Positions 1 to 49,900 of a DNA stretch of 49,900 nucleotides are shown piece after piece. Numbering within the stretch: position 1 is the stretch's first letter; each line of letters begins with the position of its first letter. A program made the translations under genes and the position numbers. The notes beneath the pieces were generated by a model. That model was not told the DNA's origin, did no database searches, and worked only from the letters and a program-made list of their open reading frames with translations. The DNA is taken from positions 1 through 49,900 of the IMG/VR virus record IMGVR_UViG_3300025430_000035. One strand, given 5' to 3'. The stretch is from a virus.

Positions 1-99
1 GGGTCTCCGGGTCTCCGGGTCTCCGGGTCTCCGGGTCTCCGGGTCTCCGGGTCTCCGGGTCTCCGGGTCTCCGGGTCTCCGGGTCTCCGGGTCTCCGGG
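1..99. repeat. Left terminal tandem repeat, unit GGGTCTCC
   Basis: Twelve perfect head-to-tail copies of the 8-base unit GGGTCTCC, then a partial copy. The array begins at the first base of the window, so its true length is unknown. The right end of the window is also a short tandem repeat which, read inward on the minus strand, is GGGTCT repeated. The array may be a real terminal feature, or simply where assembly stopped. Confidence 0.95.
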
Positions 100-480
100 G
101 ATAATCAAGATAATCCGATTAACTCGATTATCAGATAATCAAATATAATAAATTCCTAAAGTTAATATAATATTATTTAGAATAATATTATCTTGCGAAG
201 GGCAAAAACGCCATATAACCCCCAGATAATCAAGATAATCAATTCCTAAAGTTAATATAATATTATTTTAGATAATAGAAACAAACTAGAATGAAAAATG
301 CGATATAATATTATCTCTAGGTTATAATCAGGAATAGATAATCAGATAATCAGGACAATATATAATCTTCCAGATAATCAGATAATCAAAAATGGATAAT
401 CAGACAGATAATCAGATAATAAATTTTCAGATAATCTGCCAGATAATCAGATAATATTATATTTAGATAATATTATCTAT
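100..480. repeat. GATAAT repeat array, candidate replication origin
   Basis: About 17 forward copies of GATAAT (often GATAATC) start at 100, 109, 134, 225, 234, 271, 337, 345, 373, 381, 395, 407, 415, 430, 442, 450 and 466. A few reversed copies are also present, for example 126-132 and 310-315. A 16-base perfect palindrome built from two copies lies at 464-479. Spacing is irregular, so this is not CRISPR. No ORF is convincing here. Repeated short boxes in AT-rich DNA next to the primase gene resemble an iteron-type origin or a binding region for a phage protein; the function is inferred. Confidence 0.7.
151..268. repeat. Pair of 28-base direct repeats
   Basis: Positions 151-178 and 241-268 are identical over 28 bases (beginning AATTCCTAAAG, ending TATTATTT). 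The period is 90 bases. The second copy is directly preceded by two GATAATC boxes. The pair lies inside the GATAAT array and may be part of the same origin or protein-binding region. Confidence 0.85.
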
Positions 481-582
481 TATATAGGGTAAACCCTATA
501 TTGCATTGCAGCATTTTTTGAAAAAAAATCGAAAAAAAATCGGATTTTTTAAAAATTTTTAGAAAAATTTTCCAGCAAAAAT
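481..582. other. A-tract non-coding segment
   Basis: Very AT-rich DNA. Two tandem copies of an 11-base unit (G, eight A, TC) lie at 520-530 and 531-541, followed by T and A runs to about 575. No ORF is supported. Phased A-tracts are typical of bent DNA near origins and promoters; that role here is inferred. Confidence 0.6.
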
Positions 583-628
583 TGGGGCTACTCGCTACGT
601 CTGGAAACCAGCATCCGCTTTTGCCCCA
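583..628 (-). terminator. Structured RNA or terminator after the first small gene
   Basis: Outer stem TGGGGC (583-588) with GCCCCA (623-628), and an inner hairpin CTGG-AAA-CCAG at 601-611. Read on the minus strand the structure begins just after the stop of the gene ending at 637 and is followed by ATTTTT. This suits a terminator for the leftward transcript, although the loop is long for an ordinary rho-independent hairpin. Confidence 0.4.
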
Positions 629-636
629 TACAGCAA

Positions 637-813
637 TTATTTTTCTTCAAAATGCCCAGAAGAAGGCTTACCACCTAAAGCACCATTAGCTCTAGCCGCC
701 GCCGCTTTAGGAATAGAAGTTTGTTTACCACCTTTATGCCCTAATGCTTTAGCCGCTTGCGACAAAGTTGTGTACTTAATGCCACCAGCATCATTCTTAA
801 CAGGCTTATTCAT
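637..813 (-). CDS. Small basic hypothetical protein, possible regulator
   Basis: 58 residues from the ATG at 813, which has GGAG about eight bases upstream. A longer reading from TTG at 879 would run through two palindromic operator-like sites, so I reject it. The protein contains TTLSQAAKALGHKGGKQ and an AAARANGALGGKP segment. The second resembles the ARANGxxGGKP tails of many small phage and plasmid proteins. It is lysine-rich and may bind DNA, but I recognise no named family. It is the last gene of the leftward early block and lies behind the twin palindromes, which suggests separate control. Function unknown; autoregulation is only a possibility. Confidence 0.6.
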   Translation of the reverse strand: MNKPVKNDAGGIKYTTLSQAAKALGHKGGKQTSIPKAAAARANGALGGKPSSGHFEEK

Positions 814-833
814 TGCGCGCTCCAGTTTTGCAC

Positions 834-853
834 TAACCCAAGCGCTTGGGTTA
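834..853. promoter_or_regulatory. Operator-like palindrome 1
   Basis: A perfect 20-base palindrome with core CCAAGCGCTTGG. It lies 20 bases upstream of the ATG at 813. Its core repeats in the second palindrome 38 bases away. The AAGCGCTT centre is a common shape for helix-turn-helix operators. The binding protein is unknown. Confidence 0.7.
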
Positions 854-871
854 GGGGTATACAAAATCTCT

Positions 872-891
872 ATACCCAAGCGCTTGGGTAT
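872..891. promoter_or_regulatory. Operator-like palindrome 2
   Basis: A second perfect 20-base palindrome with the same 16-base centre (ACCCAAGCGCTTGGGT) as the first. The centre-to-centre distance is 38 bases. It lies between the primase stop (900) and the small gene starting at 813. Two equal sites at this spacing suit a dimeric repressor or activator acting on a promoter between them. Confidence 0.7.
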
Positions 892-899
892 GACTAATA

Positions 900-3293
900 C
901 TATCTTGCTCTCTTGATTGTGTCAAAGGATAGAACAGTAGTAGCGGGTTGCTTGGTATTCTCTACAGCAGTCAGCTTTGGCTCAACCATACGGCGAATCT
1001 CCGACTTAGACTTGCCTTCAATCACCGAAGGAACAGCAAAGATATGCTTCTTATTCGTGTAATCCGAAGAAGCCAATAATCCTAAATCAGTCCAACCAGC
1101 TTCCTTGAACGCATGGAGTAAAGCCGCTTGCGGTATCTTCACCCCATGAGGGATTTGAACCCCTATCATTGGCTCACACAAGTCATGGAATGGACTACCA
1201 CAAATGCCATCTTTAAATACGGACAAGCGATTACGCATCAAATCAACTAAATAGGATTCAGCGGGAGAGCGACCATGCTCAATCAAATTGGTCTTAAACT
1301 CTGTCATGGCGGGAGTAGCACCCGGATTGAACTTAGAAACATCACGCTGATATAGATACGCGGTAATCTGTTCAAAGCCACCAGCATTAAACCAATCCCA
1401 GATTTGTTTGCCTTCATCATCACTCATGCGGGGTGCATCAGAGCTAATACAGAACCAACGGCGGTCTTGTGAAGCCAAACTAATAGGGATCTGCTCATTA
1501 GAAAAGGCGAGAACAAACAAGCGATTTGCCATTTGGTATGGGTGTAAGCCCTTACGATTGATATTGAGCATTTCAGGAGGTGCGGCAATGATTGGCTTGA
1601 GCTTGTTAGCCAATGCTCTACGAGTAGAAGCATCTGGCTCTTTAAGCTCATTGATAATCAGAATCTCGGATTCAAGGTCATAGCCCCATTGAGAACCAAT
1701 GGTTTCGCTATCCATGTAACCACGATTCTTTAGGTTTGAGCCACAGACTGACCAAATGAACGGCGACCAAAGCGTATCCTTACCGCAACCCTCATCACCT
1801 ACATGAAGAACTGCATGGTTGATCTTAATCTTAGGGTTCTTGAGCTTAAATGCCATGATATTAAGCAAATGATTGCGGTCTTTCTCTGATGGCACTAAGC
1901 GAGCCAATAGATTAGTCCAAAGGCTAATGTCCCCTACTTTGGTATCTTCAATGTTAGGTCTAGCGTCCACCCAACGATTGCCATATATGTCGCCTTCGCG
2001 CCCAACATAGACTGATTCACCAGCGGCATAGGTTAAATTAACCAGTATCTTGGCATTGACAGACTCACGGCGTTCATCAAAACTAATAGACGCGGCAACT
2101 TGTGGCTTTTTGCCATGAATAGAACGGCACTCGATATGACGATAGATAGCATTAAATGTAGAACGAGAGATTTCTCTGCGGTTCACCAAGTCAAAGTAGG
2201 AATCGTTAGCCGATACATAGGCAAAATGCTTATGCCAATCTCCCTTTTGGATACGCCCTAAAGCCCTTAAATCAAGCTCCCGCATGAGTTCTTCATTGGA
2301 CGAAAACATCTTAGAAGGAGTCAATAAAGCACGAGCTTGGGTATATAGATCAGTTAGCAACTCAGGGCGCAAACCAGCTTGATGCTGTTTTGCACCTTGA
2401 CCAGCCGCCCAATCTAGGAACACTTGCGATGTAATGTGGGTGCAATGTTCATGGAAGCATTTGAAAGAGCGCGTTACAGGGTGGTAGCGACCCATAGGAT
2501 TGTTATCGCTATGGTTCTGGGCATTAGGGCAAAGCACCCCATACCAGCCTGTGTTGTTGGCTCTATCAAGGATAGCGTTGTGGTCTGATAGCCATGTGAG
2601 AATGTCGTCCTCGCCATTATCGGCAACCTTGATAGCACGAACTGAAGCCGTATCTGCTTCATTGGGCTTAACGTCTAAAGCTTTGCAAATCTGCTCTAAG
2701 CTAAACTCATTTTCTGGATGGAACTCTACAAGTTCAGACTGAAATGAATCCTTGTTTGGTTTGAGATTGACAGAACCGGGCAATCTAAAGTTACGAACCG
2801 CATTAGTAGCGCCACCATCGGTATATCCAGCCTTGGCAATAGCATTAATAGCCGCGCAAAACTCACCTTTAGTAGGCATCGTATCAACAGCAAACGTATA
2901 TCCCCATTGGAAGTTATCAGGGGATGTTTCCATGATCCAAGTAGGCTCTAGCGGTGGGGTCTTAGACTTCGTACCAATATCGTCTAGTACCATAACCGCT
3001 ACATATTCACAGTTTGAAGCTGAAGCGGATAGTTTGCCATCAACAAAGCGGTCAATAATGTAAGAGCCTGTATTGCCATACCAAGCACCAACGCCGTTGT
3101 AATGCTCGGGCAAATGAGGTAGCCAAGTATATTTAATAGTCTTATCGACATTTAGAACTGGCTCACCAGCCCTAGTAACTGGCTTTTGCAAAACCATCAA
3201 CATGGTTTCGCCCTCAACTGCCAATTTTTCTAAATACTCAACGAAGTCTGTATTTATCAGCATATTATTCTGTGTTATTATTTTGTCAGCCAT
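900..3293 (-). CDS. Primase-polymerase / SF3-type helicase replication protein
   Basis: 797 residues; ATG at 3293 with GAGG upstream. The N-terminal part looks like a RepB/PrimPol-type primase, with VLDDIG at 102-107 and RNFRLPGSVNLK at 167-178. A probable zinc-binding segment follows (C255, H261, C279, H281, C284). The C-terminal part is a DUF5906/D5-like helicase with Walker A GDEGCGKDT (499-507), Walker B ILIINEL (544-550), sensor FSNE (597-600) and an arginine pair in DRRW (610-613). It should make primers and unwind the phage DNA, working with the family A polymerase encoded just upstream. A terminator separates the two genes, and a large candidate origin lies downstream. Confidence 0.9.
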   Translation of the reverse strand: MADKIITQNNMLINTDFVEYLEKLAVEGETMLMVLQKPVTRAGEPVLNVDKTIKYTWLPHLPEHYNGVGAWYGNTGSYIIDRFVDGKLSASASNCEYVAVMVLDDIGTKSKTPPLEPTWIMETSPDNFQWGYTFAVDTMPTKGEFCAAINAIAKAGYTDGGATNAVRNFRLPGSVNLKPNKDSFQSELVEFHPENEFSLEQICKALDVKPNEADTASVRAIKVADNGEDDILTWLSDHNAILDRANNTGWYGVLCPNAQNHSDNNPMGRYHPVTRSFKCFHEHCTHITSQVFLDWAAGQGAKQHQAGLRPELLTDLYTQARALLTPSKMFSSNEELMRELDLRALGRIQKGDWHKHFAYVSANDSYFDLVNRREISRSTFNAIYRHIECRSIHGKKPQVAASISFDERRESVNAKILVNLTYAAGESVYVGREGDIYGNRWVDARPNIEDTKVGDISLWTNLLARLVPSEKDRNHLLNIMAFKLKNPKIKINHAVLHVGDEGCGKDTLWSPFIWSVCGSNLKNRGYMDSETIGSQWGYDLESEILIINELKEPDASTRRALANKLKPIIAAPPEMLNINRKGLHPYQMANRLFVLAFSNEQIPISLASQDRRWFCISSDAPRMSDDEGKQIWDWFNAGGFEQITAYLYQRDVSKFNPGATPAMTEFKTNLIEHGRSPAESYLVDLMRNRLSVFKDGICGSPFHDLCEPMIGVQIPHGVKIPQAALLHAFKEAGWTDLGLLASSDYTNKKHIFAVPSVIEGKSKSEIRRMVEPKLTAVENTKQPATTVLSFDTIKRAR

Positions 3294-3324
3294 TATCTTG
3301 TCCTCTAGCTTGATCTCTGGTTAG

Positions 3325-3359
3325 AAAAGCTGAGAATCTTATTGGGGTTCTCAGCTTTT
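3325..3359 (-). terminator. Rho-independent terminator after DNA polymerase
   Basis: Perfect 12-base stem: AAAAGCTGAGAA at 3325-3336 pairs with TTCTCAGCTTTT at 3348-3359. Read leftward, the hairpin is followed by a short T-rich run. It sits between the polymerase stop (3375) and the primase start (3293). Runs of A and T on both sides mean it could work in both directions. It would reduce primase expression relative to the genes upstream. Confidence 0.85.
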
Positions 3360-3374
3360 TGGTTTATTAGTTTA

Positions 3375-5357
3375 CTACTTCCCATACCGCGTTAATATCT
3401 TTCCTTCTACTGCTAAGGGTAAGTCCTGACACCACGCGGGGGGTGTACACATAATTTCTTTTGCTTGCTCTAATCTTGCAGGCGCGTCCTCTATCTTACA
3501 CTCGATTAATACCTCATCATGCGCGGTTAGAACTACATCATCTATCTGACGTAATACATAGCGCAATAGATCATTAGCGGTTGCTTGGCAAACATTTTCT
3601 ACTGCAATCCCAGCCCACAATCTAGCTCTTGACCATTCTTTAGCATCGCTTTCAGGCTTCCAAGCAGACTTAGCATAGCTAATACCGCCATCATCATCAA
3701 ACCGCGCAAAAGGATAGCAAAGAAGTCTGCCCGATGGCAATGAATACCAAAGATGAACGCTGTCAAAGTAATACCCAACGCGTCCAGCAACGAAAGAATC
3801 TTTAATAGGAAAGCGCATCGCTTTGGTGTAGGCTTCTTCTGTATCTCTCCAGTACTGGACAGCCCATTGGTTTGCCTTACGCCATTTGTCGACTGTAGCT
3901 TTGGATTCGCCTTCTGGCAAAAGGATGCCGTAGTTTCTACCCATGTTAGAGAACGCGCCCACACCACCACCATATCCGCAAGCTAAAATAGCTACCTTGC
4001 CAATAGTTCTTTGTTCTGGCGTAACCTTGTCCTCTGGAACTCTAAACATCTTCGCGGCTTCTTTAACGTAGATATCCTCGCCAGCACGAAATACGTCTAA
4101 TACTTCTTGCCCTTGTGGATGCTTTGATAGCCAAGGATTTACCCTAGCTTCAATTGCCGCCCAATCCAACACCACGAAAGCGTTGCCTTCTGCTGGTAAT
4201 AATGCGGGTCTAATCATGCCTTTAAGCACTTCGCTTACGCTTTTGCCAAAATTAGGCACTAAGTTCTCGCTGTTAAGCATAGCTTTACGCACAGCTTCAG
4301 GGTCTTTAGCTGTCTTACGAGCCATATTCTGTAGCTGTAAACCATACGAAGCCACCCTTCCTGTAGCGCTACCGCCATTAAAGATGAACGCACCTCGTAC
4401 ACGTTGATCTTCTGGATCAGCCAGCTTTGCCATGCGGGTGAACTTGGCAACTGATGATGCCCATATATCAGAAGCGCATTGCAATACGTCTGCTACCTCT
4501 GGCGGTACTTCATCAGGGTTCTCATCGGCTAGGATCAATAGATTAGCCCTAACGGACTTATCTACGGACATTTTTTCTTCGCCATCTTTGACGACAACCA
4601 TTAGCTTCTTAGCCTGTTCACCAACGCGCTCTAGTACCCAGCTTTTCATCTTGGTGCTTCTAACGCTGGTAATAGCCCCTTTGGTAATCTCTTGGACTAA
4701 CTGTTCAACGTCCTGTAGTTCGGTTGCGGCGTAAGCTGTAGCGGCTTTAGCTAAAGGCACATCCACACGGATACCACGTTCATTGATACGCTCATTGATA
4801 TGGTAATCAAGTAATTCTTCTTCGGTGAGTTGGCGCATATGTTTACTGACATTACGCATAGCTCTTACGTCTTGACGACAATAGTTCGCCATTTCACTTA
4901 GCAAAGTAGGGTCATAGTTAAATGTACCATCTGCCCTAGGAATACTCAACTGTCTTACCAATTGTAAGCCTTTAAAGTCCTTCTTCATAATGGCACTAGA
5001 AAATCTACCAGCATCTTCTAAAGAACCGGGATAACAATTAGCTCTAGCTTGAGCCGCAGTACAGTACCAACTTGTGAGCTTTGGCTCTGGCACATCAAAA
5101 GAAGGGCAAAGCACATACCAAGTAATGAGGCGATCAAAAGCGGCATTGTGGGCGCGTATTTGACCACCCGATTTGAAATGGTCAGCAACACGTTTTGGAA
5201 ACGGCTCATTTGGAGTCCACATGATTACTCTCTCATCATCAAAAGAGTAGCCAAGGTAAATGATCTCAGTACTAGGGTCTTGGGCGTAGTTATACGCTCC
5301 AGCCGTTAGCAGATTGCATCTTGATCTTGTTTCGTAGTCGAGCCAGAGGGTTGTCAT
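3375..5357 (-). CDS. Family A DNA polymerase with 3'-5' exonuclease domain
   Basis: 660 residues; replicates the phage DNA. The N-terminal DnaQ-like proofreading domain has Exo I LDYET (D7, E9), Exo II AHNAAFD (N71, D75) and Exo III YCRQD (159-163). The polymerase domain has motif A LDWAAIEAR (398-405), motif B RTIGKVAILACGYG (450-463) and motif C HDE (613-615). All expected catalytic acids are present, so the enzyme should be active. The length is normal for phage PolA-like enzymes that lack a 5' nuclease domain. Its neighbours are the primase downstream and a DUF2800 nuclease upstream, a common phage replication neighbourhood. Confidence 0.96.
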   Translation of the reverse strand: MTTLWLDYETRSRCNLLTAGAYNYAQDPSTEIIYLGYSFDDERVIMWTPNEPFPKRVADHFKSGGQIRAHNAAFDRLITWYVLCPSFDVPEPKLTSWYCTAAQARANCYPGSLEDAGRFSSAIMKKDFKGLQLVRQLSIPRADGTFNYDPTLLSEMANYCRQDVRAMRNVSKHMRQLTEEELLDYHINERINERGIRVDVPLAKAATAYAATELQDVEQLVQEITKGAITSVRSTKMKSWVLERVGEQAKKLMVVVKDGEEKMSVDKSVRANLLILADENPDEVPPEVADVLQCASDIWASSVAKFTRMAKLADPEDQRVRGAFIFNGGSATGRVASYGLQLQNMARKTAKDPEAVRKAMLNSENLVPNFGKSVSEVLKGMIRPALLPAEGNAFVVLDWAAIEARVNPWLSKHPQGQEVLDVFRAGEDIYVKEAAKMFRVPEDKVTPEQRTIGKVAILACGYGGGVGAFSNMGRNYGILLPEGESKATVDKWRKANQWAVQYWRDTEEAYTKAMRFPIKDSFVAGRVGYYFDSVHLWYSLPSGRLLCYPFARFDDDGGISYAKSAWKPESDAKEWSRARLWAGIAVENVCQATANDLLRYVLRQIDDVVLTAHDEVLIECKIEDAPARLEQAKEIMCTPPAWCQDLPLAVEGKILTRYGK

Positions 5358-5361
5358 TTAA

Positions 5362-5619
5362 TTAATTGTTAAATTGGCGTTGAGTTTCAGCGAGGGTTTT
5401 ATTGTTAATTACCCATTCAAGTCTTTTTAAGATAGATTGGGTAGTTTCTAAACTAATAGCTTCTTTCAAAGCTAAAAATAAAGTGTCGAATAAAGGCGCA
5501 ATAGCTTTTATATCCCCTTGTATGGCGGCAACGCCTACACCATCAGAAGGCATTGCTATAAAAGCAAAGCTATCTGCATCGGGGCACATTTTTGATATTG
5601 TTTGCTCAAAGCTATTCAT
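5362..5619 (-). CDS. Hypothetical protein, 85 aa
   Basis: Starts with ATG at 5619, overlapping the stop of the preceding gene as TAATG, so translation is probably coupled. It is a mildly acidic soluble protein with a helix-rich C-terminal half (residues 45-80). I see no signal peptide, membrane segment or known motif. It sits between a basic small protein and DNA polymerase, so a replication-associated role is possible but unproven. Confidence 0.75.
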   Translation of the reverse strand: MNSFEQTISKMCPDADSFAFIAMPSDGVGVAAIQGDIKAIAPLFDTLFLALKEAISLETTQSILKRLEWVINNKTLAETQRQFNN

Positions 5620-5816
5620 TATGATTTCCCTTGCTTATGTTTGCGACCAACGCCTTTTTTGGTGCTGGATTTACTCTTGGTGTGATGAATCTTCTCGCTC
5701 TTAGCCCCAAGGCTAGGAAAGATATTTTCAAGCTTTACGCCAGCGGCTTTAACCAATGCAAGTTTGACTTGACTAATGGCTCTACGATCATCTGGTGATA
5801 GGTTTTCTTTTTTCAT
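5619..5816 (-). CDS. Hypothetical basic protein, 65 aa
   Basis: ATG at 5816. The C-terminal half is rich in Lys, Ser and Gly (KSKSSTKKGVGRKHKQGKS) and probably disordered, which suggests nucleic-acid contact. The N-terminal half (residues 5-33) is predicted helical. It overlaps the next gene by TAATG. No family recognised. Confidence 0.7.
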   Translation of the reverse strand: MKKENLSPDDRRAISQVKLALVKAAGVKLENIFPSLGAKSEKIHHTKSKSSTKKGVGRKHKQGKS

Positions 5817-5909
5817 TTTGTTCTCTAGGTTAGGTGGGGTCAGTAAGTCTTTTTAGTCTTTCCACTTCGTGTAATCAAGCTGAATAGTGTCGAACTAACC
5901 CCATATTAC

Positions 5910-6578
5910 TTAAACTGCTCTACGGCGGCGCGTTGGCGCTACTGCTTCTACTTCGTCAACCATTGGTGGCTCTTCAAGCTCCAACTCAGGTTGTTCTTCA
6001 TCGCTACCACCATCCATCGACACCCAGTTAAGGATTTCAAATTCAGGGATAAAAATTTTACCGAACTTGTCGTGAACATAATGGGAGCTTTTTAGCTTAA
6101 CAATTGCTACTGGTGTAGATGGATCAGCAATAATATGCTCTGACACATCTGTACCTAGCTCTTGTACTGCACGTTTGCCACCCAAAGAAGCTGTTGCGAA
6201 ACGTGCCTCTAAGCCTTCATCAGACCCAGACATACATTTCATTGCAAAGCCAATCTGTTGCTCCCAACCTTTAGGAGCGCCATCAGGCGCGGCTTCTAAT
6301 GCTGGCAATGGTTGTGTAACTGAAACCATTTTTTCGCCTAGTAACTGCCCTGCTCCCCAAGCTACAAAGCCGTGAACGAAAGAGAAAGGGTTAATAGCCC
6401 ATTCTGAATCCTTCTCAACACCTGTTTGATCTGCACCAAAAGTCCAATGCCCTGTCTTGTCCATCTTAGCGATAACAACACCAACATCATTGGTTTTGGA
6501 AAGATTAGCGCGAAGTGCTTTAGCTAAGTCCTGTACTGCTGGGAGTCCTGCTGATTTAAATGTAGTTAAATTTGACAT
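5910..6578 (-). CDS. Replication-associated protein, possible ssDNA-binding protein
   Basis: 222 residues; ATG at 6578 with AGGA upstream. A compact N-terminal region of about 180 residues is followed by an acidic tail (EEQPELELEEPPMVDEVE) and a final RRRR cluster. Acidic C-terminal tails are common in phage ssDNA-binding proteins, where they recruit partners. The slot beside a DUF2800 nuclease and a family A polymerase is where many phages carry an SSB-like protein. I do not recognise the fold from sequence, so the assignment rests on tail and position. It is followed by a 93-base gap with no obvious terminator. Confidence 0.5.
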   Translation of the reverse strand: MSNLTTFKSAGLPAVQDLAKALRANLSKTNDVGVVIAKMDKTGHWTFGADQTGVEKDSEWAINPFSFVHGFVAWGAGQLLGEKMVSVTQPLPALEAAPDGAPKGWEQQIGFAMKCMSGSDEGLEARFATASLGGKRAVQELGTDVSEHIIADPSTPVAIVKLKSSHYVHDKFGKIFIPEFEILNWVSMDGGSDEEQPELELEEPPMVDEVEAVAPTRRRRAV

Positions 6579-6594
6579 TATTTTATTCCTGAGA

Positions 6595-7725
6595 TTAAGT
6601 TAATTTTGAAAGGGCGGCGGTGATTTGCTTCCCAATTTGTAATACCGCTGGTCTTGGATCAGAGTCCTCAACCAACGTACTGCCTGAACTAACAGCCACC
6701 ACTAATTCCTCTGGCAATTCGAGCTTGTGTTTTTTAAGCACCTTCTCAGCTTTGGCGGGGGAAATAATAGATTCCTCTATTAGCTCAGTTAGATCAAGTC
6801 CAAGTTCTGCCATCTTCAGCAACATCTTGTCCTCGCTAACCCATTGTCTAGTAGCCCTTTTAGCTACCAGCTTGTAACCTTTTATAGCAATATCTTCTTC
6901 TAACATCTGATGCGCTAACGATCTGAGGTCAGCGATCCAGCCTTCAAGAATGTCGGCATTGCGTAAGTAATTTCCTACCATCACAGGATCAATGTTTTTC
7001 CATTGAACCATCAAGGCACGATCTACTTCACCTGTTATCTTAGGACAAGTTGGTTTGGCTGTACACCATTTGCAATGTGAGCCTACCTTTAAAGTAGCGG
7101 AAGCATGAGCCGATTCTTTAACTGCACTTGCTAATTCAATTTCAAATTCTTTGATACGAGCAGGAGTAGTCACCCAGCGCTTCATCATAGGAGGCTGAAT
7201 AATAATAATTTCAACTTCTGCTACGCCTTCAAATATCCATTTGGTTTCAGGTGTACGCATAGCCGCCGCCGCATAGAACATTCCTTGCATATTTTCTTCG
7301 GCTTCAACGATAACACCCGCGCCAAACTTCCAATCAAGTACAACAGCCCTATTAGGTAGTTTCCCTAATACATCACCAGAACCAAAGACACCATCAAGAA
7401 ACTTATCAAAGTGAACCTCGGTTTCAACCATGAACTCCATTTCGCCATTAGGATCGACTTCGGCAAAGCGTTCTAATGCGGGTTTGATCTTTTCATCTAA
7501 TAGCGCTTGTGTAAATGTATGGGCTTTGTATTTTGTGCCAAGTAAAGATTCGGGCGTAACGCCTTTATCTAATACTTCTGCAATGATGTTATGCAGTAAT
7601 GTGCCTTCATCAGCGTATTTGCTGGATTTTTGGGGAGGCATCTTGGCTACCAATGCCACCGATGCGGGGCAGTTGATAACGCGTGAAGCGGTTGATCCGC
7701 CTACGATAGATGAGTGATTAGCCAT
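6595..7725 (-). CDS. DUF2800 family Cas4-like PD-(D/E)XK nuclease
   Basis: 376 residues; ATG at 7725 with AAAGG upstream. Nuclease motifs: E40/H45 in the EGTLLHNI segment, D118 in FGSGDV, and D131-x-K133 in VVLDWKFG. Four cysteines are placed as in Cas4/AddB-type iron-sulphur nucleases: C19 near the N-terminus, and C218, C221 and C227 in HCKWCTAKPTC. The family is frequent in phage replication modules and is thought to process DNA ends in recombination or replication. It is the first gene of the leftward early block, preceded by a promoter-like sequence at 7771-7800. Confidence 0.88.
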   Translation of the reverse strand: MANHSSIVGGSTASRVINCPASVALVAKMPPQKSSKYADEGTLLHNIIAEVLDKGVTPESLLGTKYKAHTFTQALLDEKIKPALERFAEVDPNGEMEFMVETEVHFDKFLDGVFGSGDVLGKLPNRAVVLDWKFGAGVIVEAEENMQGMFYAAAAMRTPETKWIFEGVAEVEIIIIQPPMMKRWVTTPARIKEFEIELASAVKESAHASATLKVGSHCKWCTAKPTCPKITGEVDRALMVQWKNIDPVMVGNYLRNADILEGWIADLRSLAHQMLEEDIAIKGYKLVAKRATRQWVSEDKMLLKMAELGLDLTELIEESIISPAKAEKVLKKHKLELPEELVVAVSSGSTLVEDSDPRPAVLQIGKQITAALSKLT

Positions 7726-7770
7726 GATCTTTTAACCTTTATCTTTAGCATTAATTTATTTAGAACGTCC

Positions 7771-7800
7771 AGTATACACACAAACAAATCCGTTACGCAA
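7771..7800 (-). promoter_or_regulatory. Leftward early promoter
   Basis: Minus-strand -35 TTGCGT (7800-7795) and -10 TATACT (7776-7771) with an 18-base spacer and an extended -10 (TGTG before TATACT). The start codon of the DUF2800 gene is 45 bases downstream. The -35 lies in an imperfect palindrome (CTGTTGCGTAACGG) that resembles boxes at 9459-9488. Plus-strand -10-like TATGAT at 7808-7813 could serve the divergent gene. Confidence 0.55.
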
Positions 7801-7824
7801 CAGATTTTATGATATATTTACAAA

Positions 7825-8127
7825 ATGACAAGAAAAACAAAAGCATTAAAAGAACATGAAATTGAAAATTACTTTATATGGCAGGTGGAAATAATGGGCG
7901 GCAGAACCTTTAAATTCAAGACTACTACGCAACGCGGCGTATCAGATCGTATAGCCTGTTTACCTAATGGGGACACTTGGTTTGTGGAATTGAAGCGTCC
8001 TAAAGGCGGCTCTATATCCCCTATGCAAGAACTGTTTGCTGAATCAATGATTGCGTTAAAGCAACAATATGCGTTGCTAAACACAGCAGAAGCCATTAAT
8101 GAATGGGCGGCAGGTATAAAGCTATGA
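7825..8127 (+). CDS. VRR-NUC domain nuclease
   Basis: 100 residues, nearly all one VRR-NUC domain (PD-(D/E)XK superfamily). Motif residues are D41 in RGVSD, E55-x-K57 in FVELKRP and Q68 in SPMQ, which is the standard catalytic set. Stand-alone VRR-NUC proteins of this size are common in phages beside an SNF2-type helicase, and are thought to cut branched DNA. No Shine-Dalgarno is visible before the ATG and a TATGAT box ends only 11 bases upstream, so the mRNA may be nearly leaderless. The stop overlaps the helicase start (ATGA). Confidence 0.9.
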   Translation: MTRKTKALKEHEIENYFIWQVEIMGGRTFKFKTTTQRGVSDRIACLPNGDTWFVELKRPKGGSISPMQELFAESMIALKQQYALLNTAEAINEWAAGIKL

Positions 8128-9455
8128 AACTACGCGATTACCAAGAGCAATCAGTTGATTTCCTATATGAGCGCGATAGGGCGATGATCCTTGCGTCTGT
8201 TGGCGCTGGCAAGACTGCCATTGCCCTTACAGCTATGCAAGCCTTATACAACGACCATCATGTCAATCGCTGGCTAGTCTTAGCGCCCAAAAGAGTATGC
8301 ACAGATGTATGGGCGCAAGAGTTGGCTAAGTGGACTCCCAAGATGAACATGGCAATAGCGGTGGGAACGCCTAAACAACGTCAAGAAGCCTTCAAATCCA
8401 AAGCGCAGATCGTTGTAACCAATTACGACAATATCCAAACCTTGCCCGATTTAGCAGGGTTTGATGGCATCGTATTTGATGAATTAACCAAGCTCAAGAA
8501 CCCTTCTGGTACTAGGTATAAACACCTACTTAAAGTAATTGATCGTTTTAAGTTTCGTTGGGGATTAACAGGCTCTTTTACGTCTAATGGTTTAGAAGAT
8601 GTGTTTGGTCAATGCAAAGTGATAGACCAAACCCTATTGGGTAGGAGCAAAGGCGCGTTCCTACAGCAGTACTTTGTGTGTGTCAATCGTGACTTTGGCG
8701 ATTGGCAACCTCGGCTGGGCGCATTAGAAGCCGTGATGCAGAAGATTCGCCCAGCCACCTTCTTATTAGAGTCAGCCGAATATAAAGACAAGCTCCCGCC
8801 TTTGCATACAGTAGAGATACGTTGTAGCTTGTTAGACCGCAAGCCTTATGACAAGATGAAAAAAGACTTTGTTTACCAATTTCCAGAAGCACAAATCATC
8901 GCGGCTAATTCGGCTGTAGTAACCCAGAAGCTACAACAGATGGCATCAGGCTTTTGTTATCACACAGAACGAACACCCTCTAGTACCGCAGGGCAGTTTG
9001 ATTCAGTTAAAACACCTGTATGGTTCTCAGATCACCGATTTGAATCATTAGACGATCTTTTATCAGAGAATCAACACGCTAATACGTTGCTTGTTTACAA
9101 CTACAAAGAAGAACTAGAAGAACTCAAACGCCGTTACCCTCATGCCCAGACAATCAATGACTATAAGGCTATCGAGCGTTGGAATGAGGGCAAGATTGAG
9201 TTGTTATTGATTCACCCCAAGTCCGCTGGGCATGGCTTAAATCTTCAGTATGGTGGTAGCAAGATGGTGTTTGTATCTTTGCCTTGGAGCTTAGAATTGT
9301 TTGAGCAAACCATAGGCAGATTGCATAGGGGTGGGCAAAAGCACGATGTCTGGTGCTATGTTCTATTAACAAATAAAACGATTGACGAACGAATCTGGGA
9401 GGCTTTGGCTAATAAAAGGGCTATTTCAGACATTGCAATTGAAGAACTTAAATAA
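8124..9455 (+). CDS. SNF2-type superfamily 2 DNA helicase/translocase
   Basis: 443 residues from ATG 8124, which overlaps the VRR-NUC stop as ATGA. An ATG at 8103 would add seven residues but is less likely. Motifs: Q-like MKLRDYQ, Walker A SVGAGKT (25-31), motif Ia LVLAPKRV, DEx motif VFDEL (117-121), motif III-like LTGSFTSN, motif V GHGLNLQYG, and motif VI EQTIGRLHRGGQ. It should be an ATP-driven DNA translocase acting in replication, repair or recombination together with the VRR-NUC nuclease. The helicase core is complete and without accessory domains, as is usual in phages. Confidence 0.93.
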   Translation: MKLRDYQEQSVDFLYERDRAMILASVGAGKTAIALTAMQALYNDHHVNRWLVLAPKRVCTDVWAQELAKWTPKMNMAIAVGTPKQRQEAFKSKAQIVVTNYDNIQTLPDLAGFDGIVFDELTKLKNPSGTRYKHLLKVIDRFKFRWGLTGSFTSNGLEDVFGQCKVIDQTLLGRSKGAFLQQYFVCVNRDFGDWQPRLGALEAVMQKIRPATFLLESAEYKDKLPPLHTVEIRCSLLDRKPYDKMKKDFVYQFPEAQIIAANSAVVTQKLQQMASGFCYHTERTPSSTAGQFDSVKTPVWFSDHRFESLDDLLSENQHANTLLVYNYKEELEELKRRYPHAQTINDYKAIERWNEGKIELLLIHPKSAGHGLNLQYGGSKMVFVSLPWSLELFEQTIGRLHRGGQKHDVWCYVLLTNKTIDERIWEALANKRAISDIAIEELK

Positions 9456-9457
9456 AT

Positions 9458-9488
9458 TTGTTGCACTATCAATAAATCTGTTACACTA
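9458..9488 (+). promoter_or_regulatory. Possible promoter with repeated TGTTRCACT boxes
   Basis: TGTTGCACT at 9459-9467 and TGTTACACT at 9480-9488 form a direct repeat with 21-base spacing. TACACT (9482-9487) can be a -10, with TTGTTG (9458-9463) as -35 at 18 bases. The boxes precede the small-gene run starting at 9511. Whether they are operators or promoter elements is unclear. Confidence 0.4.
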
Positions 9489-9510
9489 AATCCCTTGAAA
9501 GGAATTAAAA

Positions 9511-9729
9511 ATGAATTGGATTAAACAAACGCCTAAAGCAAGTGACTATAGTTGGAGAACTTTAACGACTATTTTGTCTAATCTTGGAGAAGAAGAAGTA
9601 TTGGAATTGCTTAAATCAGAAAAGAAAAATGAAAAGCGCTGGTCTATTTTGCAACGTCTACATCAGCGATACAACACTTTGCGAGTAGCAAGAGAACGCG
9701 TAGAGTTATTTGCGGTCACTAAAAAATGA
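9511..9729 (+). CDS. Hypothetical helical protein, 72 aa
   Basis: ATG preceded by GAAAGGAA. First gene after the possible promoter. The sequence is charged and predicted mostly helical (residues 18-65), without membrane segment or cysteines. Its stop overlaps the next start as ATGA, opening a run of small early genes. No family recognised. Confidence 0.75.
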   Translation: MNWIKQTPKASDYSWRTLTTILSNLGEEEVLELLKSEKKNEKRWSILQRLHQRYNTLRVARERVELFAVTKK

Positions 9730-9851
9730 ACGAAGTTGAAAAGATGCTGATTGATGGCACAACGGCATATATGACACCAGAAGTAATCGTCATATTTAAA
9801 GTAGAACCCAGTTATGACGCGATAGCTAAAGCGCGTGAAATATTGGATAGT
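9726..9851 (+). CDS. Hypothetical protein, 41 aa
   Basis: Begins with MNEVEKMLIDG and ends with KARENIG before TAG at 9849-9851. The start overlaps the previous stop (ATGA), the same join used throughout this gene run, which is the main support. It is acidic and probably helical, with no motif. Function unknown. Confidence 0.55.
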
Positions 9852-9915
9852 GTTACAGATACCTTAATTTTGAGGCAACTGGAAAAGTAGTAAATGATTA
9901 ACTAGAGGAAAAATC

Positions 9916-10875
9916 ATGGCACATGAATTAACGCAACGTAGTAACGGATTTGTTGAAATGGCTTTTGTAGGTGAAACCCCTTGGCATAAGCTAGGGCAAG
10001 AGCTTGAAGAAGGCGCAAGCATTGAACAATGGCAAGTAGCCGCTGGCATGGATTGGAGCATTGAGCGTTCACCTGTTCGCTTTAATGCACAAGGCAACGA
10101 CCAAATCTATTCAGGTCAAAGTGTTTTATATCGGTCTGACGACAATACGCCATTGTCTGTTGTATCAAATCGCTATAAACCAGTTCAACCTAGAGAAGTT
10201 CTTGGGTTCTTCCGTGATTTAGTGGCAGAGAACGGCTTTAAGATTCACACGGCTGGCACTCTTATGGGTGGCAAACGGATGTGGGCATTAGCTGAAACAG
10301 GTAAGTTTGGCGAAGTTTGTAAAGGCGATGGCATTGGTGGTTTTTTATTGCTATCTACTTCTTGCGACAAGACACTAGCCACTACTGCTAGGTTCACAAC
10401 AGTTCGCGTAGTGTGTAATAACACCCTTACAGCGGCGGTTAACCGCGATGTGAACCAAGTATCGTTTAGCCATATTCAGCAATTTGACCATGTAGCAGTT
10501 AAAGCCCAGCTTGGTAATGCGGTGGAGAGCTTTGGGTCATTTATGGAAATGGCAAAACATTTGCAAAAAGCAAAGTTAAGCGCTGAAGAAGCAAAAGATT
10601 TTGTAAGTTTTTTAGTGGCTACTTCAGTTCAATTAGCTGATGAAGAATATGACGTAACCACCAATCGAGCATATAAAAAGATTTTGGCGCTTTTTAATGA
10701 AGAAGCTAAAGGCATTGAGTTAGTAGGTCATACCAAATGGGGTATGGTTAACGCGGTTACAGAATACTACGACCACTTTAACCCTACAAGATCAGACGAT
10801 GCACGGCTTAATAGCGCATGGTTTGGGGCTGGCGAACGCGCTAAGAACCAAGCTTTAGACCTTTTGTTAGTTTAA
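9916..10875 (+). CDS. DUF932 phage/plasmid-like protein
   Basis: 319 residues; ATG preceded by AGAGGAAAAATC. Matches the DUF932 family (phage/plasmid-like TIGR03299 proteins): N-terminal AFVGETPWHKLG, then YRSDDNTPLSVVSNRYKPVQPREVL, RMWALAETGKF, and TTVRVVCNNTLTAA. Members occur in many phages, plasmids and conjugative elements as stand-alone early proteins; their biochemical role is not established. The length is typical. It is the largest gene in the rightward small-gene run. Confidence 0.88.
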   Translation: MAHELTQRSNGFVEMAFVGETPWHKLGQELEEGASIEQWQVAAGMDWSIERSPVRFNAQGNDQIYSGQSVLYRSDDNTPLSVVSNRYKPVQPREVLGFFRDLVAENGFKIHTAGTLMGGKRMWALAETGKFGEVCKGDGIGGFLLLSTSCDKTLATTARFTTVRVVCNNTLTAAVNRDVNQVSFSHIQQFDHVAVKAQLGNAVESFGSFMEMAKHLQKAKLSAEEAKDFVSFLVATSVQLADEEYDVTTNRAYKKILALFNEEAKGIELVGHTKWGMVNAVTEYYDHFNPTRSDDARLNSAWFGAGERAKNQALDLLLV

Positions 10876-10886
10876 TAGGAGATAGC

Positions 10887-11093
10887 ATGAACGAACATAT
10901 CTGGACAGCAAGTGGGACTGACATCGAAGAACGCTGGATCAAACAGTACGGATGGGTTCGCCCTTCCGAACAGCCTGAGTATCAGGCAAAGTACAAGTAT
11001 TATCAAGAGCTTCCTTTGCGGAAGTTAGACGATGTAGCAAAAGCCCAGTACGAAAGTGTTTTAAAAAGGGCAAAAGTAGTACGCATTAAATGA
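10887..11093 (+). CDS. Hypothetical protein, 68 aa
   Basis: ATG preceded by AGGAGATAGC, a good ribosome binding site 11 bases after the DUF932 stop. A soluble charged protein with several aromatic residues (WTASG, YGWVRP, KYKYYQ). Its stop overlaps the next start as ATGA. No family recognised. Confidence 0.7.
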   Translation: MNEHIWTASGTDIEERWIKQYGWVRPSEQPEYQAKYKYYQELPLRKLDDVAKAQYESVLKRAKVVRIK

Positions 11094-11179
11094 ACGATAT
11101 AGCCATGCTATTTGCTTTTTTGGTAATAGCTGGCTTTATCTTAATTATTATTTTATACGCTAGAGGATATAAAAAATGA
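11090..11179 (+). CDS. Small membrane protein, 29 aa
   Basis: Start overlaps the previous stop (ATGA) and the stop overlaps the next start. The sequence has one hydrophobic segment (MLFAFLVIAGFILIIILYA) followed by a basic end (RGYKK), so a single-pass inner-membrane peptide is likely. The role is unknown; host-membrane modulation is a guess. Confidence 0.6.
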   Translation: MNDIAMLFAFLVIAGFILIIILYARGYKK

Positions 11180-11343
11180 ACGACCTTTCACACGATATTA
11201 AACACGCAAGACAGTTACTTAGCCACATAGAGATATTGGATAATAACGCCCATATCAACGGCTATAAACCAATCTATGATGCAGTTCAAGAGCTACAAAT
11301 TTGTATTCAACTATTACTTATAAAGACAGCAGACTACGCATGA
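11176..11343 (+). CDS. Hypothetical helical protein, 55 aa
   Basis: Begins with MNDLSHDIKHARQLL and ends with LLIKTADYA. Joined by ATGA overlaps on both sides, which strongly supports it as a real gene. The pattern of hydrophobic residues suggests two amphipathic helices. No known family. Confidence 0.65.
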   Translation: MNDLSHDIKHARQLLSHIEILDNNAHINGYKPIYDAVQELQICIQLLLIKTADYA

Positions 11344-11561
11344 CTACTTTTACCACCAGCGACAGAGAAGAAGCTGAAAGAGAGCCAGTTCCTTTTTTTG
11401 GTTGGATTGACAAAGAAGATACTGAAATGATGCTTAGACAACAGCTTCGGGTCATGCAAACTGAAATAGAAGCGTTGAAAGCCAAGCTAAAGCAATATCA
11501 CTTAAAAGAAGATTTAGATAGAAACCTAAATTTAATTTATGGCAAGGAGTTTATTAAATGA
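11340..11561 (+). CDS. Hypothetical coiled-coil protein, 73 aa
   Basis: I place the start at ATG 11340, overlapping the previous stop, rather than at an in-frame TTG at 11301 that would run through the preceding gene. The C-terminal half (QQLRVMQTEIEALKAKLKQ) has a coiled-coil heptad pattern. The N-terminal half is acidic. Function unknown. Confidence 0.65.
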   Translation: MTTFTTSDREEAEREPVPFFGWIDKEDTEMMLRQQLRVMQTEIEALKAKLKQYHLKEDLDRNLNLIYGKEFIK

Positions 11562-11782
11562 ACAATGAACCAGTAGCGTGGATGCACAAAGAAAGCGGTC
11601 AAGTATTTGCTGGTATGGGAAGCCCAATAAAACCTGATGATTTTATTTCACTCTACACCCATCCAGCAGACCGCATAGCTGAATTGGAACAAGCGTTAGA
11701 AAACATCATAGCTATTTCTGACAGAAAACATGACGCATGGGACAAGGCTAAAGAATTACTAAAGAAAGCGAGTGAGAAATGA
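11558..11782 (+). CDS. Small phage protein of the PVAWM...LYTHP type
   Basis: 74 residues. The N-terminal EPVAWMHKESGQ and the central ISLYTHPADRIAELEQALE match a motif pair found in many small early phage proteins of unknown function. A helical segment fills the C-terminal half. ATGA overlap with both neighbours. Confidence 0.75.
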   Translation: MNNEPVAWMHKESGQVFAGMGSPIKPDDFISLYTHPADRIAELEQALENIIAISDRKHDAWDKAKELLKKASEK

Positions 11783-11868
11783 ACTTTATAAACTGGGTAT
11801 TTGATGGCAGTTTTAAATGGTGGTTACTTGCAGTTGTGATTGTTTACATTATTGCTAGATTTATTTAA
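11779..11868 (+). CDS. Small membrane protein, 29 aa
   Basis: Starts by ATGA overlap with the previous stop. One hydrophobic segment (WWLLAVVIVYIIARFI-like, residues 14-29) makes a single-pass membrane peptide likely. It closes the rightward small-gene run. The 57 bases before the convergent gene at 11926 hold no clear terminator. Confidence 0.55.
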   Translation: MNFINWVFDGSFKWWLLAVVIVYIIARFI

Positions 11869-11925
11869 AGAAAAATTCTAAATTCAAGAATATCGAATAC
11901 TTATACTTAGTATATTGTTGTATAT

Positions 11926-12135
11926 CTATCGCCATTGATGCTTTTTAATAACTTGCTCCGATTCGTAATCGGTATGGCAAAAGGCATTACAAAATAACCC
12001 TTTAACAATATTGTCATTGCAATATAAACAACGCCCAGTAAAAGAATGATTTTTGGGTTTAGAACGAGCAATTTGAATAGCTAAATCCCGATCCCGTTCT
12101 TCATTGTCTGAAGCCATATCGTAAATATCGGTCAT
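11926..12135 (-). CDS. Zinc-finger protein of the TraR/DksA-like phage type
   Basis: 69 residues; start overlaps the lysozyme stop (ATGA). The central CLYCNDNIVKGLFCNAFCHTDYE has four cysteines (C-x2-C-x8-C-x3-C) suitable for one zinc ion, followed by DYE. Small phage proteins with an MTDIYD start and this finger are common near lysis genes. Some relatives are compared with TraR/DksA regulators of RNA polymerase, but the acidic tip residues are not evident here, so a regulatory role is only possible. It is the last gene of the late block. Confidence 0.7.
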   Translation of the reverse strand: MTDIYDMASDNEERDRDLAIQIARSKPKNHSFTGRCLYCNDNIVKGLFCNAFCHTDYESEQVIKKHQWR

Positions 12136-12575
12136 ACCAGCCCATCAAATAATTTTTCTTCAGCTTGTCTACGCCTAAGTAGTCCAGCCATGTGACGACC
12201 AGCCGCCATATCCCATTTTTCAAATTCTAATGCCGCACCTTTCATATCGCCAGCATTAATTTTTTTTAATAGGGTAGAACCAGCAAAGTTTCCTGCTCCA
12301 ACATTAAAAACAAAGTCTACAAGGGCATCAAATTCATCTTGAGTTATGTCTGTATGTATTTTATTAGCTACTGTCATTTCTGATTTTTGAACATCTTGCA
12401 TTAATAATTCTTCAGCTTGTTCTTGAGTTATGGTCATATTGGGATGAACATCAGAACCAGTATGCCCATAACCAACAGTCCAAGGGCTACCACCAGTTCC
12501 CGGATCAGGATAAGAAGTAAGTCTGCATCCTTCAAAACTTTCTGTAAGATGAAGCCCATTTTTAGAATAAATCAT
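12132..12575 (-). CDS. Endolysin, glycoside hydrolase family 24 lysozyme
   Basis: 147 residues. Cuts the glycan backbone of peptidoglycan at lysis. The T4/P22-type catalytic triad is visible: E15 in ESFEGCR, D24 in YPDPG, and T33 in WTVGYGHT. C-terminal LLKKINAGD and the GLLRRRQAEEKLF helix are typical of the family. No signal-anchor segment is present, so export should depend on a holin; candidates lie upstream in the same cassette. ATGA overlaps link it to the spanin gene and to the zinc-finger gene. Confidence 0.95.
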   Translation of the reverse strand: MIYSKNGLHLTESFEGCRLTSYPDPGTGGSPWTVGYGHTGSDVHPNMTITQEQAEELLMQDVQKSEMTVANKIHTDITQDEFDALVDFVFNVGAGNFAGSTLLKKINAGDMKGAALEFEKWDMAAGRHMAGLLRRRQAEEKLFDGLV

Positions 12576-12976
12576 TTAGCTACCGCATCATATTGAGCAT
12601 AGCAAGCTTCTAATCCAGTTCTTATTTGGTCTGCTCTGGAAGCTTCCCTAATAAGAAATTCTGCATCCTCGGCAGAAAGGGCTGTCCCAGTTCCATTTTG
12701 TCCATTACTGGAGCTTTGGCTACGATTGGGTCTGTTCCGCAAGCTGATAAGAGCATCAGCAAGCTGGGAATTAATATTAGCAATTTGAGCATCTTTAGCC
12801 TTCCTTATTTTGTCAGTATCTTCTTGGCTTTGAACTTCTTTATCATGGACAGCTTTAGCTTGAGCTACTTTATAAGCATCCAATTTATAAGATTCATATT
12901 TTCCATAACCAATGCCACCCATTGCTAAAACAGCAAGACCAATCATTATGTAACTATTTATGGATAATGGAAACAT
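12572..12976 (-). CDS. Rz: Inner-membrane spanin (Rz-like)
   Basis: 134 residues. An N-terminal transmembrane segment (about residues 6-25, YIMIGLAVLAMGGIGYG) is followed by a long charged helix (KYESYKLDAYKVAQAKAVHDKEVQ) and the usual Rz tail (EDAEFLIREASRADQIRTGLEACYAQYD). It should span the periplasm from the inner membrane and join the outer spanin to fuse the membranes at the last step of lysis. Its start overlaps the upstream stop (TAATG) and its stop overlaps the lysozyme start. An outer spanin gene lies wholly inside it in another frame. Confidence 0.9.
   Translation of the reverse strand: MFPLSINSYIMIGLAVLAMGGIGYGKYESYKLDAYKVAQAKAVHDKEVQSQEDTDKIRKAKDAQIANINSQLADALISLRNRPNRSQSSSNGQNGTGTALSAEDAEFLIREASRADQIRTGLEACYAQYDAVAK
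12622..12792 (-). CDS. Rz1: Outer-membrane spanin lipoprotein (Rz1-like), nested in the inner spanin gene
   Basis: A 56-residue ORF lies entirely inside the inner spanin gene in a different frame, from ATG 12792 to TAA at 12624-12622. It begins MLKLLILIPSLLMLLSACG: a basic residue, a hydrophobic core and a perfect lipobox L15-S16-A17-C18. After signal peptidase II cleavage the mature peptide would have about 39 residues with several prolines, as outer spanins do. The nested arrangement is the classic Rz/Rz1 layout of lambda. It is easy to miss because of its size. It should bind the inner spanin across the periplasm. Confidence 0.88.
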   Translation of the reverse strand: MLKLLILIPSLLMLLSACGTDPIVAKAPVMDKMELGQPFLPRMQNFLLGKLPEQTK

Positions 12977-13527
12977 TACCTAAATCCGCTTATTCTTGGC
13001 GAAAAAACGAATGTGGCTTGATATGGATCAGGCTTTGGCTGGACATTATCATCGACCAAACCACGCACATTCCAACCCAAATTAATATAAATACAACGAC
13101 TAAAACCAATAGGGGCAACAACAGTAAATTGAAATAATCCATTAGCGTGAACCAAACACCACCCTGCTTTTGCATTGTCATTATCCTTAATGGTTTTGTC
13201 CCCAGATACTTGCGTGTAATAAGGGTTAGTTAAATAGCGTAATGCAAAACTATACGCTGGATTGCGCCATAGCCAATGTACTTGTGACCACCATTGATTA
13301 GGTGGAAACATAGTTTGGAAAGTAGCATCACCATTTAATGAATTATCAGGTGTTTGAAACCAAGATAGCCAAGTTGGAAATCTTGGTTCAACAGCTTTAT
13401 AAGAATGGTTATTACACCAGCCCATTAAAGGTTTAGCAAATATAGGAAGAATGGGAGCAATAATAACTGCCAATAAGGTTAATGCAAGATTGATTGGTAT
13501 AAAAATTAAATATAGCAAATAGATCAT
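12976..13527 (-). CDS. Phage membrane-anchored protein of unknown function
   Basis: 183 residues. One or two N-terminal hydrophobic segments (residues 2-32, MIYLLYLIFIPINLALTLLAV... IAPILPIF) are followed by a soluble region rich in Trp and aromatic residues (WLSWFQTPDNSLNGD, PPNQWWSQVHWLWRNPAYSF). Proteins with this layout and the FQTPDNSLNGD-type motif occur in many tailed phages of Proteobacteria near lysis genes; the role is not established. Overlaps with both neighbours (ATGA upstream, TAATG downstream) place it in the lysis operon. Confidence 0.75.
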   Translation of the reverse strand: MIYLLYLIFIPINLALTLLAVIIAPILPIFAKPLMGWCNNHSYKAVEPRFPTWLSWFQTPDNSLNGDATFQTMFPPNQWWSQVHWLWRNPAYSFALRYLTNPYYTQVSGDKTIKDNDNAKAGWCLVHANGLFQFTVVAPIGFSRCIYINLGWNVRGLVDDNVQPKPDPYQATFVFSPRISGFR

Positions 13528-13715
13528 TTTTCATCCAATGGTTGAGTAGTTACAAAGCGCAATATAGCAACAATAACGCCAATCCCAATAAGGATAACGC
13601 CATAATATTTTGGATCAATAATGTTTTGGACATAAGAAAAATTATCTGCTAAAGCACCAAATATAACAAGAAGCAAGGAAAACCACATAGTCCTTGATTT
13701 GTGCATTGCTTTCAT
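13524..13715 (-). CDS. Putative holin-like membrane protein, 63 aa
   Basis: Two hydrophobic segments (about residues 11-28 and 39-56) and a short charged end (TTQPLDEK). The N-terminus carries basic residues (MKAMHKSR). A small two-helix membrane protein beside lysozyme and spanins is the usual shape of a class II holin, which would release the signal-less lysozyme. There is no decisive holin signature, and the 84-aa protein at 13879-14133 is an alternative. ATGA overlaps on both sides. Confidence 0.55.
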   Translation of the reverse strand: MKAMHKSRTMWFSLLLVIFGALADNFSYVQNIIDPKYYGVILIGIGVIVAILRFVTTQPLDEK

Positions 13716-13879
13716 TTTTTTTTCAAAATAGGCTTTTTGATAGTTTTTTTAACTGCTACTGGTTTTTTAACAGTTTTAGCCACTACTTTTTTGGCTATTG
13801 GTTTCTTTTTAACAGGAAAAACTGGAATAATAGCTGGTTCAGGTTTTTTACGAAGTAAAGCACAAATAGTTTTAAACAT
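13712..13879 (-). CDS. Lysine-rich small protein, 55 aa
   Basis: Starts with MFKTICALLRKKPEP; residues 24-55 are a low-complexity Lys/Val/Ala/Pro tail (KKKPIAKKVVAKTVKKP...). It resembles the basic tails of histone H1-like proteins and probably binds nucleic acid or acidic polymers. The start overlaps the upstream stop by one base and the stop overlaps the downstream start as ATGA, so it is a true member of the operon despite its composition. Function unknown. Confidence 0.6.
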   Translation of the reverse strand: MFKTICALLRKKPEPAIIPVFPVKKKPIAKKVVAKTVKKPVAVKKTIKKPILKKK

Positions 13880-14133
13880 TATTTATCTGCCTTTTTATCC
13901 AATTTGTCCTCTATTTTGTCTAATTTTGCAAAAATAGCAATAGCAATTTTGTCAAAATCTGATTTAGACATATAGTTTCCAGCTATAAGAATCTCAATAG
14001 TGTTTACTTTTTCTACCAAAACCTTATCTGCCGATTGTAAATCTTTAACTGCATCCCAAATAACTTTTAGAACCCATCCGCCCAAAGCACCACATAAAGC
14101 TAACGCATAATTAAAAAGTGTTTGGTCGAACAT
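13879..14133 (-). CDS. Membrane-anchored coiled-coil protein, possible holin/XhlA-like
   Basis: 84 residues. A hydrophobic segment (about residues 6-24, LFNYALALCGALGGWVLKV) is followed by a charged coiled coil (KDLQSADKVLVEKVNTIE) and a basic end with repeated KLD units. The layout of one anchor plus a heptad helix resembles haemolysin XhlA-type lysis accessory proteins, although here the anchor is N-terminal. The family is frequent in phages of Burkholderiales-like hosts. It may help holin function or anchor lysis components. Confidence 0.55.
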   Translation of the reverse strand: MFDQTLFNYALALCGALGGWVLKVIWDAVKDLQSADKVLVEKVNTIEILIAGNYMSKSDFDKIAIAIFAKLDKIEDKLDKKADK

Positions 14134-14144
14134 AAAAAGCCTTT

Positions 14145-14573
14145 TTATAGATAATTTTTAACAATCTCTGGCTTTACAAAACTACTAGGGTTATGTTCTG
14201 TTGCTTCCCACCAAAGAAACTGATTTTTTGATAGATTATCACGATTTTCAAGTAAATTGGTGTTTTCTGGATGTCCAAATATTAAAGGGTCTGATACTGA
14301 CCAAAGAACAATGCCCGATTTTTTTTCATCCCAAGCTAAATGCTGAAAAAAGCTGTCTACGCCAATCCAAATTCGACATTCTTGGATTAACTTTCTAAGT
14401 TCTGGGATTGGCAAATTTTTACGAAAATCATAAACTAACTGTTCTTCTCCTTCTACGCCTATTTGAATAATAGGTTCATTAATCATGGAGATTAATTGTT
14501 TCCAATAAGGGTAGTTTTTAGGGTTAGTTTTGCCATTTCTTAATGGTTTGGCAAAAGGGTGAATGATTATCAT
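14145..14573 (-). CDS. Glycosyltransferase family 9-like C-terminal domain protein
   Basis: 142 residues. MIIIHPFAKPLRNGK, KNYPYWKQLI, IIQIGVEGE, LPIPELRKLIQECRIWIGVDSFFQHLAW and SDPLIFGHPEN match the nucleotide-sugar half of heptosyltransferase-like GT9 enzymes. The acceptor half is missing here but seems to lie at the C-terminus of the upstream gene, whose stop overlaps this start (ATGA). The two products probably act together to attach a sugar. The target could be host surface polysaccharide, a virion protein or DNA; the sequence does not say. Confidence 0.75.
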   Translation of the reverse strand: MIIIHPFAKPLRNGKTNPKNYPYWKQLISMINEPIIQIGVEGEEQLVYDFRKNLPIPELRKLIQECRIWIGVDSFFQHLAWDEKKSGIVLWSVSDPLIFGHPENTNLLENRDNLSKNQFLWWEATEHNPSSFVKPEIVKNYL

Positions 14574-15541
14574 AAATAAAGCTTTCTGTAGGCATTTTCT
14601 AAGCTATCAGTCCACTTCCATTGATCCATCTTGCCATAGATATTCCATTGATCTATGTTACCAAAAAGGTGCTGTGCTTCAGCTATAGAACGACAAGGGA
14701 TTATTTCAGGATAGCAACCAAAGACAACTGGATTTTTGATAGAACCCAATATGGAATTAAATACAATATGATCCCCAAGTCCAGAATTGAGAACAACAAC
14801 AGTATTGTCATTAAAACTGAGTGTGTTTCTAAATATTTGTTCGTCATGGTCGTACATCTCCTTCTTTGTTTCAGCACGAATACCCCCTTGAGGGTTTTTC
14901 ATGTGCCAAGAAACAGCATTAGGTACAACCAATACTTTATATCCTTTTTTGTATAAACCATAGGTAAATAGCGTTTCTTCACGATGAGCTACTCTGGAAA
15001 GACCTAAATTAAAGTCATAGACCCCTGCCCGATATAAAAAAGAACAATGTAAATGCTCTACTTCCCTAATGCCATCAATAAAATTCCATTGAATATTAGG
15101 CTCAGAATCAATGTTTTTAATTAACCCCGTAGATTTAGAAGTATCTTGTAATGGTGGAGTAAGAATTGCACCACCTACAGCCCCAACATTGGGAAACTGT
15201 GTAGCATGGCTATACAGGCTTTGCAAGACTGTGGCTTCAGGAACGCAATCATCATCTACACGCCAAACCCAATCAAAATCCATACGATTAGCCATTTGAT
15301 GAATGTGATGTTGTCCTTTTTTTTCAGCAAATAACCACTTCCATTCAATACCTTTAATAGCCATTATTTGAAAGAAATGCTGATAAATCATTTCTTTTCG
15401 CATATCTTGGGGTTCATCATTGTCGTCAAAAATAACAATTTTGTTAGGTAGCCAAGTTTGATTAATAACAGCTTCTAAAACTAAAGGAAGCGTTGTGTGA
15501 TAACGCCCCCTAGTTGCTATTGAGCATAGTATTTTAGGCAT
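14570..15541 (-). CDS. Glycosyltransferase family 2 with GT9-like N-half at its C-terminus
   Basis: 323 residues. The N-terminal 240 residues are a GT-A fold family 2 transferase: SIATRGRYHTTLPLVLEAVINQT, IVIFDDND, and the metal-binding WRVDDDCVPE. The last 75 residues (VVVLNSGLGDHIVFNSILGS...) look like the start of a GT9 heptosyltransferase fold, whose second half is the next gene. The stop overlaps that start (TTATGATA), so the gene pair may be a natural two-chain GT9 or a split fusion. It follows a methyltransferase gene, forming a modification cassette between fibres and lysis. Confidence 0.85.
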   Translation of the reverse strand: MPKILCSIATRGRYHTTLPLVLEAVINQTWLPNKIVIFDDNDEPQDMRKEMIYQHFFQIMAIKGIEWKWLFAEKKGQHHIHQMANRMDFDWVWRVDDDCVPEATVLQSLYSHATQFPNVGAVGGAILTPPLQDTSKSTGLIKNIDSEPNIQWNFIDGIREVEHLHCSFLYRAGVYDFNLGLSRVAHREETLFTYGLYKKGYKVLVVPNAVSWHMKNPQGGIRAETKKEMYDHDEQIFRNTLSFNDNTVVVLNSGLGDHIVFNSILGSIKNPVVFGCYPEIIPCRSIAEAQHLFGNIDQWNIYGKMDQWKWTDSLENAYRKLYL

Positions 15542-16208
15542 TATCCCACCTACAAATCATTAAATTACAACGATTTTCAGGTGTAATTTCTTGCATTACA
15601 TCTGAAATTTCTCCAGCTTCATTTATGTAATTAAAGTAAAAATCAGAAAAATGATTTTCATTTAATCCATGTAGCTTATGATGTTCACCCCAGAAGCCTT
15701 TAGGCTCATTGTGTGGAACTGTAATTAATAAAGTGTCGCAATGTCGTTTAAGCATTTCAACAATCTCTAATCCATTGTCTAAATGTTCAATTACTTCAAA
15801 AGCAATAATGGTGTCGTAGTGGTCAATTCCAATTTTATTAATATCAACATTAACAAATTCGCAATTAGCTCGCCATTCCTGTTCTTTAGCAACTTGAATA
15901 ATAATTGGATCGTAATCTATACCCATATAAGTATAGTTATCAGGTAAAAATTGACACCCATACCCAGTAGAACAACCAATCTCTAATATAGATGTTCCTC
16001 TTAAATTTTGTCTAGCCCAGTTATATCTTTGAGTTTCTCTAGGAAATACTGGATCACCTTTAAGAAATACGGCTCTTTCATAGTTGTTTGAAAGCCGCCA
16101 CCGATACCAATCTGGATGGTGTTCTTTTGCTAATGCTAAAACATGAAGTTCTAGTATTTGTTCCCATTGAGTTGCTACATCTAATCCATAAATTTTCTTG
16201 GATTGCAT
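15534..16208 (-). CDS. Class I SAM-dependent methyltransferase
   Basis: 224 residues from ATG 16208, which has AAGGA seven bases upstream; a GTG one codon earlier is less likely. Motif I is ILEIGCSTGYG and the acidic end of strand 2 is YMGIDYD. The post-I region FVNVDIN and motif IV-like IIAFEVIEHLDN follow. HNEPKGFWGEHHKLHGLNE in the C-terminal half resembles sugar or small-molecule methyltransferases encoded beside glycosyltransferases. It lacks DNA methyltransferase motifs such as DPPY. It probably methylates the glycan product of the adjacent GT genes; the substrate is inferred. Confidence 0.85.
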   Translation of the reverse strand: MQSKKIYGLDVATQWEQILELHVLALAKEHHPDWYRWRLSNNYERAVFLKGDPVFPRETQRYNWARQNLRGTSILEIGCSTGYGCQFLPDNYTYMGIDYDPIIIQVAKEQEWRANCEFVNVDINKIGIDHYDTIIAFEVIEHLDNGLEIVEMLKRHCDTLLITVPHNEPKGFWGEHHKLHGLNENHFSDFYFNYINEAGEISDVMQEITPENRCNLMICRWDNA

Positions 16209-16228
16209 CACTAATCCTTATTAAATAT

Positions 16229-19200
16229 TTACAATACTATCCATCTTGATCCACTTGGGACTGTAACTGTTATACCACCACTAATTGTAATTGCTCCTAC
16301 TGATGAAGCTGAATATCCTGTTGGAATTGTATAAGATGTTGCTACAGTCATATTATTTAAAACAAGACCATTACTTGCCAACAGTTCTGAAGCAGATAAC
16401 TCACCAGTAGATGGCTTAAATAAGTGTTTTGCATTGCTAGTATAGATAGTGCTGGCTGTGCCACTAGTTGCTGTTACTGATACTGGGTAAATATTAGTGC
16501 TAGTAGCTACATCATTACTAATAGAAATACTAGCCGCAGAGCTACCAGAATAGCCAGAATAACCAGAATAACCAGATACTCCACTACCACTATATCCACT
16601 AATACCAGAACCAGAATATCCTGAAATACCGCTAAATCCTGAATAGCCACTTGTGCCATTTGTTCCAGATATACCACTAAAACCTGAATATCCAGAAGTT
16701 CCAACAGCACCAGAATAGCCACTTATGCCTGAGAATCCGCTGTATCCGCTTACACCTGATCCACTATAGCCGCTGATGCCGCTGTAACCAGAATACCCAG
16801 ATACTCCAGATCCGCTGTAGCCAGAGTAACCAGAATAGCCAGATACTCCGCTTCCAGAATATCCGCTATATCCACTATAACCACTCACACCGCTACCAGA
16901 AAAACCGCTGATACCGCTGAACCCGGAATACCCACTAAAACCGCTTACACCACTTCCTGAGTATCCAGAATATCCACTTACACCACTTCCAGAATAACCG
17001 CTGTAACCACTTATTCCGCTAAATCCAGAATAGCCAGAAGTTCCGCTACCAGAGTAACCTGAATAGCCAGAGTAACCAGAAACGCCACTACCAGAAAAGC
17101 CACTATACCCGCTAATGCCAGAGAAACCAGAATAACCGCTTATACCGCTACCGCTGTAACCAGAATAACCTGATATGCCACTATAGCCAGAAAAACCACT
17201 AAATCCACTTGTTCCTACCGAACCTTGTAAATTAATAGTCCAAGGATATGTCCCCATGCCAGCGTAATTATTTACATTAAATGAAAATAATCCTGTTGTT
17301 GGGTTATAAGCAGTTACAGTTACATCTGCATAATTTGAAATATTATAAGCAATAATGGCTGTTTGACCAACAGTCCAACTTAATCCAGTACCAACAATAA
17401 TTGCACCATTTATATCACCTAAAGCAAAATCAGGATCAGTACTTGTAGTTGCATATTTGTCACTATAACCAGATGTTCCACTAAATCCAGAATAACCACT
17501 TATTCCGCTAAAGCCGCTATAACCTGAAATGCCAAAGCCAGAATAACCACTTATTCCTGAAAAACCAGAATAGCCACTTATTCCAGAAAATCCGCTAAAA
17601 CCAGAAATCCCACTATCGCCTGACCAGCCTGAAATTCCAGAAAAACCAGAAATTCCTGAATAACCAGAAAAACCAGAAATTCCGCTATAACCTGACCAAC
17701 CACTTATTCCATTTGCAATGGCAAAAATAATTGCTTGGTCATTAATAAATCCGGGTGCTGTGCCAGTACCAGCAGAAGAAACTAAAGTAACTGGAATAGT
17801 AAAATAACTGCCAACATTAGTTGGTGTTCCAGTAATTACCCAAGTTTGTGAATTTGCACTATTACTTTGATCTTGAATAACAAATTCTTCAGTTGTTGCA
17901 AGTAAAGCTAAAAATACATTAATGTCTACGCCATTTGCCGCTAAATTACTAACATTGATTTGAGTAGAAGCAACTTGTAATGCGTTATTCCAAAGCAAGT
18001 AATCAGAACCGGGATCACCGCTGTTTAAAATTGTATTAGCTTTGTAAAAGTAATAATTGCTGGATATGCCACTTGATCCAGAAAATCCAGATATGCCAGA
18101 ATACCCGCTAAATCCTGATATTCCGCTATCACCAGAAAAACCAGATATACCTGAATCGCCACTATATCCGCTATAGCCGCTAATTCCAGAATCACCTGAC
18201 CAGCCCGATATTCCGCTGTCGCCAGAAAAACCAGAGTATCCACTTATTCCGCTGTCACCTGAGTAGCCAGATATTCCTGAATCACCAGAGTAGCCCGATA
18301 TTCCGCTATCTCCGCTAAATCCAGATATTCCAGAGTCACCGCTAAAACCAGAATATCCCGAAATTCCTGAGTCACCAGAATAGCCAGAAATACCGCTATC
18401 ACCAGAAAATCCGCTAATACCACTATCGCCTGAAAATCCCGATATACCAGAATCACCAGAGTATCCAGAAATGCCCGAGTCGCCACTATAACCGCTGTAT
18501 CCCGACACGCCTGAACCAGAGTAACCGCTGATACCAGAATCTCCGCTAAAACCGCTGTAACCGCTTATTCCTGAATCACCGCTAAAGCCGCTTATGCCTG
18601 AATCTCCGCTATATCCGCTTTCGCCAGAGTAGCCGCTAAATCCTGAGTAACCAGAAAAACCTACAATTTGACCAGCATTGAACCATTCAGAACCATTCCA
18701 AACCCATAGGTCACCATCAGAATCAACAATATAAGCATCGTTAACTTGATTGCCAGTTGGTGGTAAATCTGCTGGGGTAGGAACAGAACCCAATAAATTA
18801 ATTGAAGTTCCTTGTTGACCACTATAGCCACTATAGCCAGAAAAACCAGAGTACCCAGAAGTGCTATCACCAGAATAGCCTGAAATTCCAGAATCTCCAG
18901 AATAACCAGAATCTCCCGAATAACCGCTAAACCCACTATAACCAGAATAACCAGAATAACCAGATGTTCCTACGCCTGAAAACTGTGTCCAAATAATGGG
19001 TGTTACATCAATTGTTCCTACTTTAGGAGCAATAACTATCCAACCTGTACCAGCATTAACAGTTCCATATTGAATAAAAGTAAAAGCACCGGGAACTTCA
19101 TCCCAGATGTTCATGTCAATTGATCTTGACCATTCTGTTTCAGAAGCTACATAAATACCATTTTGAGCAGTATTTTGTTGATCTTTTACGCAAACACGAT

Positions 19201-19750
19201 CACCAGCCACAATTTGATAGTTATCAACAATGGGTAATCCATAAAGATCAATATCCCCTTGTTCTGGAGTAGTTCCACATTGGCAAGAAGCTTTAGGGGT
19301 TAACCCTTGTGCTATTGCATCTACATACTCTTTGTTTGCTATATCAATAGGGTTTACAGGTAAGGTATCTATTTGACCTGTAACAGCAAACATATTTTGA
19401 AAAGCGGCTGAATAATAGCCATTTTCCATGCCATAAATTTGTACAAAGGCATCTGAAGAACCAGCAGTATCTAAGTTAACTGCAAAAGAACCAAAAGCCC
19501 ATGCTTGGGGAATAGTGTTCTCATCACCACGAATAACTGTAAATACATCACCAGTTCTAGCTGTTACTAAAACAATTTCATTTACTAAAGCATTAATAGC
19601 ACTAACCAAAGTGAGTTTAAATGCTTCATTAGCTTGTGGGTTTGGAAAGTACTGCCCTGTACCAGCCGCTACATAAATAGTTGTATCAGTAGAGCTTACT
19701 GGTAATGCAAGAGTGGTTTGCGCTTGATTGGCAAATAACAATATTGTCAT
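16229..19750 (-). CDS. Giant tail fibre with Ser-Gly-X triplet-repeat tracts
   Basis: 1173 residues. The N-terminal 1-110 (ANQAQTTLALPVSSTDTTI, VAAGTGQYFPNP, VIRGDE) match the start of the 384-aa fibre encoded downstream of it at 20368-21522, so both probably use the same virion anchor. Four SGX triplet tracts lie at residues 262-312, 364-564, 682-763 and 846-1071, with X mainly Y, F, I, D, V or W and no proline. They are broken by small globular domains (313-363, 565-681, 764-845). The C-terminus GAITI...VPSGSRWIVL recurs in the 193-aa protein at 24544-25125. It is probably a trimeric shaft with a receptor-binding tip. Confidence 0.85.
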   Translation of the reverse strand: MTILLFANQAQTTLALPVSSTDTTIYVAAGTGQYFPNPQANEAFKLTLVSAINALVNEIVLVTARTGDVFTVIRGDENTIPQAWAFGSFAVNLDTAGSSDAFVQIYGMENGYYSAAFQNMFAVTGQIDTLPVNPIDIANKEYVDAIAQGLTPKASCQCGTTPEQGDIDLYGLPIVDNYQIVAGDRVCVKDQQNTAQNGIYVASETEWSRSIDMNIWDEVPGAFTFIQYGTVNAGTGWIVIAPKVGTIDVTPIIWTQFSGVGTSGYSGYSGYSGFSGYSGDSGYSGDSGISGYSGDSTSGYSGFSGYSGYSGQQGTSINLLGSVPTPADLPPTGNQVNDAYIVDSDGDLWVWNGSEWFNAGQIVGFSGYSGFSGYSGESGYSGDSGISGFSGDSGISGYSGFSGDSGISGYSGSGVSGYSGYSGDSGISGYSGDSGISGFSGDSGISGFSGDSGISGYSGDSGISGYSGFSGDSGISGFSGDSGISGYSGDSGISGYSGDSGISGYSGFSGDSGISGWSGDSGISGYSGYSGDSGISGFSGDSGISGFSGYSGISGFSGSSGISSNYYFYKANTILNSGDPGSDYLLWNNALQVASTQINVSNLAANGVDINVFLALLATTEEFVIQDQSNSANSQTWVITGTPTNVGSYFTIPVTLVSSAGTGTAPGFINDQAIIFAIANGISGWSGYSGISGFSGYSGISGFSGISGWSGDSGISGFSGFSGISGYSGFSGISGYSGFGISGYSGFSGISGYSGFSGTSGYSDKYATTSTDPDFALGDINGAIIVGTGLSWTVGQTAIIAYNISNYADVTVTAYNPTTGLFSFNVNNYAGMGTYPWTINLQGSVGTSGFSGFSGYSGISGYSGYSGSGISGYSGFSGISGYSGFSGSGVSGYSGYSGYSGSGTSGYSGFSGISGYSGYSGSGVSGYSGYSGSGVSGFSGYSGFSGISGFSGSGVSGYSGYSGYSGSGVSGYSGYSGYSGSGVSGYSGYSGISGYSGSGVSGYSGFSGISGYSGAVGTSGYSGFSGISGTNGTSGYSGFSGISGYSGSGISGYSGSGVSGYSGYSGYSGSSAASISISNDVATSTNIYPVSVTATSGTASTIYTSNAKHLFKPSTGELSASELLASNGLVLNNMTVATSYTIPTGYSASSVGAITISGGITVTVPSGSRWIVL
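16538..17215 (-). repeat. Fibre repeat tract IV (SGX triplets)
   Basis: DNA encoding residues 846-1071 of the giant fibre, nearly all Ser-Gly-X. The dominant 9-base words encode GYS, GFS and GIS; SGSGV steps break the triplet phase at several points. Codons for the same residues vary, so selection appears to act on the protein pattern rather than on recent DNA duplication alone. Confidence 0.9.
17462..17707 (-). repeat. Fibre repeat tract III (SGX triplets)
   Basis: Encodes residues 682-763, rich in GISGFSGYSG and GYSGFSG units. It contains one phase break (GFGISG). Flanked by globular domains at 565-681 and 764-845. Confidence 0.9.
18059..18661 (-). repeat. Fibre repeat tract II (SGX triplets)
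   Basis: Encodes residues 364-564. GDSGISGYS and GDSGISGFS units dominate, giving a regular aspartate every few triplets that the other tracts mostly lack. The acidic pattern may bind cations or set a different shaft geometry. Confidence 0.9.
18815..18967 (-). repeat. Fibre repeat tract I (SGX triplets)
   Basis: Encodes residues 262-312, a short Ser-Gly-X tract right after the N-terminal globular region. It is followed by a small domain (residues 313-363, including PTPADLPPTGNQVNDAYIV and WVWNGSEW) of a kind often found between collagen-like stretches. Confidence 0.9.
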
Positions 19751-19771
19751 GGTAAACCCTAAGTAATACTG

Positions 19772-20044
19772 TTAAATAATTGCGTAAGTATCGTCTGTTA
19801 CACCAGTAAATTTAATTTCTGTAACTGGGAAAGTCAAAATATAATAGATTTGACCAGTAGCAGTTCCAGTAGGCGTTACTGCACCATAGTAACTTACACC
19901 ATTATCCAAAGAAAATTGAATTGTTCTAGTTTCATCAGAAGAATTAAGAACAATTGTTGCTGGGTAAACTAAATTAGGAATTAATACTTCTAAAGAAGTT
20001 TCAGTAAGAGTGCCTGTAATGGGGCTACCATAGTTGTAAGTCAT
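19772..20044 (-). CDS. Small structural or fibre-associated protein, 90 aa
   Basis: Beta-rich, with few charges and many Thr, Ser and Val residues (GTLTETSLEVLIPNLVYPATIVL). No membrane segment. It lies between the giant fibre and a fibre-assembly-like gene, so it is probably a minor virion or fibre component. No specific family recognised. Confidence 0.65.
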   Translation of the reverse strand: MTYNYGSPITGTLTETSLEVLIPNLVYPATIVLNSSDETRTIQFSLDNGVSYYGAVTPTGTATGQIYYILTFPVTEIKFTGVTDDTYAII

Positions 20045-20046
20045 AA

Positions 20047-20358
20047 TTAAAATCCTTCAGGTTTTGGATATTTAGCTTTTACTTCTAAGCATTTTTGTCG
20101 ATATTTTTCTAAAGCAATTTGGTCATTTTTAACCCAAGCATCTAAAAATTCACCAACTTCTGGATAGCTATACATACGATCACGAAGGTAATCAGGCGAA
20201 TCAAACCCAGTAGGAATGGACTCTTTATAGCTAGTAATACCAATTGTTTCAGCTTTTTTAGCAGAAATTTCTGTTAAATTATTAGGCTTTAAATGGTCTT
20301 GAGAGCCGTCAGCGGCAAAACCATATAACTTACCTTCATTGTCTTGATAATGTTTCAT
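20047..20358 (-). CDS. Putative tail fibre assembly chaperone
   Basis: 103 residues. The N-terminal MKHYQDNEGKLYGFAADGSQ and the C-terminal helical half (VGEFLDAWVKNDQIALEKYRQKCLEVKAKYPKP) resemble Tfa-like fibre assembly proteins, which help fibres trimerise. The position directly after the 384-aa fibre gene and before the next fibre-related gene fits. Assignment rests on general resemblance and context. Confidence 0.55.
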   Translation of the reverse strand: MKHYQDNEGKLYGFAADGSQDHLKPNNLTEISAKKAETIGITSYKESIPTGFDSPDYLRDRMYSYPEVGEFLDAWVKNDQIALEKYRQKCLEVKAKYPKPEGF

Positions 20359-20367
20359 TCATAGTCC

Positions 20368-21522
20368 TTAATATAGTTCTGCCCAGTTATAGACACCTTG
20401 ACCACTATTTAATTGGTATGTAGCACCCGGTGGGACAATAACAAAAGCACCGCCATAAGAACCGCACCCGTTAAACTGCCATTGAAACCATTGTATAAAT
20501 TGTCCGTTAATATAAACTTGAATAGATGATCCAGTAGAGCAAGTAGTAGTTGCTGAAACGGCTATTGGATAGCTATAAGAATTGGTATATTGAGTATTAA
20601 AACTTCTAGAAACTATATGCCAAGTAGTTCCACCAAAACCTAATCCTTGAACAACTTGCAATTGATTTTGCACAAATGCCGTAGTTGCTATTTGAGTAGT
20701 GCTTGTACCATTGGCGGCTGTAGGGGCGGCAGGTACACCTGTTAATGTTGGGCTATAAATTGGAGCATAGTTAGCCAATTGGTTTTGAACCCAAAGCGTA
20801 TTAGGAATAATTGTACTAGTGTCATTAAATGCAGGAGTTGGTACTCTAGGAGTGCCTGTAAAGGTTTGGCTGTTAATTAAAGCATAAAGCGTTAAATTGA
20901 CATTTCCGTCAGTAACTACCCAAGCATCAAAAGTGGAACTATAGGAAAGGGTAATTGGATAGCCAGCACCGGGGATTTCATTACCAGTTAATGCAGAGTT
21001 GTTTCCAACTACAACAGGTTTTACACCAGTAGCAGTAGAACCAAGGGTTAGATTTAAAGTAGCAGAGCTAGTATTAGCATAAGCTGATTTAACAACAATA
21101 GACATTCCATCTGTTAAAGCTGTTAAATTGGATGGGATTGTGGCTGTTAAAGCATTGGCTGAACCTGAAGCTACAGCAAAAATATAGTATTGATTTTGTA
21201 ATTGAACTGATTGGACTAAATCATCCATTACCCCAGCAGTATCATAGTTCCCAACAATATCATCAATCAAAAATGGAGTTTTAGAAGTACCTTCTTGACC
21301 ACGAACAACAGTTAAAGTGTCGCCTGACCTTGAAGTACAAAGGCAAATTTCAAATACAGTAGCCGAAGTTGAGCTAACTAAAGTAACTTTAAATGCTTGC
21401 CCAGAACTGGGATTTGGAAAAAGTGCGCCAGTACCCGCCGCTACTTTAATAGTAGTTGTAGTAGCTGTAATACCAGCCGCTAAAGTGGTTTTGGCATTAT
21501 TGGCATATAATTGAATAGTCAA
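20368..21522 (-). CDS. Tail fibre protein with anchor shared with the giant fibre
   Basis: 384 residues from a TTG start at 21522, which overlaps the stop of the endonuclease gene (TTGA) and has AAAGGAAAA upstream. The TTG aligns with the Met of the paralogous giant fibre (MTIxLxAN), which supports it. Residues 1-105 are the shared anchor; the middle has TLTGVPAAPTAANGTSTTQIATTAFVQNQL, a common fibre unit. The C-terminus (GAFVIVPPGATYQLNSGQG) is a beta-rich tip. It probably recognises the host surface. The rare start may keep fibre levels low. Confidence 0.82.
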   Translation of the reverse strand: MTIQLYANNAKTTLAAGITATTTTIKVAAGTGALFPNPSSGQAFKVTLVSSTSATVFEICLCTSRSGDTLTVVRGQEGTSKTPFLIDDIVGNYDTAGVMDDLVQSVQLQNQYYIFAVASGSANALTATIPSNLTALTDGMSIVVKSAYANTSSATLNLTLGSTATGVKPVVVGNNSALTGNEIPGAGYPITLSYSSTFDAWVVTDGNVNLTLYALINSQTFTGTPRVPTPAFNDTSTIIPNTLWVQNQLANYAPIYSPTLTGVPAAPTAANGTSTTQIATTAFVQNQLQVVQGLGFGGTTWHIVSRSFNTQYTNSYSYPIAVSATTTCSTGSSIQVYINGQFIQWFQWQFNGCGSYGGAFVIVPPGATYQLNSGQGVYNWAELY

Positions 21523-21956
21523 GATTCATTTTCCTTTAAATAAGATATTGCTCTAGTTAGCAATTCAATAGAATCCTTATATAAACCTAAACCAGTATTA
21601 CAAGTAAAGCACAATAAACCTCGAACTTTATTAGTTTTATGACAATGATCTACAGCTAATGGTTTATGAGATTTTCCCCATCTTGCACCTTTAACGGCAT
21701 TATTTTCAGGGTTTTGACATATTTTACATACCCCATTTTGACTTTCTAAAATTTCTAAATAGTCATTGTAAGTAATACCATACTGTGCTTTTAATGTTTT
21801 ATTTAAATATGTAATAGGATATTTTTCAGATTTTCTATATTTTGCACTAATTTCTTTTACACGATCTTTATTATTTTTTTGCCATTCAGCAGTACGAGCT
21901 AAATCCTTTGAAGTATTCACCTTTTTTTTAGGATTAGTTTTTTGCTGAATAGTCAT
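21519..21956 (-). CDS. Free-standing HNH endonuclease, endonuclease VII family
   Basis: 145 residues. A basic N-terminus is followed by YGITYNDYLEILESQNGVCKIC (C77, C80), LAVDHCHKTNKVRGLLCFTCN (D103, H104, H106, C116, C119, N120) and TGLGLYKDS. This is the treble-clef endonuclease VII core with a Cys4 zinc site and the catalytic DH. T4 endonuclease VII resolves branched DNA, but many phage copies of this size act like homing endonucleases. Here it stands alone inside the fibre cluster, far from replication genes, which favours a mobile role. It overlaps the next fibre gene by four bases. Confidence 0.88.
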   Translation of the reverse strand: MTIQQKTNPKKKVNTSKDLARTAEWQKNNKDRVKEISAKYRKSEKYPITYLNKTLKAQYGITYNDYLEILESQNGVCKICQNPENNAVKGARWGKSHKPLAVDHCHKTNKVRGLLCFTCNTGLGLYKDSIELLTRAISYLKENES

Positions 21957-21957
21957 A

Positions 21958-22206
21958 TCATCCCACCAAAGCCTTTACTTCATCTTCGGAAAGACCTAAT
22001 GCGGCTAGTTTAGCTAGTGCAGAAGCCTTTGCATCTTTAGTGGCTTGTTCTGCTTTTGCTTCGGCAGCTTGGAGTTCAGCTAATTTAGCTTTTGCGGCAG
22101 CTTTATCGTAGGATACTTGTTGCTCATTAGCGTCATAAGCAATATCGCCACGAATAGTTACGATGGCTGGATTAAGAACATAAATGGCTTGATGAATATT
22201 AATCAT
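21958..22206 (-). CDS. Small coiled-coil protein, 82 aa
   Basis: An N-terminal beta segment ([20 protein letters not shown]) is followed by an Ala/Lys/Glu-rich coiled coil (KAAAKAKLAELQAAEAKAEQATKDAKASALAKL) and a short end (GLSEDEVKALVG) like a protein-binding helix. Such proteins are common between phage fibre genes and may be fibre accessory or assembly proteins. The start overlaps the upstream stop (ATGA). Confidence 0.65.
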   Translation of the reverse strand: MINIHQAIYVLNPAIVTIRGDIAYDANEQQVSYDKAAAKAKLAELQAAEAKAEQATKDAKASALAKLAALGLSEDEVKALVG

Positions 22207-22694
22207 TGTGCAATTTCCATAAGAATAATTGAAGAAATTGAATTGTCGGATTGAACTCCAACTAATGAGATACTTCCACCACCATTTGATAATTGTGTTT
22301 TATAAGTTACAGAAGAAGTGGTAGCAGGAGAGTGCAAATAAGATAAAGTAGATTGAATTCCTTCTAATGCTAATGTTGAGGCTGTATATCCATAATTGTA
22401 TGCAAAAGAACTAATAACAGAGCCATTTGCCAATAATTGCAAATTTAATCTATTTCCAGCATCAGCAGAAGATTTATATCCACCATTTTGATTTACTAAA
22501 ACAAGAATTTTGCTTGTAGAAAATAAAGGAGTAATGGAAGCCGTTAAACCTGTATCAACAAAAGAACTTGTTGCACTTGAAACAAAAGTAGAATAAGTAG
22601 CATTAACCACTTGCAACACTTTCGATTGCGCTCCTTGAGTGCCTGACCCTATTGGAAATGTGACTCCGTTGTCACCCGATAAGATGATGCTCAT
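22203..22694 (-). CDS. Fibre or receptor-binding beta-sandwich protein, 163 aa
   Basis: [14 protein letters not shown] at the N-terminus is a common short fibre start. The remainder ([42 protein letters not shown] ... SIILMEIAQ, shown in parts) is beta-rich and resembles head or tip domains of tail fibres in environmental phages. The start overlaps the upstream stop as ATGA. It probably contributes to host binding. Confidence 0.65.
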
Positions 22695-22855
22695 AATGTT
22701 TCCTCCGCTGGTAATGGTGTATTGCCTTCAGCTACCCATGCAAGGTAGGCTTGGTAATCTGTGTTGTCAGGGTCGAATGGGATGAAAGCACCATCAGATA
22801 ATCTTTGAATCATGTCTGATTTTTTAGTAATAGGGTTATTTAGTAATTTATACAT
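22691..22855 (-). CDS. Small fibre-cluster protein, 54 aa
   Basis: Begins [21 protein letters not shown] and ends [11 protein letters not shown]. The [18 protein letters not shown] segment is widespread in small proteins next to phage fibre genes. The ATG at 22855 and the ATGA overlap at the end support it. Its role is not established; fibre assembly is a fair guess. Confidence 0.7.
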
Positions 22856-22858
22856 TTT

Positions 22859-23950
22859 TTATAACTCCGCAGAAATAGAAATACGGCTTGTTCCTATGCC
22901 ACCATCGTAAATATAAGAGGCTTGCCCAACAGTTAAACTTGTTCCTGCTTGTGATATCGCTGTATTGTAAATATTTGAAACAACAAATGTTGGATTTGTT
23001 GTTAATGATTGTGGCAAACAATACCAAGCCCCTGAAGCAGTAATTGTAGGAGTTGTTCTTTTTGGGACTTGGAAATAAATTAATCCTGATGTTTGAGTAG
23101 TGCTTATAATAGCATTAACACAATACGCATTATTGGCGCTTGCAGATGCTCCAAGAATTTCAAAATACCTCTGACAAAGCTGTAACTCTGTACCATACTG
23201 ACGATACTCAAATCCAGTAGCACTACTTCCTACTTCTAGTTGAACACCAGTAATGTAGAAGGTTGCTCCGCTTGTTCCTACTACGGATGTTGCTCCTGTG
23301 GCTGAAGTAACAAAAGATGTTGCAGTCCATGCCCCAGCGGTTGCTGAATAACTAGAGCCAGTACCAAGGCTAAAATTAACATTGATACCTATGCCATTAG
23401 TTGTTAACCAAGTACCAGTTGTATCACCAGCAACAGTAACTGAAATAGAAGCCCAAGTATTTGCAACAGGAATTGAATAACTAAATGGATAACAACGATT
23501 TGCAGATGCGTTTTGTAATGAACCACCAAAAGTGCCTGTAAGGCTTGAATATACTTGAAATGACAAAGTTACAGTTTTAGCATTGGCCGTTCCCCAGCCT
23601 AAATCTGCTATGTTATAGCCTTCTATTTTTTGGGTAACAAGAAACTGGTCTGTTGAATTAATGCTATATGCGGAAGAAGATGTTGTGCCTAAATAATTAG
23701 TAAACCCTACTGGTGGAGTTACTGAGCCAGCATTTTGCTGTGCTGTAAATTTAGCTGATTGTGAGCCATAAGAAAGCCATCTGTCAACTGGATAAGAGCC
23801 TGAAGCAACACTAGCACCAGCATTTCTTTGGTCAATAACCATCGCACCATTAATAATGCGATTCTTCATTGCAGAGGCATTACCAGCCCCCAGTATTCCA
23901 CCTTGGGTGGATGTAGTTACTGTGTCTACATTTATTGTTCCGTATGTCAT
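22859..23950 (-). CDS. Tail fibre / carbohydrate-binding protein
   Basis: 363 residues from ATG 23950, which overlaps the upstream stop (TAATG) and has GAGGG upstream; an earlier in-frame start at 23986 lies inside the upstream gene. The N-terminus carries NRIINGAMVIDQRNAG and YPVDRW, typical of a phage tail protein family whose central region is a carbohydrate-binding-like beta-sandwich. VQLEVGSSATGFEYRQYGTELQLCQRYFE marks the end of that domain. It probably binds host surface sugars. Confidence 0.82.
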   Translation of the reverse strand: MTYGTINVDTVTTSTQGGILGAGNASAMKNRIINGAMVIDQRNAGASVASGSYPVDRWLSYGSQSAKFTAQQNAGSVTPPVGFTNYLGTTSSSAYSINSTDQFLVTQKIEGYNIADLGWGTANAKTVTLSFQVYSSLTGTFGGSLQNASANRCYPFSYSIPVANTWASISVTVAGDTTGTWLTTNGIGINVNFSLGTGSSYSATAGAWTATSFVTSATGATSVVGTSGATFYITGVQLEVGSSATGFEYRQYGTELQLCQRYFEILGASASANNAYCVNAIISTTQTSGLIYFQVPKRTTPTITASGAWYCLPQSLTTNPTFVVSNIYNTAISQAGTSLTVGQASYIYDGGIGTSRISISAEL

Positions 23951-24534
23951 TATGCTGCCCTCACTAATGCGCCAGTAAAATAACAAAATGCTGCACCCGA
24001 AATAAGAGTGTTTATTGCAAACCCGCTATTTTGATATATATAGGATTGAAGATAATCACCTGTTCCGTTTAGATATATTACTGAAGTTACTATGGATTCA
24101 GCGTAATCACTTACTAATAAAGGTGTAGTTGAGCCGTTTCTATATTGCGCTCCATTTTTTAAAATTACTATACCCATATCTCTTGTTGAGGTCGCAGGGT
24201 TAAAAGAACCATGTGCTGTAATGATGTAATATCCTGCTACGGGTGGGCAAAAAGCATAAGCTGGTACAGATAATCCATTTAGAGTTACAGTTGAACCCGT
24301 ATTGTTAAATGCTCCAGCGGTATCAAACTCTTTTGTATTAATATTTAAAATAGCGCTTGTACTAACGCTTTGTGCCGCACTAGGGTAAGCACTAAACGCT
24401 GGCATATTACCGCTAACCATGATTGTCCCAGTAGCATCAGGCAATGTAGCAGTTTGGTTTGAATTGGTTACAGGAGCAGCTAAGGTCATAGACCCTGTGC
24501 CACTAGCTGAACCACTAGGTATTAATGAACTCAT
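23950..24534 (-). CDS. Fibre protein with C1q-like head domain
   Basis: 194 residues. The N-terminus (PVTNSNQTATLPDATGTIMVSG) is a common short fibre stalk. Residues 45-194 (PAFSAYPSAAQS, NTKEFDTAGAFN, FCPPVAGYYIITAHG, MGIVILKNG) follow the C1q/TNF-like jelly-roll pattern, which forms trimers. Such domains often act as receptor-binding heads. It belongs to the series of alternative or combined tips in this fibre cluster. Confidence 0.8.
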   Translation of the reverse strand: MSSLIPSGSASGTGSMTLAAPVTNSNQTATLPDATGTIMVSGNMPAFSAYPSAAQSVSTSAILNINTKEFDTAGAFNNTGSTVTLNGLSVPAYAFCPPVAGYYIITAHGSFNPATSTRDMGIVILKNGAQYRNGSTTPLLVSDYAESIVTSVIYLNGTGDYLQSYIYQNSGFAINTLISGAAFCYFTGALVRAA

Positions 24535-24543
24535 AATATGTCC

Positions 24544-25125
24544 TTAAAGTATTACCCAGCGGCTACCGCTAGGAATGGAAACTTGTACAGTAGAAAGAAT
24601 TGTTATTGCGCCAACACTTTGACCATTTTTACCTGTAGACATAGTATAGTTGTTTGCAATAGTTTGTCCATTCTCATATACCACGCCATCAGCGGAAGCG
24701 GAAGCTACTGAACCCCAAGTTACATTTAACCCATCATAGATAATTCCTGTACCTGAAACAGTAGGTGGCGTTAAAAAAGCAGTTGTCCCTGCTGAAGTTT
24801 GAATAGGAACTGAGTTGGTTAAGCCGCCTTGTAAATTGGTAGCAGTTGCGGCATTTCCAGTAGTATTTTGATTCCAAATAGGTGCTGTTCCAGCCAAATT
24901 AGCAAAGGTATACCCAGTACAACTTGTTAGATTTCCTGCTGTTGGAGAACCCAAATTAGGGGTAATTAAAACTGGAGTGCGTAAAGTTAGGTCATCAATT
25001 TCAGTAAAAGTTCCGCCTAAAACAACATAACTAGAGCCTAAAACAATAGGGGTTGCGAAGTTTACATCCAGTTCTGATAAAGGAAGTGGATCAACAGCAT
25101 TGGCAAAAATATACGGAACAGCCAT
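24544..25125 (-). CDS. Fibre protein sharing its C-terminus with the giant fibre
   Basis: 193 residues. MAVPYIFANAVDPLPLSELDVNF is a frequent baseplate-proximal fibre start. The middle has the LITPNLGSPTAGNLTSCTGYTFANLAG pattern found in short fibres. The last 25 residues (GQSVGAITI...SIPSGSRWVIL) match the end of the 1173-aa fibre, so the two may share a tip fold or a trimerisation element. First gene after the baseplate module. Confidence 0.78.
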   Translation of the reverse strand: MAVPYIFANAVDPLPLSELDVNFATPIVLGSSYVVLGGTFTEIDDLTLRTPVLITPNLGSPTAGNLTSCTGYTFANLAGTAPIWNQNTTGNAATATNLQGGLTNSVPIQTSAGTTAFLTPPTVSGTGIIYDGLNVTWGSVASASADGVVYENGQTIANNYTMSTGKNGQSVGAITILSTVQVSIPSGSRWVIL

Positions 25126-25140
25126 AAAAATTTCCTTTAA

Positions 25141-25848
25141 TTAAAAGGTATACGAAGTGTACCAACTTATAGGGTCATCTAGATTATTTTTCCATTCAAT
25201 AGGAATACTGGCATCATTTAGCCAAGGAATAATCCCCGGTAATATATTGACTACATAAGTGTATTGAAAAGGTACATGAAGAACACCAGAAGCTAAAGCA
25301 GAAGCAAAAATAGAACTAATAGCATAACCCGGTATTTCAATGGTTATGACATTATCTGCACCATAAGTGACACTAATTTCAAAAGTGTTATCAATTGGAA
25401 AATCAACGCCATTAATACCAAAAAGAAATCGTTTAATTCTGCGTTTTAGCCATTGAGTTTCATACTGAAAGCCATCGCCCTTATAGAAGTTCCAAGTCAA
25501 AATACGCTTGAAAACATCATCATTTACTACATAGTAGCCAGTAGGAGCAATCTCTGTATCTTGGGAATAAGCCCTAGTATCGTATTCATAGGTGTTATAT
25601 GCACCAATTGGCGAAAACTGTACAGGAGTTCCTAGGCTTGGTCTTTGCTCACCATATATGGCATAAGCTGTCCAATCTAATAAAGGAGCAGATTGCTTTG
25701 TATAAATGGGCAAATTAAGGTTATTGGTATTATCTAGATAGGTCTGAGAGGTATTGTTGTACGCAGTAAAAAAAGCTTGCAAATCCTCGCTATACGGGTC
25801 TTTTGTATATTGTTGATAAAGGTAAGCTGGGAGTACTTGGGTAAGCAT
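25141..25848 (-). CDS. Baseplate/tail protein, DUF2612 or gpI-like
   Basis: 235 residues from ATG 25848, one base after the J stop; the in-frame TTG at 25863 lies inside the J gene. VLPAYLYQQYTKDP, FFTAYNNTSQTYLDNTNNLNLPIYTKQSAPLLDWTAYAIYG (in parts) and WFYK-like FKRILTWNFYKGD match the gpI/DUF2612 type. This protein normally links the baseplate wedge to fibres. Its position between J and the first fibre is the expected one. Confidence 0.75.
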   Translation of the reverse strand: MLTQVLPAYLYQQYTKDPYSEDLQAFFTAYNNTSQTYLDNTNNLNLPIYTKQSAPLLDWTAYAIYGEQRPSLGTPVQFSPIGAYNTYEYDTRAYSQDTEIAPTGYYVVNDDVFKRILTWNFYKGDGFQYETQWLKRRIKRFLFGINGVDFPIDNTFEISVTYGADNVITIEIPGYAISSIFASALASGVLHVPFQYTYVVNILPGIIPWLNDASIPIEWKNNLDDPISWYTSYTF

Positions 25849-25849
25849 A

Positions 25850-27247
25850 TTAGCCCTGTACAACAGTAACTAGACTTGAATTAGTGGAAAAATAGCTTTC
25901 AGGGTCACCATAAATCAATAAAGTACCTGCTGTTGGCTCAGTATAAACACCATTAATTGTTACTATATAGTCAATTTTAGATACTTGACTTGGAGAAATA
26001 ATGGGTTCTACTGCATTTTGAAAGGCATCTTGCAATTCATAAGTATTAATTGGTTGACCAACAGGAATACTATTAATGTAATCAACAATAGCTGGGGTTG
26101 TTAGTTGAGCTACAGCAGTTGGAGATACTAAATTGGTAGAAATAGTATTCCAAGTAATTGTTATATTAACAGTTTGAGAAGGTGGATTTACAAAAATAAT
26201 GCTATAAATATCTGGATAATCATCAATAGATACAGTTATATTGCGTAAATTAGGGGTTACAACACCCCCACTTACATAAGAATGACCTACTGTAGTAACA
26301 CTTAAACTAAAAGATTTTTCATCAATAACAGTAATTGTGTAGTTATTATTAAACCAAGATGGGTTTACTCCAGCTATGGTTACTACCTGACCAGTTGCAT
26401 ATCCATGATTTAAATCTGTAGTTACAACCCCCGGATTGGCTGTTGTAATGGCATTTACAGCTAAAGTAGAGCCTACTAAGTTTGAAATATCAAGAACGCT
26501 ATTAAATATAGCATTACCTACTTGGTAAGGATCACCGCCCCCTACAATAATTTCCCATTGGTTTGTAGCTACCAAACGAATAGAAATAAGTCTAGCTTGT
26601 ACTCCCAAAACTTTTTGTAATTGAGTTTTAATAAAAGTAGGTACGCCTTGAGCAGTTACCATACCAGCTTGCATTACTTGAGCTTGATAAGAAGCAATTG
26701 TTTGTGCTGTAAGACCGGGCAATCCATCATCAGGATTAGTAACAGTAAGGGTAAACCCTGCTGGTACAGAAGTAATAATTTGCGTAACAGTTCCCGCTGG
26801 AATAGCCCAAGAACCTTGAACTGTTGCTAAACAATACAAAGGCGAAGTTTGTCCAGAAGTAGCAATAATTCCACCATCCTGAACTGTATATTGGTAAGTA
26901 CCATCAGATACAGTAAATCCAACAGGAATAACAAAACCAGCAAGACCTGTAAAAATAACATAAACGGAAGTATTAGAACCTTGACCTTGTTCGACACCAT
27001 AGACTTGCCCCAATTGATAAAGAATTGAAGGGTTGGCAGTTGCAGGACTAATAGAGTTAACTAAGTCTACAAAAGCTTGATCTTGAATCACTACTGCGCC
27101 AGCCGCAGTTGAAGCCATATCTTCTACAAGACTGCCGGGAAGATTAGCTGTAAGACCGGGTGCTAAAGCTGTAGCCGCCGCAATTTCAGCATTTAATAGG
27201 TCTGTTGGCGAAGCTGGTATTGCTCCAGCAGTAGTTATTTGAGCCAT
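25850..27247 (-). CDS. Baseplate J-like wedge protein
   Basis: 465 residues. The N-terminus (SPTDLLNAEIAAATALAPGLTANLPGSLVEDMASTAAGA) and central VAGxGxxG-like segments are typical of P2 gpJ/Mu gp47 proteins, which form the baseplate wedge and contact the sheath. Residues 264-332 are a beta-domain insertion (LNHGYATGQVVTIAGVNPSWFN) also seen in the tail sheath of this phage. Without that insertion the length is normal. Next to gp25-like, PAAR and spike genes. Confidence 0.88.
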   Translation of the reverse strand: MAQITTAGAIPASPTDLLNAEIAAATALAPGLTANLPGSLVEDMASTAAGAVVIQDQAFVDLVNSISPATANPSILYQLGQVYGVEQGQGSNTSVYVIFTGLAGFVIPVGFTVSDGTYQYTVQDGGIIATSGQTSPLYCLATVQGSWAIPAGTVTQIITSVPAGFTLTVTNPDDGLPGLTAQTIASYQAQVMQAGMVTAQGVPTFIKTQLQKVLGVQARLISIRLVATNQWEIIVGGGDPYQVGNAIFNSVLDISNLVGSTLAVNAITTANPGVVTTDLNHGYATGQVVTIAGVNPSWFNNNYTITVIDEKSFSLSVTTVGHSYVSGGVVTPNLRNITVSIDDYPDIYSIIFVNPPSQTVNITITWNTISTNLVSPTAVAQLTTPAIVDYINSIPVGQPINTYELQDAFQNAVEPIISPSQVSKIDYIVTINGVYTEPTAGTLLIYGDPESYFSTNSSLVTVVQG

Positions 27248-27255
27248 GTAATATC

Positions 27256-27579
27256 CTAAGTAGCAACTGTTGTGCTAATTGTAGTGCCATTAATAAAAAT
27301 TGCTTTTATATAATATGTAGGATCAATAGAAATTTGGTCTTTAATTACAGTTAATTGCGAAAAATAAGACGCGTATTGAGATTGAGTACGATTAACCGCA
27401 ATATCAGGAGCAATTTGACTCATAACTGATTGTTGCGCGGGGATGCCATAGTTCCCGTAAATAGGGCTTTCGCCTTGATTTAAGCGTAAAGTTTGAGCTA
27501 AAGTAGCTAACCATACATAACTTGTATTGGTAACTTCTACCCATTGTTGGGTGTTTGGGTCTACGCCATAAGTTCTCAT
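27256..27579 (-). CDS. Baseplate protein in the gp25/W position
   Basis: 107 residues. LATLAQTLRLNQGESPIYGNYGIPAQQSVM vaguely resembles the gp25/W/gp46 pattern of baseplate proteins that connect to the sheath. It lies between the PAAR tip and J, exactly where that protein is usually encoded, and overlaps PAAR by four bases. Family membership is from context more than from sequence. Confidence 0.6.
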   Translation of the reverse strand: MRTYGVDPNTQQWVEVTNTSYVWLATLAQTLRLNQGESPIYGNYGIPAQQSVMSQIAPDIAVNRTQSQYASYFSQLTVIKDQISIDPTYYIKAIFINGTTISTTVAT

Positions 27580-27839
27580 ATTTCTACCAATACATTAGGT
27601 TGTCCAGTAATAATTATCGCCCCACATCCTGCAACAGCCCCCGTTGATAAAACAGGTACGCCTTGAGCCAAAACATTGCTACCGCCAAAAACAGGTGTTG
27701 TTCCATGCCCTCTAATTGGACAAGCATGAAAATCGCCATTTTTAGCTACAGGGACACCATTTGCAATTGAATTAGTGGTTGCGGTAATTATCGTTCCACC
27801 ATGATTGCTCATAGAGCCTAAAGTAACGATTACACTCAT
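27576..27839 (-). CDS. PAAR-domain tail spike tip
   Basis: 87 residues. The glycine-rich pattern GSMSNHGGTIITA, NGDFHACPIRGHGTTPVFGG and GAVAGCGAIIITG is typical of PAAR proteins, with histidines and cysteines placed to hold a metal ion at the tip. It caps the central spike and helps pierce the outer membrane. Overlaps the spike gene by four bases (ATGA). Confidence 0.93.
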   Translation of the reverse strand: MSVIVTLGSMSNHGGTIITATTNSIANGVPVAKNGDFHACPIRGHGTTPVFGGSNVLAQGVPVLSTGAVAGCGAIIITGQPNVLVEI

Positions 27840-29131
27840 ATTCCAACAGTCTTTAATATGTTAAGGTTGCCTGAAGGTATTACTTGTGAAATATAAGATG
27901 ATATTCCAGTATTTGTGGTTTGTGCTTGTGAAACAGCATTTAAAAATGTAGATGTTGAAGTAAGATTGCTTTGAAGGGTTGTATAGGCACTTGTATCGAC
28001 ATTTATATAGCTTGTTATGCTTGAAGCATTTATGCCATTTTGAGAAATAACAGCAGAAGGTGTAAGACTTCCATCAGTTAACCCGCCAACAATAGTATTT
28101 AAATAATCTGTTGAAGATGTTAGTAATGGGCTACTTGTTAGCGAAGTAGTCATTCCAGTAATTAAACTGGAAGTATCGCCAAAAGCACCTCCAGCACTAA
28201 AATCCGCCCCTTGAGCCATACCAATAATACTATTAAGATTTGGCACATTCCCTGTAATAGAACCTAATCCTGATAATAGATTAGAATGACTTAACATATT
28301 TGTTGCAGTTCCGCTTAAAGCGGAAATAGATTCGTTTATTCCTAAAGCGTCTGCGCTGGTAATAATTCCGCTAGTAACAAGATCATTAATCTGACTTGGT
28401 AAATCGCCACAAGCACTAATTAAAGTATCTGTAACATTGCTGATTGGGTTGCTGTAGATAGCAGAAGCACCATCCGCAATAGTGCTTTCAAATAGAGTTC
28501 CAGCGCCATCAGGAAGATTAGCTAAGTCGCCATAGGGAGCTTGACCTAGCATTACCGCTGGAGCAGATATTACCGCCAGTCCTTTTGCGTTTAAAGTGGC
28601 TATCCCTGTTGCAGAAATAGTAGCAGAAGCTACTCCACTAATATTTACAATAGGTGAGTGAATATCTAATTGTTGAGGTGTAACTTTTACATAAGAGGTA
28701 TTTGTGGTGTCCCTAATGACTGCGCCATTGGGGGCGTTAATATTAACTGCATTAGGGTCTACAGACTCCCAATTTTTATTACCAATAGGAACAAATACCA
28801 ACCCGCCTAAATTAGATGGTTTTCCTAGTGGTGCTTTTCCTTGCCCAAGCCCTGAAATCCCCCCTAATCGAACATCAGCGGATATACAAATACCAAAATC
28901 GCCAACTTGTACAGGTATCCGTACATAAGTCGATTCGGCAATTGGGCAAGTAACTGGCGCAAAAGTTTGATTTCCAGCTTTAATTTCAAAGTTTACTGTT
29001 ACGATTGCGCCGTTTACTTCAGTTACGCGGCAAGGCAAAATCTGACCTAGCCCATTATTAGCCGTTTTAATGTTTGAATTAACAAACTCATTAATCGTTC
29101 TGGCAAAAGGTCTTTTTTGTCCGTAGCTCAC
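27836..29131 (-). CDS. Central baseplate spike protein
   Basis: 431 residues. The N-terminal OB-like part (LPCRVTEVNGAIVTVNFE, YVRIPVQVGDFGICISADVRLGG) resembles the Gp138/Mu gp45/P2 gpV spike families. Residues 130-200 (DIHSPIVNISG, TLNAKGLAVISAP) fit a triple-beta-helix stem. The C-terminal 200 residues are an Ala/Ser/Thr-rich helical region that is unusual for a spike and may contact the hub or tube. Precedes PAAR and follows the hub gene, the normal order. Confidence 0.85.
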   Translation of the reverse strand: MSYGQKRPFARTINEFVNSNIKTANNGLGQILPCRVTEVNGAIVTVNFEIKAGNQTFAPVTCPIAESTYVRIPVQVGDFGICISADVRLGGISGLGQGKAPLGKPSNLGGLVFVPIGNKNWESVDPNAVNINAPNGAVIRDTTNTSYVKVTPQQLDIHSPIVNISGVASATISATGIATLNAKGLAVISAPAVMLGQAPYGDLANLPDGAGTLFESTIADGASAIYSNPISNVTDTLISACGDLPSQINDLVTSGIITSADALGINESISALSGTATNMLSHSNLLSGLGSITGNVPNLNSIIGMAQGADFSAGGAFGDTSSLITGMTTSLTSSPLLTSSTDYLNTIVGGLTDGSLTPSAVISQNGINASSITSYINVDTSAYTTLQSNLTSTSTFLNAVSQAQTTNTGISSYISQVIPSGNLNILKTVGI

Positions 29132-30126
29132 GATGCTTTACCCGGTATTACACATTCAATAATCGTACACCAAGAGTTGCCGTCAGGTTGACGACTTGAA
29201 CCTACATGGCGGACTGAATTAACCGAAAACTGTCCGTTAAAGCTAATATCATACCTAACTTGAGCATAACTTCCAGCAGTATTTATAACAGGTAATCCTC
29301 TAGGAAAAGACACTATAGTTCCTACATCTAAATCGGCTCTCATCACCAATTTTGCTTGGACTGTATAAGTATTGATCCAAGTAAGATTGCCAATAATATC
29401 GGTAAAATCTATTTTTACTATTTCTGGCGGAGGTGTAGTTCCGTCATAAAGTAAAAAGCCTGATGAAGTTGAAGCAATACCGACACCTTGATAGTTTTTG
29501 GCAGGGTTAATTTGTTTACTTACTTCATTAACATATTGCGAAAAAGCGTATAAATTATCATATTGTCCTACTTGATCTTCGGTATACCTTAATTCAGGGC
29601 TAATAGTGCCAAGGACGGGTACACCTTTATACGCGGTATTTAATGTTTGGGTAATAGCGTCTTGTAAATTTTGAACTTTAAGCCAGTTACAAGTTAAATT
29701 AATATCTTCATTTGGAATATAGTTAGCGGCAGAAACGATTAAATCTAAGCTAGTTTGATTTCCTTGCCAATTTCCAAAGGCTTGAAAAATAGACCCGTCA
29801 ATAACCAATCCTGCTTGTTTAGGCGTAGCGTATGGAAGTCCTTTAGACATACCAACATAAACTTTAATACCGCAATAATTTGTGCCAAAAGGGTTTAAAT
29901 TAAATGCTTGTTGTAAATCAGCGAAATTAACCCCACTAATTTTTATGTACCCATTTTGAGTTGGTTGATGATACCAACCTTGAAATAAGTCTAAATCTAC
30001 TTGTAAAGCCGCGCCATCAGCCCTGCCAGCCGAAGTTAAGCTAGTAAAGGTAATTGGCTTAAAACTTGCCGCGTTTTTACCGGGTAAAGGCACAGGTGGG
30101 GTAATAACGATTGTGTAATAGCGCAT
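29128..30126 (-). CDS. Baseplate hub-like protein
   Basis: 332 residues. Its position upstream of the spike gene, four-base overlap with it, and beta-rich sequence (GRADGAALQVDLDLF, GTNYCGIKVYVGMSKGLPYATPKQAGLVIDG in parts) suit a gpD/gp27-like hub that joins the tube to the spike. FGNWQGNQTSLDLIVSA and IISFNGQFSVNSVRHVGSS-like segments are typical of such hubs. Assigned by context and general pattern. Confidence 0.75.
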   Translation of the reverse strand: MRYYTIVITPPVPLPGKNAASFKPITFTSLTSAGRADGAALQVDLDLFQGWYHQPTQNGYIKISGVNFADLQQAFNLNPFGTNYCGIKVYVGMSKGLPYATPKQAGLVIDGSIFQAFGNWQGNQTSLDLIVSAANYIPNEDINLTCNWLKVQNLQDAITQTLNTAYKGVPVLGTISPELRYTEDQVGQYDNLYAFSQYVNEVSKQINPAKNYQGVGIASTSSGFLLYDGTTPPPEIVKIDFTDIIGNLTWINTYTVQAKLVMRADLDVGTIVSFPRGLPVINTAGSYAQVRYDISFNGQFSVNSVRHVGSSRQPDGNSWCTIIECVIPGKAS

Positions 30127-30399
30127 TTAAGGAGTGATTACAAAAGCGTTACTACTGGCTCTATAGACTAATTTAGAGGTTATGAAATAGCCATATATCA
30201 AATCAATATCAAAATCATCGGGTGAGCCTATCAAGGGGTTGGTAACAACCAAAGTCCCTGCGGTGTTATATATATTAATGTAATACCTTGGGGAGTACCT
30301 ATTCCAAGTAATTATCGCGGTGTGTGGTTGTGTATCTAAAGTGCAATTAAATTGAAAATTAGCGTTAATAGCAGGACTAAATTGTATTGAGGTTGGCAT
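30127..30399 (-). CDS. Baseplate plug-like protein, 90 aa
   Basis: I choose ATG 30399, which overlaps the upstream stop as TAATG, over ATG 30411. IQFSPAINANFQFNCTLDTQPHTAIITWNRYSPRYYINIY is the pattern of a small phage baseplate domain family (DUF6983-like) often encoded between tape measure and hub. Beta-rich, no membrane segment. Confidence 0.7.
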   Translation of the reverse strand: MPTSIQFSPAINANFQFNCTLDTQPHTAIITWNRYSPRYYINIYNTAGTLVVTNPLIGSPDDFDIDLIYGYFITSKLVYRASSNAFVITP

Positions 30400-31040
30400 T
30401 ATATTGACCATCCTAATGCGGGATCATAAGTAGGGGAAATTAAAGAAGAATTTGTCCAGCTAGTAGATGAAGCTAATTGCTGGGTTGAATTTTCAAGTAA
30501 AGTTCCTAAAACCGATTGCGCGGCGCTGGCTGTAATTAAAGGTTGGGTAAAGTCCCATTGAAATGTGTATTGAACTTGCTTTTCTGAAGGGCTTGAAATA
30601 TCCCTTAAAGACGTTAATAGGCAGTTTGTATAGGTAAATGCTGGGGTAATAACAGTAAAACTACCACCACTCAATATGTGCTGATCTAAAGTATATTTAA
30701 GCGCGCTTAGAATAGCTTGTTTTAATACATACCCGCCACCATTTTGTGCAGGGCAAATCATTTGTAAGCTAATCTTTAATGGTTGTTGAACAACCGCATT
30801 AGCCGCCGTTTGAAAACTGGCAAAAGGGTATTCCGCTATTTGCCATTCTTCTAAAGTACCGCCGGGTAATGGTCTGTATTGGGCAAAGAACTGCCCTCCT
30901 GTCCAACCGGGTAAATCTAAAATTTCAGTTACCGCGGTAATAGGAAGATACCCACCAATACCTTGTGCAATTCCGTTTTGCAGAATAATAGGCGAAACCT
31001 GATATGCCGCTTCAAAAACTGTTTTTCCTATTGAACTCAT
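30399..31040 (-). CDS. Baseplate/tail structural protein, 213 aa
   Basis: Start overlaps the tape-measure stop by one base. Segments ITAVTEILDLPGW, PLKISLQMICPA and KQVQYTFQWDFTQPLI are beta-rich; the C-terminus is Ser/Thr-rich. The slot between tape measure and hub usually encodes a tube-initiator or LysM-like baseplate protein in contractile phages. No firm family. Confidence 0.65.
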   Translation of the reverse strand: MSSIGKTVFEAAYQVSPIILQNGIAQGIGGYLPITAVTEILDLPGWTGGQFFAQYRPLPGGTLEEWQIAEYPFASFQTAANAVVQQPLKISLQMICPAQNGGGYVLKQAILSALKYTLDQHILSGGSFTVITPAFTYTNCLLTSLRDISSPSEKQVQYTFQWDFTQPLITASAAQSVLGTLLENSTQQLASSTSWTNSSLISPTYDPALGWSI

Positions 31041-32617
31041 TAATTTCTCCCTGCGGGTAATGCTTGAGCCGTAGCAACGGCATTACCGCCAGTATTATTG
31101 TTAATTTGAACAATAACCCCTTGATTTTTAGCTAAATAGCCACTTGTTTCAACGGGGAGATGTTTTTTCCATTCTGCGCCATGTTCTTGAATATCTTGAT
31201 TAAGGTAGCCTTCGCCCCAGTTATACGCCGCCAAAGCCTTTTCAGGGTCATTGTTGTAATAGCGCAGTAATCCTTTGATTTTTCGCGCCGCCGCGTCTGC
31301 GGATTGATTAAAATCTTGAATATCAGTAATACCAAATTCTTTGGCAGTTTTTGGTATAAATTGAAAATCGCCTTCAGCGCCTTTTTCAGATTTTCCTTTA
31401 TTTTTACCTTTAGAACTTTCAGCGTCCCATACGCTACTTAAAACACCTGTTGGCAAACCATATTTTTCTTCTAAATCTAATAGCTGTAATTCTTTACTAG
31501 GGTCGGCAAACCATTTCTTTTGAGTTTCAGACATACTTCCATAGCTTTGCGCCGCAAACCCAAATTGCACTCGTTTATCATGTGCTAAATCGGCGTTTTT
31601 ATCCCCCGGTAGTGCGCCTACTTTTCTTAATACATAAATCATTCCTTCTGCTAATTGACCTAAAGCATTAAAAAATTTAGCTACTTTTTCTTGAAATTCT
31701 CCTGAAGAAATACTATCTGCAAAATCTTTAACCGCGCGTTGAAAATCTTTACTGGCTAATAGATTAGATATGGTAGTCGTAATAGTGTCAGATAATTTTA
31801 CTAACTGTGGCACTACATCTTTAAGATTTTTAATAAAAGCTAATTCAATTGTGTTACCTGCTTTTTTAAGTTCATACCAAAAATCTTGCCAAGCTTTACT
31901 GACGTTATCGTCTAGCTTAAATAACTCTTGATCTTTTTTAAATTGCGCGGCTAAATCATCTAATTCTTTAGCCGTCATGTTTGCGCCGCGTCTTAAATCT
32001 TCTAGACTAAATATCTTAGTAAGCCCTAAAGCTTCAGCAAATTGAGGGTTTTGACCAAATTGCTTAAATTGCTGAACTGCGTTTTTATATACTGTACTTA
32101 ATTGATCCGCAGGATTTTGACCTGTTTGACCTCCAAGACGCGCTAATATTTGTTTATTTGCTGGATCATTTTGAATATTGGCAATATTAGCCAATACAGA
32201 TTCAGGATTAAAAGCCCTACCATAAGCTACATTTGCGCCTCTCAATTGCCCTGTAGATATGCCTAGCCCTAATGCTTGTCGGCGATAATCGGAAGCTGAA
32301 GAAGCTAATCCGCCAAGTCCAAACCCGCCACCAATAGCTCCAAAAGTTAGCCATTTAGCCGCAGATAACGCGGCAGAAGCCATATTGCGAGCGATATTAG
32401 CGGTGGTGTACGCGGCGTCTTTTAAATGTTTATTATTGTCACTTAAACTTTTGTTAACTTCTTTAGTTTTTTTATTTATCTTGTCAAAAGTTTTACTGAC
32501 TTCTTCCCATTTCTTAGCTTGTTGATCTAATACTTTTTGATAGCGATCAAACGCCGCTTGAAACGCTTTAAATTTATCGTCATTTACGTCAATTTCTATT
32601 ACTGACTTAACGCTCAT
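31040..32617 (-). CDS. Tail tape measure protein with lytic transglycosylase domain
   Basis: 525 residues, short for a tape measure. Residues 15-65 are a coiled coil, 75-108 a hydrophobic glycine-rich segment (ALSAAKWLTFGAIGGGFGLGG), and 110-340 are helical. Residues 376-485 form an SLT domain: catalytic E400 in SSVWDAESSKG, then GDFQFIPKTAKEFGI and ALAAYNWGEGYL. The protein should set tail length and cut peptidoglycan during DNA entry. Directly downstream of the tail assembly chaperone frames, as expected. Its small size predicts a fairly short tail. Confidence 0.9.
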   Translation of the reverse strand: MSVKSVIEIDVNDDKFKAFQAAFDRYQKVLDQQAKKWEEVSKTFDKINKKTKEVNKSLSDNNKHLKDAAYTTANIARNMASAALSAAKWLTFGAIGGGFGLGGLASSASDYRRQALGLGISTGQLRGANVAYGRAFNPESVLANIANIQNDPANKQILARLGGQTGQNPADQLSTVYKNAVQQFKQFGQNPQFAEALGLTKIFSLEDLRRGANMTAKELDDLAAQFKKDQELFKLDDNVSKAWQDFWYELKKAGNTIELAFIKNLKDVVPQLVKLSDTITTTISNLLASKDFQRAVKDFADSISSGEFQEKVAKFFNALGQLAEGMIYVLRKVGALPGDKNADLAHDKRVQFGFAAQSYGSMSETQKKWFADPSKELQLLDLEEKYGLPTGVLSSVWDAESSKGKNKGKSEKGAEGDFQFIPKTAKEFGITDIQDFNQSADAAARKIKGLLRYYNNDPEKALAAYNWGEGYLNQDIQEHGAEWKKHLPVETSGYLAKNQGVIVQINNNTGGNAVATAQALPAGRN

Positions 32618-32626
32618 GGAATATCC

Positions 32627-32935
32627 TTAAAACAGCGATTTGTTGTTAATTGCCCGAATTAAATGCCTTTGCCTATATTCGTCAGCATCAGACCATTTTA
32701 CTCCGTATTCTTTCACAAAATCGCCAAAGTCGCTAGTACTAAGTTTGTCTAAGATACTATGGACGATTCCTTCGCCTTCTTGCCAGTAGTTACGGCTTTT
32801 ACTGGTATCGTCAAGCCATTCAGATATTCCGTAGAGTCCAAGGATGTAAGTTCCCAACTCCTTAGTGAGCCAGCCATCTCCAAGAAGGACATTCTTAGAT
32901 CCTTTGGTGCGACTCGACAAATTGCAGTAAAAAAA
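32627..32935 (-). CDS. Tail assembly chaperone extension in the -1 frame (GT-like)
   Basis: An open frame overlapping the end of the upstream chaperone gene in the -1 frame and stopping just before the tape measure. It has no ATG start; only a TTG at 32920 could start it. This is the classic layout for a G/GT tail chaperone made by -1 frameshifting. Candidate slip sites are T_TTT_TTT (32935-32929) and A_AAA_G (32800-32796). Either gives a fusion of 232 residues. The unique end (EGEGIVHSILDKLSTSDFGDF...) is predicted helical. Confidence 0.7.
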   Translation of the reverse strand, partial: FFYCNLSSRTKGSKNVLLGDGWLTKELGTYILGLYGISEWLDDTSKSRNYWQEGEGIVHSILDKLSTSDFGDFVKEYGVKWSDADEYRQRHLIRAINNKSLF

Positions 32936-33324
32936 GTTAGGGCGGATAGCACCTCACTTTCCTCATCTTCATCCAAGATTTCGCGTTTAATAGCTAAATC
33001 AAGAGGTATAGATTCCCATCCTTTTTCGCCTATTACCAATACATTAGTTAATCGAACAATCTCGTTGATTAAGCCTTTTTTAACTTCTTCCCAATTGCCA
33101 GCTTTAATAGTCATTGTTTTTAATGCTGGATAAGCTAACTGGGGGGCTGTAAGGGCTAAATGCGCTTGATTAATAGAATCAAAGCATTGGCTAAATACTT
33201 TACCTAACTCAAGATAAAATTGCTCAAAAACATCCCTAGAAATAGGGGTGGAATGAACGTAAATTAAACCTTTAGATTCAGTTTCTACGGGTATAACGAT
33301 ATTAAGTTTTCGATCAATTTTCAT
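32749..33324 (-). CDS. Tail assembly chaperone (G-like)
   Basis: 191 residues. KLNIVIPVETESKGLIYVHSTPISRDVFEQFYLELGKVF, EIVRLTNVLVIGEKGWESIPL and WELTSLDSTEYLNGL (each shown in part) match a chaperone type found before the tape measure in many contractile phages. It coats the tape measure during tail assembly and is normally absent from virions. A longer version is probably made by frameshifting into the overlapping -1 frame. The conserved WELTSLDSTEY near its end argues that the unshifted product is also real. Confidence 0.82.
   Translation of the reverse strand: MKIDRKLNIVIPVETESKGLIYVHSTPISRDVFEQFYLELGKVFSQCFDSINQAHLALTAPQLAYPALKTMTIKAGNWEEVKKGLINEIVRLTNVLVIGEKGWESIPLDLAIKREILDEDEESEVLSALTFFTAICRVAPKDLRMSFLEMAGSLRSWELTSLDSTEYLNGLTIPVKAVTTGKKAKESSIVS
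32929..32935 (-). promoter_or_regulatory. Candidate -1 frameshift slippery heptamer
   Basis: A run of seven T on the minus strand lies in phase as T_TTT_TTT (codons ACT TTT TTT ACT). The -1 frame opens only four codons... upstream of the run after a TGA and then stays open to 32627. The site is 59 codons before the normal stop, farther than usual. A_AAA_G at 32800-32796 is a second candidate nearer the stop. A homopolymer sequencing error is an alternative. Confidence 0.5.
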
Positions 33325-33364
33325 ACTGTCCTCGCATCATAGAGAATTTATATGATAGCAAAAA

Positions 33365-33384
33365 AAAGCCCCCGAAGGAGCTTT
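33365..33384 (-). terminator. UUCG-loop terminator after tail tube gene
   Basis: Read leftward: eight-pair stem AAAGCTCC / GGGGCTTT (one G-U pair) with a TTCG loop, followed by a T run. It begins two bases after the tail-tube stop codon. It would lower transcription into the chaperone genes relative to the abundant tube protein. Confidence 0.85.
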
Positions 33385-33386
33385 CT

Positions 33387-33830
33387 TTAACTTGATGCAA
33401 ATAACGCGCTATTGATACTGTAAACACCTCTTAACCTTACAATTAAAGCGGCTTGTGAACCATCAAACGGCACTTCTTGGATGCTTGATAGAACGCAATT
33501 GTTTAATTGAAAAGGAGATAAAGTTTGCGTATCAGGGTAAATTGTTACCGAACCTAAAGTGGTGTTGGTTTCAATTTGAGTCTTATACGCATTACCTAGT
33601 GCTTGAGTACGCAAAAGGTGAATTGTTACAGTCCCAAAAATATATGGCTCTGGGCTGGTTACTGCTCCAGTTAAAGTGCCAATAAGTTGAGAAGTATCGC
33701 CTTCAAAGCCTAAACTAATTGCTTCTTTAGCCAGATAGCCTGATGTGACATTCAGTTGAGTGAAGTCAGCATAAACTACGCTGGCTAATAGCCGATTTAA
33801 TGTACCTTGTTGGATTTGTGGATTTGCCAT
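33387..33830 (-). CDS. Tail tube protein
   Basis: 147 residues. Located right after the sheath gene and followed by a terminator, as expected for the second very abundant tail protein. Beta-rich (NRLLASVVYADFTQLNVTSG, GTVTIHLLRTQALGNAYKTQIE, SVTIYPDTQTLSPFQLNNCVL), consistent with a tube fold that stacks as hexameric rings inside the sheath. The assignment rests on position, size and fold character. Confidence 0.8.
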   Translation of the reverse strand: MANPQIQQGTLNRLLASVVYADFTQLNVTSGYLAKEAISLGFEGDTSQLIGTLTGAVTSPEPYIFGTVTIHLLRTQALGNAYKTQIETNTTLGSVTIYPDTQTLSPFQLNNCVLSSIQEVPFDGSQAALIVRLRGVYSINSALFASS

Positions 33831-33842
33831 TTATTTTTCCCC

Positions 33843-35174
33843 TTAAACTGGAATGTTGCTTGCAGTTAAGTAGATCGTAATGGAACTGAATCCACGCAAT
33901 GGAACAAATGTCAGGCTCAAGCCGTTATAAGTACCTGTTGCATAATCACCGGGATGCTGTGCTACATAAGTAGTAAACGGAGTTGCCACTACATTAGCAG
34001 GTGAAAGAATCAATCCAAACGAAATACCATTATTTACAGTCGCTTGTGCTACTTTTTGCAAGGTATTAATACCAGCTTGGTTGTAATACAAAGGATTTGT
34101 TGGCAAATTAGAACCATTAATAATTGCCGCAGATAATGACTGAGCAACATTAATAGAAAGCCAATCCACACAATACCAGTAATTAAATGGGTTTAAATCC
34201 ATGTAAGTACCGCCTTCAATCAGCGTATTTGAAATGCCGCCTTGTGCGCCTGTACCTACCCAGTTCACACCATTAGCCAACAAAGTTACTTGTTGAGTAT
34301 TGCTTAGAACATAAGGAGTTACTGAATAAATGTAAGTATATTCAAGAGGTGAAGCTAAATTAACTGAGCTTGGGTTATAGCCCAAAATTACATAAAAAAT
34401 AGCCGCAGTACTAAATTCAATTGCTGGTGCGCTTGGACTTTGTAATGTAACAAAAGCTGATTTAATCCCATCCCATCCAGCATAAGTAGCTAAAGTAGAG
34501 GTTACATAAAAGTATACTTGTGCAGTAGTACCTTCATATTGTGCCGCCATTACTTGTGCATCGCTTACATCCCATGTTGTAGGAAGTAAATAGCTATAAA
34601 ACTGTGGAGTTGGAGAAGTCGGAAGATGATTAACATTTTCTTCAATATAAGTATTTAATGCAGTAACGCCGTCAGCAACAGTAGTTGTTCCTAACTCTAA
34701 TACATACACGCCTTGCGGTGTTTTAATTGTTGTACCTGCTTGAGCAAAGAAAGTATTGCCCATTGCTGTTAACTCTAAAGTAGAATTAAGTTGCAAAGTT
34801 CCCGCAATTGTTTCAGAACCCGGATTTGTCAATAATGGATAAGTAACTGTATTTGTGCCAGTAGAAGTACCAGCAAAAGTGCCGTTATATCCTGTTGGAA
34901 CGCTTCCAGCAATAACAATTTGAACTGTATCACCGCTTGGAATACCATGAGCAGTAGTGGTTGTAACAGTTACCACATTGGTTGCCCAAGTAAGAGAAGT
35001 AATTGCAGTTGCAGGTCTAAGGATGCTGGTTAAATCACTTAACTGAGTTAACAGTTGAGTAGTTCCAGCGGCTAAAGTTGTACCACCTTGTGATACAAAC
35101 GCCCCTGTCTGCTGTAGCTGATTAGGTGCGCTTGCCACTTGTTGAGTGACAACGACATTTACAATATTTGGCAT
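33843..35174 (-). CDS. Tail sheath protein (DUF3383-like)
   Basis: 443 residues. Forms the contractile tube around the tail. Sequence features of the DUF3383 sheath type: N-terminal beta strand, FFAQAGTTIKTPQGVYVLELG, TTAQVYFYVTSTLATYAGWDGIKS, a repeated NNxIxFGLILSPANV-like strand and a C-terminal handshake strand region (PLRGFSSITIYLTASNIPV). Residues 57-128 are an extra beta-domain (TAHGIPSGDTVQIVIAGSVPTGYNG) similar to that in the J protein. Downstream of the connector genes. Confidence 0.88.
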   Translation of the reverse strand: MPNIVNVVVTQQVASAPNQLQQTGAFVSQGGTTLAAGTTQLLTQLSDLTSILRPATAITSLTWATNVVTVTTTTAHGIPSGDTVQIVIAGSVPTGYNGTFAGTSTGTNTVTYPLLTNPGSETIAGTLQLNSTLELTAMGNTFFAQAGTTIKTPQGVYVLELGTTTVADGVTALNTYIEENVNHLPTSPTPQFYSYLLPTTWDVSDAQVMAAQYEGTTAQVYFYVTSTLATYAGWDGIKSAFVTLQSPSAPAIEFSTAAIFYVILGYNPSSVNLASPLEYTYIYSVTPYVLSNTQQVTLLANGVNWVGTGAQGGISNTLIEGGTYMDLNPFNYWYCVDWLSINVAQSLSAAIINGSNLPTNPLYYNQAGINTLQKVAQATVNNGISFGLILSPANVVATPFTTYVAQHPGDYATGTYNGLSLTFVPLRGFSSITIYLTASNIPV

Positions 35175-35187
35175 AATTGCCCCCTAA

Positions 35188-35502
35188 TTAGTTAAAGCTA
35201 ACAGAAACAGTACCAGTTGGTGGCGGTGTAATAACAATACCTACAGAGCATGGGAAATTAATTACATAAGTTCCAACAGCTTCAGGAATTACTGCTACTA
35301 AATTTGCAGTAACAAGACCTGATGTTGCCGCATGGTCAAAAACAGTACCAACAGATGATCCAGCAATAAGTACATTAACTGTACAGATGCGACCCGGAAC
35401 AGTTTTAATTACTGTTGTAGTAGTAATGTTTAAAAATGAATGAATACCTAGACCAGTAGAAACTGCGCCATTCTGGATTGCTGGGTTTGAAGTAATTGCC
35501 AT
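35188..35502 (-). CDS. Small structural protein, 104 aa
   Basis: Start at ATG 35502, with AAGGAG seven bases upstream; the in-frame start at 35523 would place the binding site inside the gene. Beta-rich and nearly uncharged (TTTTVIKTVPGRICTVNVLIAGSSVGTVFDH), ending GTVSVSFN. It probably decorates the capsid or tail. The strong ribosome binding site suggests high expression. No specific family. Confidence 0.7.
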   Translation of the reverse strand: MAITSNPAIQNGAVSTGLGIHSFLNITTTTVIKTVPGRICTVNVLIAGSSVGTVFDHAATSGLVTANLVAVIPEAVGTYVINFPCSVGIVITPPPTGTVSVSFN

Positions 35503-35569
35503 TTTGTAACTCCTTTTATACACTTAGGTTGATTTAACACATCTTACTACTTAATTTTACAACTGAAAA

Positions 35570-36562
35570 CTATTCCGCAGGGGTAACTTCCATGAAAGCG
35601 TGTTCAATTAATTGCCTTGCAATATCGTTTACTGTACTTTGGTAATAACTTACTTCAAAAGTAATGGTTTTCTTTTGAGCCATGATGCCAAGTTCCGATT
35701 GGGTCATTTTTTCATCCTGCATTACTGGCATATTCATTAAGCCAATATTGTCGGTATTTCGGCTGTAATCAAGTATATATTGCACAAAATTAAGGGCTTC
35801 ATGGTTACGGATGCCATACATAGTGATTTTTACAGTATCTTTGACCAATTGAAAAGGATTGGAATTGGGGTCTAATAGTGGAAAATCTTGCAATGCAGTA
35901 GTTAGGCTTGGATTAATATCGACAGCCGCATAAGCTGGGACAATGTTTTGGTCTACCAAATAAGACGGGTACATAGGGAAAAATTGGTTCAAACTAAGCC
36001 AAATAGGTAAGCTATTGGACACAATTACGCTTTGAGTATCAAATCCTGTCATTGTGTCAATGATTTGGGTATTCATTACTGAATACAGCGCATCGCCACG
36101 ATAATGGTATAAATCGGCTTGTTTGTAGAAGTTTGCCCTAGTATTAAAGGCAAATCGCATCCCTTGATAAGTTGCTATATATTGAAACTGAGGGTTAATT
36201 AAGTTGAAATCGGCTATTTCTACCAAAGAAGTAAAAGTAGTGTGGTTAAACACAGTTTGACGATCTTCCAACATTTGAACATCACTACTAAAATGGAATG
36301 AGCCACTAGCTACTAATTGTCTTGCAGGTACGCCTTCAGGGTAATTGTTATAAAGTAATTTGTTATATTGCGATGCGTTAAAAAGGGCAGAATCAGTCAA
36401 AAGACTAGCATTTACCCAAAAAACATACCCATCTAAAGGCAATACAAGCTTCACATAAAGGGTAAAAGTGACTTGTTCATTATTTGATAAGGTTTCTACG
36501 CCTTGAGCTAATCCAGAAGCTAATTGAGGTTTTGCTGTTGCGGCTTCTACGGCTGATGCCAT
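35570..36562 (-). CDS. Virion structural protein, 330 aa
   Basis: LSNNEQVTFTLYVKLVLPLDGYVFWVNASLL and SGSFHFSSDVQMLEDRQTVFNHTTFTSL (in parts) are beta-rich; EALNFVQYILDYSRNTDNIGLMNMPVMQDEK follows. Large proteins of this type lie between head-tail connector genes and the sheath in related contractile phages; a tail terminator or neck role is plausible. No family I can name. Confidence 0.65.
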   Translation of the reverse strand: MASAVEAATAKPQLASGLAQGVETLSNNEQVTFTLYVKLVLPLDGYVFWVNASLLTDSALFNASQYNKLLYNNYPEGVPARQLVASGSFHFSSDVQMLEDRQTVFNHTTFTSLVEIADFNLINPQFQYIATYQGMRFAFNTRANFYKQADLYHYRGDALYSVMNTQIIDTMTGFDTQSVIVSNSLPIWLSLNQFFPMYPSYLVDQNIVPAYAAVDINPSLTTALQDFPLLDPNSNPFQLVKDTVKITMYGIRNHEALNFVQYILDYSRNTDNIGLMNMPVMQDEKMTQSELGIMAQKKTITFEVSYYQSTVNDIARQLIEHAFMEVTPAE

Positions 36563-37056
36563 TATTTAATCTCCGCTTTTAAAGAAGCTTCAAATACGCC
36601 AGAATAGATAAAGGATGGGCGTGGGTTGCGTTTTTTAACCGCTTTACCGCCTCCGCGTTTGCCTTTTATCCAGCGTTTAGCTGTTACGCCTTTTTCAAAG
36701 CGATAGCTAGTTCCATCTAATGCGGCTTGGGTCGGTATACCTCGTTCACCATACATAGCCGCAACTTTTTCTACTTCTTGATTAGTAATAAAGTTGTGCA
36801 TTTTGTCGGTAATTTCTTCGGAACTTACGGCAAATACGCTTGCTATATCAACCGATTCACCTTTTAGCATCATTTCTAAGCCAATTGCGGCATCTTTAGC
36901 TATTAATTCGGATATTTCTTTTTCGCGGAAATTATAAAACATTGAAAATAAGCCGTAGCGTTTTTCCAAGTCCATGCCTACGGAATAAGTGCTTCCGCCT
37001 TCTGGCTCTGGAACATCTATTACGCCTAGACCTAGTTTAATCAAGTTAAACCCCAA
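36562..37056 (-). CDS. Head-tail joining / virion morphogenesis protein
   Basis: Up to 164 residues from TTG 37056, overlapping the upstream gene by 16 bases. Another TTG at 37044 overlaps the upstream stop, and ATG 36975 would give 137 residues; the start is uncertain. The C-terminus is basic (KRWIKGKRGGGKAVKKRNPRPSFIYSGVFEASLK), as in many tail-completion proteins. Assigned by position between two connector-region genes. Confidence 0.6.
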   Translation of the reverse strand: MGFNLIKLGLGVIDVPEPEGGSTYSVGMDLEKRYGLFSMFYNFREKEISELIAKDAAIGLEMMLKGESVDIASVFAVSSEEITDKMHNFITNQEVEKVAAMYGERGIPTQAALDGTSYRFEKGVTAKRWIKGKRGGGKAVKKRNPRPSFIYSGVFEASLKAEIK

Positions 37057-37499
37057 AGAGTGCCAAGTTGTTGCATATACGATAGCGCTACACGCCCGTA
37101 AGGGTCTTTAATTCGTTGTAGGTCTAAGAGGCTCAAGTCGCGCAATCCGTGTCCTATAGAGAGTGCTTCATGGGTGCTTACATCGCCAGCGGCATTTATG
37201 ACGCCAGCTACAAAGTTATTAATGCCAAATTGATTGCGTAATGTGGTGAAATAGGTTTGACCGGGATAATCTTGCTGAAACTGCAATAGTTGGCTACCGC
37301 CCCAGTTATAGACTGTTAAAGTGTAAATGTCCTTTACTGTATTAGCAAAATCAGTCGGAACAATGTCTTTAGCGATTACATATGCATAGTTCCAGCCCGG
37401 ATCATCAGGGGACATAGCAGTTGTGGGTATCCCCATAACGGCTTGCGCCCACGCGATAAATCCTGTTAAAGAAGGGGGACTTACGATTGGATCAGCCAT
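37041..37499 (-). CDS. Head-tail connector/completion protein, 152 aa
   Basis: SLTGFIAWAQAVMGIPTTAMSPDD is followed by a mostly helical sequence (FANTVKDIYTLTVYNWGGSQLLQFQQDYPGQTYF). Size, position after the capsid block and helical character suit an adaptor of the portal or neck. The gene begins after a strong terminator, so it needs its own promoter or read-through. No named family. Confidence 0.6.
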   Translation of the reverse strand: MADPIVSPPSLTGFIAWAQAVMGIPTTAMSPDDPGWNYAYVIAKDIVPTDFANTVKDIYTLTVYNWGGSQLLQFQQDYPGQTYFTTLRNQFGINNFVAGVINAAGDVSTHEALSIGHGLRDLSLLDLQRIKDPYGRVALSYMQQLGTLWGLT

Positions 37500-37538
37500 A
37501 GAACTATCCTAGAAATATTTTTTACATTCTAAATCAAA

Positions 37539-37556
37539 AACTCCCCGAAGGGAGTT
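37539..37556 (-). terminator. UUCG-loop terminator
   Basis: Perfect stem AACTCCC (37539-37545) with GGGAGTT (37550-37556). Read leftward the loop is TTCG and the stem is followed by TTTTTGA. It comes directly after the gene ending at 37560. Confidence 0.9.
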
Positions 37557-37559
37557 CTT

Positions 37560-38069
37560 TTATACCGACTTTCTTGGTCTACCACGACCTTTTTGTCCTT
37601 CGCCTTCATGTATGACTTCAATTCTTTGGTCAAACTTTACTTCTTGATCCGCGGCGTTCTTTTTATCTTCAGTTACTTCAAACTCAATACCGCCTTTTTG
37701 CTTAATACCCATTTCTTGGGCTTTAAGCGAAATGATCTGATCTTGAGCCGCCGCTGTAATGCTTCTAGCTTCTTGGGCGCGATCAATATTTTCTTGATCC
37801 GATTGCCCAATACCCGCTTCAATAGCTTCTACGCTAATTGGTTTGCCAAAACGATAGCAAAGCCCACCAAAGCCTTTTTTGACGTGAGTTGCTTCCATTA
37901 ACCCATAAGGAAGGTGCTGTTTAATAATAACGTCAGCTTCTACTTGGGTTTGAACCAAACGCATTTGCGCTCCAGCCCTGATTTTATGAGAAAAAGGTCT
38001 TTGATTCTCTGGCAACATATAAGTAAACAAAAAATCTTGCTTAGAGCAGTTTGCAATAAATAATTCCAT
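37560..38069 (-). CDS. Hypothetical phage protein, 169 aa
   Basis: MELFIANCSKQDFLFTYMLPE and LRKSV-like ends; QMRLVQTQVEADVIIKQHLPYGLMEA and KKGFGGLCYRFGKPI form a compact N-terminal region. The C-terminal 75 residues are charged and probably disordered, ending GRGRPRKSV. Similar proteins sit between capsid and connector genes in several contractile phages. It is flanked by two terminators, so it may be expressed as a separate unit. Function unknown. Confidence 0.65.
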   Translation of the reverse strand: MELFIANCSKQDFLFTYMLPENQRPFSHKIRAGAQMRLVQTQVEADVIIKQHLPYGLMEATHVKKGFGGLCYRFGKPISVEAIEAGIGQSDQENIDRAQEARSITAAAQDQIISLKAQEMGIKQKGGIEFEVTEDKKNAADQEVKFDQRIEVIHEGEGQKGRGRPRKSV

Positions 38070-38180
38070 GATATTTCCCCTAGATGGGTGGGGGATTGAT
38101 GATGCGAGGTTTTTTAGACCTCCAACCCCCCATAAAGAAAGTAACCAGCATCACTTGGTTTCTTAAATCTTGCTAAAAAA
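38070..38180. other. Intergenic segment downstream of capsid gene
   Basis: 111 non-coding bases between the start of the gene at 38069 and the capsid terminator. It contains a small hairpin GAGGT...ACCTC (38105-38121) and an imperfect inverted repeat around 38136-38165. I do not see a convincing promoter, although one would be needed if the terminator is efficient. Confidence 0.4.
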
Positions 38181-38196
38181 CCGCCCCGAAGGGCGG
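38181..38196 (-). terminator. UUCG-loop terminator after major capsid gene
   Basis: Perfect stem CCGCCC (38181-38186) with GGGCGG (38191-38196). Read leftward the loop is TTCG and a run of six T follows. It lies 22 bases after the capsid stop. It is the strongest terminator in the late block and would isolate high-level capsid transcription. Confidence 0.93.
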
Positions 38197-38218
38197 CTAC
38201 AACTTCCCGTGAAGGATT

Positions 38219-39244
38219 TTAATAAGCGGCTGACAAAATTGTCATACCTTCTGGACGGATACCCCAACCTGAAGTGCTACGCATTGTGTAGAGGGTGGTA
38301 ATACCGCCGTCTGGCAATGGAGTAGGAATTTCAGTTGGTGCGGCTACGTCACAAAGCATCAAAGTAGTTGCAGTTTGATTTGGCGTCAAAGTAGCAAATA
38401 CGTTGGTGTTGATTTGTGCATTAGCGCGTGGGATTTTCAGTTCTGGAGCAACCAAAATGATTGCATCAGTACCGCCGTAGCCTTGACCAACGAGAGTATC
38501 GTCAGCCGCGAAGGAAACATCATCGCCACCAGCCCAAGAAGCTACAGTTTCAACTAATCCAGCGGCGGTTTCTACACCAGCACCAATACGTTGGAATTGT
38601 GTCAATGACACGATGCCGCCGTAAGAGATTTGTTGAATGAAGCGTTGTGGAGCTAGGAAAACTAAACGCAATGGTTGACCAATTTGCAGAGTGGTAGTTT
38701 TTAGGTTACCAATCATGTTCAACAAGAACTGAGCTAATTGACCTGAATCCCATGTGCTATAGCCAACATTACCATTGCTATCTGCGCCTAAGTTCACGCG
38801 TGTAGCGCCAGCAGTATTGAGCAAGCCTTCGCCATTGGCTGGGTTATAGCCATAGAGAAGTGCATTACGCAACTGTTGAGCGATACCTTGACGAGCCGCT
38901 AAACGGAGAGCTTCTGGTAGGGCATAACCCCAAGCACCAGTAGCCGCTTCATCGAAGTTGTCATATTGCGCGCGGGTTTGTAGACGATAAGTAGCAGTAC
39001 TAATCATCGAAGGGATAACAGATGCGCTAGGCAACTGGTTAGCCGTTGATTGATTAGCTGATACTTGAGTTGTCAACTGAACTTTTTTAGCATAAACATA
39101 AAGGTCAGCTTCACCGAGGCGAGGCATAGGATTCTCTGTTGCCAGAGTTGTAAACGCACCAGAAGCCAAGCTATATTGCATAATTAGCTCAGGCATCATG
39201 TGATGCGGATTTACTGTTACATACGAAGGTGCAAAACCTGACAT
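38219..39244 (-). CDS. Major capsid protein
   Basis: 341 residues. PEALRLAARQGIAQQLRNALLYGYNPANGEGLLN, LRLVFLAPQRFIQQIS and PELKIPRANAQINTNVFATLTPNQT (in parts) match DUF2184-like HK97-fold capsid proteins. It lies after the protease, scaffold-like and decoration genes and before a strong terminator, as expected for the most abundant virion protein. No N-terminal delta domain is obvious, consistent with a separate scaffold. Confidence 0.88.
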   Translation of the reverse strand: MSGFAPSYVTVNPHHMMPELIMQYSLASGAFTTLATENPMPRLGEADLYVYAKKVQLTTQVSANQSTANQLPSASVIPSMISTATYRLQTRAQYDNFDEAATGAWGYALPEALRLAARQGIAQQLRNALLYGYNPANGEGLLNTAGATRVNLGADSNGNVGYSTWDSGQLAQFLLNMIGNLKTTTLQIGQPLRLVFLAPQRFIQQISYGGIVSLTQFQRIGAGVETAAGLVETVASWAGGDDVSFAADDTLVGQGYGGTDAIILVAPELKIPRANAQINTNVFATLTPNQTATTLMLCDVAAPTEIPTPLPDGGITTLYTMRSTSGWGIRPEGMTILSAAY

Positions 39245-39259
39245 GATCTAGTTCCTTTC

Positions 39260-39919
39260 TTAGATTTGAACTACTGCTACAGGAGCAGAAGTAGAACCAC
39301 CAACAATGGTATTAGACCAGTTAGCGTTACCAGTAACAGAACTATAGCTTACGATCTTGTTACCAGAAGTACTGATACGCAAGATTTTGCAAGGAACAGC
39401 AAAGTTGCTTGTAGAGGTTGTTGTTAAACGGAAATTTACTGTATCCCAATAAACAGTTTCAACGATAGAAGAACCTGCCAAAGCTACTACAGAAGCATCA
39501 CAAGGCAATGGAATACGCGCGCCGCTACCAAAACGATAGAAGTTTACGGACATACCGGGTGAATACAAAGGAGCAGTACTTTGTGGGGTTGTAATACCTT
39601 GGAAAGCTTGGTTGAATACAGCGATACCTGTAGGAGCAGTAGCTTCATCTGATTGGATGATTGTTCCGCCTAATGTATCAGTACCGGGCTGATAGTCACC
39701 AGAGTAAACGCCTTGTTGAGCAACAGGGATGATCTCTGAAATTGGAACACCGCCCCATAAAGGCAAAGTAGCCAAAGTTGAGAGAACACCACCAGCAAGA
39801 GCAAACTTAACTGCTGGATCATCTTGTGCATCGCCTTGGGTAAAACCTGCGCTGTTTACGTTAAATAAGCCAGCGGCATTGGTTGTCACCATTGGTTGGA
39901 GAGAAATTTGTGCGGTCAT
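39260..39919 (-). CDS. Head decoration or structural protein, 219 aa
   Basis: AGGVLSTLATLPLWGGVPISEIIPV and PGMSVNFYRFGSGARIPLPCDASVVALAGSS are beta-rich and nearly uncharged. Proteins of this size directly upstream of DUF2184 capsid genes are structural cement or head proteins in related phages. The four-residue end VVQI suggests a compact fold. Assigned by context. Confidence 0.65.
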   Translation of the reverse strand: MTAQISLQPMVTTNAAGLFNVNSAGFTQGDAQDDPAVKFALAGGVLSTLATLPLWGGVPISEIIPVAQQGVYSGDYQPGTDTLGGTIIQSDEATAPTGIAVFNQAFQGITTPQSTAPLYSPGMSVNFYRFGSGARIPLPCDASVVALAGSSIVETVYWDTVNFRLTTTSTSNFAVPCKILRISTSGNKIVSYSSVTGNANWSNTIVGGSTSAPVAVVQI

Positions 39920-39928
39920 GGCTTATCC

Positions 39929-40747
39929 TTAGCGCTTAAAGTTTTCAGTATTAAACTTCATAACCCGATATGCTGGGAGTTTGAAATCACCTAACCATGC
40001 TTCCATATCACCACGGAACTCTGTGATGGTACGACCAGCGCGGTCTTTTTTGTGCAATTCGATCAATTGACCTTTTGCAATTGCACCTGTGCCACGGGAA
40101 GCGGCGATAGCGTCAGCATAAACACGCTTTTCAACGACTGCAAGCATAGCTTCGTCTTTGATAGCATTGATATTTACGTTCTTCATTTCGTCACTATGGG
40201 CTTGCAAACCACGAACCATACGCTTGCGATAAGCAGTTAAGCTTTCACCAGACAATGGACGTGAAGCAGATTTACCAAAAGCTGAATAGACAGAATCCGC
40301 TTTTGCTTGACAATCAGCCATTACAGCTTCATCTTCATCAGCTTTTTTAGCTTCTTCTTCATCATCATCATCTTTTTTGAACTCCATGTGACCCGGATGT
40401 TCAACTTCGCCTTCATCATCAGGCTTAATTTCACCTTCGTCATGCTCTTTAGGATCAGAGTGCTCTGCATCCTTCTTAGCTTTACGCATCATGAATTTCT
40501 TAGCCTTGGCTTCAGACATATCGTCATCATCCTTTTTCATGGCTTCTTCTTCATCATCGTCATCACAAGCTTCCATGTCATCGTCTTTTTTGGCTTTCTT
40601 TTTGTCAGCCGCTGTGACTAATGGTGGAGCAGGTAAGTTTTTTTCCATTTCATCTTGACGGGTAATTACTTGACCCAATAAAGACATAATGGCATCTAAT
40701 TTATCGCCTTGGGCATCTGCCTTTGGCTCAATCTTATTTTCAGTCAT
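39929..40747 (-). CDS. Scaffold-like acidic head protein
   Basis: 272 residues from ATG 40747, which overlaps the protease stop; the ATG-like start at 40762 lies inside that gene. Residues 45-145 are long Asp/Glu/Lys clusters (for example DDDDEEEAMKKDDDD) and probably disordered. Residues 155-272 form an ordered helical domain (SLTAYRKRMVRGLQAHSDEMK, DMEAWLGDFKLPAYRVMKF). Position between prohead protease and capsid suits a scaffold; the C-terminal domain may contact the capsid. Confidence 0.7.
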   Translation of the reverse strand: MTENKIEPKADAQGDKLDAIMSLLGQVITRQDEMEKNLPAPPLVTAADKKKAKKDDDMEACDDDDEEEAMKKDDDDMSEAKAKKFMMRKAKKDAEHSDPKEHDEGEIKPDDEGEVEHPGHMEFKKDDDDEEEAKKADEDEAVMADCQAKADSVYSAFGKSASRPLSGESLTAYRKRMVRGLQAHSDEMKNVNINAIKDEAMLAVVEKRVYADAIAASRGTGAIAKGQLIELHKKDRAGRTITEFRGDMEAWLGDFKLPAYRVMKFNTENFKR

Positions 40748-42110
40748 TTTCAGACACCTCATTGTTAGTTAATAAAACTCCAGTAGCATCGCCACCTTTG
40801 TCCCATACTCCTTTTGAACCCCTAGCTTTCGTTACGATTGCTATGTGATCCAGCAGAAATGGCACACCTTCTATCAAGAGTGGCTCGCCATTCTCAGTAG
40901 TAAGTGTAATGTTACCAGCCGTTTCGTCAAATACAACGGCTGGGGAAGTCGAAATTTCGCCTTCACAAATTTCAGTTATTGCTTCTTGATTGTAAATCTT
41001 GGCAATTCCCCATACTTCATCGCCCTTAATGTAAGGCAACATAACGCTACCTACAGCACGAAGTTTAAATTCTTCGGGGGTTAATACTTGCGTTTCGGGG
41101 TGATCCATAATGACCATTAATCCATTGCAACGCTTTAAAAACTCATCATTTAAATAAAGAGAAGGGTCACGCCAAACGTGTTCGCCAATGCTGGATCGGA
41201 AAGCTAAACCTGTCCCTGTAATACGAATAGCAAATAAGCCAATATTGGCGTACATTTGCGGACTAGCCAATACGCCTTCGCTAATTAACTGAGCTATATC
41301 GGTTTCCGTTTTGGCTTTTGCTACTTTAAACGCTATTTCCATACCGGGGTGTAATGGTGTTGGTGGTGTATTAATATTGCACCAATCATAGCCTGTAGAC
41401 TCATAGTTCAAAGTCACATTGCCTTTATCTACATCACGCGCGATATAAGTACAAAACTGCCCATCATCAAATAAAACTTCTAATTTGCCTTCATACTCTA
41501 AACCTGTTTCTTCCTTGCACTCGCGCCTAGCGGCGCTTTCAAGGTCTGCATCTTTTTCGTTTTGGTGTCCGCCGGGTACTGCCCATGTTTGTGGATAGTC
41601 CCCGCCATTACCACGGCGAATTAGCAATATTTCTTCATCTTTAGTGACAAACATAATACCCGCGCAACGCCCACGCGCCCCAGCATCATTGGCTACAGGC
41701 TCAACGATAGAAGGTTCTTCAGGTACAGTTTCTACGGAATCTTCTTTACAATCATTTTCAGGAACTTTATCTTCCTCGTTCCCAAGCTTTACAATTATTT
41801 CGTCAGATTTTATGCCGTTAATGTGCTGGGCAATTTGGCGAAGTTTATCCCCAATATCTTTAACTTGAAGTTTTTGTAGCTCATGGCTTAAATCAATATG
41901 AGCTTCAGGAGTTAATAGCTGTGGGGCTTCATCGCCTTTTAACAGCTTAACTTCCATTTCTTTTAATAGCAGTTCGTCAAGCCATTCAAGATCGTTATCG
42001 TCTTTATGTTTGACAAACTTTTCGCCTACTGATTTCGGAATACCAATATTGGAATGACCTGATGCCGCCGCATACATGGCTTTTCGTTGCTGTTCCGACT
42101 TGAATGGCAT
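40740..42110 (-). CDS. Prohead protease (DUF2213) with internal Nudix hydrolase domain
   Basis: 456 residues in three parts. Residues 1-36 (PFKSEQQRKAMYAAASGHSN...) are a common phage head-protein start. Residues 148-262 are a Nudix domain; the box GGHQNEKDADLESAARRECKEETGL keeps RExxEExG but has one extra residue before it. Residues 285-440 are DUF2213, with VIMDHPE (333-339). DUF2213 is the prohead maturation protease; the role of the Nudix part, perhaps nucleotide clean-up or NAD-type hydrolysis, is unknown. First gene after MuF-like. Confidence 0.83.
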   Translation of the reverse strand: MPFKSEQQRKAMYAAASGHSNIGIPKSVGEKFVKHKDDNDLEWLDELLLKEMEVKLLKGDEAPQLLTPEAHIDLSHELQKLQVKDIGDKLRQIAQHINGIKSDEIIVKLGNEEDKVPENDCKEDSVETVPEEPSIVEPVANDAGARGRCAGIMFVTKDEEILLIRRGNGGDYPQTWAVPGGHQNEKDADLESAARRECKEETGLEYEGKLEVLFDDGQFCTYIARDVDKGNVTLNYESTGYDWCNINTPPTPLHPGMEIAFKVAKAKTETDIAQLISEGVLASPQMYANIGLFAIRITGTGLAFRSSIGEHVWRDPSLYLNDEFLKRCNGLMVIMDHPETQVLTPEEFKLRAVGSVMLPYIKGDEVWGIAKIYNQEAITEICEGEISTSPAVVFDETAGNITLTTENGEPLLIEGVPFLLDHIAIVTKARGSKGVWDKGGDATGVLLTNNEVSEND

Positions 42111-42121
42111 AGGCTAAAACC

Positions 42122-42922
42122 CTAGTAAATTTTTCTCGATTTTAACGCTTCTTTACCCTTTTGGGTAACCATTTCATCGGGCAATTGACTAACTCGATAA
42201 AGGTACTTATAACGACACCGACAATATACCTCCTCGCCGGGCGCGACTACATTGCTAGTATATCCATCTTTTGGCTTTACATAACCATCTTTTTGCGCCC
42301 AATTATTTTGAATTAGATAAATATTCTCATCTAATTCTTTATGATCTTCACGATAGTTATATCCCGACTGTTTCCAATTACTGTGCCATTTTGCGGCAAT
42401 TGCGCCATTATCTAACGCTACGATTTCGTTAATATTAGCAATTAACTTGTGGGTTTGGTCAATAATCACGCGCCGTTCTTTGAACGGAAGCATCCCTAAT
42501 TCTTTTTTAATCTGCTTTTTTTCTTCTTTTTTATCGACTACTTTGCTTCCGCCAATAGGGATTGAAGTTGCCCATCCAGAGAAGCGGCGCAACATATTAC
42601 TGATAGATTCTTCGCGGTTAAATTTGATAAGATTGACCGAAGCTAGGATGCGGCGATCCAATTCAGCCCGCATTTTTGGCTTTAATCTGTCTACAGTAAA
42701 TCTTGTTACATCTTTATTGACCAATCCGCCCTTCGTTACTAAACGATCAAAAGCGCCCTTTAAAGCACGTTCAAGCTCGTTTTGGAGCTTTTCGGGTGTA
42801 ATTAATGATTTTACAGCCGATTTTTTAAGCTCTTTTACCCAAAAATCGAGTCTATCTTGGCTATCGAAGCCATAAATAATAAATTCATTAATGGCGGCTG
42901 TGAGGCACTCATAGAAAGTCAT
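42122..42922 (-). CDS. MuF-type minor head protein
   Basis: 266 residues. The C-terminal part KWHSNWKQSGYNYREDHKELDENIYLIQN, APGEEVYCRCRYKYLYR carries the conserved Cys and His pattern of phage Mu F/SPP1 gp7 head morphogenesis proteins. The N-terminal 150 residues are helical and basic. It lies directly after the portal gene, the standard place; it probably helps DNA exit or head assembly. No toxin domain is fused. Confidence 0.85.
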   Translation of the reverse strand: MTFYECLTAAINEFIIYGFDSQDRLDFWVKELKKSAVKSLITPEKLQNELERALKGAFDRLVTKGGLVNKDVTRFTVDRLKPKMRAELDRRILASVNLIKFNREESISNMLRRFSGWATSIPIGGSKVVDKKEEKKQIKKELGMLPFKERRVIIDQTHKLIANINEIVALDNGAIAAKWHSNWKQSGYNYREDHKELDENIYLIQNNWAQKDGYVKPKDGYTSNVVAPGEEVYCRCRYKYLYRVSQLPDEMVTQKGKEALKSRKIY

Positions 42923-42932
42923 TGCTTTTTCT

Positions 42933-44339
42933 TTACGCTAATTTAGGTAAATTAGGTTGTTCTTGAATTGGAATTTCATACTCTGCAATATCTTCCATAT
43001 CCAATTGCATATTAGATTTAAACATTTCCGGCATTTCAGACAAATTGTCTTGCGCCCATTGAACTAAGTTAGCCCTATTTTGCGGGTCAATTACAGGTAA
43101 AAGAGTACGAAGTACTTCAGTCATACCTTTAAGTTTAACTTCATCGGTTTTAACCAACTCGCTTGGCGTTTCCTCGATCATAGAATCCCAAGCTGGGGTA
43201 AACGCATCTTTCCATTCGTAAAAAGCTTCTTCGTAGGTCTTTCCTGCGTACATTTCAGGGTGTTTAGCTTGAACTATTTCATAAAATTGTTTATTCCATG
43301 CGCGATGCATGACAATTTTGTCAAAGAACTCGAACAGCGTTCTCATATCGTTGCGTAAGCCTGTTACATATTGAGCAATTGCAATTGCGTCTTGGCTACC
43401 TTCTGCAAAGCTATTAGCTAGGGCTTCATCTTTTAACAAGATGGCGGGTACGTCAGTAGCCGCCGCGATGTTGGCAATAATGTTATTCCTAGCCGTAGTC
43501 ATGGCGGTATCAGTATTATTCAAGTCGATAGACTCAATATCCTCATCCACATCAATAGACAACACGTTACCTGTAGTACCTTGCTGGAGCATACTGCGCT
43601 TAATTCCCGCGCCTACTTGCATTAAGCGGTTCACGATTGAGCCAGATTGCTTTTGCTTAATAACCAGTAATCCAGCCTTAAACGTCACCAAATCGTCCGT
43701 CACCATAGACTGAACAAAAGACTTTAGGGGGTATAGGGCGCGTTGAAACACAGAACGACCTGTAAAGCCAAAGCCAGAAGATTGATAAGCTAAATAAATT
43801 GGCGTGTTATTAAACACAATACAGCTTCTTGATGGGTGATAAGGCTGACCTGCCGCAGTAATAAACGTCTTAGGCTTTTGAAAGTCGGGCGCGTTAGGGT
43901 TCTGATTGGTGACTGTTGAGCCAGCAAGGTTTAACGGATCAAGTTTATTAAAGTAAATATCTAAGTCAGGCAATGTCCAAGGATCAATCGGTTGATCGGT
44001 AGGGACGCCTTCAGCGCCATAGATTACGGCGGCTACGCCATAAACACGTTTTAAAAAAGTAACGTCACGGATTACATTGGTTGCATCAAGGCTATTCCAT
44101 TCTTCATGGAACGCTTTAATCAACATTTCTTTTGGCTGGCAATCCATCGTAATTAAGCGTGGTTTGGATAGGGCTAATACAATCGGTTTTTCAATAATCT
44201 TAGCGGCTAAAGGGTGAAACTCAAAGATCGCTTTACAAGTCTGATAGCCTACAGGACTGCCCGGCTCTATTGCTTCCGCCTGAAGAAACTCCATCAGCGG
44301 AGAGGGTAAGCCTGTATTGGATATGGTTATTTCAGACAT
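42933..44339 (-). CDS. Portal protein (DUF1073-like)
   Basis: 468 residues. Forms the ring through which DNA enters the head. CKAIFEFHPLAAKIIEKP, VTFLKRVYGVAAVIYG, YQSSGFGFTGRSVFQRALYPLKSFVQSM, LSIDVDEDIESIDLNN and TDVPAILLKDEALANSFAEGSQDAIAIAQY (partial) are typical of the DUF1073 portal family. The clip/stem order and length are normal. Between terminase and MuF-like genes. Confidence 0.9.
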   Translation of the reverse strand: MSEITISNTGLPSPLMEFLQAEAIEPGSPVGYQTCKAIFEFHPLAAKIIEKPIVLALSKPRLITMDCQPKEMLIKAFHEEWNSLDATNVIRDVTFLKRVYGVAAVIYGAEGVPTDQPIDPWTLPDLDIYFNKLDPLNLAGSTVTNQNPNAPDFQKPKTFITAAGQPYHPSRSCIVFNNTPIYLAYQSSGFGFTGRSVFQRALYPLKSFVQSMVTDDLVTFKAGLLVIKQKQSGSIVNRLMQVGAGIKRSMLQQGTTGNVLSIDVDEDIESIDLNNTDTAMTTARNNIIANIAAATDVPAILLKDEALANSFAEGSQDAIAIAQYVTGLRNDMRTLFEFFDKIVMHRAWNKQFYEIVQAKHPEMYAGKTYEEAFYEWKDAFTPAWDSMIEETPSELVKTDEVKLKGMTEVLRTLLPVIDPQNRANLVQWAQDNLSEMPEMFKSNMQLDMEDIAEYEIPIQEQPNLPKLA

Positions 44340-44377
44340 AGATTATTCCCTAGAAATATATTTTGCCCATAATAGCA

Positions 44378-45667
44378 TTAGAACCCATACTTATCCCCTA
44401 GCGCAATAGCTAATCCGTAGACGGCGCAATCAAGTAGATCATCGGCACGTTTAAAAGCTTCTTTGTCACCAATCCGAAAGTTTGCCAGTTGGGTTAATAA
44501 GTGGTTTCGGGCTGTTCCTTTAAGCGTCATGGTTTTGTTAAACGCATATTCGCTAATTTTCATTTTTTCTTGATGGTAATAGCCAGACACGTTGATTGCA
44601 CGTTCGTCTTTGCCAGACTGAGTTAACTTGCTATCAATCTCATGGACGTTCCATCCTCTGTTTCTACCTTGTTGGAGCAAAATCGACCCAGCGGCAGTAT
44701 CTTCGATAAATGTACCTGTCACGCCGTTGCGCGACTTGCATTGTCTTGCCAATTCTTCCAATCGGCTAAACACGCTAGGAATCCAGTTTTCTAGCAAAGC
44801 GCCGTCAATATTGACCGCATCCCAATCTAAAATTGTTAAAGGTATACCTAAATGCTCATTGTATGCAAAGTAGATTACCGCAGTTGAATCATGCTCTTTG
44901 CCACCTTTTACCGCGCAATCCATTACGGCAAACACAGAATCGCACTTTTCGGGGTACTGAATTGGCTCATGGTTGACCAGCAGTTTGTCTACGGAGAAGA
45001 ACGCAATTCCTGACCAATCAATGAACTCAGCCAAATACTCTTGACGAAACACCATCGGGTGGTTGCGGACTCGCTCACGTTCTAGCTCATCTAAAGGTAC
45101 GTAAGGGTTTGTACTGGTTGGCGCATGGAAAGTTGCAAATCCCAAACTGTCGTCATTACACGCCGCATAGAAAAAGTTGTCTGGATCAACGCCGTTTGGC
45201 GTACTGAACACCCACGCTATTCCGCGAGTTGTCAGCATGGTCGGCTTGATTCCTTTGAACCATACATCATCTTTCATTTGCGGGGACTTAGTAAATCCAG
45301 CCTCATCAATTAGCACTAAGTCATATTCGCGTCCGCGCCCAGCTAATTCATTGTCATTTAACGTCCAAAAGTCAATTTTGCCTTTGCCGATTAGCTTCAT
45401 CGTGGCTTCGTTCTTGTTTGCCGTTTTGATGATGGGGTCGAGCATATCGCGCAAGTGATCCCACGGCTCTGCTAACTGTTTATGCTCGGGCGCGAAGATT
45501 CCAACAGACTTGCCGTTTGCCGCGCCTCTTGCCGCCAACCATTCTAAAAATCGAGTCTTACCCCAACGCCGTCCGCACCTTGTTACGTTTAGACGTTTTT
45601 GTTGTTTGAATAGTGCTTCTTGCCCTTCATGCAATATGGGCAAATTAAAACCAATTTCAGTTGTCAT
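44378..45667 (-). CDS. Terminase large subunit
   Basis: 429 residues. Packages DNA into the head. ATPase: Walker A CGRRWGKT (31-38), Walker B VLIDEAG (118-124), coupling motif FSTPNG (154-159). Nuclease: D250 in AVMDCAV, E322/D323 in TFIEDTAAG, D413 in DLLDCAVYGL. All expected acids are present. Overlaps the upstream gene by 11 bases. The ends it makes are unknown from sequence; terminal repeats at the window ends leave the packaging mode open. Confidence 0.95.
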   Translation of the reverse strand: MTTEIGFNLPILHEGQEALFKQQKRLNVTRCGRRWGKTRFLEWLAARGAANGKSVGIFAPEHKQLAEPWDHLRDMLDPIIKTANKNEATMKLIGKGKIDFWTLNDNELAGRGREYDLVLIDEAGFTKSPQMKDDVWFKGIKPTMLTTRGIAWVFSTPNGVDPDNFFYAACNDDSLGFATFHAPTSTNPYVPLDELERERVRNHPMVFRQEYLAEFIDWSGIAFFSVDKLLVNHEPIQYPEKCDSVFAVMDCAVKGGKEHDSTAVIYFAYNEHLGIPLTILDWDAVNIDGALLENWIPSVFSRLEELARQCKSRNGVTGTFIEDTAAGSILLQQGRNRGWNVHEIDSKLTQSGKDERAINVSGYYHQEKMKISEYAFNKTMTLKGTARNHLLTQLANFRIGDKEAFKRADDLLDCAVYGLAIALGDKYGF

Positions 45668-46064
45668 TAATTTCTGGGTCAGGTAGCCAATTTCTTACAT
45701 TGATAGTTACATCGCCGTTTGCGTCATTGTCTGGTCTAGCTGGTTTCCAGTTGTGTTTGTGGGTCAGTAAAAACTGTAACGCTTTTAAATCGCGTTCATC
45801 TATTGCTTTTTCATTGGCTACAGTAGATAGCATCATCTCATTCATGGCAGTACCGACTGAAATAGCGTTCGCTACGTTTTCATCTGATTCGCGCAATACG
45901 GCAAATGCTTTAGGCATGAAGCCTGAAGCGAGTGCAAGAGAGTCACCTGTAACGCCTTTAAAAGAGGCATCGAAAATTTTACCGAGTTCTTCTTCAGTAG
46001 CAACAATTCGATCTACTTTTACTTCAATAGAGAAAAAATTGGCTGGTAGCCCAAATATCTTCAT
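45657..46064 (-). CDS. Probable terminase small subunit
   Basis: 135 residues; ATG 46064 with AGGAAAG upstream. A helical protein (EELGKIFDASFKGVTG, ERDLKALQFLLTHKHNWKPA) ending WLPDPEINDN. It overlaps the large terminase by 11 bases, which is the usual TerS position and coupling. An HTH is not obvious, so the call rests on context, size and helical content. First gene of the late block. Confidence 0.7.
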   Translation of the reverse strand: MKIFGLPANFFSIEVKVDRIVATEEELGKIFDASFKGVTGDSLALASGFMPKAFAVLRESDENVANAISVGTAMNEMMLSTVANEKAIDERDLKALQFLLTHKHNWKPARPDNDANGDVTINVRNWLPDPEINDN

Positions 46065-46101
46065 ATTCTTTCCTTTTTCCTCGTAAATAAGGTGAATATT
46101 A

Positions 46102-46134
46102 GTGCATTTTTATAAAAAGCACAAATTATGTCAA
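46102..46134 (-). promoter_or_regulatory. Possible late-block promoter and dyad
   Basis: Minus-strand TTGACA (46134-46129) is a perfect -35. The -10 is poor (TAAAAA at a 16-base spacer, or TATAAA at 14). A near-palindrome (GTGC...TTTTTATAAAAA...GCAC) covers the same region and could be a regulator site. It lies about 65 bases before the small terminase start. Confidence 0.4.
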
Positions 46135-46264
46135 ACAAGATTTACCTAGTGTAAAAGAATGTGTTGCAGTATGAAATTTATAAAAATTTTTTTGGGGTTT
46201 TATATTTAGCTTTTTTGCTGTATGCGGGTAGCTTTTTGAGTTTTGCTAACGGAGTTGCGTGGTG

Positions 46265-46297
46265 GGGGGATATTAATGACCCCCTTTTTCTTTTTTT
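46265..46297 (+). terminator. Rightward terminator-like hairpin without upstream gene
   Basis: GGGGG (46265-46269) pairs with CCCCC (46280-46284) around a 10-base AT loop, followed by five T, C and seven T. Its orientation is rightward, yet no plus-strand gene precedes it. It could end a small RNA, or block antisense transcription into the operon at 47042. Confidence 0.55.
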
Positions 46298-46341
46298 ATA
46301 GGCAAAAAAATCCCTATATAAATCAACAACTTAGCATTATA

Positions 46342-46494
46342 GATAATAATTGAGATAATCGAGATAATCTGCGCCTAGATAATGCAACCAGCACCCAGCA
46401 GACTGCCGATTGCGTATAATTAGCGATTATGTAAAACAAGAATCAAGGTTTTAAGGTCATATTGTCATGGTCTTATCAGTGCATTTTAGATAAT
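46342..46494. repeat. Second GATAAT cluster
   Basis: Forward GATAAT copies at 46342, 46354, 46363, 46378 and 46489, in the same orientation as the array at 100-480. The two arrays flank the amidoligase operon if the ends are joined. They are rare elsewhere in intergenic DNA. Confidence 0.65.
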
Positions 46495-46545
46495 GCCGGT
46501 CGCATGTTGCTGGGTGCGTCCAGAGGCGCGATAAAAATTTACCTG

Positions 46546-46700
46546 ATAGCACCCAGCAACACGCAAACACGCAACCAGCACCAACCAAACACGCAACCCC
46601 CAGACACCCAGACACCTAGACCAGCACCTAGACCAGCACCTAGACCAGCACCTAGACCAGCACCCAGCACCCACCAAACCAGCCAAAATCCACCCCTAAA
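46546..46700. other. C/A-rich low-complexity non-coding stretch
   Basis: A stretch almost without G on the plus strand, made of words such as CACGCAAC, CCAGCA and ACCCAGAC. An ORF on either strand gives only low-complexity peptides (PRPAPRPAP or WSRCWSRC), so I do not call a gene. Confidence 0.6.
46615..46662. repeat. Four tandem copies of a 12-base unit
   Basis: CCTAGACCAGCA repeated four times without change, inside the C/A-rich stretch. Copy number at such sites often varies between relatives. Confidence 0.92.
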
Positions 46701-46783
46701 ACCTAAGTCAAATTGTCAATTGTCATTGCAAAAAAAGTCGTCACGGCTGGCGCACACCCACACCAACCCCATATATTGATTTT

Positions 46784-46813
46784 TTGATTATTAAAATCCT
46801 CATAAGGTATAAC
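46784..46813 (+). promoter_or_regulatory. Weak upstream promoter candidate
   Basis: TTGATT (46784-46789) and TATAAC (46808-46813) with an 18-base spacer. It would give a leader of about 220 bases containing the inverted GTCAAATTGTCA pair. Weak compared with the promoter at 46959-46987. Confidence 0.3.
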
Positions 46814-46958
46814 AATTTAGCCAAACAACCCCCCCAAAACCTGTATCTATATGGCTTGCGTGTTAAGTCATTTCACCCACCCAGAATGACAATCCAGACC
46901 CCATTTTTGACAATTTGACATAGCGTTTTAGCACTACGTCAAATTGTCAGAAAACAAT

Positions 46959-46987
46959 TTGACCTATAGAGAGCAAACCCCCATAAT
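46959..46987 (+). promoter_or_regulatory. Promoter of the amidoligase operon
   Basis: TTGACC (46959-46964) and CATAAT (46982-46987) with a 17-base spacer, close to the bacterial sigma-70 consensus. A GTCAAATTGTCA-type box covers the -35, so the regulator probably controls this promoter. The gene starts 55 bases after the -10, behind AGAGGAG. Confidence 0.7.
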
Positions 46988-47041
46988 CGGGTCTGGGCAA
47001 TCCACGCTCAAATTTGATTAAACCTAGAGGAGAAAATCAAA

Positions 47042-48547
47042 ATGGACTTACAAACCTACATTAGGAATTTTGGCAATAGCAGTAGCACTAACGCAGATAA
47101 GCGCGTTTTAATCCGTTCACGTTACGCACCAGACAGACGCGCCACACGTTATGAGCGCGCACTAGGCGCGTCCAGCGCGCAAAATCCTACGCGCTATCTA
47201 CGCGCTAAAGTCGCATGGAAAATACTGGGCAAAAACCTAACAGACGCGATACGCGATGAAGACCCCCAGAGCGCGCTAGACGTTATCAACCAGCATCTAA
47301 ACTTAGGGCGCGCGCGTTGGCTAGATACGTTGCGCGACTTATTTTTAGATCAATTTGACGAGTGCCATGACTGTGACGATTTATTTTTGGACGGCGATTT
47401 GTGCTCAATTTACGATGGGGATTACTACGTCTGCGAAGACTGCCGTTCTAGTAGATATCACTACTCAGACAGGCGCGATATGTACGTGGCAGACGATGAT
47501 ACGCAGGACGAAGACGAAGACGAAAGAGAGAATAATTCTGTTATCGGCGAATATCACTCAAGCAAACACGAATTAGGGCATATCCCCAGCAAGTATGACG
47601 ACAGGAAAACACGCGTCTTACTGGGACTTGAATTAGAGATGGAGATTGGTGAAGGATATGACCGCTACAACAAAGCAGGAGAGCTACTGGGCGCGCTGGG
47701 GTATCACACGGAAGCTGGCGCGCAGTACGCGCTCTGCGAGCAGGACGGATCACTAGATTGTGGCTTTGAAATGGTCACCGGATATACAGGGTTAGACGTT
47801 CACGCCCAGCAGTTAGCATTTTTCAAGCAAAGGTTTGCAGGTGCTAAATCGCACAACACTAGAACGTGCGGACTACACGTTCACGTCTGCAAAGCGGGAA
47901 TGTCATTACTACACGCAAGCAAATTAGTTTTGTTTATCAACGATGAAAAGAATCACGACCTTATTAAAACAATCGCCAGACGGACGGAATCGTCCTATAG
48001 CGTGTTTAAGGATAAGAGCGTGGATAAGTCGTGGATTAAAGACGCAGTACGCACCGCGCACCCAGAGACACGCGCAACGCAACCAGACGATTACGAACGC
48101 GACTACCGCAACGGGTCGCGCAAACGCAACGCGCTCCGCAATCTAAACTCTAGCCGTTACGAAGCCTTAAATTTTAATAACGAGAAGACAGTAGAATTTA
48201 GACTGTTTAAAGGCTCGCTCAAATACACAACTATTATGGCGTGTTTAGAGTTCTCGTTCATATCGTGGTTCTTTGCTCGTGATACGTCCCAGACGCAACT
48301 TACAACTGCGAATTTTCTGCAATACATCTGTTTGGAAAATAACAGACGCGATACCCGCTATCTGCGCGAGTATTTGTCGGAAAAGGGATATACGCTACCC
48401 TTTAAACCTAAAGCAGATACACGCGCCGACCAACTGCGCGCTGGCAATATTGTTGTTACAAAAATCGAAACAGTCACAGCAAGCAACGCGCCGTCTGGCG
48501 TCCGTCTTACTGGTATTTCAACAATCAACGACAACGAGGAATTCTAA
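47042..48547 (+). CDS. Amidoligase-family protein with N-terminal Cys4 region
   Basis: 501 residues; ATG with AGAGGAG upstream. Residues 1-100 are basic. C108-x2-C111 and C131-x2-C134 form a probable zinc site. An acidic linker follows (151-163). Residues 190-400 carry the Amidoligase_2 pattern of the glutamine synthetase-like ligase fold: LGLELEM (194-200), EQDGSLDCGFEMV (233-245), CGLHVHV (276-282) and VEFRLF (384-389). These enzymes use ATP to join a carboxyl group to an amine or ammonia. The next gene supplies a glutaminase, so ammonia from glutamine is the likely nitrogen donor. The acceptor may be a peptide, protein or cell-wall group; unknown. Confidence 0.82.
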   Translation: MDLQTYIRNFGNSSSTNADKRVLIRSRYAPDRRATRYERALGASSAQNPTRYLRAKVAWKILGKNLTDAIRDEDPQSALDVINQHLNLGRARWLDTLRDLFLDQFDECHDCDDLFLDGDLCSIYDGDYYVCEDCRSSRYHYSDRRDMYVADDDTQDEDEDERENNSVIGEYHSSKHELGHIPSKYDDRKTRVLLGLELEMEIGEGYDRYNKAGELLGALGYHTEAGAQYALCEQDGSLDCGFEMVTGYTGLDVHAQQLAFFKQRFAGAKSHNTRTCGLHVHVCKAGMSLLHASKLVLFINDEKNHDLIKTIARRTESSYSVFKDKSVDKSWIKDAVRTAHPETRATQPDDYERDYRNGSRKRNALRNLNSSRYEALNFNNEKTVEFRLFKGSLKYTTIMACLEFSFISWFFARDTSQTQLTTANFLQYICLENNRRDTRYLREYLSEKGYTLPFKPKADTRADQLRAGNIVVTKIETVTASNAPSGVRLTGISTINDNEEF

Positions 48548-48549
48548 TA

Positions 48550-49620
48550 ATGTGTCTACTAATCAACCAACCAACCACCGCGCCGGTACTACCAGCCCAT
48601 TGGCTCTCCGACTTTTTCAGTTATAACTCTGACGGCGTGGGCGTGATGTACTCGGAAAACAACTGTCTTATCATGGAGAAAATTCTCCCAAAAACAGACG
48701 CGGAATTTATTGCATTTTATAACGCGCATATTGCTGGGAAGGACTGCGCGTATCACCTACGCATGCGAACGCATGGCGACACCGACCTAGAGAATTGTCA
48801 CCCCTATATGGTCTTAAACCATGCAGAGCACGGCATGGATTTAGCCCTTATGCACAATGGGATTTTGAGTACTGGCAACAAAGCAGACCCCAGCAAGTCG
48901 GATACGTGGCATTACATACGTGATTATTTGCGTCCCATGCTATCTGGCAACCCTGAATTTTTTATGCACCCAGCCTTTTCTAAAATTGTTGGCGACCATA
49001 TAGGGTCTGGTAACAAGTTTGTTTTGATGGATAACGCGGGACGTGTCGCGACTATCAACCAGAACGCTGGCGTGTTTTGGGGAGGGTTATGGCTCTCCAA
49101 CACTTATGCGTGGACTGCGCCGTCCAATACCAGTAAGAGCGCGCCAGTAAGCAAGAAGGCGTCAAAACTGGTAAAGCTGGCAACCCAGCAAGTAAACCAA
49201 AAACCAATACGCCAGACCTACGCACCCACCTACGGATACTCTCGCGCTGGGTATGGTCTTGCTGGGTCGCAAGTATATCCAAGCTGGGACGACGACGGCG
49301 CGGGCTGGGAGGACAACTGGAAAACTACGCCCAGCACCCAGACCGGCGCGCGAAATACTCGCTGGGACTTTGACGACAACGTGGCGGAATATCTCATGGT
49401 CTTATCTGACATGGACTTAGACAAAGCGTCTAGCGTATCTCTAGCGTCCAGCGTTGATTTTGCGGAGATGTACGGAATAGACGCGTTCGCGGAGATTTGT
49501 GAAATGACAATAGACGGCGATATATCGGAGGAATGGTTCGTCAACCTGATAACAGACCCAGCCAAAGCGCGCGCGACTTTCGCGTGGCTTAAACCCTTAA
49601 ACAATTACGAGGACGCATGA
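48550..49620 (+). CDS. Class II glutamine amidotransferase (Ntn hydrolase)
   Basis: 356 residues. MCLLI puts the catalytic cysteine at position 2, to be exposed after Met removal, which fixes the start; GAGGA lies upstream. Family marks: YNSDGVGVMY (25-34), HLRMRTHGDTDLENCHPY (69-86), LMHNGIL (100-106), SDTWHYIRD (117-125), and FVLMDNAGRVATIN (157-170). It should free ammonia from glutamine. The C-terminal 160 residues are a linker plus an acidic helical region of no known family, possibly for docking with the amidoligase. The start is two bases after the amidoligase stop, so the two are co-translated. Confidence 0.87.
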   Translation: MCLLINQPTTAPVLPAHWLSDFFSYNSDGVGVMYSENNCLIMEKILPKTDAEFIAFYNAHIAGKDCAYHLRMRTHGDTDLENCHPYMVLNHAEHGMDLALMHNGILSTGNKADPSKSDTWHYIRDYLRPMLSGNPEFFMHPAFSKIVGDHIGSGNKFVLMDNAGRVATINQNAGVFWGGLWLSNTYAWTAPSNTSKSAPVSKKASKLVKLATQQVNQKPIRQTYAPTYGYSRAGYGLAGSQVYPSWDDDGAGWEDNWKTTPSTQTGARNTRWDFDDNVAEYLMVLSDMDLDKASSVSLASSVDFAEMYGIDAFAEICEMTIDGDISEEWFVNLITDPAKARATFAWLKPLNNYEDA

Positions 49621-49730
49621 TGGAAAACAATAAACAACCAACAATCTGGGACATACTAGGCGCGTGTCTATTAGGTGCGCTACTAAGCGCAGTTCTATTC
49701 TGGGAGCATATCCCCGCGCTATTTAGATAA
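49617..49730 (+). CDS. Small membrane protein of the amidoligase operon, 37 aa
   Basis: Start ATG 49617 (or 49620) overlaps the amidotransferase stop. MMENNKQPTIWDILG is followed by one hydrophobic segment (ACLLGALLSAVLFW) and EHIPALFR, so a single-pass membrane protein is likely. As the third gene of the operon it may place the ligase pair at the membrane, which would fit a cell-envelope substrate, but this is inference. Confidence 0.6.
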   Translation: MMENNKQPTIWDILGACLLGALLSAVLFWEHIPALFR

Positions 49731-49749
49731 ACGCCACCAGCAACCCAGC

Positions 49750-49777
49750 AGACCCGCCTAGTGCGGGTCTTTTTTTG
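49750..49777 (+). terminator. Rho-independent terminator of the amidoligase operon
   Basis: Perfect stem AGACCCGC (49750-49757) with GCGGGTCT (49763-49770), loop CTAGT, then seven T. It ends the three-gene rightward operon 20 bases after the last stop. Confidence 0.95.
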
Positions 49778-49815
49778 TTTGTTATTCTCGCGACCCGCGC
49801 ACCCAGATAACAAAC
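49777..49815. repeat. Inverted repeat near the right end
   Basis: GTTTGTTAT (49777-49785) and ATAACAAAC (49807-49815) are perfect inverses with 21 bases between them, including a CGCG core. It starts in the T run of the terminator. It may be a second stem of the terminator region or an end structure. Confidence 0.6.
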
Positions 49816-49849
49816 GTATGTCAAAAACCCCCCCAGTTTTAACAAACAA

Positions 49850-49900
49850 CCCAGACCCAGACCCAGACCCAGACCCAGACCCAGACCCAGACCCAGACCC
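49850..49900. repeat. Right terminal tandem repeat, unit CCCAGA
   Basis: Eight and a half perfect copies of CCCAGA run to the last base of the window. Read inward on the minus strand this is GGGTCT repeated, which shares its first six bases with the GGGTCTCC unit at the left end. The true length is unknown because the window ends inside it. Confidence 0.95.

Follow-up and report, generated by a model that had tools for sequence, protein, structure and literature searches.

Gene organization of the locus

The window analysed here is the whole of IMG/VR record IMGVR_UViG_3300025430_000035 (49,900 bp), which derives from a freshwater bacterial virus. Matches to tail sheath, baseplate wedge and baseplate hub proteins among its ORFs identify a contractile-tailed phage, as had been proposed in an earlier interpretation made from the nucleotide sequence alone (hereafter the sequence-only reading). 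Three tightly packed ORFs on the plus strand, divergent from the terminase genes, lie at the right end of the window and are predicted to encode an amidoligase, a class II glutamine amidotransferase (GATase) and a short membrane peptide (Table 1). The first two ORFs are separated by 2 nt, and the third is probably translationally coupled to the GATase gene through an ATGA overlap. The coordinates and lengths of the three ORFs agreed with the earlier description, as did the presence of a GC-rich stem with a T tract behind them.

The three copies of TCAAATTGTCA in the promoter region of the pair are the only exact matches in the window, and the closest relatives (L003, L005, L006 and L007) carry the motif once or more at a comparable distance ahead of the pair. 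A scan for sigma-70 promoters gave no signal clearly above chance, and searches of the window for Rfam families and tRNAs returned no matches. Further upstream of the pair, an intergenic tandem array of the 12-bp unit CCAGCACCTAGA was observed (4.7 copies).

Table 1 Location of the features at the locus, elsewhere in the record and in related bacterial elements
Feature	Location	Strand	Description
GS-like amidoligase (predicted), 501 aa	47042..48547	+	Cys4 zinc ribbon followed by ligase domain; PF12224, phrog_2443, residues, fold
Class II GATase (predicted), 356 aa	48550..49620	+	Cys2, Ntn-hydrolase fold; residues, profile, model
Lineage-specific single-pass membrane peptide (predicted), 37 aa	49617..49730	+	Hydrophobic segment; ATGA overlap with GATase gene
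Intrinsic-terminator-like stem	49750..49770	+	8 pairs, 6 of them GC, loop of 5, then T run
TCAAATTGTCA, three exact copies	46708-46718; 46908-46918; 46939-46949	+; -; +	Candidate operators; promoter region of the pair
CCAGCACCTAGA array	46608-46664		Intergenic
Terminal tandem repeats	1-99; 49849-49900		(GGGTCTCC)x12.4; (ACCCAG)x8.7
1173-aa ORF	16229-19750	-	SGYSGFSG repeats
456-aa ORF	40740-42110	-	NUDIX domain, then DUF2213
Amidoligase domains	Residues C108, C111, C131, C134; about 184-451		Cys4; ligase domain
Amidoligase motifs	Residues 197/199; 235-237; 279-281; R314; R372; 385/387		ExE; DGS; HVH; Arg; Arg; ExR
GATase domains	Residues about 1-200; 224-269; about 270-345		Catalytic; disordered linker; C-terminal helical
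Polynucleobacter elements	L166:6612-15252; L167:7084-15632; L168:7816-19055		Integrase, pair, cargo slot, relaxase or T4SS genes
Ignavibacteriae elements	L191:4038-14460; L208:5039-19610		Shared backbone, differing defence cargo

The 37-aa peptide (dN/dS 0.12–0.25) is conserved in the closest relatives only (L002, L005, L006, L025 and L026), and elsewhere the gene after the pair encodes a different small membrane peptide or a 30-aa zinc-ribbon peptide, or is an unrelated ORF. It is not a conserved part of the operon, and a role as an essential third component is ruled out because relatives hold other genes in this slot. In seven loci (L045–L048, L060, L079 and L094) the ORF immediately after the GATase gene encodes a zinc-ribbon peptide of 29–40 aa (LRCPICSRxKRWG...C..C).

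Sequence and predicted structure of the two enzymes

The 501-aa protein matched Amidoligase_2 (PF12224; 36.7 bits against a cut-off of 22, E=5.3e-9) and phrog_2443, 'amidoligase enzyme' (E=1.9e-12). When 90 amidoligases from viruses and bacteria were aligned, residues E197, E199, D235, S237, H279, H281, R314, R372, E385 and R387 were invariant, and the four cysteines, located upstream of the catalytic residues, were conserved in at least 90% of the sequences. The AlphaFold model (pLDDT 84.5) was compared to the PDB using Foldseek, where the top 21 matches were all glutamine synthetase (GS) or GmaS structures, albeit with a best E-value of only 2.5e-3; VIA-align gave Z scores of about 12 to both YbdK and GS, and a plant glutamate-cysteine ligase ranked together with YbdK among the structural matches. 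In BFVD the model matched phage amidoligases with E-values down to 2e-17 and also a phage 'LIM domain containing protein'; the Cys4 ribbon itself is weakly similar to LIM and ZZ zinc fingers. We take the protein to be a GS-like amidoligase whose catalytic residues are predicted to be intact, and the ELE, EQDGS, GLHVH and EFR motifs that had been noted behind a Cys4 site are borne out by the PF12224 match, the invariant residues and the GS-like fold of the model.

The GATase is more difficult to place by profile, as the Pfam GATase_4 match of the 356-aa protein fell below threshold (18.2 bits against a cut-off of 23, E=0.0013). A profile built from 60 members of the family, on the other hand, found Bacillus subtilis PurF (1e-5) and human GFAT-1 (0.0034) in the PDB, so the profile search proposed for a type II GATase succeeded with our own profile and stayed below threshold with the Pfam one. 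Since the protein is divergent in sequence, its assignment to class II rests on residues and fold. Residues C2, R71, T74, N103, G104 and D118 were invariant among the 60 GATases, with H75 and G76 conserved in at least 90%, and the invariant positions correspond to the predicted catalytic Cys2, glutamine-binding and oxyanion residues. The model (pLDDT 85.2, mostly above 90 in the catalytic part) matched the fold of GlmS (E=2.9e-6), and the structural matches comprised GlmS (Z 11.9), EgtC (Z 11.7) and PurF (Z 10). These results agree with the MC start and the THG and HNG motifs recognized in the sequence-only reading, and we take the protein to be a divergent class II GATase of Ntn-hydrolase fold with an intact predicted active site. 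In close relatives, dN/dS was 0.05–0.13 for the amidoligase and the GATase alike, and both enzymes are thus under purifying selection.

Pairing and mobility among viruses

As tblastn searches with the window proteins reached only 4 and 3 phage records, respectively, profiles were used to find further members. Among the best 80 of 139 IMG/VR contigs in the amidoligase profile scan, three ended before the downstream gene was visible, and in all of the remaining 77 testable contigs the GATase gene directly followed the amidoligase gene at a distance of 2–97 nt. The reverse scan with the GATase found the two genes adjacent in 77 of 80 contigs, with one contig ending early and two measured as apart, the latter two being counted as adjacent in the forward scan. 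No amidoligase–GATase fusion was found in the ORFs of 246 sequences. The distance matrices of the two proteins were correlated with r=0.93 over 54 loci and 0.85 over 48 core loci. In the flanks that were fetched, the two genes are all that most carrier contigs have in common with the window phage, and the pair therefore moves as a unit. Phages and integrative elements alike carry it as an accessory module that is mobile and whose two genes stay together. With a GS-like fold of the ligase, an Ntn-hydrolase fold of the Cys2 protein and conservation as a pair in relatives, none of the outcomes named in advance as refuting the sequence-only reading was observed. Some bacterial Amidoligase_2 genes have no recognisable partner GATase, so the ligase family as such does not always need one. 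In MW202828 and C75C1 a GATase relative is annotated as a gamma-glutamyl cyclotransferase.

Comparison with described systems

Pairs of this kind have been noted repeatedly in phages. The literature includes OM43 phages (PMC10580990), RIO-1, PSA-HP1 and phiEco32, which carry a larger cassette (PMC5498523), and a Pseudomonas aeruginosa phage (PMC11945000), in each case with a proposed role in the cell wall and superinfection; amidoligase/GATase pairs have also been noted in the LUZ24-like phages UFV-P2 and tf. These papers take over an idea that is traced to Iyer et al. (2009), cited for it in PMC10580990, and to Hardies et al. (2013), namely that the genes alter peptidoglycan and block superinfection. 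The interpretation in terms of amidation and superinfection is consequently not new: the earlier statement that no function had been described for such a pair is wrong in so far as a prediction has been in print since 2009, and it holds in so far as no experimental test of a cell-wall role of the phage amidoligase/GATase was found in the literature searched.

The OM43 phages MEP401 and MEP402 and the podovirus MW202733 are the closest parallels in gene content. Each encodes an N-terminally extended amidoligase next to a class II GATase, with the gene order of the window, and as in the window no COOH-NH2 ligase or gamma-glutamyl cyclotransferase was found; they differ in being podoviruses or Zobellviridae and in sharing only 26–32% identity with the window amidoligase and 24–29% with the GATase. 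The 'peptidoglycan modification cassette' of LUZ24, phiEco32, RIO-1 and PSA-HP1 likewise combines an Amidoligase_2-type ligase with a class II GATase, but the LUZ24/phiEco32 type additionally has a COOH-NH2 ligase, an ATP-grasp enzyme and a gamma-glutamyl cyclotransferase. LUZ24 and phiEco32 both carry the COOH-NH2 ligase (PF14395) and the cyclotransferase (PF06094), and an ATP-grasp protein is annotated in both, whereas neither PF14395 nor PF06094 was found in the window or in 22 further records with the pair, some of which may be fragments. RimK (PF08443) found no match in the window and none above cut-off in the 23 records, where a single match below the cut-off lies close to the pair in G006/L081; this test is weak, because the model missed LUZ24's own annotated ATP-grasp protein and the records may be fragments. 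Since the tested records yielded neither a COOH-NH2 ligase nor a cyclotransferase, and RimK did not reach the cut-off in any of them, this ligase is the one evident partner left for the GATase. The enzymes of the LUZ24/phiEco32 cassette are moreover only remotely like those of the window, and the GATases of LUZ24 and phiEco32 gave no more than marginal matches to the window-type profile (E 7.9e-4 and 7.2e-5, respectively). The window pair is a reduced two-gene variant, common to MEP401/MEP402 and MW202733. A further counterpart, with about 30% identity, exists in the Marvin group of mycobacteriophages, which infect actinobacterial hosts: Tesla 109 is a GATase relative, and the adjacent Tesla 108 is labelled GATase although its predicted fold matches an amidoligase.

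Related combinations are also known from cellular metabolism. EgtA is the GS-like ligase of ergothioneine biosynthesis, and EgtA/EgtC combines such a ligase with a class II GATase-like Ntn hydrolase, as in the window; EgtC is, however, a gamma-glutamyl hydrolase rather than an ammonia donor, and no Egt pathway genes were seen in the window. In enzymes of the AsnB/LtsA type, glutaminase-derived ammonia is passed to an ATP-dependent ligase to give a carboxamide product in cell-wall synthesis. In MurT/GatD (PMC3267633), too, a glutaminase supplies ammonia to an ATP-dependent, carboxamide-forming ligase. Both differ from the window pair in their ligase folds (an asparagine-synthetase domain and a Mur ligase, respectively), and the GATase of MurT/GatD belongs to class I.

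Bacterial integrative elements and neighbouring defence genes

Three Polynucleobacter isolates carry the pair at the same chromosomal site, where it adjoins a tyrosine integrase gene and is followed at some distance by a gene for a relaxase or T4SS coupling protein. Two of these elements (L166 and L167) encode SIR2 and HerA after the pair (PADLOC 7e-85 and 1e-183), and in the third (L168) the same slot is held by a 416-aa gene of no assigned family. The amidoligases of Polynucleobacter fall within the clade formed by phage sequences, and the module has therefore passed between phages and integrative elements. An unrelated element family was found in two Ignavibacteriae genomes, in which a resolvase, a TraG/HerA-like ATPase, the pair and an AAA/Cdc6-like gene are kept at 75–92% identity, while the adjoining cargo differs, with QatBCD in one genome and a short Argonaute with REase-APAZ in the other. 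Both families keep a recombinase and the pair and swap their defence cargo. What this analysis adds is the presence of the pair in integrative elements of bacteria, where it adjoins their recombinase and a slot with a differing defence system. In a Victivallis locus a type IV restriction enzyme is encoded 2.7 kb downstream of the pair.

The pair is rare in bacteria, being found in 2 of 398 genomes of the family of Polynucleobacter and 2 of 395 genomes of the phylum of Ignavibacteriae; only the seed genomes were recovered in both samplings, so few loci underlie the bacterial association with defence. Searched against plasmids, the GATase of Polynucleobacter yielded only two matches, both weak. 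PADLOC matches at E<=1e-25 were obtained for 10 of 18 pair neighbours as compared to about 5 of 100 random genes from the same genomes (Fisher 9e-7), or for 8 of 18 when reverse transcriptase and PDC matches were left out (Fisher 5e-5), a statistic that is biased because the neighbours were hand-picked, those sharing an operon do not count independently, L166 and L167 nearly duplicate each other and defence genes are common on mobile elements. The bacterial setting of the pair is in this sense suggestively defence-rich, and proximity alone says little, such genes being frequent cargo of mobile elements. None of the three window proteins was matched by any model in PADLOC 2.0.0, and membership in a PADLOC defence family was rejected.

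Proposed function

The window carries a real, well-conserved reduced variant of a known phage gene pair rather than an unprecedented one, and its integrative-element and defence context adds to its interest. We consider it about 45% probable that the pair is a cytosolic two-component, glutamine-dependent ATP-amidoligase that serves as a mobile module against the host or competing elements. In this scheme the N-terminal Cys2 of the GATase would release ammonia from glutamine, and the GS-like ligase would activate a substrate carboxylate with ATP as an acyl phosphate and capture the ammonia to give a carboxamide; the zinc ribbon would probably help to recognise the substrate. Partnership and ammonia transfer between the enzymes are suggested by the pairing together with the chemistry of the two families. 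The well-supported enzyme families (profiles, residues and folds) and the strict pairing hence lend support to the 'self-contained amidation system' put forward in the sequence-only reading, with the caution that a pair of the same folds performs different chemistry in EgtA/EgtC. The module would act in host takeover or in competition between mobile elements rather than in virion assembly. Our leading guess for the substrate, a weakly supported one, is a cytosolic envelope or peptidoglycan precursor, whose amidation might exclude superinfecting elements; it is favoured because it would explain both the published superinfection idea and the carriage by integrative elements. The reduction to two genes removes the other candidate enzymes, so that two genes and two point mutants suffice to probe the chemistry, and carriage beside swappable defence genes makes the superinfection idea directly testable.

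The conserved ribbon may instead steer the ligase to a protein, in which case it would amidate, or join an amine to, a carboxylate of a host or immunity protein and act as an early takeover or anti-defence factor of phages and integrative elements. The conservation of the Cys4 site in phage and bacterial amidoligases alike, its weak likeness to LIM/ZZ fingers together with the phage 'LIM domain containing protein' among the structural matches, the carriage beside recombinase and defence cargo, and the lack of a link between the pair and secretion or lysis are all consistent with this, but zinc ribbons are common, and we regard a protein target as possible, if doubtful. Gamma-glutamyl chemistry of the EgtA/EgtC kind, with the ligase forming an amino-acid amide bond and the GATase-like enzyme removing a glutamyl group instead of supplying ammonia, would account for EgtC tying with GlmS as the best structural match of the GATase, for the presence of YbdK and plant glutamate-cysteine ligase among the ligase matches and for the gamma-glutamyl cyclotransferase of some phage cassettes. 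That cyclotransferase was, however, not found in the pair-carrying records, and a glutaminase and a gamma-glutamyl hydrolase are inseparable by sequence or fold; such chemistry appears distinctly unlikely. Highly improbable, finally, is an auxiliary role in the nitrogen assimilation or recycling of the host during infection, of the kind suggested for the planctomycete phage Phage-ZRK32, which encodes an amidoligase, a GATase, a glutathione synthase and a gamma-glutamyl cyclotransferase (PMC10945688): transfer from glutamine via ammonia to an amide gives no net assimilation, no other nitrogen genes were seen among the annotated ORFs of the window, and the presence of the pair next to defence genes on integrative elements agrees poorly with it.

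Within the favoured reading of a glutamine-dependent amidation module, a more specific version is that the pair constitutes an undescribed exclusion or immunity module, common to phages and integrative elements, which would amidate a cell component and thereby keep others out or shield its carrier, and which in bacteria would anchor a hotspot where the neighbouring defence system is swapped; in this full form we hold it to be unlikely.

Other features of the record

Both termini of the record consist of tandem repeats, which are either real termini or assembly breaks. The 1173-aa ORF has collagen-like repeats and probably encodes a tail fibre, and the 456-aa ORF, located among the head genes, has an unusual combination of domains.
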